Shown here: one piece after another, positions 1 through 38,906 of the stretch | Layout of the letters: each line of letters begins with the position of its first letter | How positions within the stretch are numbered: position 1 is the stretch's first letter | Source: Dehalococcoidia bacterium | Lineage (GTDB): Bacteria; Chloroflexota; Dehalococcoidia; SZUA-161; SpSt-899 | Length of the DNA stretch: 38,906 bases | Direction: 5' to 3' | Assembly: GCA_023271515.1 (NCBI GenBank) | Contig: JALPXQ010000003.1 | Span: 1 to 38,906, forward strand | Translations under genes and position numbers: made by a program | The notes under the pieces: model-generated | Told to the model about the DNA's origin: nothing | What the model saw: only the letters and a program-made list of their open reading frames with translations | The model's database searches: none

Positions 1-1
1 G

Positions 2-1240
2 GGCGACCCGGGGGCATTTATGAATCGCAGCTTACTCGAAGCCGATCCCCATCGGGTATTGGAGGGAATGCTTATTGGCGCCTATGCTATCGGAGCCCGG
101 CAGGGGTATATTTATGTGCGAGCTGAGTACCCTCTTGCCGTGACCCGTTTGCGGAAGGCGATAAACGATGCCAAACAAGAGGGTTTGATAGGCGATAGGA
201 TCCTCGGAAGCGATTTCTCGTGTGAGATTGATATTGCAGAAGGAGCCGGTGCCTTTATTTGCGGCGAGTCAACAGCATTAATGTACGCCATAGAGGGCAA
301 ACGAGGAATGCCCCGGGCCCGGCCACCCCAGTCAGTTGCGTCGGGCCTGTGGCGTAAGCCGACGGTACTTAACAATGTCGAAACTTTTGCCCATGTGCCT
401 GGCATCATCCTGAACGGGATAGATTGGTTTCGTAGCTTCGGCACACCCACCAGCCCTGGAACCAAGACCTTCGCCCTGGCCGGAAAGATAAATAATACTG
501 GATTGGTCGAAATACCAATGGGCCTCACCATACGCAAACTCATATTCGATATTGGAGGGGGTGTAGAAGGCGGCAAGGCGTTCAAGGCAGTTCAAATAGG
601 CGGCCCTTGCGGCGGATGTCTCCCGGAGACACACCTGGATCATGGTATAGATTTCGAATCTTTAACCTCCGCTGGAGCGATGATGGGTTCGGGAGGGCTG
701 GTGGTACTCAGCGAGGATGATTGTATGGTGGAGACAGCTCGCTTCTTCATGAAATTTACCCAGAATGAATCCTGCGGTAAGTGCGTGCCCTGTCGCGAGG
801 GCACGAAGCGAATGCTGGAGATACTCACCCGAATCACAGCGGGAAATGGGCGGGAAGAGGATATTGATCTCTTAGAAGAAGTGGCCGCTACCGTCAGGGA
901 TGCGTCACTCTGTGGTCTGGGGAAAACAGCCCCCAATCCGGTGCTCACTACTCTGCGCTACTTCCGCGATGAGTACATCGCCCACATTCGTGAACGGAAA
1001 TGTCCCGCAAGGGTGTGCCCGCCACTTATTTCTTACTATATTGTGCCGGATAAATGTAAAGCCTGTATGATTTGCCTGCGGCAGTGCCCTGTTGGAGCAA
1101 TTACAGGTGATAAGAAGAAGGTTCACGTGATAGACCAGGACAGATGTGACAGATGTGGAGTATGTCTGAGTGTATGCCCGGAAAAGTTCAGCGCTGTGGA
1201 ATGTATTCCGGGACGACTCAATAATGGAGGTGAAATGTGA
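2..1240 (+). CDS. hndC: NADH-binding NuoF/HndC-type subunit of [FeFe]-hydrogenase (5' end outside window)
   Basis: This is the flavoprotein subunit that takes electrons from NAD(P)H through FMN and passes them to iron-sulfur clusters of a multimeric [FeFe]-hydrogenase. The frame is open to the left edge (GDPGAF precedes the first Met), so the N-terminal thioredoxin-like and first nucleotide-binding parts are missing. Visible landmarks are the FMN/NADH region GAGAFICGESTALM, the NuoF cluster motif ESCGKCVPCREGTKR (Cys-x2-Cys-x2-Cys type) and a C-terminal pair of [4Fe-4S] motifs (CKACMICLRQCP and CDRCGVCLSVCP). That ferredoxin tail is typical of HndC/HydB rather than of respiratory NuoF. The stop overlaps the next gene's GTG start in the string GTGA, so the two are translationally coupled. 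Assignment to the family is secure; NADH versus NADPH preference cannot be read. Confidence 0.93.
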   Translation, partial: GDPGAFMNRSLLEADPHRVLEGMLIGAYAIGARQGYIYVRAEYPLAVTRLRKAINDAKQEGLIGDRILGSDFSCEIDIAEGAGAFICGESTALMYAIEGKRGMPRARPPQSVASGLWRKPTVLNNVETFAHVPGIILNGIDWFRSFGTPTSPGTKTFALAGKINNTGLVEIPMGLTIRKLIFDIGGGVEGGKAFKAVQIGGPCGGCLPETHLDHGIDFESLTSAGAMMGSGGLVVLSEDDCMVETARFFMKFTQNESCGKCVPCREGTKRMLEILTRITAGNGREEDIDLLEEVAATVRDASLCGLGKTAPNPVLTTLRYFRDEYIAHIRERKCPARVCPPLISYYIVPDKCKACMICLRQCPVGAITGDKKKVHVIDQDRCDRCGVCLSVCPEKFSAVECIPGRLNNGGEM

Positions 1241-3243
1241 GCGGTACAATCACTATTGATCAAAAAGTGTTACCCATTAATGGGGAAGATAACCTCCTGG
1301 AGCTGATTCGTAAGGCTTCTGTGGATTTACCTGCCTTCTGTTACCACTTCGAGCTATCGGACTTTGGAGCATGCCGCATGTACATAGTGGAGGAAGAGAA
1401 GATGGGCTTCATTGCTGCCTGTTCCACTTCCCCGGCAGACGGCATGGTCATCCGCACCACTACTCCTCGTTTGCAACGAATGCGCCGCACCATCCTGGAG
1501 CTGCTCCTGGCCGATCACGATCGTGATTGCACTATCTGCGGGAGGAGCGGCCAGTGCCGGTTGCAGGAATTGACGCTCCGCTTTGGAATAGACAATATTC
1601 GCTTTGGTAAAGATATAGAAGCCCTTCCCCGAGACGAGCTGAGCGCTAGTCTGGTACGCGATCCGAACAAGTGCGTGCTGTGTGGGAACTGCGTGCGCAA
1701 CTGCTCCGAAATTCAAGGGATAGGGGTGCTGGACTTTGCCTACCGGGGTGCGAGAGTGCGAGTAATGCCAGCATTTGGCAAATCCCTGGCTGAGGTGGAA
1801 TGTGTGGGATGCGGCCAGTGTATCCAGGCCTGCCCTACCGCTACGCTCACCACAAAATTCGAGATAGGCTCCGTCTGGGCTGCTTTGAGCAATCCACATA
1901 AGCGTGTCATCGTTCAGACGGCCCCGGCAGTGCGCGTCGCCCTGGGCGAAGAGTTCGGGGGGAAAGCAGGAGCGATCAGCACCGGCAAGATGGTCGCCGC
2001 TCTACGCCGGCTGGGATTTCACAAAGTTTACAATACCTGTTTTGGCGCCGACTTAACAGCGATGGAGGAAACGGCCGAATTCTTGCATCGTTTCGAAAAG
2101 GGGGAGAATCTACCGCAATTTACCAGTTGCTGTCCAGCATGGGTAAAATACGCTGAACACTTCCACTCCGAACTCCTGGGCCAGCTCTCTACCTGCCGCT
2201 CCCCGCACCAGATGCTCGGCGCACTGCTGAAGAGGTTCTATGCCCGGGAGCAAGGGCTCTCCCCCCAGGACATCTTTGTGGTTTCAGTGATGCCTTGCAC
2301 TGCCAAGAAGTTCGAGGCCAAACGCCCCGAGTTCACCACCGAGGGGTCTCCCGATGTAGACGCCGTTATTTCTACTCACGAGCTGGCCCGGATGATCCGC
2401 GAAATGGGAATCGCCTTCGAGGAACTGGAAGATGACTCCTACGACTTTCCCTTCGGATTTGCCAGTGGGGCCGGCACCGGCTTCGGCTACTCCAGCGGGG
2501 TGAGCACGGCGGTAATACGAACCGCGATCTATAAGTTGTCCGGGAAAAGGCCGGCGGTTGATTTTGCTTTTACTCCGGTGGAGGGATTTCCCAATGTGAA
2601 TGAGACCATCGTGCCCGTAGGTGAGGGGGAAATTCGCATAGCTACGGTGCACACCCTGGGGGCAGCCAAGAAGTTGATCGCTGCCCTCGGCGCCGGTGAA
2701 CTGTCCTACCATCTGGTGGAGGTGATGGCCTGTCCCGGAGGATGCATCAGTGGAGGCGGTCAACCCCTAATCACCAATACTCAGGCCCGGCATGAACGAG
2801 CACAGGGGATGAGGGGAGCGGATCGCTTGCAGCAGATCCGTGCCCCTCAGGACAATCTCTTCATCAAAGAGATCTATCAACGATGGCTGGAGCAACCGGG
2901 AAGTGATGTTGCCCACCGCACTCTGCATACCAGCTACACATCACGCCGGCGTGTGCCTGAACAATTCATCCCGATTGTAGCCGCTCGGCGACCTGTCGTG
3001 GATATCAAGGTCTGTGTCGGCACCAGTTGCCATCTGCGGGGGTCTTATGGTGTGATACAGGAGCTAGCTGCTTTGATTGAAAAACAGCAGTTAACCGATC
3101 GGGTCAATCTGGAGGCCACTTTCTGTTTGGAGCAATGCGATCGTGGGCCATCGGTGGTTATCGATGGACATTTACTGGAAGGAGTGAGCGAAGAGCGTCT
3201 TCCGGCAATCTTTGAGGAGATGGTGGTGAAAAAGAGGAGATAA
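1237..3243 (+). CDS. hydA: [FeFe]-hydrogenase catalytic subunit, HndD/HydA type, with fused C-terminal [2Fe-2S] domain
   Basis: Catalytic subunit that interconverts protons and H2 in the cytoplasm, here probably with the HndC-like partner encoded just upstream. Order of domains: N-terminal [2Fe-2S] fold (about 1-78), His-Cys3 cluster motif (HDRDC..C.....C, about 95-110), two [4Fe-4S] motifs (CVLCGNCVRNC, CVGCGQCIQACP), then the H-cluster domain with all three signatures: TSCCPAW, MPCTAKKFE and MACPGGCISGGGQP. A thioredoxin-like [2Fe-2S] domain follows at about 585-660 (CVGTSCHLRG and CLEQCDRGP), a NuoE/HndA-like module fused to the enzyme. Start is GTG at 1237, overlapping the previous stop by 4 bp, with GGAGGTG upstream. 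Oddity: the N-terminal cluster shows C35, C46, Y49, C62, so the third ligand of the usual CRxC pair is Tyr. Confidence 0.96.
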   Translation: MSGTITIDQKVLPINGEDNLLELIRKASVDLPAFCYHFELSDFGACRMYIVEEEKMGFIAACSTSPADGMVIRTTTPRLQRMRRTILELLLADHDRDCTICGRSGQCRLQELTLRFGIDNIRFGKDIEALPRDELSASLVRDPNKCVLCGNCVRNCSEIQGIGVLDFAYRGARVRVMPAFGKSLAEVECVGCGQCIQACPTATLTTKFEIGSVWAALSNPHKRVIVQTAPAVRVALGEEFGGKAGAISTGKMVAALRRLGFHKVYNTCFGADLTAMEETAEFLHRFEKGENLPQFTSCCPAWVKYAEHFHSELLGQLSTCRSPHQMLGALLKRFYAREQGLSPQDIFVVSVMPCTAKKFEAKRPEFTTEGSPDVDAVISTHELARMIREMGIAFEELEDDSYDFPFGFASGAGTGFGYSSGVSTAVIRTAIYKLSGKRPAVDFAFTPVEGFPNVNETIVPVGEGEIRIATVHTLGAAKKLIAALGAGELSYHLVEVMACPGGCISGGGQPLITNTQARHERAQGMRGADRLQQIRAPQDNLFIKEIYQRWLEQPGSDVAHRTLHTSYTSRRRVPEQFIPIVAARRPVVDIKVCVGTSCHLRGSYGVIQELAALIEKQQLTDRVNLEATFCLEQCDRGPSVVIDGHLLEGVSEERLPAIFEEMVVKKRR

Positions 3244-3246
3244 AAA

Positions 3247-4782
3247 ATGTGGCTTATTTCCAATGTAACCAAAATACGAAGAAGATGTTATGCCGAGGTG
3301 GCTCGTCTTGCATTTAATGAGCGGCTAATTGAAGAGATTGAAGATTTGCCGAAAATGCTCTTTCCTGATAATGTTCAGCCTCAACGCTGTTGTATATTTA
3401 GCGATCGGGCAATCGCCTCTCTTCAGATAACAATCATTTTAGGACTTAACCTTGATGAGGTCAAGAACCTCACTTTGAAAGAAAGCGCCAAAAGGGCGAT
3501 TTCTCTTGATACTAAAGACGTATTTAAGGAAAACTTGTTGCAGGTAATTGAGGTTGCCTGTCAGAGTTGTCCCCAGGAAAGATACTATATTAGCAATGTC
3601 TGCCACAACTGCACCGGGCATTTTTGTGTTAATAGTTGTCCGAAAGATGCTATAAGGATAATTAATAATCGGGCAACAATTGACACTGCCAAATGTATAG
3701 AGTGCGGGCTATGTCTGAAAGCCTGCCCTTATAAGGCAATTATTGAAACAAGAAGGCCCTGTGAAATCGCTTGTGTCATAAAAGCAATAAAACCTGGTGA
3801 GGATAAGAAGGCAGTTATCAATAAACAAGATTGTGTATATTGTGGTAGATGCACCCGTGCCTGTCCATTCGGGGCAATAAGTGATAAAACACACTTAGTG
3901 CAGTTGATTCGGGGTATTAAAAACGGCGAAAGAATAGCCGCAGTGGTGGCTCCTTCAATACGAGGACAGTTTGCCCGAGGTAACCCCCTTCACAATATAT
4001 TTCATAGTACAGCGATGATGGCTCCTTCGATACCACAACAGTCTAGGCCTAGCGTGAGCTTTGAACAGTTAACCACCGCGCTTCTGAAAGCAGGTTTTTA
4101 CCGTGTTGAGGAAGTGGCCAGAGGTGCTGATATGGTAGCCGAAAGCGAGGCAGGGGAATTTATAAGGAGAATTAAAAATGGAGATAAATTTACCCTTACT
4201 TCTTGCTGCCCGGCTTTTAGCGAGCTTATCCATAAGAAGTATCCTGAACAGAAAAAAACTATCTGTTACTCTCCTTCGCCAATGGTAAAAATAGGTTCAG
4301 TGGTAAAAGAGAGATATTCCGAAGATAAAGTATGTTTTATCGGCCCTTGTGTGAGCAAAAAGTGGGAAAGTGTACAGACTGAAGCCATAGACTACTGTCT
4401 TACTTTTGAGGAGATAGCGGCTCTATTTATGGCCCTGAACATAGATGTCTCCCAAATGTCGGAAACTCCGCTAGAGGAAAAACCTACCCGGTATGGAATG
4501 GGTTTTCCTGTTTCCGGGGGAATAAGTAAAGCCATAGCGGTAAAGGTAAAGGAAAGGTCTGAATTAGAAGTTAACCCCTATATAATAAATGGGGTGGAAG
4601 ATGAAACCTTAAAGGAGCTGGCGGAGGTTTTTCGAGGAGCGAACAGCTATAATCTGATAGAAGGCATATTTTGTAACGAGTCCTGTTGTGGAGGTCCGGG
4701 AGTTTTAGTTCCTTCCCGCAATTCTCGCAGGGAAGTTGAAAAAGTTACACGGGAGGTTGAAAAAGTCACAACAGGCGCATAG
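3247..4782 (+). CDS. Group-B-type [FeFe]-hydrogenase
   Basis: A second, shorter [FeFe]-hydrogenase (511 aa). It lacks the [2Fe-2S] and His-cluster domains of HydA. A roughly 90-residue N-terminal region is followed by a Cys-rich ferredoxin-like block (CHNCTGHFCVNSCP, CIECGLCLKACP, CVYCGRCTRACP), then the H-cluster domain with TSCCPAF, IGPCVSKKWE and a divergent third motif CNESCCGGPG. These variants fit the group B family, whose role is poorly defined and is thought to involve ferredoxin. A strong ribosome site (AGAGGAG) precedes the ATG, only 3 bp after hydA. The gene is visibly more A+T-rich than hydA. Together with the hydA-like debris right after it, this suggests insertion into an older operon. 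The C-terminus ends in a short tandem duplication. Confidence 0.88.
   Translation: MWLISNVTKIRRRCYAEVARLAFNERLIEEIEDLPKMLFPDNVQPQRCCIFSDRAIASLQITIILGLNLDEVKNLTLKESAKRAISLDTKDVFKENLLQVIEVACQSCPQERYYISNVCHNCTGHFCVNSCPKDAIRIINNRATIDTAKCIECGLCLKACPYKAIIETRRPCEIACVIKAIKPGEDKKAVINKQDCVYCGRCTRACPFGAISDKTHLVQLIRGIKNGERIAAVVAPSIRGQFARGNPLHNIFHSTAMMAPSIPQQSRPSVSFEQLTTALLKAGFYRVEEVARGADMVAESEAGEFIRRIKNGDKFTLTSCCPAFSELIHKKYPEQKKTICYSPSPMVKIGSVVKERYSEDKVCFIGPCVSKKWESVQTEAIDYCLTFEEIAALFMALNIDVSQMSETPLEEKPTRYGMGFPVSGGISKAIAVKVKERSELEVNPYIINGVEDETLKELAEVFRGANSYNLIEGIFCNESCCGGPGVLVPSRNSRREVEKVTREVEKVTTGA
4729..4770 (+). repeat. 21-bp tandem duplication at the 3' end of the group-B hydrogenase gene
   Basis: Two adjacent 21-bp units differ at four positions and encode REVEKVT twice just before the stop codon. 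It is in frame and beyond the last conserved motif, so it probably only lengthens a disordered tail. Confidence 0.8.
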
Positions 4783-4808
4783 AGGGTTTATAGAGCCCCC
4801 GGAGGTAC

Positions 4809-4898
4809 GTGGTTATTAATGGACATTTACTGAAAGGAGTGACCGAAGAACGCCTTCCGGAGATATTTGACGAGATGGTGGTGAAGAATTTGGCGTAG
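4809..4898 (+). pseudogene. Decayed fragment matching the 3' end of hydA
   Basis: This stretch encodes VVINGHLLKGVTEERLPEIF and nine further residues before TAG. It matches the last 29 residues of HydA (VVIDGHLLEGVSEERLPAIF...) with 22 identical residues. The nucleotide match to 3154-3243 is clear but not exact, and many differences are silent or conservative. No start codon or upstream cluster motif remains. It is a remnant either of a second hydA/NuoE-like gene or of the original hydA end displaced by the group-B gene. Either way, the group-B gene is now flanked by two copies of a hydA tail. Confidence 0.85.
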
Positions 4899-4981
4899 CT
4901 ATCTTTGATAAGGCGGCGTTTTGTGATCCTGCGGTAAGGAAGAGTACTTCTGAAGCCAATGGGGGAAGCCGAATTGGAAGT

Positions 4982-5014
4982 CCCAATCTTGGCGCAGGAA
5001 AAGCAGAGGTTGGG
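4982..5014 (+). other. Stem-loop upstream of the TM1266-type gene
   Basis: CCCAATCT pairs with AGGTTGGG (8 bp with one G-U) around a 17-base loop, followed by ATTTTC. The T-run is poor, so a terminator is uncertain. It lies 23 bp before the regulator's start and could affect its translation or read-through. The rest of 4899-5037 shows no further feature. Confidence 0.3.
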
Positions 5015-5037
5015 ATTTTCTATCAGTGGAGGGTGTC

Positions 5038-5289
5038 ATGGAGAAAAGACTGGGGTTTGCAGGCATAATCATTCAAGACCGGAAAAGAACAGCACCTCGA
5101 GTAAATGAGATTCTCTCTGAGTTTGGAGAGATTATTGTCGCTCGGATGGGGCTCCCTTACCATGAGAAAAGCTGCAGTGTAATCACTATTATCGTCGATG
5201 CAACGACGGATGAGTTTGGCGCTCTTACCGGAAGGCTCGGCCTCGTTGAGGGAGTTTCCGTGAAATCGGCTCTAAGCAAGGGGAGGTAG
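5038..5289 (+). CDS. TM1266-type iron-only hydrogenase system putative regulator
   Basis: A small 83-aa protein of the ACT-like TM1266 family that is regularly encoded beside HydE/F/G and is presumed, not proven, to regulate the system. The sequence reads MEKRLGFAGIIIQDR with the family's later SVITIIVDATTDEFGALTGR segment. The ORF track starts at GTG 5026, but GGAGGG lies 5 bases before ATG 5038, so the later start is preferred. It ends 2 bp before hydF, which indicates co-transcription. Size is normal for the family. Confidence 0.85.
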   Translation: MEKRLGFAGIIIQDRKRTAPRVNEILSEFGEIIVARMGLPYHEKSCSVITIIVDATTDEFGALTGRLGLVEGVSVKSALSKGR

Positions 5290-5291
5290 GC

Positions 5292-6542
5292 GTGGAAAAG
5301 ACGCCGAAATCGTTAAGGCTACAGATAGGATTGTTCGGGAGGACTAACGTTGGGAAGTCGAGCCTTCTCAATATAATCGCCGGGCAGGATGTGGCGATTA
5401 TCTCGTCGGTGCCCGGGACGACAACCGATGTGGTGGAAAAGACGATGGAACTATTGCCTCTCGGGCCGGTTGTCTTTCTGGATACCGCCGGACTTGACGA
5501 TAAATCCGTCCTTGCTGAATCCAGAATCAGGAAAACACATAAGATATTCGACCGCTCCGATGTTGTTTTGCTCGTTGTGGAACCTGACATCTGGACCGAA
5601 TACGAGGACTATATAGTAGAGGAAGCAAAAAAGAGGGCGACGCCCTTTGTTATCATCGTCAACAAGGTTGATTTGAAATCTCCTTCCATATCGTTCATAG
5701 AGGCAACACGGGAGAAAACGGAAAGGACCTTTCTTTGCTCAAGCATTGATTATCAAAACAGAGACCGCTATGTAAATTCGCTCAAGAAGCATCTTGTCGA
5801 GGTAGTCCCCCAGGATTTCTTAACCCCACCCCCCTTGATTGGTGACCTCTTGCCGCCAGGGGGACTGGCAGTTTTGATCGTCCCCATAGATTACGAGGCG
5901 CCTAAAGGGAGGATTATATTGCCTCAAGTGCAGACTATCAGGGATGCACTTGATAATAATGCCGCTACCCTGGTGGTTAAGGAAACGGAATACCGGCATA
6001 TTCTGGATAAGTTGAAAAATCCGCCGGATATTGTTGTCTGTGATTCTCAGGTTGTCGCCAGGATGGTTGCCGATACATGGGATGGCATCAAGTGCACCAC
6101 CTTTTCAATACTCTTTTCGCGCTACAAAGGCGATCTAATCGAGACAACGCGGGGGGTTGCTGCAATAAAGAAGTTGGTTTCGGGGGAGAGAATTCTTATT
6201 GCAGAAGCCTGCAGCCATCATGCAATCGAGGATGATATCGGACGCGTCAAGATCCCCCGCTGGCTGAGAGAATATGTGGGGGGAGATGTGGCAATCGATG
6301 TTTTTGCGGGCCGGGATTATCCGGATAATTTAAGTGAATACAGGCTGGTGATTCACTGTGGCGCCTGTATGCTGACTAGAAGAGAGATGCTTCTCAGGAT
6401 ACATCGAGCAAGACAGGAGGGAGTAGCAATAACCAACTATGGAGTGTGCATTTCTTTTTTGCAGGGCGTATTAGAGAGGGTGCTCTCACCTTTTCCGGCG
6501 GCTTTTGATGTCTATCGAAGGGGGTGTTGCAATGGCGGTTGA
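5292..6542 (+). CDS. hydF: [FeFe]-hydrogenase H-cluster maturation GTPase HydF
   Basis: HydF is the scaffold that assembles the 2Fe subcluster and delivers it to apo-HydA. The N-terminal GTPase domain shows the P-loop GRTNVGKSS (about residue 13), the G3 motif DTAGLDD and G4 NKVD. The middle dimerisation domain has the segment LPPGGLAVLIVPID. The C-terminal cluster domain has the ligands ACSHH and, about 50 residues later, HCGACM, the CxH...HCxxC pattern of functional HydF. GTG start at 5292 preceded by GGGGAGGTAG; length 416 aa is normal. The 3' end overlaps hydG by 11 bp if hydG starts at 6532. Confidence 0.96.
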   Translation: MEKTPKSLRLQIGLFGRTNVGKSSLLNIIAGQDVAIISSVPGTTTDVVEKTMELLPLGPVVFLDTAGLDDKSVLAESRIRKTHKIFDRSDVVLLVVEPDIWTEYEDYIVEEAKKRATPFVIIVNKVDLKSPSISFIEATREKTERTFLCSSIDYQNRDRYVNSLKKHLVEVVPQDFLTPPPLIGDLLPPGGLAVLIVPIDYEAPKGRIILPQVQTIRDALDNNAATLVVKETEYRHILDKLKNPPDIVVCDSQVVARMVADTWDGIKCTTFSILFSRYKGDLIETTRGVAAIKKLVSGERILIAEACSHHAIEDDIGRVKIPRWLREYVGGDVAIDVFAGRDYPDNLSEYRLVIHCGACMLTRREMLLRIHRARQEGVAITNYGVCISFLQGVLERVLSPFPAAFDVYRRGCCNGG

Positions 6543-8028
6543 AGTAGTTCATGTGGATTCCTGGATGAAAAATAGAATCAAGGAGGAGGAATATGCAAAG
6601 TACATGGAGCATGGCCGGGATTTCCTCCCCCAGGAAGAGATAACTGCAAGGTTGGAAGCCAGCGGGAATCCCGATCCTGAGAGAGTGAAGGATATTCTTG
6701 CCAAGTCACTGGACGTTCAAACCCTGGAGCCGGATGAAACAGCAGTTCTACTCAATATAAACGACGAACAGCTTCTTCAGGAGATGGAGGAGGCAGCTCG
6801 GAGGGTGAAAAGAAAGGTCTATGATAACCGCATCGTAACCTTCGCCCCCCTATATATGAGTAATCTCTGTATAAACAACTGCCTTTACTGCGGCTTCAGA
6901 AAGGATAATCATAGAGCAAATAGAAAGGTGCTTTCCCTGGAGGAGGTAAGGCAGGAAACAGAGGTTCTGGTCGGTGAGATTGGACATAAACGTTTAATCG
7001 TGGTCTATGGAGAACACCCGAGTACCGATATTGATTACATGGTCTCGACAATTGAATCGGTGTATGGAGTTAAGGTAAAGTCGAGAAATGGTTGGGCCAA
7101 CATAAGAAGGGTGAATGTGAATGCGCCTCCATTATCAGTTGAGGATTTAAGAAGGCTCTCTGAGGTGAGAATTGGCACATATCAGGTTTTTCAGGAAACA
7201 TATCATCGCCCGACCTATGAAAGATTGCATCCTGGGGGGACAATAAAATCAGATTATGAGTGGCGTCTGTATTGTATGCACCGGGCGATGGAGGCAGGAA
7301 TCGATGATGTTGGTATCGGCGTCCTCTTCGGCTTGTATGACTGGAAATTTGAAGTCATGGGACTTCTGTACCACGCACGCGAGCTGGAAGGGAAATTCGG
7401 CGTCGGGCCCCACACGGTGTCATTCCCCAGACTTGAGCCGGCGCTCAATATCCTCTTTACTGGGCATCCACCATACGAGGTTACAGATGAGGATTTCAAG
7501 AGAATAATCACCGTTGTTCGCCTGGCAATACCCTATACCGGAATGATACTGACAGCGCGGGAATCACCAGAGATAAGAAGAGATGTCATTCACTCAGGCG
7601 TTACTCAGACCGATGCCTCCTCAAAGATCGGCATTGGGGCTTACGCCGCCGGCTCACAAAGTCAGGAAGGAAGTAAGCAGCAATTTTACCTGGGCGATAC
7701 CAGAGATCTCGATGAAGTCGTGCGGGAGCTTGCCCGGATGGGTTACATTACTTCCTTTTGTACCGCTGGTTACCGGTGTGGAAGGACAGGCAGAAACATT
7801 ATGGAGCTCTTAAGGAGTGGGAAAGAAGGCAAATTCTGTAAGCTGAACGCGGTGCTTACCTTCAGGGAATGGGTTGATGGTTTTGCCAGTGAAGAGACTA
7901 AGGTTATAGCCGAAGAAATCATCGCCAAAGAGATTAGCGAAATCAAAGAGACCATGCCGGAGATATTTCCTCACTTCATGAAATATTATGATCGGATCAG
8001 GCAGGGTGAAACAGATCTCTACTTTTAA
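6532..8028 (+). CDS. hydG: [FeFe]-hydrogenase maturase HydG (radical SAM tyrosine lyase) with altered auxiliary-cluster motif
   Basis: HydG cleaves tyrosine to make the CO and CN ligands and an Fe synthon for the H-cluster. The radical-SAM motif is CINNCLYC, followed by GFRKDN. The ORF track begins at TTG 6505. I prefer ATG 6532 (MAVEVVHVDS), with GGGGGTG just upstream, giving 498 aa. The C-terminal auxiliary cluster in family members is held by a Cys-x2-Cys-x22-Cys motif within CTACYR.GRTG. Here the string is CTAGYRCGRTG, so with this start the ligands are C410, G413 and C436. Spacing is exact, but the middle Cys is Gly and an extra Cys sits at 416. The rest of the region (FCKLNAVLTFREWVDGFAS) is normal. 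It overlaps hydE by 23-41 bp. Confidence 0.94.
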   Translation: MAVEVVHVDSWMKNRIKEEEYAKYMEHGRDFLPQEEITARLEASGNPDPERVKDILAKSLDVQTLEPDETAVLLNINDEQLLQEMEEAARRVKRKVYDNRIVTFAPLYMSNLCINNCLYCGFRKDNHRANRKVLSLEEVRQETEVLVGEIGHKRLIVVYGEHPSTDIDYMVSTIESVYGVKVKSRNGWANIRRVNVNAPPLSVEDLRRLSEVRIGTYQVFQETYHRPTYERLHPGGTIKSDYEWRLYCMHRAMEAGIDDVGIGVLFGLYDWKFEVMGLLYHARELEGKFGVGPHTVSFPRLEPALNILFTGHPPYEVTDEDFKRIITVVRLAIPYTGMILTARESPEIRRDVIHSGVTQTDASSKIGIGAYAAGSQSQEGSKQQFYLGDTRDLDEVVRELARMGYITSFCTAGYRCGRTGRNIMELLRSGKEGKFCKLNAVLTFREWVDGFASEETKVIAEEIIAKEISEIKETMPEIFPHFMKYYDRIRQGETDLYF

Positions 8029-9013
8029 CCATTCTCAAATTGAGGAACTGCTGAAGGCTGAGGAGGATGAACTCATCCTTTGGGCAGATGAGGTTCGCTC
8101 CAGTTGTTGCGGAGATGAGGTCCACCTGCGTGGACTGATTGAGTTCTCCAATTACTGCATCCGTGATTGTCTTTACTGTGGACTTCGCCGCAGCAATAAA
8201 AAACTTACTCGCTACCGGATGACAAAGGAGGAGATAGTTGACTGTGCTCTGACGGGGTTTCGGGCAGGAATAAAGACCATAGTCTTACAATCAGGGGATG
8301 ACCCTGGGTATCGAGAAGAGGATATCAGCCGGATTATCTATCTGATTAAGGCAAAGGCGGATGTGGCCATCACGTTGTGCGTCGGAGAGAGGGATTACAG
8401 GGAATATAGCGCATGGAAGAAGGCCGGGGCAGACAGGTATCTTCTAAGGCATGAGACGGCGAATTCACACCTTTATTCGAGGCTTCATCCCGGTCAGACG
8501 CTTGCAGGCCGTCTCAAAATCCTGGGTTGGCTGAAGGAGATTGGATATCAGGTCGGGGCAGGCAATATAGTGGGCTTGCCCGGTCAAACTGTTCAGGATT
8601 TAGCCGAGGATATCGAACTCATGAAAGAATTGGATGTTGATATGGCTGGCATTGGCCCTTTTATCCCCCATCCTGATACACCTTTAGGTGGGGAAAGGCA
8701 GGGGGAGTTGGATATGAGTTTGAAGGTGTTGGCTGCTGCCAGAATTGTCTTGAGGGACGTTCATCTACCGGCAACTACTGCAACAGGAAGTATTCATCCG
8801 GAAGGTCAGAAGATGGCTCTACGCGCAGGAGCAAATGTAATTATGCCTAACATCACACCAGCAAGATACAGGCCATTATATGAGATTTACCAGGGCAAGA
8901 CGGGTATGAAGGAGAATATGGAAGAGTCTCTTATGCGCTTAAGGAAGATGATAGAATCATGCGGGAGAAAGATTGCTGAGAGTAAAGGGCATTCCTTGAA
9001 GGTAAGCTGTTAG
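7988..9013 (+). CDS. hydE: [FeFe]-hydrogenase maturase HydE (radical SAM)
   Basis: HydE processes the HydG-derived Fe(CO)2CN-cysteine synthon toward the 2Fe subcluster. The radical-SAM motif is CIRDCLYC in the context GLIEFSNYCIRDCLYCGLRR. Further family hallmarks are the HETANSHLYSRLHPG and GNIVGLPGQT segments and a C-terminal block with MPNITPARYRPLYEIY. Two starts are possible: ATG 7988 as listed, or in-frame GTG 8006; both overlap the hydG 3' end. It completes a full maturation set, so both upstream hydrogenases can in principle receive an H-cluster. Length 335-341 aa is typical. It is the last gene of the operon before a 101-bp gap. Confidence 0.95.
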   Translation: MIGSGRVKQISTFNHSQIEELLKAEEDELILWADEVRSSCCGDEVHLRGLIEFSNYCIRDCLYCGLRRSNKKLTRYRMTKEEIVDCALTGFRAGIKTIVLQSGDDPGYREEDISRIIYLIKAKADVAITLCVGERDYREYSAWKKAGADRYLLRHETANSHLYSRLHPGQTLAGRLKILGWLKEIGYQVGAGNIVGLPGQTVQDLAEDIELMKELDVDMAGIGPFIPHPDTPLGGERQGELDMSLKVLAAARIVLRDVHLPATTATGSIHPEGQKMALRAGANVIMPNITPARYRPLYEIYQGKTGMKENMEESLMRLRKMIESCGRKIAESKGHSLKVSC

Positions 9014-9114
9014 TCGCCAATCGCAGCCCTCGGCGGCGCTCGTACCGCCGGCAGTAACCCGGGTGCTGGTTCTGAGTTCTGAATAATCAATACTCAAAAA
9101 GGAGTGATTATCTC
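9014..9114 (+). other. Gap between hydE and the hdr genes with a small GC hairpin
   Basis: CGGCGG (9031-9036) can pair with CCGCCG (9045-9050) around an 8-base loop, with no T-run after it. No convincing sigma-70 promoter is visible. AAGGAGTG sits upstream of the ATG at 9115 as ribosome site. The hyd and hdr genes may be one transcript. Confidence 0.3.
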
Positions 9115-10263
9115 ATGGAAACACTAACCCCTTTCAAAGAAGCAGTCGATGTTGTGCTGGAGGCTGGTGGTGAACCGCTGAGGACATGTTACCAGTGTGG
9201 TCTTTGCAGCGGCACCTGCCCCTGGAACCTGGTGAGGAGTTTCATCGTCCGCAGGATTATTCATCAGGCGCAGCTGGGGCTGGTTGATTTTGAGAGCGAA
9301 GAAGTATGGCAGTGCGCCACCTGCGGGGCCTGTGTGAAGCGCTGTCCCCGCGGTGTGGAGATAATTGATATCATGAGGGCGCTACGCAAGGTTATCGCCG
9401 AGGTGGGTGTAGCCAAGGTTCCTGATTCGCTGCGGATCAGTGTGAAAAATATTTCGTCTCTAGGTAACCCACAGGGAGAGGCACCGGAGAAGAGGGGGGA
9501 TTGGGCAAAGGACCGGGATATAAGGACATTTACCGAAGGTACGGATCTGCTGTATCTATCCTGCTGTGTCCCTGCTTATGATGGAAAGATTAGAAGGATA
9601 GCCCTGGCGACAACCGACATCCTCAATAAGGCAGGGATAGGTTTTGGTATCCTCGGTGAGAATGAATCCTGCTGCGGTGAGAGCGTTCGCAAATCGGGGA
9701 GTGAAACGGTGTTCCAATCCCTGGCCGAAAGCAACATTGAGACATTTACTAAGAATGGCGTGGAGCGTATCATGGTCAGTTCTCCTCACTGTTACCACAG
9801 TTTCAAGAATGAGTATCCCGAATTTGGAGGGAAGTTCGAGGTGATCCATTCCACCCAGTATCTATGGGAGCTCATCAAGGAAAAGAAGATAGAATTCAAG
9901 CGGGAACTCAATAAGAAGGTTGCTTATTCCGACCCCTGTTACCTCGGTCGACACAATGATATTTATGATGCTCCCCGTGACGTTCTAAAGAGTATCCCCG
10001 GATTGGAGTTGATGGAGCTTCCGGATTCTCACGAGCAGGCTGTTTGCTGTGGTGGAGGTGGGGGGAGGATCTGGATGGACACCCCAAAGGGGGAGAGGTT
10101 CTCGGATTTGCGGCTGGAGCAGGCGCTGGAGATGGGGGCGGATGTGTTGGCGGTTGCCTGCCCTTACTGCATGCTTAACTTCGATGACAGCGTGCTCACC
10201 ATGAGTAAAGAGAGCCTCATCGAGATCAAGGATGTTGCGGAATTAGTTCAGGAGGCCATTTGA
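9115..10263 (+). CDS. hdrD: HdrD-like heterodisulfide reductase subunit (HdrC-HdrB fusion)
   Basis: Catalytic disulfide/thiol electron-transfer subunit. The N-terminal HdrC-like part carries two [4Fe-4S] motifs (CYQCGLCSGTCP, CATCGACVKRCP). The C-terminal part has the two CCG-type Cys-rich modules of HdrB: the first has LSCCVPAY, ESCCGE and SPHCYHS; the second has DPCYLGRHND, AVCCGGGGG and ACPYCMLN. These bind the non-cubane [4Fe-4S] clusters. Length 382 aa fits an HdrD-like fusion. In methanogens the substrate is CoM-S-S-CoB; in bacteria with Flx partners the physiological disulfide is unknown. It lies 13 bp before hdrA on the same strand and, in family logic, forms HdrABC with it. Confidence 0.9.
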   Translation: METLTPFKEAVDVVLEAGGEPLRTCYQCGLCSGTCPWNLVRSFIVRRIIHQAQLGLVDFESEEVWQCATCGACVKRCPRGVEIIDIMRALRKVIAEVGVAKVPDSLRISVKNISSLGNPQGEAPEKRGDWAKDRDIRTFTEGTDLLYLSCCVPAYDGKIRRIALATTDILNKAGIGFGILGENESCCGESVRKSGSETVFQSLAESNIETFTKNGVERIMVSSPHCYHSFKNEYPEFGGKFEVIHSTQYLWELIKEKKIEFKRELNKKVAYSDPCYLGRHNDIYDAPRDVLKSIPGLELMELPDSHEQAVCCGGGGGRIWMDTPKGERFSDLRLEQALEMGADVLAVACPYCMLNFDDSVLTMSKESLIEIKDVAELVQEAI

Positions 10264-10276
10264 TTGGGGGTTCAAG

Positions 10277-12235
10277 ATGCGGGAGCCTAGAATTGGCGTA
10301 TATGTATGTCATTGCGGCAGTAATATAGCCGGAACGGTTGATGTCGAGGAGGTTGTCGGCTCTGCCCGGGACCTGGATGGTGTAGCGGTGGCTCGTGACT
10401 ACAAGTTCTGCTGCTCCGACCCCGGTCAGGATATGATCAGGGCGGATATTGCAAAGTTGGGGCTCAATCGTATAGTTGTCGCCGCCTGCTCACCGACGAT
10501 GCACGAGGTTACCTTCCGCCGTGTCTGTCAGGATTCGGGAATAAACCCCTATTTATTTGAGATGGCAAATATTCGGGAGCAATGCTCCTGGGTGACCGAG
10601 GATAAGGGAAAGGCTACCGAGAAGGCTAAATCACTGCTGGGCGCTGCGGTAAGGCGGGTTTTCTATCAGCAGCCATTGGAGACCAGAAAGGTTTCGATCA
10701 ATCCCAGTGCCCTGGTGGTGGGTGGGGGTATCGCGGGCATTCAGGCGGCCCTGAAGATCGCTGATGCCGGGTACAAGGTATACCTCGTGGAGCGCGAGCC
10801 CACCATTGGAGGGCATATGGCACAACTGGATAAGACCTTCCCTACCCTGGATTGTTCCAGTTGCATTCTCACACCAAAGATGACACTGGTGGGTTCTCAT
10901 CCTAATATCGAGCTGATGACCTACTCTGAAGTGGATGAGGTTTCGGGCTATATCGGGAATTTCAAGGTCAAGATCAGGAAGAAGGCAAGGTTTGTCGATG
11001 AGAAGAAGTGTAACGGGTGCGGCATATGTCAGGAGAAATGCCCCTTCAAAGCCGATAGCGAGTTTGATGCTGGAATGGGCAAGAGAAAGGTTATTTATAC
11101 CCCCTTTGCGCAGGCGGTGCCCAATATACCGGTCATTGACCGGGAACACTGCGTCTATTTTCTAAAGGGCAAGTGTCGTGCCTGTGAGAGGTTCTGCGAG
11201 GTAGGGGCTATTGATTTTGAGCAGGAAGACAGAATTGTTGAGGTAGAGGTAGGGACAATAATCCTGGCCACCGGTTATGGCGTTTTTGATCCCACCCCTA
11301 TTTATCAGTACGGCTATAAGCGGCTGGATAATGTTATCACGAGTCTAGAGTTCGAAAGACTGGTTAGCTCGACCGGACCGACAGATGGCAAGATTGTGCT
11401 TAAGGATGGCTCCGCCCCTCGGAGCATTGCCATTATCCATTGCGTTGGCAGCCGCGACAAGAACTATCATGAGTACTGCTCTAATGTATGCTGTATGTAT
11501 TCCCTTAAATATTCTCACCTGATAAAGGAAAAGATCGATGCGGTGGTATACCAGTTGTACATCGATATGCGCTGCTTCGGTAAGGGCTATGAGGAATTCT
11601 ATAAGCGCCTCTCGGAGGAAGGTGTCTTCTTCGTACGAGGCAAGGTATCTGAAGTTACCGATGAGGCTGTCAATGAGGAGGAAGGGAGATTAACTGTGGT
11701 GGCTGAGGATACCCTGTTAGGTTCCATAATAAAGTTGCCTGTAGATATGGTCATCCTGTCCTGCGCCCTGGAGCCGCAACCGGATGCCGAGGCCATTGGC
11801 CGACTATTCAATGTCAGCCGCAGCGCTGACGGCTTTTTTATGGAGAAGCATTCCAAGCTGGATCCGGTTGCTACCATGAGCGATGGGATATTCCTGGCCG
11901 GTTGCTGCCAGGGTCCCAAGGATATACCCCATGCCGTAGCCCAGGGATTGTCTGCGGCTGGCGAGGCATTGTCCCTGATCAGCAAGGGGGAGGTGGAGAT
12001 CGAGGCGGCTACGGCGGTTATTGACGAGAGAATCTGCTCTGCCTGCCAGATTTGCAAACTCGTTTGCCCTTATAGCGCCATCTCGTTTGATGAGGAGAAG
12101 GTGGTGTGCCAGGTGAATGAGGCTCTGTGTAAGGGATGTGGTGCTTGCGTTGGCGGCTGTCCCGGCGACGCCATAAGCCTGAATCACTTTACGAATGAGC
12201 AGATCCTGGCTCAGATGGAGGGGATGCTGCTTTAG
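10277..12235 (+). CDS. hdrA: Heterodisulfide reductase subunit A (flavin-bifurcating type)
   Basis: HdrA holds the FAD at which electrons are bifurcated or confurcated between a high-potential acceptor (HdrB side) and ferredoxin. It has an N-terminal Cys-containing domain (VYVCHCGSNIAGTVD), a Rossmann motif VVGGGIAGIQAALKIADAGY at about 147, a ferredoxin insert (CNGCGICQEKCP then CRACERFCEVGAID), a conserved VGSRD.....YCSNVCCMYSLK segment and two C-terminal [4Fe-4S] motifs (CSACQICKLVCP, CKGCGACVGGCP). Length 652 aa is typical of the non-fused form; MvhD is a separate gene on the other strand. Its stop overlaps the stop of flxA by 4 bp in convergent orientation. Confidence 0.94.
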   Translation: MREPRIGVYVCHCGSNIAGTVDVEEVVGSARDLDGVAVARDYKFCCSDPGQDMIRADIAKLGLNRIVVAACSPTMHEVTFRRVCQDSGINPYLFEMANIREQCSWVTEDKGKATEKAKSLLGAAVRRVFYQQPLETRKVSINPSALVVGGGIAGIQAALKIADAGYKVYLVEREPTIGGHMAQLDKTFPTLDCSSCILTPKMTLVGSHPNIELMTYSEVDEVSGYIGNFKVKIRKKARFVDEKKCNGCGICQEKCPFKADSEFDAGMGKRKVIYTPFAQAVPNIPVIDREHCVYFLKGKCRACERFCEVGAIDFEQEDRIVEVEVGTIILATGYGVFDPTPIYQYGYKRLDNVITSLEFERLVSSTGPTDGKIVLKDGSAPRSIAIIHCVGSRDKNYHEYCSNVCCMYSLKYSHLIKEKIDAVVYQLYIDMRCFGKGYEEFYKRLSEEGVFFVRGKVSEVTDEAVNEEEGRLTVVAEDTLLGSIIKLPVDMVILSCALEPQPDAEAIGRLFNVSRSADGFFMEKHSKLDPVATMSDGIFLAGCCQGPKDIPHAVAQGLSAAGEALSLISKGEVEIEAATAVIDERICSACQICKLVCPYSAISFDEEKVVCQVNEALCKGCGACVGGCPGDAISLNHFTNEQILAQMEGMLL

Positions 12236-13095
12236 TACTCGCTGGAGATGAAGCTCTTGATCTGGGCGTAGGTAAAGACCGGACCATCACGGCAGACATA
12301 GATATTCCCGATATTACATCTCCCGCATTTTCCTATTCCGCACTTCATCCTCTTCTCCAGCGTAGTTACCATTTGCTCCGGCCTGAAGCCGAGCTTCTCC
12401 AGAACGGGGAAGGTGAATCTTATCATAATCGGTGGGCCGCAAACGATGGCTATCGCATTCTCTGCTGAGGGAGCCACCTGCTCCAGTACCTGAGGGACGA
12501 ACCCCTCCCTTCCCTTCCAGCTTTCATCGCCTCGATCAACGGTGGTTACCATATTGACTGTCTCGTTGTTGCCCCATGCATCCAGGTCGTACTTGAAGCA
12601 GAGGTCGGCAGGAGAGCGCGCTCCATAGATAATGTGGATATCGTTGTATTTATCCCTGTTATCAAGGACATTCCAGATAAGAGACCTTAGTGGGGCCAGA
12701 CCGATGCCGCCGCCGACGAAAACGAGGTTTTTCCCCTGCAGGAGATCAAGGGGGAAGCTGTTGCCATAGGGCCCTCTGAAGCCGATTTCCGCGCCAACTC
12801 CAAGCCGGTGCAGGGCGTTGGTTACCTTGCCCACTCGCTGTAGAGTAAACTCGAGGTGGTCGCGCCGGGTGGGGCTCGATGAAATGCAGAAAGTCGCTTC
12901 GCCAACTCCGAAGACCGAGTATTCGCCGAATTGCCCCGACTCGAAGCTGAACTCATCTCTTAGCTTCTCATCCTTGAAATTGAAGTGGAAGGTTCTGACG
13001 CCAGGGGTTTCGTCAATTATCTTCTCAATCACCATTATATGCGGCAGGTATACATTACCCTGCGCCAGGAATCGGCTCCTATTGCTAGCTGTCAT
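12232..13095 (-). CDS. flxA: FAD/NAD(P)-binding oxidoreductase, FlxA / sulfhydrogenase gamma type
   Basis: Ferredoxin-NADP reductase-like subunit that exchanges electrons between NAD(P)H and the Hdr complex. The N-terminal FAD barrel has the segment ATFCISSSP; the nucleotide domain has FVGGGIGLAPLRSL and CGPPIMIRFT. The C-terminal [2Fe-2S] ligands are in KCGIGKCGRCNIGNIYVC. It resembles the Pyrococcus sulfhydrogenase gamma and anaerobic sulfite reductase B families. Placed in an operon with MvhD and two ferredoxin-like proteins opposite hdrA/hdrD, the FlxA role is favoured. ATG start at 13095 has GGGAG about 10 bases upstream. It is the last gene of the minus-strand operon. Confidence 0.88.
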   Translation of the reverse strand: MTASNRSRFLAQGNVYLPHIMVIEKIIDETPGVRTFHFNFKDEKLRDEFSFESGQFGEYSVFGVGEATFCISSSPTRRDHLEFTLQRVGKVTNALHRLGVGAEIGFRGPYGNSFPLDLLQGKNLVFVGGGIGLAPLRSLIWNVLDNRDKYNDIHIIYGARSPADLCFKYDLDAWGNNETVNMVTTVDRGDESWKGREGFVPQVLEQVAPSAENAIAIVCGPPIMIRFTFPVLEKLGFRPEQMVTTLEKRMKCGIGKCGRCNIGNIYVCRDGPVFTYAQIKSFISSEY

Positions 13096-13110
13096 TGGTG
13101 ATCATCTCCC

Positions 13111-14127
13111 TTACCCGGGCAGTTGGCCTAAGGTCTGGCAAATATCCCAGTTCACCGGGCACAGACGAATACACCTTCCGCATCCCGTACAGGCGATAAC
13201 ATCAAAAGCCATGGGGTAGAACTCAAACTTGTGGCATACCTTCTGTCTCACCCGCTGCCATTTCTCCTCCCGGGGGTTTTCCATGGGCATTTTAGTATAT
13301 AGAGGGAAGGCACAGCTATCCCAGCACCTGAATCTGGCCCCCTCTTTCTTTACCATCTCGTCGCTTATATCAAAGCAATGGCAGGTGGGACAGAGAAAGG
13401 TGCAGATGCCACAGGCGATGCACTTGGCAGCCACCTTCTCCCAGTAGGTCTCATCTTCAAAGGTGGAGAGCAGTTTATGGCTCAGGTGCTGAGTGTCTAT
13501 CTTCCTGGTTACCTTGTCGTGGGCCTTCCCTTTCGCTTCGCTGGCTCTGGCTGTATCATCTTCGGTTGCATCTTCAAGCCCGGCAGTTAGCTCCATCAGC
13601 TGTTTGCCTTTATCACTTATCTCCTCGATCAAGAACTCATCACCGGTATCGGTGAGCATGAGATCAACATCATTTGATTCTCCTGGGCTGATACCCAGGG
13701 AGGTGCAGAAGCAGGTGTCATAGGGCTTAAGGCACCCCAGCCCGACCAGCACCGCGCCCTCTCTCCTGGGGAGGTAGTAGGGGTCTTGATATGCGTCGGT
13801 GAAGATATTGTCCAGTATAGCCAGAGACCGACCATCGCAGGGGCGGATCCCGAAAATCAATTGCTGGTGCTCTTGCGATGGTAGCTTTATACTGTGGCCT
13901 TCCTTCCCCTTCTGGAAGCGGAACATTTCCTCCACCGGTGGCAGGAAGTTGGCCTTGGGTGGTTTTGCGGTATTCCTATACCAATCCAGAAAGCCGGTAT
14001 CGCTGCCATCCCATAGACCCATCTGAGCGGTATCACCTTCATTGGAGGGAACAAATATGGTGTAGTCCTTGCTCCACTGGTGGAGAAGGTTTCCTAAATC
14101 CTTTTTGTTTATCTTCTTGTGATTCAT
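13111..14127 (-). CDS. flxB: 4Fe-4S dicluster electron-transfer protein, FlxB-like
   Basis: A 338-aa iron-sulfur protein related to hydrogenase beta / sulfite reductase A subunits. The N-terminal half carries IRPCDGRSLAILD, a segment shared with the neighbouring FlxC-like protein in the form GCDGRSIVSLI, and extra Cys (LKPYDTCFCTSLG). The C-terminal half has two [4Fe-4S] motifs, CIACGICTFLCPTCHCFD and CTGCGRCIRLCP. It probably wires FlxA flavin to MvhD/HdrA. It starts 2 bp after the FlxC-like stop and is followed by flxA after 15 bp. The B versus C naming rests on gene order only. Confidence 0.8.
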   Translation of the reverse strand: MNHKKINKKDLGNLLHQWSKDYTIFVPSNEGDTAQMGLWDGSDTGFLDWYRNTAKPPKANFLPPVEEMFRFQKGKEGHSIKLPSQEHQQLIFGIRPCDGRSLAILDNIFTDAYQDPYYLPRREGAVLVGLGCLKPYDTCFCTSLGISPGESNDVDLMLTDTGDEFLIEEISDKGKQLMELTAGLEDATEDDTARASEAKGKAHDKVTRKIDTQHLSHKLLSTFEDETYWEKVAAKCIACGICTFLCPTCHCFDISDEMVKKEGARFRCWDSCAFPLYTKMPMENPREEKWQRVRQKVCHKFEFYPMAFDVIACTGCGRCIRLCPVNWDICQTLGQLPG

Positions 14128-14129
14128 TT

Positions 14130-15122
14130 TTATCTGATCAAATCCTTGGCCTCTTCCTGTTCATAGTGGGTCATTAATGGGGGCGCATCCTTAGCCATCC
14201 CTGCCTTGAAGTGGAATAGCTCATCCACCAGATCATACATCTCTCTGGTCAGGCTTCTCAAAGGAATATTCACCGGGCAGGAGCGCTCGCACTCCCCGCA
14301 ATCGCTGCACCTTCCGGCAAGATGAATGGTTCTGATTGCCTGGAACATGAGGTTCTCCTGCCACCGCGGCACCGGCATCAGCCATTGAGGCTCACTCTCC
14401 TCGACAAAACAGCGCTGGCAGAAGCACGACGGACAGATGTTCCGGCAGGCATAACAGCGGATACAGCGGCGGAACTCTCTTCTCCAGAACTCCCACCTTT
14501 CCTGCGGGGATATCCCCTTGAGGATCCTCGCCTGACCCGCCGACCTTTCGGCAAATGGTGCGGTTGGCTCACCAAGGAGGATATCGTAATCCTGTGGGGT
14601 GGGGAACTCGCATCCGAGGCAGTTGTCAAAAAGAACATCGCTTATGGGGAATTCACTTGCCTTGCCGTCAACTGTTATGACTACCTTGTCGCCTTCTCTG
14701 ATGATATCATCCAGCTCATCTCTGTCTTTGCCGGTTAGCTTCTCTACCTTACGTAGTTCAATCATCCCGGGGCAGGGGATACCGAGGATCACCAGATTAT
14801 CCCGCCTGACCTTGTTGTCCTGTATCAGGCTGACGATGGAGCGGCCATCACATCCTTTGGCTACAATAGCAACCCGTCCCTTCAGTTTGGGCCCCTTGAG
14901 ATCTGGCCCCTTGATATCTGGCAGAAATACCGCGAGATTATTGACTATGAAGGGGTTGATCACCAGTCGGTCAAGGTCGCCTTTGTCTCTGGTGATTAAT
15001 GGAGTGGTGGTGAATTTCAGGCTTCCTGGTTCGAAGCCGATAATAAGGTCAACCTTATTTTGCTCCAGCAGGGCTCCAGCCTCATGCCGCAGCTTCTGTT
15101 GTATTTTGTTGTTGCTGTTCAT
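14130..15122 (-). CDS. flxC: 4Fe-4S / F420-hydrogenase beta-like electron-transfer protein, FlxC-like
   Basis: A 330-aa protein with an N-terminal domain like the coenzyme F420 hydrogenase beta family (VAIVAKGCDGRSIV, ILGIPCPGMIE, NCLGCEFP) and two C-terminal ferredoxin motifs, CIRCYACRNICPSCFC and CSDCGECERSCPVNI. It presumably relays electrons inside the Flx-Hdr assembly; F420 use is not implied. The ORF track starts at TTG 15125; ATG one codon later (15122) is the more natural start. The 5' end overlaps flxD by about 40 bp, so translation is likely coupled. Confidence 0.8.
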   Translation of the reverse strand: MNSNNKIQQKLRHEAGALLEQNKVDLIIGFEPGSLKFTTTPLITRDKGDLDRLVINPFIVNNLAVFLPDIKGPDLKGPKLKGRVAIVAKGCDGRSIVSLIQDNKVRRDNLVILGIPCPGMIELRKVEKLTGKDRDELDDIIREGDKVVITVDGKASEFPISDVLFDNCLGCEFPTPQDYDILLGEPTAPFAERSAGQARILKGISPQERWEFWRREFRRCIRCYACRNICPSCFCQRCFVEESEPQWLMPVPRWQENLMFQAIRTIHLAGRCSDCGECERSCPVNIPLRSLTREMYDLVDELFHFKAGMAKDAPPLMTHYEQEEAKDLIR

Positions 15123-15531
15123 CAAACAATCGGTTGGGCCCGATTTCTCTTAGCCCCTCTGTTACCTCGGTAACCACCTCCACAAATTTTCCCGCCTCTG
15201 AAGCCGAGATCCAGCTTGCCTGAATCCGCTCAGGTTCTATGCCCATATACTCCAAGAACTTCTTGGTTATCGCTACCCTTCTTCGAGCACGGTAGTTCCC
15301 CGTTTGATAGTGACAATCACCGGGGTGGCAGCCCGAGATCAGGACGCCATCGAAACCCAGTTGCAGGGCCTTGAGGATGAAGAGGGGATCGACTCTCCCG
15401 GAGCAAGGAACCTTTATTATCCGTATGTTGGGGGGATACTTCTTACGGCTGGTTCCGGCCAGGTCGGCGCCGCCATAGCTGCACCACTTGCATAGAAAAC
15501 CAACTAGCTGTGGCTCCCATTCCGTGTTCAA
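15082..15531 (-). CDS. flxD: MvhD/FlxD-type [2Fe-2S] electron-transfer subunit
   Basis: Small iron-sulfur protein that docks the NADH- or H2-oxidising part to HdrA. Conserved Cys lie in FLCKWCSYGGADLAG, PCSGRVD and SGCHPGDCHY, and the protein ends with the usual helical region. The ORF track begins at TTG 15555. I prefer TTG 15531 (MNTEWEPQLVGFLC) because GGGAG lies 5 bases upstream, family members start at this point, and the promoter at 15565-15593 would place the transcript start near 15558, too close to 15555. Size is 149 aa. First gene of the minus-strand flx operon. Confidence 0.88.
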   Translation of the reverse strand: MNTEWEPQLVGFLCKWCSYGGADLAGTSRKKYPPNIRIIKVPCSGRVDPLFILKALQLGFDGVLISGCHPGDCHYQTGNYRARRRVAITKKFLEYMGIEPERIQASWISASEAGKFVEVVTEVTEGLREIGPNRLFDEQQQQNTTEAAA

Positions 15532-15564
15532 TTCAGCTCCCAAAGCTGACTCCAAACCGCCAAA

Positions 15565-15593
15565 ATTATATCATAGGCGACAAGCGATATCAA
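15565..15593 (-). promoter_or_regulatory. Sigma-70-like promoter for the flx operon
   Basis: On the minus strand TTGATA and TATAAT are separated by exactly 17 bases. The predicted transcript start gives a leader of about 27 bases to the flxD start at 15531. Confidence 0.65.
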
Positions 15594-15716
15594 GGCGCCT
15601 GACAACGCACCTTGTGAGGTCTCAAATGACTGCGGCTGCCGAATGGGGGAGCGGTTGTGGAACTGGTGATCGGGGTCCGGTGCACAATTTGCCTGAAGCG
15701 GCGACACCACCGGCAC

Positions 15717-15745
15717 TTGACTATTTGACTTCAATCTGGTATAAT
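15717..15745 (+). promoter_or_regulatory. Upstream sigma-70-like promoter of the peptide-transporter operon
   Basis: TTGACT, a 17-base spacer and a perfect TATAAT. It is the first of two tandem promoters in the 479-bp divergent region 15532-16010. Between it and the flx promoter (15594-15716) nothing is recognised. Confidence 0.65.
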
Positions 15746-15780
15746 TGAGACCATGGATACAGCGAGAGGAAAGGGGATTT

Positions 15781-15803
15781 CAAGGGGAAAGAATTCCCCC
15801 TTG
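15781..15803 (+). promoter_or_regulatory. Inverted repeat between the two tandem promoters
   Basis: CAAGGGG pairs with CCCCTTG around a 9-base loop, immediately upstream of the second -35 element. It could be an operator or a weak stem-loop in the leader from the first promoter. The position is suggestive, the function unproven. Confidence 0.35.
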
Positions 15804-15809
15804 ACTATC

Positions 15810-15838
15810 TTGACATGTAGAACTTCAGCATGTATACT
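15810..15838 (+). promoter_or_regulatory. Main sigma-70-like promoter of the peptide-transporter operon
   Basis: Consensus TTGACA, 17 bases, TATACT. The transcript would carry a leader of about 165 bases before the lipoprotein gene. Confidence 0.7.
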
Positions 15839-15899
15839 GTCTCTATAGAAATCTAGAAAAAGAGGCCGTGCAAGAGGTGAGGAGGAGCAAAGCCAGGAT

Positions 15900-15927
15900 C
15901 GAGGCCATTGAAAGCGGGCCGGCCTCG
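15900..15927 (+). other. Leader hairpin upstream of the binding-protein gene
   Basis: CGAGGCC pairs with GGCCTCG around a 14-base loop in the leader. A 33-codon GTG-initiated reading frame preceded by weak purine-rich sequence spans the same region; its reality is doubtful. AAAGGAGG at about 15994-16001 is the ribosome site for the next gene. Confidence 0.3.
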
Positions 15928-16010
15928 AAAAGGGGGTGGGAGAATAGAGCAAGAGAGTTCATTCTAAGCCAGGGAAAAACATAAAAGTATAACAAAGGAG
16001 GTATAGGTAA

Positions 16011-18569
16011 ATGTCAAAAGTGAAAATCAGTATGTCAGTGTTGCTGACCGCTTTGGTGATGGTCAGTATGCTGGCAATGGGATGCCCGCCACGGGTGGTT
16101 GAGCCACCGGTGGTAGAGCCGCCAGTACGCATGGGGGCCTGGCTGGATGAGATTGTCGCCATCATCATGGATCACGACCTTGCGATCCCGAAGATCGCAG
16201 CAGGTGAGCTCCACCTGTTCGGTGACGACATAGCAGATCCCGAATTCTTCGAGAAGGTCGTGGCGCATCCAGAGATGGGCTACGAGAAACTGTTCGGGGT
16301 ATTTATGGAGTTGACCTTCAACCCCGCCGGGACCCCTGAGGATCCCACCTTCCGCGACGGCAGGCTCAATCCGTTCGCTGTCCCCCGGATACGGGAGGCG
16401 ATGAACTGGCTCCTCGATCGAGACTACATCGCCGAAGAGATCTGGAAGGGGATGGCGATTCCGAGGTATTTCCCCCTACATCCCGCCTTCCCCGACTATG
16501 CCAGAATTATCGACGTTGCCAGAGCACTCGAGCTCCGCTACGCCTACGACCCGGACAAGGGACGGGCAATAATCCTCGAGGAGATGGAGAAACTCGGTGC
16601 TGAGCTCATCGACGGCATCTGGCACTGGGAGATAGAGGGGGTGATGGAGCCGGTGGAGATAATCGTCCTTGGCCGGATCGAGGACGCCCGGAAAGAACTG
16701 GCCCACCACGTGACCGGGATACTGGAAGATCTGGGCTTTGTTGTCAAGGAGATGATCAAGACGGCAGCCGACGCGTCGCCGATCTGGCTCCACGGCCATC
16801 CCTATGACGGGCTGATGCACATCTACACCGGAGGCTGGATCGCCACCGTGATCTCCCGTGACCAGCGGGGAGTGTTTGACTTCTTCTACACCGAGAGGGG
16901 CATACCCCTCCCACTCTGGGAGTATACTAAACCCACTCCGGAGTTCGATGAGCTCGCCGAGAGGCTGGGCCTTGCCGACTACGAGTGCCTTGAGGAACGC
17001 GCCGCCATGATGGGAAGGGCCCTGGAACTGGTGATGCAGGACTCCCACCGGATATTTGTCGCCAATAGCGTGGGATTTATGCCGCGCCGGGCAGAGATCG
17101 CGCTTGCGTCCTGTCTTGCCGGGGGCATCGGCGGTGGCTGGCTCTGGGGGTTGACTATACGCTTCGAGTGCCCGGTTACGGGTGAAATTCAGCCAGGGGG
17201 ATCGGCGACCGTCGCCATGCCCAACCTTATGGTCGACCCCTGGAACCCGGTCGCCGGCTCCAACTGGCTCTTTGACTGGATGTTTAAACGGGCCATGTCC
17301 GAGTGGGGCGCGGCTCCGGATCCCTTCACGGGGCTATGGCATCCGCAGCGGCTCGAGCGAGCGGAGGTCTATGTAAGGGAGGGCCTGCCCGTCGGGGTAA
17401 CCCTTGACTGGGTAGACCTGCAGTTCGTCCCCGAGGCTATGGAGGTCCCGGCAGACGCCTGGGTTGACTGGTGTGCCGTGGAAGAGCGGTTCATCACTAA
17501 GGCCGAGGCCTCAGCAAAGGAAGGATGGGATCCCGAAAGGGCCACCGCCGACGCGAGAATCCGGGTTCACTATCCGGCCGACCTCTTCGACAAGGTGAAG
17601 TGGCACGACGGCAGCCCGCTTGACATGGGAGACTTCCTGATGCAGATGATTATTCATTTCGACAGGGCGAAGGAGGAGAGTCCCATCTTCGACCCCGCGT
17701 GGGTGCCGGAATACGAAACCTTCATGGAACACTTCCGCGGCGTGAGGATTGTAAGCGAGGATCCGCTTATCATCGAGTCCTACACCACTATGACCGCGCT
17801 GGATGCGGAGGTGATGGCTGCTGATTGGACCTGGTGGCCGGAGTATTTCCGTGGTCCTGGCGCCTGGCACAACGTGGCGCTGGGGGTACTTGCGGAGACG
17901 GCCGAGGAGCTTGCTTTTGGCTCCGCCAAGGCGGGCGATCTTGGGGTAGAGTGGATGAGCTTCATCGCCGGCCCGAGCCTGCCCATCCTTGAGCGGCACC
18001 TGGGCGAGGCCAAAGCGGGGGGCTGGATCCCTTATGCGCCCACACTCGGCGAGTTTATAACCCCCGAGGAAGCCGCTGCCCGCTATGCCAACTTGCAGAA
18101 CTGGTTTGAGGAGAGAGGGCATTTCTGGCTCGCCACGGGGCCGTTTTACCTCCATGCAGCGTTTCCCGTTGAGGAAATTCTGCATCTCAAGCGGTTCCCC
18201 TATTTCCCCGACCCGGCGGATAAATGGGTAGGCTTTGTTGAGCCCCGGATCGCTGAGGTCGATGTTACCGGGCCCAGGGTGGTCACCGCCGGGGACGAGG
18301 CGGCCTTCGATATCGAGGTGACCTTCGAGGGTGAGCCCTACCCGGTGGCCGATGTAGACTTCGTGACCTATCTTCTGGTCGACGCCACGGGTGAAATCGT
18401 CCATGTCGGTGAGGCCGTGGCAGTCCGGGATGGGCTGTGGCAGGTGGTGCTCCCCGGAGCATTGACCGCTGGACTGGTTGCAGGCTCCACCAGCCTGGAG
18501 GTGATCGTCGCACCTATAGTTGTCGCCATTCCCACCTTCGATGCGGCAATGTTTGTGCTGCTCCCATAA
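16011..18569 (+). CDS. Family-5 peptide-type ABC substrate-binding lipoprotein with apparently permuted lobes
   Basis: Extracytoplasmic solute-binding protein of an oligopeptide/dipeptide-type importer. The N-terminus is a lipoprotein signal (hydrophobic 8-24, then LAMGC) followed by a Pro/Val-rich linker. At 852 aa it is far longer than the usual roughly 550. Segments that normally lie in the second half of the family come first: NPFAVPRIREAMNWLLDRDY at about 120, then the AYDPDKGRAIILEEM, LEDLGFVVKEM and YTGGW region. The usual N-lobe signatures come later: LMVDPWNPVAGSNWLFDWMF at about 405 and VKWHDGSPLDMGDF at about 528. A C-terminal Ig-like domain (about 745-840) ends the protein. Strong AAAGGAGG site before the ATG. 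Substrate is inferred as peptides from the neighbours. Confidence 0.88.
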   Translation: MSKVKISMSVLLTALVMVSMLAMGCPPRVVEPPVVEPPVRMGAWLDEIVAIIMDHDLAIPKIAAGELHLFGDDIADPEFFEKVVAHPEMGYEKLFGVFMELTFNPAGTPEDPTFRDGRLNPFAVPRIREAMNWLLDRDYIAEEIWKGMAIPRYFPLHPAFPDYARIIDVARALELRYAYDPDKGRAIILEEMEKLGAELIDGIWHWEIEGVMEPVEIIVLGRIEDARKELAHHVTGILEDLGFVVKEMIKTAADASPIWLHGHPYDGLMHIYTGGWIATVISRDQRGVFDFFYTERGIPLPLWEYTKPTPEFDELAERLGLADYECLEERAAMMGRALELVMQDSHRIFVANSVGFMPRRAEIALASCLAGGIGGGWLWGLTIRFECPVTGEIQPGGSATVAMPNLMVDPWNPVAGSNWLFDWMFKRAMSEWGAAPDPFTGLWHPQRLERAEVYVREGLPVGVTLDWVDLQFVPEAMEVPADAWVDWCAVEERFITKAEASAKEGWDPERATADARIRVHYPADLFDKVKWHDGSPLDMGDFLMQMIIHFDRAKEESPIFDPAWVPEYETFMEHFRGVRIVSEDPLIIESYTTMTALDAEVMAADWTWWPEYFRGPGAWHNVALGVLAETAEELAFGSAKAGDLGVEWMSFIAGPSLPILERHLGEAKAGGWIPYAPTLGEFITPEEAAARYANLQNWFEERGHFWLATGPFYLHAAFPVEEILHLKRFPYFPDPADKWVGFVEPRIAEVDVTGPRVVTAGDEAAFDIEVTFEGEPYPVADVDFVTYLLVDATGEIVHVGEAVAVRDGLWQVVLPGALTAGLVAGSTSLEVIVAPIVVAIPTFDAAMFVLLP

Positions 18570-18589
18570 GGGGAAAACAATAACAAGGC

Positions 18590-18622
18590 ACGGCGAGGGG
18601 CACCGCGGGTGCCCCTTGCCGT
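18590..18622 (+). other. Strong intercistronic hairpin after the binding-protein gene
   Basis: ACGGCGAGGGGCACC pairs with GGTGCCCCTTGCCGT: 15 bp including one G-U, with a GCG loop. No T-run follows, so it is more likely an mRNA 3'-end stabiliser or partial attenuator that keeps binding-protein mRNA above permease mRNA. The permease ribosome site (AAGGAG) begins right after the stem. Confidence 0.75.
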
Positions 18623-18638
18623 AAGGAGATAAGGCGCC

Positions 18639-19793
18639 ATGAGCGAGATGGCTATCTCAGAGGCACAAGAAACTCGGGCAGGCCCCGGACAGGGTTCAGG
18701 GATAAGGATCATGCTTTCCCGCTCCCTTGCCAGGATCGGGAGGTACGCACTTGTCAGGCTGCTTACGATCGGCATCGCCGTCGTCATCGGGATATTGTTA
18801 ACCATCTTCATCGCCAACTGGGGCGGGCACCTGGATGAACTAAAGAAGGCTGAGATAAGCTATGGAGTGATGGTGGCTCTCCGCGAGCGGCCGGAATGGC
18901 GCATCTTGCCGAGGGAGGAGCGCGACGCAATCTACCAGGAGATGGTTGCCATCGAGCGGGCGCGGAGGGGGTTGGACAGGCCGTTCCTGGTGCGCACCCC
19001 CGGATACCTTATCAGTGCGCTAACGCTGGACCTGGGACGGGCGGCTCATATGACCAGCCCTTCCGGATCGAGCCAGGTGCGGCTGATCATCCTTGAGCTG
19101 CTCCCGGCCACCCTGGTGCTCTTCGGCCCCGCCAATCTTCTACTCTTTTTCCTCGCGCTCTTCGGCGCCCTCTTCCTCTCGCGCCGCTATGGAAGCAAGC
19201 TGGACAAGGCAATCATTGCCCTTGCTCCCACCTCAGCCGCCCCGGCGTGGTTTTACGGTCTCTTCTTAATCCTTATCTTCGCCGTAGTGTTGGGATGGTT
19301 GCCCTTCGGGGGGATGGTTGAGGCTCCACCCCCCCCAACGATATGGGGGTATGCCTTAAGCCTCCTTGAACACCTGGTTCTGCCCGTTACGGCCATCGTG
19401 ATCAGCGCCGTTTTCGTCAACATCTACTCCTGGCGCACCTTCTTCCTCATCCACTCCAGCGAGGACTATGTAGAGATGGCCAGGGCCAAGGGGCTGAGGT
19501 CGGGGGCGATCGAGCGAAAGTACGTCTTGCGGCCGACCCTCCCACCGATCATCATGCAGTTTGCCCTGACGCTCATCTTCATGTGGATGGGGGCTATCAT
19601 CCTGGAGACGATCTTCGGCTGGCCGGGACTGGGCAGGCAAATGTATAGAGCGATCCGCGGCGGCGAAACCCCGGTTATCGTAGGGATAACAATCATCTTT
19701 GCCTACCTGCTGGCGGCGACACTCTTTATTATAGATATCATCTTCGCGTTGGTTGATCCGCGGGTGAAGGTCGGGGCTGAAAGGAGGGTATGA
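18639..19793 (+). CDS. dppB: ABC transporter permease, DppB/OppB type
   Basis: Inner-membrane permease of the peptide-type importer. A roughly 30-residue N-terminal cytoplasmic tail precedes TM1 (about 41-60), a long extracytoplasmic segment rich in charged residues (about 65-140) and the BPD_transp_1 core with five more helices. The EAA loop that contacts the ATPase is in YVEMARAKGLRSGAIERKYV. ATG 18639 follows AAGGAG, although at a long distance of about 11 bases; ATG 18648 is possible. It is followed by dppC after 1 bp. Confidence 0.88.
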   Translation: MSEMAISEAQETRAGPGQGSGIRIMLSRSLARIGRYALVRLLTIGIAVVIGILLTIFIANWGGHLDELKKAEISYGVMVALRERPEWRILPREERDAIYQEMVAIERARRGLDRPFLVRTPGYLISALTLDLGRAAHMTSPSGSSQVRLIILELLPATLVLFGPANLLLFFLALFGALFLSRRYGSKLDKAIIALAPTSAAPAWFYGLFLILIFAVVLGWLPFGGMVEAPPPPTIWGYALSLLEHLVLPVTAIVISAVFVNIYSWRTFFLIHSSEDYVEMARAKGLRSGAIERKYVLRPTLPPIIMQFALTLIFMWMGAIILETIFGWPGLGRQMYRAIRGGETPVIVGITIIFAYLLAATLFIIDIIFALVDPRVKVGAERRV

Positions 19794-19794
19794 T

Positions 19795-21117
19795 ATGAGG
19801 CAGGGGTTGAGGCAACTGATGCGCTACCCGGCCGCCGTGGTGGGGCTGGCGATCATCGGGATACTCATAGTGGTGGCCATCTGGACCGTTATCGCCATCC
19901 CCTACAGTGAGGCGATAAGGCTCTGGCGAGGAGGGGGAGGAATCTGGGAGGAGTCCCCCAGGACCGCCTGGCCGCGCTGGATAAACCTCTTGCCATGGGA
20001 GAACCGCCCCACAACCATCATCGTGTGCAGCACGGAGGTAGGGGAAAAGACCGTACGGCCCCTGGCAGAGGGGATAAGCGAGGTGGAGATCGTGCTTCCA
20101 TTCGACTTCACCTATGACGGTTTCCCTCAGGAAGTGACCATATTCTTTGCGGCTGAGTACGATGAGCGACCGCCGCACGTAGAAATTACCTGGGTGACCC
20201 CTGATGGGAGAGAGATCCGCGTCGGGGAGATCACCGCAGTGGGAGCGTACCGTATGTCGCAAGATGCACACCTCACGCGCCGGCTTGGAGGGAAGCCCGC
20301 CCACATCGGGCTCTTTGCCGACCCGGCCGCCGAGGATCTGCCCATCAAGGGCGAATACGCTCTGCGGCTGGAGGGCTGGCTGTTTGAAGAGGACGCTGAT
20401 CTAGATGCCAGGCTGGTGGTCTATGGCCAGGTACACGGCCTTGCCGGGACCGACCACCTGCGCCGGGACCTGATGGTGGGGCTGTCCTGGGGGATTCCGG
20501 TCGCCCTCGCCTTCGGGGTTCTGGCGGCCGTGGGGGCACAGATAAGCACATTCCTCCTGGCGGCGATCGGGGTCTGGTATGGGAAGTGGGTGGATGGCGC
20601 TTTCCGCTGGCTCACCCAGGTGAACATCATCTTGCCGATGGTTCCCATTCTTATCATGGTCGGCATGTTCTTCTCGCGGAGCATCTGGGTGATACTGGGG
20701 GTAGTTATCCTCCTCAGTATCTTCAGCTCATCCTATTTTGTTTTGCGCGCCATGTTCCTCCAGATAAAGGAATCACCCTATATCGAGGCGGCCAGGGCAT
20801 ACGGAGCGGGGAGCTCCAGGATTATCTTCCGGTACCTGTGCCCCAAGATCATCCCGGTGCTCCTTCCACAGTTTGTTATGATAATCCCTACCTTTGTCTT
20901 CCTGGAGGCATCGCTGGCGGTTCTGGGACTGGGCGACCCGCTCCTGCCGACCCTGGGCAAGATAATATACGACGCCCGGGCCAACGCCGCCATTTACAGG
21001 GGATGGGAGTACTGGATAGTGCAGCCGGCGCTCATCCTTCTGGTCATGGGGCTTGGCTTTGCCATGGTCGGCTACACCCTTGACCGCGTCTTTAATCCAA
21101 GGCTGAGACAGATATGA
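19795..21117 (+). CDS. dppC: ABC transporter permease, DppC/OppC type, with extra extracytoplasmic domain
   Basis: Second permease. TM1 is at about 14-34. The family motif that normally follows within about 40 residues (GTDxxGRD) appears only at about 219 as GTDHLRRDLMVGL. The intervening roughly 150 extra residues look like a beta-rich soluble domain (for example VEITWVTPDGREIRVGEI). The usual core follows, with the EAA loop PYIEAARAYGAGSSRIIFRY. AAAGGAGGG precedes the ATG. The stop overlaps the next start as ATGA. Total length 440 aa versus about 300 for standard DppC. Confidence 0.87.
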   Translation: MRQGLRQLMRYPAAVVGLAIIGILIVVAIWTVIAIPYSEAIRLWRGGGGIWEESPRTAWPRWINLLPWENRPTTIIVCSTEVGEKTVRPLAEGISEVEIVLPFDFTYDGFPQEVTIFFAAEYDERPPHVEITWVTPDGREIRVGEITAVGAYRMSQDAHLTRRLGGKPAHIGLFADPAAEDLPIKGEYALRLEGWLFEEDADLDARLVVYGQVHGLAGTDHLRRDLMVGLSWGIPVALAFGVLAAVGAQISTFLLAAIGVWYGKWVDGAFRWLTQVNIILPMVPILIMVGMFFSRSIWVILGVVILLSIFSSSYFVLRAMFLQIKESPYIEAARAYGAGSSRIIFRYLCPKIIPVLLPQFVMIIPTFVFLEASLAVLGLGDPLLPTLGKIIYDARANAAIYRGWEYWIVQPALILLVMGLGFAMVGYTLDRVFNPRLRQI

Positions 21118-22076
21118 AGAAAGACACCCTTATCGGGATCGAGGATCTGCGCCTCTACTTCCGCTCCGGTAGGGGTATTGTCCAGGCGGTGGATGGGGTG
21201 AGCTTCACGCTCGGTCGAGGGCCGTCTATGGTAATCGTCGGCGAGTCCGGCTGCGGGAAGACCTCACTGGCCAGGGCGATCTTGAGGCTGCTGCCCCGCA
21301 ACGTGCATACCCATTCGGGGCGAGTCTCCCTCAATGGCATTGACATAATGAAGCTTGGAGAGGAGCGCTTCCGGCGGGAGGTGAGGTGGCGCAGGATCGC
21401 CATGGTACCCCAGGCGGCGATGAATTCTCTGAACCCCGTGATCAAGGTTGGGGATCAGGTAGCAGAGCCACTGCTCGTACATGGACTGGTGGGGGGGAAG
21501 GGAGAGGCAGCGGAGCGGGCACAGGAGGCGTGCAAACTGGTAGGGCTCCCGGTGGATTTCTTAGACCGTTACCCCTTTGAGCTCTCGGGGGGAATGCGGC
21601 AGCGTGCCGCCATCGCCATGGCGCTGGTGACGAAGCCGGCACTGGTAATCCTCGATGAGCCGACCTCGGCGCTGGATGTATTGACGCAGGCAAACATCAT
21701 GAATGTGCTGAAAAAGATCAAGCGGGAAGTTGAGACGAGCTTTATTCTCATTACCCATGACATCGCCACCTCCAGTGAGCTGGCGGACGAGGCGGCAATC
21801 ATGTACGCCGGGCAGATAGTGGAAATATGCGACGCGGCGCGATTCTATCGCGAACCCTTCCACCCCTACGCAAGGAAGCTTATGGCGAGCGTGCCGACAC
21901 TGCGGGGGGATAAGGAGCTCGAGTTTATTCCAGGGCGACCCCCGAGCCTGATCAACCCTCCCCGTGGCTGTCGCTTTGCCGATCGTTGTCCCTCCCGGCT
22001 CGGTAAGTGCGAGAAGGAACCACCGCTGGGAGAGATTAGCACCGGGCACTGGGTGAAGTGCTGGCTATACAACTGA
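21114..22076 (+). CDS. dppD: ABC transporter ATPase, DppD/OppD type
   Basis: ATP-hydrolysing subunit in the cytoplasm. Walker [11 protein letters not shown]-loop in MVPQAAMNSLNP, signature LSGGMRQRAAI, Walker B LVILDEPTSALD, H-loop ITHD, and the C-terminal oligopeptide-transporter extension (PPRGCRFADRCPSRLGKC). It starts inside the dppC stop (ATGA) and is followed 10 bp later by the second ATPase. Length 320 aa is normal. Confidence 0.94.
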   Translation: MKKDTLIGIEDLRLYFRSGRGIVQAVDGVSFTLGRGPSMVIVGESGCGKTSLARAILRLLPRNVHTHSGRVSLNGIDIMKLGEERFRREVRWRRIAMVPQAAMNSLNPVIKVGDQVAEPLLVHGLVGGKGEAAERAQEACKLVGLPVDFLDRYPFELSGGMRQRAAIAMALVTKPALVILDEPTSALDVLTQANIMNVLKKIKREVETSFILITHDIATSSELADEAAIMYAGQIVEICDAARFYREPFHPYARKLMASVPTLRGDKELEFIPGRPPSLINPPRGCRFADRCPSRLGKCEKEPPLGEISTGHWVKCWLYN

Positions 22077-22086
22077 GGCAACAGAA

Positions 22087-23055
22087 ATGCAGAATGATAT
22101 ACTGCTTAGAGTGGAAGACCTACACACCTGGTTTGAGTTGAGGAAGTGGGGATTCCTGCATGCGGGGTTTGTGCGGGCAGTGGACGGGGTAAGCTTCGAG
22201 CTTAAGCGTGGAGAGGCGGTCGCCATTGTCGGTGAGTCCGGCTGCGGGAAGAGCACCCTGGCGAAGACTATTTTAGGTCTCGTCCTGCCCACAAAGGGTG
22301 GAATCAGCTTTAATGGGCGGGGGCTTGAGGCAAAGAAAATACGGGAGTACCGCTCCCAGGTCGGCTACATCCAGCAGGACCCCTATGGGGCGCTTGCCTC
22401 CTTCTTGAACGTGAGGGGCATTCTGGAGGAGCCCCTGCGCATCAACGGAGTGGGAAGTGCCGAAAGGAAGGAACGCATCGAGGAGGTTCTGACGGAGGTG
22501 AAGCTGACGCCGGTGGGGGAGTTCCTCCCGAAGTTTCCCCACATGCTCAGCGGAGGGCAGCAGCAGCGTGTGGTGATCGCCCGCGCCATGATCCTGAAGC
22601 CGAAGCTTATCGTTGCCGATGAGCCGGTGTCCATGCTCGATGCCTCGGTTCGGGTGGAGATACTCCAGCTCCTGGAGGGACTTCAGCATGCTCACGACTT
22701 GGGAGTGATCTACATCACCCACGACCTTGCCACCGTCCGCTACTTTACGGAGCGTATCTTCGTCATGTACGGGGCGAATCTGGTGGAACGGGCCAGGGTG
22801 AAAGAGCTATTGGATAACCCACTGCATCCCTATACCCGGGCTTTACTCACAGCCACCTCCAATCCCGACCCGGAGAATGCCGCTACCTTCAAAGAGGTGC
22901 CCTCCGGAGAACCCCCAAGTCTGCGCAGCCCCCCTGCAGGGTGCAGGTTCCACCCCCGGTGTTCTTCTATCATAAAGGGATTGTGTGATGTGGAGAGGCC
23001 ACCGGACTTTGAGCGCGGGTGGGGGCACTTCGTGATGTGTTGGCTTTACAAATGA
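22087..23055 (+). CDS. dppF: ABC transporter ATPase, DppF/OppF type
   Basis: Partner ATPase of DppD. Walker A GESGCGKST, Q-loop YIQQDPYGALAS, signature LSGGQQQRVVI, Walker B LIVADEPVSMLD, H-loop ITHD, and the C-terminal extension with PPAGCRFHPRCSSI. This completes a five-component importer (binding protein, two permeases, two ATPases). Its stop overlaps the start of a small membrane-protein gene (ATGA), so the operon continues. Confidence 0.94.
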   Translation: MQNDILLRVEDLHTWFELRKWGFLHAGFVRAVDGVSFELKRGEAVAIVGESGCGKSTLAKTILGLVLPTKGGISFNGRGLEAKKIREYRSQVGYIQQDPYGALASFLNVRGILEEPLRINGVGSAERKERIEEVLTEVKLTPVGEFLPKFPHMLSGGQQQRVVIARAMILKPKLIVADEPVSMLDASVRVEILQLLEGLQHAHDLGVIYITHDLATVRYFTERIFVMYGANLVERARVKELLDNPLHPYTRALLTATSNPDPENAATFKEVPSGEPPSLRSPPAGCRFHPRCSSIIKGLCDVERPPDFERGWGHFVMCWLYK

Positions 23056-23252
23056 GTCACCTAAGGCTTATCATCCTCGGGTTCCTATTACTCCTTGTTG
23101 GCGCCGTACTGCCTTTCGTTATGGTCATCCGGCTCCTGGAGTCTACATTTCTGCTGAATTTCGTGGCCGCTACCTCCTCAGTTGGCGGGCTGACCGTCGG
23201 GCTTATCGGGATCGTCCAGTACAACCGTTCAAGACGCCAGGGCATGGACTGA
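23052..23252 (+). CDS. Small two-helix membrane protein of unknown function
   Basis: The ORF track begins at ATG 23019 inside dppF, but ATG 23052 overlaps the dppF stop as ATGA and gives a 66-aa protein (MSHLRLIILGF...) that starts directly with a hydrophobic helix. Two membrane segments are visible at about 5-25 and 31-54, then a basic tail YNRSRRQGMD. No known family is recognised. Translational coupling to dppF suggests a role tied to the transporter or to the envelope protein that follows, but function cannot be inferred. Confidence 0.7.
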   Translation: MSHLRLIILGFLLLLVGAVLPFVMVIRLLESTFLLNFVAATSSVGGLTVGLIGIVQYNRSRRQGMD

Positions 23253-23281
23253 CCATCACCAGGGCGAATCTGGAGAAGATC

Positions 23282-25774
23282 ATGATGAGGTTCTCTTGGT
23301 ATCTCATCTTAGCAGTTCTGGTCATGGCAGGTCTGTTTGGCCTGGTGATTTTTACCTGGCTGCAACCCGCGGTGCCGGTCGCCGATCAGGCTCCAATACC
23401 AGAAGGGACGATACCGCCCGGTGAGTCTATCCAGGAGGCTATCGATGGGGCGGAAGCAGGCGCGGTGATCCAGTTGGCAGCCGGAACCTGGGAGGAGAAT
23501 ATCAGGATCGACAGACCCCTGACACTAAAGGGTGCGGGTGCCGGACAGACGATAGTCGACGGGATCAAAGAGGGCTATCCGGTCGTTTGGATCGCGGCGG
23601 ATGAGCGAATCACGGTCAAGTTAGAGGGACTGACGATCACCGGAGCGGAGGAAGGAGATCCCGATGCGGAGAGCCGCGCCCGCGGGATACTGGCCCAGGG
23701 TGAACTGCACCTGAATATCACCAACTCCGCCGTCTCCGAAAACAGGCACGGCATCGAGCTCAGTGACTCGGCGCAGGCCGAAATCACTGGCACCACCTTC
23801 TCCCGGAACAGGCACGGGGTCATGCTCCGGGACTCAGCAAGGGCTGAGATCAGCAACTCCACCATCTCCGGTGACAGGGAAGGTGCCGGCATCCTCCTGA
23901 AGGACTCAGCACAGGCTGAGATCACCAATTCTGCCACATCGGGAAACTGGCATGGCATCCTGCTCAGGGACTCAGCGCAAGCAGAGATCAGCGACTCCGC
24001 CATTTCCCAGAACGAGGTAGGCATCGGGCTTGCAGGCGAAACGCAGGCCATGATCACCGGCTCCAACATCTCCGAGAACAGTTGGGGGATCGGGCTTGTG
24101 GGTAAAGCAGAGATAGCAATCACCACCTCCAATATCTCCGGGAACAGCCAGGAGGGGATCGGGGTTGGGGGCGAAGCACAGGCTGGGATCGCGGGTTCCA
24201 TCATCTCCGATAACAATCACGGCATCATCCTCCGGGGCACAGCACGGACAGAGATCAGCGATTCCACTATTTCCGGGAACAGATGGGGCATCGAACTTTC
24301 GGCAACAGCAGAGGCAGAGGTCTTCGAGGCCACCATTTCCGCAAACGGAGTTGCTGTCAGAGTCAGGCATTCAGCGCAGGTCGGAATCACCGGGTCTGAC
24401 ATCTCCGGGAACGGGTGGACTGGCATTGAGATCAGGGACTCGGCGCAGGCCGTGATCGCCGGCTCCGCCATCTCCGAGAATGTGGGGCCTGGCATAGCGC
24501 TTTCGGCAACTGCGCAGGCCGTGATCACTGGCTCCACCATTTCCGAAAACAGGGACGGCGCATGGCTGCGGAACTCCGCCCACCTAAAGATCACCGGCTC
24601 CGCCGTCTCCGGGAGCCAGCAGGATGGCTTCATACTGAGAAACTCAGCGTATTTAGAGGTCACGGACTCCACCATCTCCCGGAACGAGCGACACGGCATC
24701 AATCTGTTGAACTCAGCGCATGCTGTGGTCACCGGCTCCACCATCCGCGACAACCAAGAACATGGAGTCAAGCTTTCGTGCTTCGCGCACGGGGAGATCA
24801 CCGATAATCTCATCAAGGGCAATGGGAGGGGTGGAATTATATCCCTTTCAGATCGGCCGTTGACAGGGGGCAATAACACCATGCTGAAGAACGGCCTCGA
24901 CCTTCTAGGGAATCTCCCCTCCGGCCTGCGAAAGCCGCTGATGGAGCCGGTTGAATGGGAGATAAGGCTTCCCGATCCTGCTGTTCCCACCCTGCAGCAT
25001 GCGGTTGACGCTCTGCTGCCCGGAGGACGGCTGATCCTGGGTGAGGGCAGCTACACCGGTGGGGTGACGATCGGAAAAGACCTCACCATCATAGCCAAGG
25101 AAGGCGCGAAACCACGTATCGAAGGGGGATTTGCCGTTATCTCCCTGGCGAGGGCGGCACGAGTGAAAATAGACGGACTCCTCCTGAGGGACGGCTGGAT
25201 GGGGTTGGCCGGCGGCACCACTACTCAGATAGAGATCACCGACAGCACCATCTCCGAGAACAAAGCATATGGTATCAAGCTCTGGGACTCAGCGCAGGCT
25301 GTGATCACCGACTCTACCATCTCCCGGAACGAGAAACACGGCGTCCTGTTGTTGAACTCAGCGCAGACTACGATCACCGGTTCCACGATCTCCGATAATG
25401 GGTGGAACGGCATCGAGCTCAGGGATTGGGCGCAGGCAGAGATCACCGGCTCCACCTTCTCCGAGAACAGTGTGCACGGTATCAAGCTTTGGGATTCAGC
25501 ACAAGCGCTCCTGAGAGGGAACACGGCCATCAACAACAGGTATGGCGTCAGTGCTATACAACTCGTGCAGGGCTATATCGCAGGCTCCGCTAACACCATC
25601 CCAGGCCCTGGCGAGCCCGGTGGGAATCATATCAATGTCATCCCCGCGAGGCTATGCTTCCTGATGACCGAAGAGGGTGGGGAATATCGGCCGGTGGCTC
25701 CTACATTTCAGGAGCCTGCTCCACCTGCTCCACCTGTGCCCCGGCACTGGGTCGCCGAAGCCCGACGTCCGTAG
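23282..25774 (+). CDS. Membrane-anchored parallel beta-helix repeat protein (NosD/pectate-lyase-fold like)
   Basis: An 830-aa extracytoplasmic protein. An N-terminal hydrophobic helix (about 5-27) works as signal or anchor. Two modules follow. Each opens with a segment typical of right-handed beta-helices (IQEAIDGAEAGAVIQLAAGT at about 49; LQHAVDALLPGGRLILGEG at about 570) and continues with short repeats of the pattern AxITxSxISxNxxGIxLxxSA: about 17 copies in the first module, about 5 in the second. Catalytic residues are not evident, so polysaccharide or surface binding is as likely as lyase activity. The C-terminus after VAPTFQEP is Pro-rich, and its last codons and stop lie within the antisense of the dppA remnant, so the original end may have been lost. 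Confidence 0.82.
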   Translation: MMRFSWYLILAVLVMAGLFGLVIFTWLQPAVPVADQAPIPEGTIPPGESIQEAIDGAEAGAVIQLAAGTWEENIRIDRPLTLKGAGAGQTIVDGIKEGYPVVWIAADERITVKLEGLTITGAEEGDPDAESRARGILAQGELHLNITNSAVSENRHGIELSDSAQAEITGTTFSRNRHGVMLRDSARAEISNSTISGDREGAGILLKDSAQAEITNSATSGNWHGILLRDSAQAEISDSAISQNEVGIGLAGETQAMITGSNISENSWGIGLVGKAEIAITTSNISGNSQEGIGVGGEAQAGIAGSIISDNNHGIILRGTARTEISDSTISGNRWGIELSATAEAEVFEATISANGVAVRVRHSAQVGITGSDISGNGWTGIEIRDSAQAVIAGSAISENVGPGIALSATAQAVITGSTISENRDGAWLRNSAHLKITGSAVSGSQQDGFILRNSAYLEVTDSTISRNERHGINLLNSAHAVVTGSTIRDNQEHGVKLSCFAHGEITDNLIKGNGRGGIISLSDRPLTGGNNTMLKNGLDLLGNLPSGLRKPLMEPVEWEIRLPDPAVPTLQHAVDALLPGGRLILGEGSYTGGVTIGKDLTIIAKEGAKPRIEGGFAVISLARAARVKIDGLLLRDGWMGLAGGTTTQIEITDSTISENKAYGIKLWDSAQAVITDSTISRNEKHGVLLLNSAQTTITGSTISDNGWNGIELRDWAQAEITGSTFSENSVHGIKLWDSAQALLRGNTAINNRYGVSAIQLVQGYIAGSANTIPGPGEPGGNHINVIPARLCFLMTEEGGEYRPVAPTFQEPAPPAPPVPRHWVAEARRP
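23704..24833 (+). repeat. First block of about 17 beta-helix repeat units (66-72 bp each)
   Basis: The units encode 22-24 aa ending in SA/TA, with recurring DNA strings such as GACTCAGCGCAGGC and ACCATCTCC. They have diverged in the middle positions. The reverse strand is also open over long stretches because the repeats keep one phase. Confidence 0.85.
25221..25553 (+). repeat. Second block of about five beta-helix repeat units
   Basis: Same unit as the first block (for example ITDSTISENKAYGIKLWDSA). The block lies after a second module-opening segment, so the whole protein looks like a duplicated module with unequal repeat numbers. Confidence 0.8.
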
Positions 25775-25950
25775 TGGCCATCGGTGACGACCTCAGTGGC
25801 GCCGCCGGAGAGCGCCCCTTCGATGGCCGCGTTGGCGTCCGCAGTCATCAGTTTACGGAAACGCTCATACTCTTTGTGGCTTAACGAGGTGTGGCCGGCT
25901 GCCACCACGCCAGAGATGCCCTCCATATCTACTGAGATCAGCACGTTCAT
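25765..25950 (-). pseudogene. dppA: Truncated M55 D-aminopeptidase (dppA) remnant
   Basis: Reading from ATG 25950, with a strong AAGGAGGAG site, the protein is MNVLISVDMEGISGVVAAGH and continues to EVVTDGHYG, the first 60 or so residues of the roughly 270-aa M55 zinc D-aminopeptidase DppA. The metal-binding Asp/Glu of SVDMEG and the His of DGHYG are present. After about residue 62 the similarity stops and the frame runs into the antisense of the beta-helix gene. The rest, including the later metal ligands, is gone. dppA normally accompanies dpp transporters, so this was probably the native partner gene, cut by a deletion at about 25765. Confidence 0.85.
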
Positions 25951-26053
25951 TACTCCTCCTTCCCTGTCGGCGCTTTGAAGGCAATGGGAATCCTTTCTGT
26001 TCAATCGCTAGTTTTATAACCTGGCTGACCCAAGATACGTAAAGAAGAACAAT

Positions 26054-26083
26054 TTGCCTTACTTCTGCTAAAGCTTGTATACT
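26054..26083 (+). promoter_or_regulatory. Sigma-70-like promoter for the M20 hydrolase gene
   Basis: TTGCCT, 18 bases, TATACT in an A+T-rich intergenic stretch (25951-26133), about 50 bases before the ATG. The divergent dppA remnant presumably had its own promoter in the same gap, but no clear one is visible. Confidence 0.5.
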
Positions 26084-26133
26084 TATTGTAGGACAATTAG
26101 GGACTATCTCTATAAGGGGGCTAAGATTTTGAA

Positions 26134-27288
26134 ATGGAAGAACTCAAAGAAGAGGCTATCAAGCAGATTGAGAGTTTAAAGGATGAGCTTATCGAGCTGA
26201 GTGATAGGATACATAAGAATCCTGAGTTAGGGTTTGAGGAGCATAAGGCTTGTGCCTGGTTAACCGATATGCTTTCAGAGCATGGCTTTGAGGTAGAAAG
26301 AGGGGTAGCAGGCCTTAAGACAGCTTTTCGTGCAACCTTTACCGGCTCCAAAGAGCATCCTAGGGTTGCTCTTCTTGCAGAATACGATGCCCTGCCTGAG
26401 ATCGGGCATGCCTGTGGGCATAACATAATTGCTGCCAGCAGCGTAGGAGCAGCCATAGCATTGAGCAAGCTCAATTTGCCAGGCACTGTTGTGGTGTTGG
26501 GAACACCGGCCGAGGAAGGCGGTGGCGGTAAGATAATCATGATCGAACAAGGTGCCTTCAAGGGTATAGATGCAGCGATGATGATTCATCCTTCAGATCA
26601 GAACCTGATCTGGAAGGGATCGCTGGCTATAAAGCAGATAAGGATGAAGTTCAAGGGCAAATCAGCCCATGCCGCGGCCGAACCGGAAAAGGGTATAAAC
26701 GCCCTGGACGCAGTCATCCAGACCTTTAACAACATCAACGCTTTAAGGCAGCACCTCACCGAAGATGTGCGCATCCATGGAATAATCACTCACGGTGGAG
26801 TGAAGCCCAATATTGTGCCTGACTACGCAGAGGCCTATTTCTATGTGCGTGCACTGGAGGAAAACTACCTCCTGGAGGTATTAGAAAAGGTCAAAAATTG
26901 TGCCAAAGGTGCAGCATTGGCCCAGGGGGCTAAAGTAGAGTTTGAGATAGGTAGAGGATATAGATCTCACAAGCCGAACCACGCATTAGCCGAGGCATTT
27001 GAGGCCAACCTGTTAGCATTAGGTGTAAAGCCTGATAGACCGCCGGAGCATGGTGGTATAGGCTCAAGCGATATAGGTGATGTGAGCCATGTTGTGCCGG
27101 CCATCCATCCTTATATCTCTATCACCGAAGGGGAACTTCCAGGTCATTCACCTGAGTTTGCTGAGGCTGCTTGTTCAGAAAAAGGGCACCGGGGGCTAGT
27201 TATCGGTGCAAAAGCACTTGCAATGACCGCTATTGATTTATTTATCCATGATATTTTAGCAAGGAGGGAAGAATCGTGGCACCGTTGA
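26134..27288 (+). CDS. M20-family amidohydrolase / dipeptidase (AbgB, PM20D2-like)
   Basis: Cytoplasmic zinc hydrolase of N-acyl amino acids or dipeptides. Metal and catalytic motifs: EYDALPEIGHACGHN at about 90-104, TPAEEGGGGK with the EE pair, the lid-domain segment GKSAHAAAEPEKGINALDA, and a late GSSDIGDVSH followed by ELPGHSPEFAEAA. Length 384 aa is normal. The ribosome site (AAGGGGGC) is far from the ATG. The gene is more A+T-rich than both neighbours, so it may have been acquired separately. It overlaps the next GTG start by 13 bp, which indicates co-transcription with the ATPases. Confidence 0.9.
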   Translation: MEELKEEAIKQIESLKDELIELSDRIHKNPELGFEEHKACAWLTDMLSEHGFEVERGVAGLKTAFRATFTGSKEHPRVALLAEYDALPEIGHACGHNIIAASSVGAAIALSKLNLPGTVVVLGTPAEEGGGGKIIMIEQGAFKGIDAAMMIHPSDQNLIWKGSLAIKQIRMKFKGKSAHAAAEPEKGINALDAVIQTFNNINALRQHLTEDVRIHGIITHGGVKPNIVPDYAEAYFYVRALEENYLLEVLEKVKNCAKGAALAQGAKVEFEIGRGYRSHKPNHALAEAFEANLLALGVKPDRPPEHGGIGSSDIGDVSHVVPAIHPYISITEGELPGHSPEFAEAACSEKGHRGLVIGAKALAMTAIDLFIHDILARREESWHR

Positions 27289-28259
27289 TTGAGGTGAGAG
27301 GTCTCAAGACGTATTTCTATACCGATGACGGCGTAGTGCGGGCGGTGGATGGGGTTGATTTCACCATTGAGCAGGAGAAGACTCTCGGGGTGGTCGGTGA
27401 GAGCGGGTGCGGAAAGTCGGTGACCGCGCTCTCCATCATGGGGCTTATCCAGACGCCGCCGGGCAAGATCGAGGCCGGTGAGATCCTCTACCACCGGAAC
27501 GGGAATGTCACCGAGCTGACCAATCTCGATCCCAAAGGAAAGGAGTACCGCTCGATCCGGGGAAACGAGATCGCCATGATCTTCCAGGAGCCGATGACTT
27601 CCTTGAACCCGGTTTATACCATCGGGAACCAGATCATGGAGGCGATCATCCTCCACCAGAAGGTAGGGAAAAAGGAGGCCCGTAAGCGCGCGGTAGCGAT
27701 GCTGGAGGCGGTAGGCATTCCCTTGCCCCGGCAACGGATCGATGAATATCCTCATCAGCTCTCCGGCGGGATGCGCCAGCGTGCCATGATCGCCATGGCC
27801 CTCTCCTGTAACCCTTCTCTCCTCATCGCCGATGAGCCCACCACAGCGCTCGATGTCACGATTGAGGCGCAGGTGCTGACCCTGATGCACGACCTGCGCA
27901 AGGAGTTCAAGACGGCGATGATGTTGATCACCCACGACCTCGGGGTTATCGCCAGTATGGCCGATGACGTAGTTGTTATGTACCTGGGCAAGATCGTTGA
28001 AGGATCGACCGTCAGGAACGTCTTCCATCACACCAAACACCCGTACACGCAGGGGTTGATGAGCTCGATCCCGTCGCTGGCCACAAAGAGACATCGCCTT
28101 GTCCCCATTGAGGGGGTGGTCCCCGACCCGTTTGAAGTACCGGCGGGATGCGGCTTCGAGCCGCGGTGCCCCCAGTCGATGGGGATCTGCAAAAGGGAGA
28201 CTCCGCCGCTTAAGGAAGTTGTCCCCGGGCACCGGGCAGCCTGCTGGCTGTACGAATAA
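27276..28259 (+). CDS. Second ABC ATPase, DppD/OppD type
   Basis: Peptide-transporter ATPase with Walker A GESGCGKSV, Q-loop FQEPMTSLNP, signature LSGGMRQRAMI, Walker B LLIADEPTTALD, H-loop ITHD and the C-terminal PAGCGFEPRCPQSMG extension. GTG start with AAGGAGGG about 6 bases upstream. There are no permease or binding-protein genes next to this pair, so it either serves permeases encoded elsewhere or substitutes in the importer at 16-23 kb. It is followed 17 bp later by its partner. Confidence 0.93.
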   Translation: MAPLIEVRGLKTYFYTDDGVVRAVDGVDFTIEQEKTLGVVGESGCGKSVTALSIMGLIQTPPGKIEAGEILYHRNGNVTELTNLDPKGKEYRSIRGNEIAMIFQEPMTSLNPVYTIGNQIMEAIILHQKVGKKEARKRAVAMLEAVGIPLPRQRIDEYPHQLSGGMRQRAMIAMALSCNPSLLIADEPTTALDVTIEAQVLTLMHDLRKEFKTAMMLITHDLGVIASMADDVVVMYLGKIVEGSTVRNVFHHTKHPYTQGLMSSIPSLATKRHRLVPIEGVVPDPFEVPAGCGFEPRCPQSMGICKRETPPLKEVVPGHRAACWLYE

Positions 28260-28276
28260 TGAGGAGGTGAAAGAGT

Positions 28277-29317
28277 TTGGCTTCTGATAATGTTCTACTT
28301 GAAGTAAAGAACCTGAAGAAGTACTTCCCCGTGCGTAAGGGGATACTGAGGCGTGTGGTGGCCCATGTCAAGGCGGTCGACGATGTTGACCTGTACATCA
28401 AAGAGGGGGAGACCTTTGGGTTGGTGGGGGAGAGCGGCTGTGGGAAGACCACTATCGGCCGCACGATCCTTCGCCTGATCGAGCCGACCGCCGGCGGGGT
28501 CATCTTCCGGAGCAAGAGGCTTGCCAATTCAAGCGAGCAATACAGGGAGGTGGATGTGACCGCCGCCTCTCCGAAAGTGATGAAGGCGCTGCGCCGCGAT
28601 ATGCAGATCATCTTCCAGGACCCCTATTCCTCCCTGAACCCACGGATGACCGTGGGGGCCATCGTGGGGGAGCCGCTGCTGGTGCACGGTGTAGCCAGGG
28701 GGAGTGAACGGGAGGATCGCGTCCGCCACCTGCTGGGTGCCGTCGGGCTAAAGCCGGACCACATGAAGCGCTATCCCCACGAGTTCTCCGGTGGCCAGCG
28801 ACAGAGGATCGGGATTGCCCGTGCCCTTGCCCTGGAGCCGCAGCTGATCGTGGCTGACGAGCCGATCTCCGCCCTCGATGTTTCCATCCAGGCGCAGGTG
28901 TTGAACCTCCTGGAGGACCTTCAGGATGAATTCGGTCTGACCTACCTGTTCATCGCCCACAATCTCTCCGTGGTCAAGCATATCAGCGACCGGGTGGCGG
29001 TGATGTATCTCGGAAGGATAGTGGAGCTGGCCAGGACCGAGGAGCTGTTTGACAACCCGAAGCACCCCTACACCGAGGCGCTGATGTCGGCGGTTCCGGT
29101 TCCCGATCCCGATTACAGCGCGGAGCGAATCATCCTCAAGGGGGACGTCCCCAGTCCGGTCAATCCACCCTCCGGCTGCTACTTTCACCCGCGCTGCCGT
29201 TACGCCAGGGAGGTCTGCAAAACGGAGACCCCGGTCTATCGGCACCTCGGCGGGGAACACTTCGTCACCTGTCACCTGGCCGACTCGCTGAATCTGCGGC
29301 CGGTGCGGAAGGGTTGA
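28277..29317 (+). CDS. Second ABC ATPase, DppF/OppF type
   Basis: Partner ATPase with Walker [11 protein letters not shown]-loop [15 protein letters not shown], signature [11 protein letters not shown], Walker [14 protein letters not shown]-loop IAHN and extension [14 protein letters not shown]. The start is TTG 28277 with GGAGGTG 7 bases upstream; no ATG gives a better fit. The last 65 coding bases are part of a 70-bp sequence repeated at 31123-31192. Confidence 0.92.
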
Positions 29318-29322
29318 TACTG
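29253..29322 (+). repeat. 70-bp direct repeat, left copy (3' end of the ATPase gene)
   Basis: Identical to 31123-31192 except at two positions (29257 and 29310), spaced exactly 1870 bp apart. It covers the ATPase codons from about the GGEHFVTC segment through the stop plus 5 bp. Confidence 0.95.
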
Positions 29323-29606
29323 GTAATGGCTTGGAGGCCGCGCCGTTGTTTGTGTGTCCTTGTCAGCGGGAAGTCTCTTCGTCTCACCTTGGGAATTATG
29401 GCAGAAGGGCTGATCGTGTCCCGAAAATCGCGGGTTAGAAGCCGTGTTGCCTCGTGGGGCAATCCAGCCCTGCCGAGACACCGTTGAAACGCACGGGCGG
29501 CCTGGTGCCGTCGCCAGAGGAAACCTGGTAGCAGCACAGCCACTGCTACCAGGAGCCCTAATATTTTAGCTGCGATCCTCATTGCGAGCCAGATATTTTT
29601 CAGCAT
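29265..29606 (-). CDS. Small single-helix membrane protein, C-terminus running into the repeat
   Basis: [20 protein letters not shown] begins a 113-aa frame with one hydrophobic segment (about 7-30), then basic residues and a helical motif [21 protein letters not shown] similar motif (GIPEKDALEMAR) occurs in the upstream neighbour. The last roughly 15 codons are antisense to the ATPase gene within the 70-bp repeat, so the native C-terminus was probably cut when the island joined. It starts 11 bp after the preceding gene in the sigma operon. No family recognised. Confidence 0.5.
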
Positions 29607-29617
29607 CAGTCTTTCTC

Positions 29618-29968
29618 TTATTCCTCTTTCTCGATCTTGATGCGCATCCCGCTTCCGTGACCGGCGTGCATTCCGCCTACGAAGTGACCCGGAAATCCGT
29701 GGCCGACGTGCATCCCTTTGCCCATCACGTCCTTCAGGTTAATCATGTATCCGCGAGCCATCTCCAGGGCGTCCTTCTCCGGAATCCCGGATTCCACAAG
29801 TTTCTTGTAGAATGTCCCTATGGCGTCGCCCATGTTCTCAGCCGAATCTTTGGAGTAGAGCACCTTATGCAGGTCTCGCAGGAGATTCGGAATTCTGTCG
29901 GAAACCACATCTAAGACTTCCCTCACTGTCTCAGGGGATGCATGGCTTTCCTTTCGCTCCTCAGTCAT
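29618..29968 (-). CDS. Small helical protein with His/Gly-rich C-terminus, third gene of the sigma operon
   Basis: The ORF track starts at 29992, but AAAGGAGG lies 6 bases before ATG 29968 (MTEERKESHASP), giving 116 aa. The middle is helical (DRIPNLLRDLHKVLYSKDSA, then LVESGIPEKDALEMARGYMI). The C-terminus GMHVGHGFPGHFVGGMHAGH is rich in His, Gly and Met and could bind a metal. No membrane segment. Family not recognised. Its position after the anti-sigma gene suggests it is a regulon member or a further regulator. Confidence 0.65.
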   Translation of the reverse strand: MTEERKESHASPETVREVLDVVSDRIPNLLRDLHKVLYSKDSAENMGDAIGTFYKKLVESGIPEKDALEMARGYMINLKDVMGKGMHVGHGFPGHFVGGMHAGHGSGMRIKIEKEE

Positions 29969-30055
29969 TTTATGCCTCCTTTCTTGATGCAAAGATTTTG
30001 CGTTGACTTTGATCTTAAACCTGTATTAATCGCTGTAAGTCATCTTCACCTCCAT

Positions 30056-30424
30056 TCAAACAGCCTCGAATGCAAACAATGGGGCCCGGTAACCCAGGAG
30101 AAAAAGGTCTCCTCGCATGGGAATTCCCCTGCCCTCTACCAACACCCTAAGTGACAGTCCCAGCAAGGAGTGTCCCATGTTGACCTGAACGACGGGTAGC
30201 CCACGTGTGCGAGCCACCACCTTGTTCCATGTTCTCTCCGTCAGCCCCGGCATCTGCTCCAGGTCTGCCTGGTGCTCCCGCGCCATACGGATTATCCATC
30301 TCAGTTCTTCCCGACAGGCGGGGCAATTCACAAGATGATCGGCAATCAGCCAGGCCTCCTCCGATGGCAGGTTGTTGTTTGCATACCAGGGCATCAGTTC
30401 GTTTGCTCTTATACAGTCCATCAT
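30056..30424 (-). CDS. Zinc-finger anti-sigma factor (ZAS/zf-HC2 type)
   Basis: A 122-aa protein that should bind and silence the adjacent sigma factor. The N-terminal ZAS motif reads DHLVNCPACREEL (His-x3-Cys-x2-Cys), preceded by CIRANELMPWYANNNLPSEE as in zf-HC2 domains. No obvious membrane helix follows, so a soluble cytoplasmic sensor is likely. The start overlaps the sigma-factor stop by 4 bp (ATGA), the usual layout for such pairs. The sensed signal is unknown. Confidence 0.85.
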   Translation of the reverse strand: MMDCIRANELMPWYANNNLPSEEAWLIADHLVNCPACREELRWIIRMAREHQADLEQMPGLTERTWNKVVARTRGLPVVQVNMGHSLLGLSLRVLVEGRGIPMRGDLFLLGYRAPLFAFEAV

Positions 30425-30957
30425 CTCAGCATCTCCGCAAGCTTCCTTTTGGCATAGTACATCCTTGATTTGACCGTTCCCTCAGGCACATCCAGGAGAT
30501 TTGCAATTTCTCGGTACGGGAGTCCTGCATAGAATGTAAGGAACACTACCTCTCGTTGTTCCGGAGGCAGGGCCTCCACAGCGCCCAGAACCTGGTACTT
30601 GCTTTCAACAACATCCGCCGGGTCGGGGAGTGTCGTTGCCTCTGGAAAAAGGCGCTTGCATTTGGTCTCCTGCCGCAGAAGGTTGTGGGCCTGTTTGCGG
30701 GCGATGCCGAATATCCAGGTTGAAACCTGGGAACGGCCGGAAAATTTTCCCGCACCTTGCCAAACACAGACCATCGTCTCCTGGGCGACTTCCTCAGCCA
30801 ACTGACGGTCCCGAAGCAAGGTAAGGGCATAACGAAATACCCGTTCGGCAAAGCGATCATAAAGTTCGGAAAATGCATCCGGATCCCCCTTTGCAACCTC
30901 GCTTAAAAGAAAATTATCTTCCGGCACTGCTGTTTCCTGCAACTTCCCATCAGTCAA
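30421..30957 (-). CDS. ECF-type RNA polymerase sigma factor
   Basis: A 178-aa sigma factor. Region 2 is visible as DAFSELYDRFAERVFRYALT and AEEVAQETMVCVWQGAGKF with the -10 contact segment VSTWIFGIARKQA. Region 4 is ALPPEQREVVFLTFYAGLPY followed by the helix-turn-helix EIANLLDVPEGTVKSRMYYA. The frame opens with TTG 30957 and lacks a good ribosome site, so the exact N-terminus is uncertain by up to about 15 residues. It is paired with the anti-sigma gene by a 4-bp overlap. Confidence 0.9.
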   Translation of the reverse strand: MTDGKLQETAVPEDNFLLSEVAKGDPDAFSELYDRFAERVFRYALTLLRDRQLAEEVAQETMVCVWQGAGKFSGRSQVSTWIFGIARKQAHNLLRQETKCKRLFPEATTLPDPADVVESKYQVLGAVEALPPEQREVVFLTFYAGLPYREIANLLDVPEGTVKSRMYYAKRKLAEMLR

Positions 30958-31138
30958 CCCTGGCTCTCATCCAGGCCCTTACGTACGTAAGTGGTAGAAA
31001 GGGAACCAAAAGGTTCAAATCTCTGGTGTATCCTCCAGAATAGAGAAGGGGCTGCAAGAGGAAGGCATTGCCATAGGCTTCATAGGTATGATAAGGCAAG
31101 CCCTCAAATCTACAGGGACATCGGGAGCACTTCGTCAC
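30950..31138 (-). pseudogene. Possible 3' remnant of a gene upstream of the sigma factor
   Basis: A 62-codon frame enters the island from the right-hand repeat (first six codons lie in the repeat) and ends 8 bp inside the sigma frame. It encodes PCRFEGLPYHTYEAYGNAFL and later FLPLTYVRAWMRARVD, a plausible protein sequence but of no recognised family. It may be the C-terminus of a gene cut at the island edge. Confidence 0.3.
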
Positions 31139-31192
31139 CTGTCACCTGGCCGACTCGCTGAATCTGCGGCCGGTGCGGAGGGGTTGATACTG
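31123..31192 (+). repeat. 70-bp direct repeat, right copy (3' end of alr)
   Basis: Second copy of 29253-29322 with two mismatches. Here the sequence supplies, on the minus strand, the last residues ([16 protein letters not shown]) and the stop of alr. Confidence 0.95.
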
Positions 31193-32314
31193 CCATAAGT
31201 AGACCCGCTGCACCTGCCGGCAGAGAGGGATGAGGATATCGTTCATCCCCACACCGGCCTTTGCCGCCTGCTTCTCCGCGGTCAGGCGTGGACCGAGCAC
31301 CTCGACCTCATCGCCTATCTTTGCGTCCAGACCGGTCACATCGATCATCGTGTGATCGAGGCATATCCGGCCGACGATCGGCGCTCTTTTGTCACCAATG
31401 ACCACCTCACCGCGATTGAAGAGTCCGCGGTGGAGCCCACTGCCGAAGCCGAGCGGAATGACAGCAATCTGGCGGGCGGAGTCCGTCCTATAGGTGCGAT
31501 TATAGCCAATGTAGCTCCCTGCAGGGAGCTGGCGCAGATCGATGATGCGGGTAGTGACCGTGGCGATCGGCGTGATCTGCTCACCCCACGTTCCTTCGGC
31601 CGGCACCTCGGGGTAGCCGTAGAGGATCGCACCGATGCGCACGAGGTTGTAATAACCTCCCATGGTCTCATCAGGATAGTTGATCAGACACGGCGCACAG
31701 GCGAAATGGCGTAGCGGCGGGAGCATTCCGGCTTCGTCCAATTGGGCAAGTACTATGTTCAACTTCTCGATCTGACCCAACGTATACGCCCGATCGTCCG
31801 GATCTTGCGAATCGGCAACCGCGGGGTGGCTGAATATCCCTTCGACCTGCAGGTTGGAGAGTTTTTGCAGCTCGGCGAAGAACTCGAGCGCCTCATCAGG
31901 GAAGACCCCAAACCGTCCCAGACCGGTATCGATAATCACCTGAACGCTTGCCGGCACGCCTTGAGCTTTTGCCTCCTGGTCGAGCCGGGCGGCAAAATCG
32001 AGACTGGCGATGCTGAGTGAGGCGCGCATCTCAACTGCAACAGCAACATCCTCGGCTCGGGATAGTCCTAGTACGAGAACAGGAAGCTCCACCCCAGCGC
32101 GACGCAGCCTCTCTACCTCAAAGAGATCAGCCACTCCCAGCCAGTCCACCCCCTCATCTTGCGCTCGTTGGGAAAGCTCGATCAGCCCATGCCCGTAAGC
32201 ATCGCGCTTCACCGTGAATAGTATCTTCACCTGCTCCGGTATATTCTGCCGCACCAGGCGGATGTTCTCCGCCAGGCGATCGAGATCTATCCTCACTTCA
32301 GCCATCGGTTGCAT
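31142..32314 (-). CDS. alr: Alanine racemase
   Basis: PLP enzyme interconverting L- and D-alanine. The PLP lysine is K36 in FTVKRDAYGHG. The opposite active-site loop is IGYNRTYRTD with the catalytic Tyr, and RICLDHTMIDVTG matches the usual RxCMDQ segment. The ORF track begins at 32353; ATG 32314 has AAGGAGGG 4 bases upstream and follows the deacylase stop by 10 bp, so I start there (390 aa). The native fold should end near RQVQRVYLW; the last 16 residues come from the 70-bp repeat. In this operon it more likely recycles D-Ala released from peptides than supplies cell-wall precursor, but both are possible. Confidence 0.93.
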   Translation of the reverse strand: MQPMAEVRIDLDRLAENIRLVRQNIPEQVKILFTVKRDAYGHGLIELSQRAQDEGVDWLGVADLFEVERLRRAGVELPVLVLGLSRAEDVAVAVEMRASLSIASLDFAARLDQEAKAQGVPASVQVIIDTGLGRFGVFPDEALEFFAELQKLSNLQVEGIFSHPAVADSQDPDDRAYTLGQIEKLNIVLAQLDEAGMLPPLRHFACAPCLINYPDETMGGYYNLVRIGAILYGYPEVPAEGTWGEQITPIATVTTRIIDLRQLPAGSYIGYNRTYRTDSARQIAVIPLGFGSGLHRGLFNRGEVVIGDKRAPIVGRICLDHTMIDVTGLDAKIGDEVEVLGPRLTAEKQAAKAGVGMNDILIPLCRQVQRVYLWQYQPLRTGRRFSESAR

Positions 32315-32324
32315 GTGTCCCTCC

Positions 32325-33893
32325 TTAATTATGGGCGAGAACACGGCCGGCAAGCCTGCCGGTATGTTCCCCGCGCTCTATCACCACAGTGCCGTTCACC
32401 AGCACATACTCAATTCCATCCGGATAGCGATGTGGATCAGTGTAGGTGGCTCTATCACAGATAATTTGTGGCTCAAAGACTGTAATATCAGCCCACAGCC
32501 CTTCAGCGATTCGTCCACGGTCCTTCAGCCCCAATTTCTCAGCCGGCGTGGAGGTCATCTTGCGGACCGCCTCGGCAAGCGGCAGAATTTTCTCCTTGCG
32601 CACGTATTTGCCCAGCACCCGCGGGAAGGTGCCGTAATTGCGCGGGTGCGGCTTACCGCGGTAAAGCACCCCAGACGTTGCCAAAGCGCTCCCGTCCGAG
32701 CCGATCATCACCGCCGGATGCTGCATCACCGTGCGCACATCCCCCTCCGACATCGCGAAGTGGACAATGCTTACTGTTGCCTCCTCCTTGATCAACAACT
32801 CAAAGACGGCCTCGAGTGGATCACTACCCCCTAGATCGGCCAGTTCCTGCACGCTCATTCCCTCGTAATCCTTATTTATCTTACAGTAAGCGATTTTGAT
32901 ATTCTCCCAGTAGCCGGCCGATTTCGCCATCTCCTGCCGCAGGCGCTTGCGGACGGCGGGATCGCGCAGTCTGGCAAGTAGCTTCTCTTTGCCACCCACA
33001 TGCATCCAACCAGGCAGGGAATCGGAGAGGCTGTTACTTGCTGCAATGTAGGGGTATTGATCGGCGGTAACATCGAGCCCGGCATCTCTGGCGCGGTCAA
33101 TCATCTCCAGCGACTGCCTAACCTTCCCCCAGTTCTCCCGGCCTGTTGCCTTATGGTGTGATATCTGCACAGGAATACCTGCCTTATGTCCGACTTTGAT
33201 TGCTTCTGTCACTGCATCAAGTAGCGTCTTCCCCTCTCCCCGGATATGCGAAGAGTAGATACCACCACATTCGGCGACGGCTTTGCTAAGCTCGATTAGC
33301 TCTTCTGTGTTGGCATAAAAGCTCGGAGCATAGATCAGTCCGGTGGAGAGACCCCGGGCACCCTCTTGCATTGCCTGCACAACCAGCCCCTTCATCGCGG
33401 TAAGCTCCGCCTCAGTCGGGGCGCGGTCATCAAATCCCATCACCGCCGCCCTAATTGTACCATGCCCGATCAGTGGGACGACGTTCAAAGCGATCCCCTG
33501 CTTCTTCAGGCGGGCAAGATATTCTTTCATGGTGAGCCAGTCCCATTCGAGTTCGAGGGATTCGAGATCAGTCTGTCCTTTAATCAGATCGAGCCGCTCC
33601 TTTGTGACCGGGGCGGCCGATGAGCCGCAGTTGCCGATCACCTCAGTGGTCACCCCTTGCCTGATCTTGCTCTCGGCTCGTGGATTGACCAGCAGGGGAA
33701 AGTCGGAATGAGAGTGCATATCAATGAATCCCGGAGCGACAATGAACCCAGCGGCATCGATCGTCCGAGCGGCCTCTCCATTGAAGATGCCGACCGCTTC
33801 GATCTGGCCGTCTTTCGTTCCTACATCGGCCCGCACCGGAGGGGCGCCGCTCCCATCGATCACCTGGCCGCCTTTGATGATGATATCGAACAT
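32325..33893 (-). CDS. N-acyl-D-amino-acid deacylase (D-aminoacylase family), copy 1
   Basis: Amidohydrolase-superfamily zinc enzyme that removes acyl groups from N-acyl-D-amino acids. Motifs: GFIDMHSHSD, the conserved Cys in VIGNCGSSAAP, SSHIRGEG, VQISHHKATG and MIGSDGSALATSG, which match the metal and substrate residues of D-aminoacylases. Length 522 aa is somewhat longer than the roughly 480 of the best-known enzymes but normal for environmental members. It sits 5 bp downstream of the second family member and just before alr, so deacylation and racemisation are coupled in one operon. Exact acyl and amino-acid preference cannot be read. Confidence 0.9.
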   Translation of the reverse strand: MFDIIIKGGQVIDGSGAPPVRADVGTKDGQIEAVGIFNGEAARTIDAAGFIVAPGFIDMHSHSDFPLLVNPRAESKIRQGVTTEVIGNCGSSAAPVTKERLDLIKGQTDLESLELEWDWLTMKEYLARLKKQGIALNVVPLIGHGTIRAAVMGFDDRAPTEAELTAMKGLVVQAMQEGARGLSTGLIYAPSFYANTEELIELSKAVAECGGIYSSHIRGEGKTLLDAVTEAIKVGHKAGIPVQISHHKATGRENWGKVRQSLEMIDRARDAGLDVTADQYPYIAASNSLSDSLPGWMHVGGKEKLLARLRDPAVRKRLRQEMAKSAGYWENIKIAYCKINKDYEGMSVQELADLGGSDPLEAVFELLIKEEATVSIVHFAMSEGDVRTVMQHPAVMIGSDGSALATSGVLYRGKPHPRNYGTFPRVLGKYVRKEKILPLAEAVRKMTSTPAEKLGLKDRGRIAEGLWADITVFEPQIICDRATYTDPHRYPDGIEYVLVNGTVVIERGEHTGRLAGRVLAHN

Positions 33894-33898
33894 TTCCT

Positions 33899-35647
33899 TT
33901 ATCTCATCCGCAGTACTTCCCCAGGCCTGGCGCCGGTATGTCCCCCCTCTTCGACCACAACCTTGCCGTTTATGATGACGTATTCGATCCCTTGCGGGTA
34001 TCGCCGCGGTTCCAGTGCATCATCGCACTCGCTTATCACCGTTTTGTCGAACAGAACGATATCAGCATAGGCTCCTGCCACGAGCATGCCTCGCTCCTTC
34101 AGACCAAACCTCTTCGCCGGGGCATACGCTGCTTTATTGATCGCCTCTTCAAGTGACATGATCCCAAGGTTGTTGACGTATCGGCGCAGGTAGCGGGGAA
34201 ACCCGCCGTAGGTGTTGGGGTGGGGAAGGTAGTATGGCGGATATTTCATCTGCCAATCCGTATCGAATGTGTAGGTGTCCAGGCCAACCATCGCCGCTGG
34301 GTGCCTGAGGAAGGTGATCACCGCTTCCTCGCGCATGAATTCAGACCTCATCTTGGCTGTGGGGTCCTTCATGATCACCGCAAAGAGGGTGTCGAGCGGA
34401 TCGGCATCCTCTCCCCTGGCTATCTCGCCGATCGTCTTTCCCGCATAGCCGTTCACTCTACACCTGGTGACGATCAGATTATCCATCCAGTAGGGGTTCG
34501 TCGTCAAATTCAGCGACGGCCACTTGCCGGAGCCTATCGCCTCTGTTATCTCGACGCGAAAATCCTTTGCCCGTAGGCTTTCGGCGAGCCTCTCTGGCGA
34601 ACCGATCTCCCTGAGCCACGGTGCGAGCGTGGCGACGAGATCGGTTGCGGTCAGGGTCCCACCAGTGACGTTGGGAATAACGTCGAAAGTGACATCCACA
34701 CCCTCCCCCCGGGCCGCGTCGATGACCGCCAGGGTCGCTTGCGCGACTGCCTCTAGAAGTTGCGCCGGTGGCGGCGGATCGACTCTATAGCCGGGGATCA
34801 GGTGCGATATCTGCACAGGAACGCCGGTTTTCCTACCTATCTCCACCGCCTCAATGATCCCCTCGATCCTGTTCGCCGGTGGCCGCACCTTCCCTCGGCC
34901 GATCCCGCCGCTGCGCAGATGGGTGGCATAGATTCCGCCGTAGTCCTTCACCACCTGTACCAGCTCCACTATCTCCGCTGTGTCAGCATATATGCCCGGG
35001 ATATAGTCCAGGCCGGTTGAGAGGCCGAACGCGCCGGCCTCCATCGCCTCGGCGACCATCTGCTTCATCTTGTCCAGCTCGGCAGCGGTCGGCTTGCGCT
35101 CGAAGTCCGCGCCCATCGCCTCCGTCCTGATGGTGTTGTGGCCTACGAGTGGCACATGGTTAACCGACAGCCCTGTCCTCTCAAGCCGGGCTAGGAACTC
35201 CCCGAAGGTCCGCCAGTCAACATCAAGTCCGTAGAGCTCCTTTGCTTTGGGCTTAAAATCCTCCAGAGGGATGATTTCTTTGCTTTGATATTTAAATGGT
35301 CTAAGTTCGTATATCGCATCGAGGTCCCAGAACATGTTGAGCGGCCAGTAATCCTTCATCGGGGCCGCGGTATTGCCGCAATTTCCTCCGATTGTCGTTG
35401 TGACCCCTTGCATAACGAAGCTGGGAGCCGTCGGGTAGAGAAAGAGGGTTTTATCGGCATGGGCGTGAGCATCGATAAAGCCAGGAGCGACCACCAAGCC
35501 TTCAGCGTCGATGATCCTATCGTAATCGTCAGTTGCGATTTCACCTATCTCGACGATACGTTCACCGCTGATCGCTATCGACCCTTTAAATGCCCCTCCC
35601 CCGGAGCCATCGACGATTGAGCCGTTCCTGATCAGAATATCCATCAT
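33899..35647 (-). CDS. N-acyl-D-amino-acid deacylase family amidohydrolase, copy 2
   Basis: A longer paralogue (582 aa) with the same scaffold: GFIDAHAHADKT, GGNCGNTAAP, ATHLRSGG, VQISHLIPG and MVGLDTYTFD. It has an insertion after the Cys motif (about 95-145, WPLNMFWDLDAIYELRPF) and a Pro-rich loop DPPPPAQ that the first copy lacks. Metal residues are kept, so it is probably active on a different N-acyl or N-carbamoyl substrate. The start overlaps the S9 peptidase stop in TGATG (ATG 35647; ATG 35644 also possible). Confidence 0.86.
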   Translation of the reverse strand: MMDILIRNGSIVDGSGGGAFKGSIAISGERIVEIGEIATDDYDRIIDAEGLVVAPGFIDAHAHADKTLFLYPTAPSFVMQGVTTTIGGNCGNTAAPMKDYWPLNMFWDLDAIYELRPFKYQSKEIIPLEDFKPKAKELYGLDVDWRTFGEFLARLERTGLSVNHVPLVGHNTIRTEAMGADFERKPTAAELDKMKQMVAEAMEAGAFGLSTGLDYIPGIYADTAEIVELVQVVKDYGGIYATHLRSGGIGRGKVRPPANRIEGIIEAVEIGRKTGVPVQISHLIPGYRVDPPPPAQLLEAVAQATLAVIDAARGEGVDVTFDVIPNVTGGTLTATDLVATLAPWLREIGSPERLAESLRAKDFRVEITEAIGSGKWPSLNLTTNPYWMDNLIVTRCRVNGYAGKTIGEIARGEDADPLDTLFAVIMKDPTAKMRSEFMREEAVITFLRHPAAMVGLDTYTFDTDWQMKYPPYYLPHPNTYGGFPRYLRRYVNNLGIMSLEEAINKAAYAPAKRFGLKERGMLVAGAYADIVLFDKTVISECDDALEPRRYPQGIEYVIINGKVVVEEGGHTGARPGEVLRMR

Positions 35648-37644
35648 CAATCACTCACCTCTTTATCGGGTGCGATACCCAGTATATAGCGGTTCATCCA
35701 GTCGAGCAGCACCTCGTTCTGGACACGGCGCACGATCGGCGGACCATGGATTGACCCGGCATGGGGACTTGCCGGCAGCCTCACCATCTCCACAATACAA
35801 CCGCTCGCCTTGAGTACGGCGTAAAACTGCTCCGCTTGTTCCGCCGGGCAGCGATAGTCGTGCTCACCCTGCACCAACAGGGTAGGAGTGGTGCAGCGAT
35901 GCGCATAGGTGATGGGAGAGCATTGCCGGTACACCTCGGGTATTTCATGCGGTAGTCCGCCCATCTCCGCCGGGGCGAACCAGGGACCGACATCGCCGAC
36001 GCCGTACATACTGACCCAGTTGGTGACCGGGTTCTCCGGTACAGCCGCCTTGAAACGATCCGTCTGCCCCACGATCCAGCACGTCAGATTCCCACCACCG
36101 GAGAGGCCGCAGCAGCCCAGACGGTCCGGGTCAGCGATTCCCTTGGCGATGGCGAAATCAACGCCGGCCATCAGGTCCTTATAGTCCAGGTTGCCCCAAT
36201 CGCCGATGATCTTGGTGCTGAACTCGTCCCCATAGCCGGTGGAGCCACGTTGGTTGATGAACAACACGGCATAGCCCGCACCGGCCAGCATCTGGGAATC
36301 AAACGAGAAGATGTGCCCAAATCCGGAATGGGGTCCACCATGGATATACAGGATAGTCGGATAGGGTGCTTCGCCTATGCACGGCTTCATGATCCAACCC
36401 TCAACCTGCACACCATCGCTGCTGGAAAAGGAGAGGTGCTCAACTCGAGGGAGATCCCATTCCGCCAGCAGGTCGGCATTGATCCGGGTAAGTTGTCGCT
36501 CATTGGACCCATCCTTCGCAGCGATGAACAATTCCAGGGGGCTATCAAGGGTGCTGACCGCGAAAAGAAGGTGCTTGTCATTCATGTCCAGGGGGACGCA
36601 GCAGCGCTCGCCCATCACCACCGGTGCCCAGGATTCGGGTCCGTTCAGGGCAACGCGGTAGATCTGAACCGTGCCCCCTTCCTGAACCTGCACGCAGGCC
36701 GCTTGGCTATCCGCTGACACCAAAATATTGGGGGATGCCCTGTAGACCGGCATATCTGCTTGTAATCCCCCGCCTACCTGAAAGGTGAGGCCTGCCGTGC
36801 GGCATTCAGGCTCCTCTCCCTGCCGGTCGATCACCCACAGATCGTTTTGGGAGCCGATGGGGCGGCCGAACGGACTTCCGATGAAGACGACTCGCTGGCC
36901 GTCCGGTGTCCAGGCCGCGGAGATCGCATACCCCCAATCCTTCACAAGGTCGCGTACCTCTCCATCCAGGTTCACGATCCTGAGGGCGGGATAGACCCGA
37001 TGCGAATCCGGGAACATCGCTGCGGTGAATAAAATCTCTTGCCCATCGGGCGACCAGACCGGCATTCCGTTCTGACTGTCATCGTGGGTCAGTTGTTTGG
37101 GCTCTCCTCCGTCGGCAGGAATCACATAGATATCCTGCACCACGTTGTCCAGATATCCCACTGCATCGAACCGGTAGATGTGGCGGGTGACCCGATAGGG
37201 CTTTGTTGGGTCCGGCGGCTCACGCGCTGGACCGGCAGTAAAGGCGATCTGCTTGCCATCGGGTGACCAGGCAGGACCACCGCCGACCCCTTGCTTCATG
37301 GCTGTTAACGCGCGGGCCTCACCGCCATCCACTGGGATCAGGTAGATCTGCGGCTTATCACCTCGGGTCGAGAGGAAAGCGATCTGCTTGCCGTCTGGTG
37401 ACCACTGAGGGTTTGTGTCGCGGGCCAGCCCGGCGGTGAGTTGACGTGCCTCACACATTTCCAGAGACAAGAGCCAGATGGCAGCATACTCCTCCTCCTT
37501 CTCGGCATCAACGTGGGAGATCACGTAGGCAACGGTTTTGCTGTCGGGAGAAAGCCGCGCGTCTTGCAAGAACTTGAGGCGGAACAAGTCCGCCGGCTCA
37601 ACCCTTCGGAGTTCTTTTTTCTCCCCCAAAATATCTTCCTTCAT
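35647..37644 (-). CDS. S9-family (acylaminoacyl-peptidase/prolyl-oligopeptidase-like) serine peptidase
   Basis: Cytoplasmic serine peptidase that trims short or N-acylated peptides. The N-terminal two thirds is a beta-propeller with repeated WSPDGKQIAF blades. The C-terminal alpha/beta-hydrolase domain carries the oxyanion segment YIHGGPHSGFG and the triad Ser515 (GLSGGGNL), Asp596 (GEHDYRCP) and probably His628 (LPASPHAGS). No signal peptide. Length 665 aa is typical. The ribosome site is weak. It follows the S15-like gene after 20 bp. Confidence 0.92.
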   Translation of the reverse strand: MKEDILGEKKELRRVEPADLFRLKFLQDARLSPDSKTVAYVISHVDAEKEEEYAAIWLLSLEMCEARQLTAGLARDTNPQWSPDGKQIAFLSTRGDKPQIYLIPVDGGEARALTAMKQGVGGGPAWSPDGKQIAFTAGPAREPPDPTKPYRVTRHIYRFDAVGYLDNVVQDIYVIPADGGEPKQLTHDDSQNGMPVWSPDGQEILFTAAMFPDSHRVYPALRIVNLDGEVRDLVKDWGYAISAAWTPDGQRVVFIGSPFGRPIGSQNDLWVIDRQGEEPECRTAGLTFQVGGGLQADMPVYRASPNILVSADSQAACVQVQEGGTVQIYRVALNGPESWAPVVMGERCCVPLDMNDKHLLFAVSTLDSPLELFIAAKDGSNERQLTRINADLLAEWDLPRVEHLSFSSSDGVQVEGWIMKPCIGEAPYPTILYIHGGPHSGFGHIFSFDSQMLAGAGYAVLFINQRGSTGYGDEFSTKIIGDWGNLDYKDLMAGVDFAIAKGIADPDRLGCCGLSGGGNLTCWIVGQTDRFKAAVPENPVTNWVSMYGVGDVGPWFAPAEMGGLPHEIPEVYRQCSPITYAHRCTTPTLLVQGEHDYRCPAEQAEQFYAVLKASGCIVEMVRLPASPHAGSIHGPPIVRRVQNEVLLDWMNRYILGIAPDKEVSD

Positions 37645-37664
37645 GCTAGTAGGGCGCCCGGCTG

Positions 37665-38906
37665 TTAACCGGGATGTTGGCGATTTTGTGGGGAGGGCAC
37701 AACCGGCAGCAATATGTGAGAAGGGTATTCATTATCGTGATAGATGGTGTGGTGCGCTATGCGCAATTCAGCATCTTCACCGATGGGATGGCCAGTGTTG
37801 GGATTGCGGTCATAGGTCGGAAAAGCACTGCTTGTGATTGACAAACGGAGCCGGTGGTCTGGCTTGAATAAGATACAAGTAGACATCAGCTCAAAGGTGA
37901 ACTTATAGACTTTCCCTGGTATCATCAATTCTGCTTCTCCCAAAGAATTTCGATACCGCGCTCGCAAAACCCCTTGACCAAGGTTGATTGAACGACCATC
38001 GGGATAAACATCAGAGAGCATGGCCACCCAGTCAGTGTCAGGACAGTCAGAGCTGGCATAGAGTGTGACAAAGGGCCGCCCACAGACCTCCAGTTCCTCT
38101 TTCAGCGGCTCGCTGGTGTAGACGAGCACATCATCCCGCCGCTCGATGAACCGTTTATCAAGTGGCTCCTCTGTATCTCCATATAGGTTCCAGTCCGTTA
38201 CAACTTCCACCGGATTTTCCGGATTATAGGTATACTCATCGGGCGGCTCAGTGGCTGGAGCCTTCGTACTCAGGTGGCCGTCGCCTTTTAAGGTATTGGC
38301 CCTTCCCCCGCTGTGTAGATAGAACTCCCTCATCTGTGCCCGTTTGGGCGGCCAATCTTCCTCATCGCGCCACTTGTTGTCTCCCATCACAAAGATCCGC
38401 ACTCGCTTATCGTTCAGCAGCCCGTTGTCCACCCCCTTCAGCCAGTAGTCGAACCACCGCAGATGGAGCTTGTTCATATCCACTATCGCCGCCGGGGTAA
38501 AATTAAGGCCGCCCAGTTCCTGCTTAGGTGTGCGGGTTCCGGCATGGTCCCAGGGGCCAATGAGAATGAATTGTCTGTCAGCGGCAGGGGAATGATTGAC
38601 CATACCCTCATAGAAATAAAGAGCACCTGGCTGGTCTCCATCATACCAACCTGTAATGTGAAGCACGGGCAGATCGATATGCTCAAAATCATCATCAAGC
38701 CGGAAGCGTTTCCAGAAATCATCAAGGTCTGGATGTGAGAGCCATTCTCGCCATACGGTGTTGGTCCGACCCAAGGCTTGGTCCATGGTCATTAAAGGCA
38801 GATGGTAGAAGACTTCTTTCCAGTTCACAACAGGATTGGTTCCCCGTTGCAGCGTACGGCCACCGACAAGATGCAGCCACGCCAAGGTCCACAGGCTTAC
38901 CGCCCC
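37665..38906 (-). CDS. CocE/NonD-type S15 hydrolase, C-terminal part (N-terminus beyond window)
   Basis: X-Pro dipeptidyl-peptidase/cocaine-esterase family. The frame stays open to the right edge (GAVSLWTLAWLH), so the first part with the catalytic Ser is not seen. Visible parts: the rest of the alpha/beta-hydrolase domain with LPVLHITGWYDG (catalytic Asp region) and IGPWDHAG (catalytic His), then the beta-jelly-roll domain (VTLYASSDCPDTDWVAMLSDV, LRLSITSSAFPTYDRNPN) typical of the family. It is the first gene of the visible minus-strand operon. A small CCCGG/CCGGG stem-loop (37657-37673) surrounds its stop codon. Substrate: X-Pro peptides or acyl esters; the peptide theme of the locus favours the former. 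Confidence 0.9.
   Translation of the reverse strand, partial: GAVSLWTLAWLHLVGGRTLQRGTNPVVNWKEVFYHLPLMTMDQALGRTNTVWREWLSHPDLDDFWKRFRLDDDFEHIDLPVLHITGWYDGDQPGALYFYEGMVNHSPAADRQFILIGPWDHAGTRTPKQELGGLNFTPAAIVDMNKLHLRWFDYWLKGVDNGLLNDKRVRIFVMGDNKWRDEEDWPPKRAQMREFYLHSGGRANTLKGDGHLSTKAPATEPPDEYTYNPENPVEVVTDWNLYGDTEEPLDKRFIERRDDVLVYTSEPLKEELEVCGRPFVTLYASSDCPDTDWVAMLSDVYPDGRSINLGQGVLRARYRNSLGEAELMIPGKVYKFTFELMSTCILFKPDHRLRLSITSSAFPTYDRNPNTGHPIGEDAELRIAHHTIYHDNEYPSHILLPVVPSPQNRQHPG

Follow-up and report, generated by a model that had tools for sequence, protein, structure and literature searches.

Evidence for a natural circular permutant of the OppA/DppA binding-protein fold in a Dehalococcoidia importer locus

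To our knowledge, circular permutation of whole binding-protein folds has rarely been documented in nature. One described case is Tp0684/MglB-2 of Treponema pallidum, a naturally circularly permuted lipoprotein binding protein of a cluster B ABC importer, in which the permutation is limited to the terminal strands of the N-lobe and whose distribution is mostly confined to treponemes and Gram-positives; recruitment of one part from a different gene was also considered there (PMC4990184). Our literature searches on permuted binding proteins, with subscription journals mostly outside their coverage, returned no reported case for the OppA cluster (cluster C).

Here we analyse a 38,906-nucleotide stretch of Dehalococcoidia DNA (the window) that encodes what is almost certainly a natural circular permutant of the OppA/DppA fold (SBP_bac_5, cluster C), and in our best reading a lipid-anchored Venus-flytrap receptor serving the importer downstream of it. 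Its nearest solved relative is Thermococcus kodakaraensis OppA (7fi3), both by sequence (whole-sequence E = 2.4e-66 with a profile of seven homologues) and by fold (7e-19), and the two proteins have WNP, HDG, NPF..R.A...NR and YTEGW motifs and large insertions in common. Unlike the window protein, 7fi3 has its first half (22-305) ahead of its second (309-599), as is ordinary, and an Ig domain after the fold was not recognised in the part compared. E. coli DppA and OppA (SBP_bac_5, cluster C) share the fold and the OppBCDF-type operon partners, but differ in chain order and length (about 510-540 aa versus about 850) and in having neither the extra Ig domain nor the extra β-sandwich found in the permease PermC of the present system. 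The likeness to MglB-2 is one of principle only, namely a natural circular permutation in an ABC-importer binding lipoprotein, as the sugar-binding fold of MglB-2 belongs to cluster B and was opened at a different site.

Chain layout and sequence matches

The open reading frame at 16011-18569 (+) runs uninterrupted for 852 aa. An earlier note on this DNA had placed features of the second half of a family-5 binding protein ahead of those of the first half, followed by an Ig-like domain; this layout was borne out (residues ~42-403, ~404-745 and a final ~107 aa), and the motifs and coordinates given there are correct. NPFAVPRIREAMNWLLDRDY occupies residues 120-139, AYDPDKGRAIILEEM residues 178-192 and GGW residues 274-276, followed by PWNP at ~410-413 and KWHDGSPLDMGDF at 530-542; the first half (residues 404-745) contains WNP and WHDG motifs and has GPFYL...KRFPYFPDP at its end. 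The gene is divided as follows.

16011..16085, + strand: signal peptide with lipobox-like LAMGC, Cys 25 expected to be lipidated (sequence; a very similar leader on other lipoproteins of the genus)
16086..16133, + strand: Pro-rich tether, residues 26-41 (sequence; low pLDDT around residues 23-28)
16134..17219, + strand: second half of the family-5 binding fold, residues 42-403, profile 148-351 and beyond (Pfam, 7fi3 profile, half-models, AlphaFold2)
17166..17219, + strand: new internal junction of old C-terminus to old N-terminus, residues ~386-403 (alignment and halves model)
17220..18245, + strand: first half of the family-5 binding fold, residues 404-745 (7fi3 matches, half-models, rotated profile)
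18246..18566, + strand: C-terminal Ig-like β domain, residues 746-852, immediately behind the fold's new C-terminus (AlphaFold2 strands 749-851, pLDDT >90)

Two long reverse-strand open frames, 16476-17048 (-) and 17511-18404 (-), overlap the gene and are judged to be mechanical shadows of high-GC coding, not genes.

The sole Pfam match of the native chain is SBP_bac_5, with residues 45-281 at positions 148-351 of the 368-position profile (1.6e-14) and a score, 54.2 bits against a cut-off of 32.4, that makes the protein a member of the family; the second half of the domain therefore lies at the N-terminus. A phmmer search of the PDB matched 7fi3_A twice, with the order reversed: residues 524-738 of the query fell on chain positions 100-312, and residues 95-281 on 374-571. 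The seven-homologue family profile placed positions 386-677 on chain 22-305 (9.4e-24) and positions 23-285 on chain 309-599 (1.2e-41), both far beyond chance. Both halves match 7fi3, so that the whole fold is present, and the Pfam, 7fi3 and half-model matches, all with the second half first, exclude a normal lobe order. None of the NCBIfam equivalogs Opp4A, NikA, DppA and GsiB exceeded its curated cut-off, the best being Opp4A (18.4 bits versus 650). The chain departs from the canonical order of SBP_bac_5 and cluster C, and because its second half comes first we file it only as a permuted variant of the SBP_bac_5 fold family. Nor does it belong with the MglB-2 type (Cluster Bc, whose type I/cluster B fold has its N-lobe strands permuted), since its sequence and fold are those of cluster C. 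The generic SBP_bac_5 label covers half of the permuted protein, and the domain annotation of such proteins is thus systematically truncated.

A chain of 852 aa exceeds the 500-550 aa usual for these binding proteins and might consist of two complete tandem domains, a fused duplication that merely resembles two halves. However, each half-model found one match per protein, split hits aside, the two regions match complementary, non-overlapping parts of 7fi3, and the extra length is made up of the leader, insertions in common with the 732-aa 7fi3, and the Ig domain. With each half present once in the 852 aa, as judged from these sequence matches, a tandem duplication was rejected, and we regard it as extremely improbable.

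Rotation of the chain and predicted structure

We rotated the chain, placing residues ~404-740 ahead of ~42-404, and repeated the searches. The Pfam match, restricted to residues 45-281 in the native order, became one stretch of residues 128-581 over profile 25-351 (7.6e-18), and 7fi3 was likewise matched in a single stretch (100-571). With three-sequence family profiles, the match to 7fi3 changed from two stretches and 206.6 bits in the native order to one stretch and 223.4 bits after rotation, while the E-value for E. coli DppA improved from 1.2e-4 to 5e-8, with rotated profile positions 271-451 aligned on DppA 173-339 across the rejoined point. As the rotated alignments are collinear across the joint, the two ends of the native fold adjoin in the ordinary chain, which identifies a true circular permutation and upholds the circularly permuted lobes proposed in the earlier note. 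The cut falls in the loop that leads from the GPFYL...RF hairpin to the next strand, at a position corresponding to about residue 208 of mature E. coli DppA and to about residues 310-325 of its Thermococcus OppA counterpart; a short linker joins the old termini. We take the cut to lie in domain I of the OppA/DppA fold, where the old termini lie as well, and for this reason the hinge and the ligand cleft should be preserved.

These alignments also bear on independent convergence, in which the C-terminal half would have been recruited from a different gene and not moved within one. The first half is the more diverged of the two and is missed by Pfam in the native order, as recruitment might lead one to expect, but the C-terminal half specifically matches the N-terminal half of 7fi3, which is the best match of the other half too (9e-24 and 1e-41), and the alignment of the rotated sequence continues through the joint. 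We consider recruitment unlikely and retain circular permutation.

AlphaFold2, supplied with 42 aligned family members, folded the native chain with high confidence (pLDDT 93.7, pTM 0.88), the last 107 residues being all-β in the model. The 50 best Foldseek matches of this model in the PDB are all family-5 binding proteins, with 7fi3 at the top; the alignments span 309-394 columns, about half the length, at target TM 0.33-0.49, as would be expected of a sequential aligner, to which just one block of a two-block permuted protein is accessible. Together with the matches of both halves to 7fi3, the model points to a whole two-lobe fold with new termini. The protein would accordingly adopt the usual bilobed Venus flytrap, with both new termini in lobe I.

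Distribution and origin of the permuted order

Relatives of the protein are encoded at 528 loci in the genome collection. The best 80 of the 528 (43-95% identity) are single ORFs that align colinearly with essentially all of the window protein, from records named as Chloroflexota/Dehalococcoidia/Anaerolineae, Bacillota, Acetothermia, Thioalkalivibrio, Aquisalimonas, Armatimonadetes, Bathyarchaeota and Ignisphaera; most family loci come from metagenome-assembled genomes (MAGs), and single taxon labels may be wrong. Typing of ORFs with one model for each half, in which some typed loci overlap, gave about 150 ORFs of second-then-first order and one of first-then-second order, 7fi3 itself, and twelve further typed ORFs were likewise permuted. 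The earlier note had proposed a survey of homologues for their order, and every full-length homologue typed has its second half first, among them proteins of Chloroflexota, Bacillota, Pseudomonadota, Thermoproteota and others. With 7fi3 as query at 1e-3, matches were obtained in 39 of 301 Chloroflexota and 121 of 200 Thermoproteota-group genomes, counts that include generic weak binding-protein hits; profile searches at 1e-30 yielded 2 of 200 genomes in the phylum of Aquisalimonas and 12 of 200 in that of the Peptococcaceae locus. Close relatives of canonical order were sought in the 301 Chloroflexota and 200 Thermoproteota genomes; every one retrieved had the permuted order, and canonical binding proteins of the generic kind were far weaker matches. 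Thermococcus OppA is the only close relative observed in the ordinary order. The plasmid collection, searched by protein, gave no match, and no solved structure among the PDB sequence matches examined has the permuted order.

The window and most homologues being MAG sequences, one could ask whether an assembly, frameshift or annotation artefact had joined two pieces of binding-protein genes in the wrong order. Yet the order is read in a single open frame and recurs in genomes 96%, 63-69% and 45-50% identical, in single-contig genomes, in several phyla and in the cultured isolate Aquisalimonas lutea CECT 8326 (L094). An assembly chimera was rejected, as independent homologues share the permuted order, and we attach virtually no probability to an artefact of any of these kinds. 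The permuted OppA-type fold is thus present in hundreds of bacterial and archaeal genomes, which constitute a natural experiment on the role of termini position, membrane tether and accessory domains in ABC importers, and offer ready-made permuted scaffolds for biosensor design.

In rooted trees built for the second half and for both halves concatenated after re-ordering, Thermococcus OppA falls inside the permuted family, beside archaeal permuted proteins, which would mean either that canonical order was regained or that permutation occurred twice. Support is not decisive: the AU test does not reject the best tree in which the permuted rows all group together (p 0.257 and 0.118), and the trees have long branches and gappy outgroups. 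It is conceivable, although we would put it below an even chance, that a large prokaryotic OppA subfamily was permuted in its old, normal state and that Thermococcus OppA, the one member with a solved structure, represents a later return; chain order in the OppA fold would then have switched at least twice. The permutation itself may have arisen by the usual route, in which tandem duplicates fuse and the outer halves are then lost; raw material for it exists in tandem permuted genes (G340) and in canonical genes adjoining permuted ones (L036, L047, L057, L074 and L092).

At these five loci the canonical-order gene lies directly upstream of the permuted one, which suggests two receptors for one or two importers. 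One of them also joins the permuted protein and PermB in a single, topologically odd 1204-aa frame (L074:5094-8708); this is probably a lost stop or a sequencing error but could be a real fusion, and because the stop codon may be lost we left it out of the topological evidence.

Importer, membrane anchor and accessory domains

The genes immediately downstream encode the remaining parts of an importer.

18639..19793, + strand: PermB, OppB/DppB-type permease, 384 aa (Pfam BPD_transp_1, NCBIfam Opp4B-like)
19795..21117, + strand: PermC, OppC/DppC-type permease, 440 aa (Pfam/NCBIfam; Foldseek to DppC/OppC cryo-EM chains)
20002..20439, + strand: extra extracellular β-sandwich of PermC, residues ~70-215 (AlphaFold2; present in aligned PermC homologues)
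21114..22076, + strand: AtpD, DppD-type ATPase (ABC_tran + oligo_HPY)
22087..23055, + strand: AtpF, DppF-type ATPase (ABC_tran + oligo_HPY)

The binding protein is thus encoded with OppB/OppC permeases and OppD/OppF ATPases, as in cluster C, and this gene order is conserved in most loci. The permuted protein would bind its ligand, close, and deliver it to the PermB/PermC/AtpD/AtpF importer. That the protein has left the transporter and serves as a sensor or scaffold domain is suggested by one Anaerolineae MAG (L065:4732-8481), in which a 1249-aa ORF combines a Ser/Thr protein kinase, a transmembrane segment, and a complete permuted binding protein with its Ig domain, the permuted part hanging outside the kinase via its new N-terminus; this ORF is a candidate receptor kinase for ligand sensing. 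In the window and in most loci, however, the gene is directly followed by those for two permeases and two ATPases, making such a role very unlikely for the window protein. As far as can be told, the protein is ordinary in function, and unusual in its chain topology and breadth.

Members of cluster C bind a peptide, Ni chelate, sugar or other ligand in the cleft between their lobes. Here the ligands are probably oligopeptides, a peptide being the likeliest choice: 7fi3 was solved with a pentapeptide (per its entry title), and genes for M20, S9 and PepX-type peptidases, for alanine racemase and for amidohydrolases also lie in the window, although several of these are encoded on the opposite strand.

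A lipid anchor at the new N-terminus, predicted from the lipobox-like motif, would hold the protein to the membrane. Most Chloroflexota homologues have a lipobox, whereas many archaeal members and one bacterial branch have instead a C-terminal transmembrane helix after the Ig domain. With a lipobox or kinase tether at one end and a transmembrane helix at the other among homologues, both new termini can be membrane-proximal. The leader (first ~40-47 residues, MSKVKxxMSLLxTALLVVSxxAMGCPP; window 16011-16130) recurs at 53-74% identity before other, apparently unrelated lipoproteins of the same genus (L008, L010-L013, L015), and we regard it as a reused leader module.

The extra external domain that the earlier note ascribed to one permease is real. 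It is the PermC β-sandwich, inserted after TM1 and conserved alongside the permuted protein, for which Foldseek gave weak resemblance to CBM61, BMP9-prodomain-type folds and MalF. The last of these (2r6g_F) offers an analogy in the P2 loop of the maltose transporter, also an extracellular β domain in the permease of a binding-protein-dependent importer, although MalF belongs to a different transporter type and has no sequence link to PermC. The Ig-like domain, 106-108 aa long in most bacterial homologues, would probably act as a stalk or docking module next to this sandwich. It is plausible that the permutation alters the geometry of anchor, Ig domain and permeases, and it may bring a functional gain.

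Elsewhere in the window, a second Opp-type ATPase pair (27276-29317) stands beside an M20 peptidase without adjoining permeases or binding protein. Just downstream of the importer, 23282-25774 encodes an 830-aa secreted right-handed β-helix protein (Beta_helix/NosD-like) with many near-identical repeats of ~23 residues.
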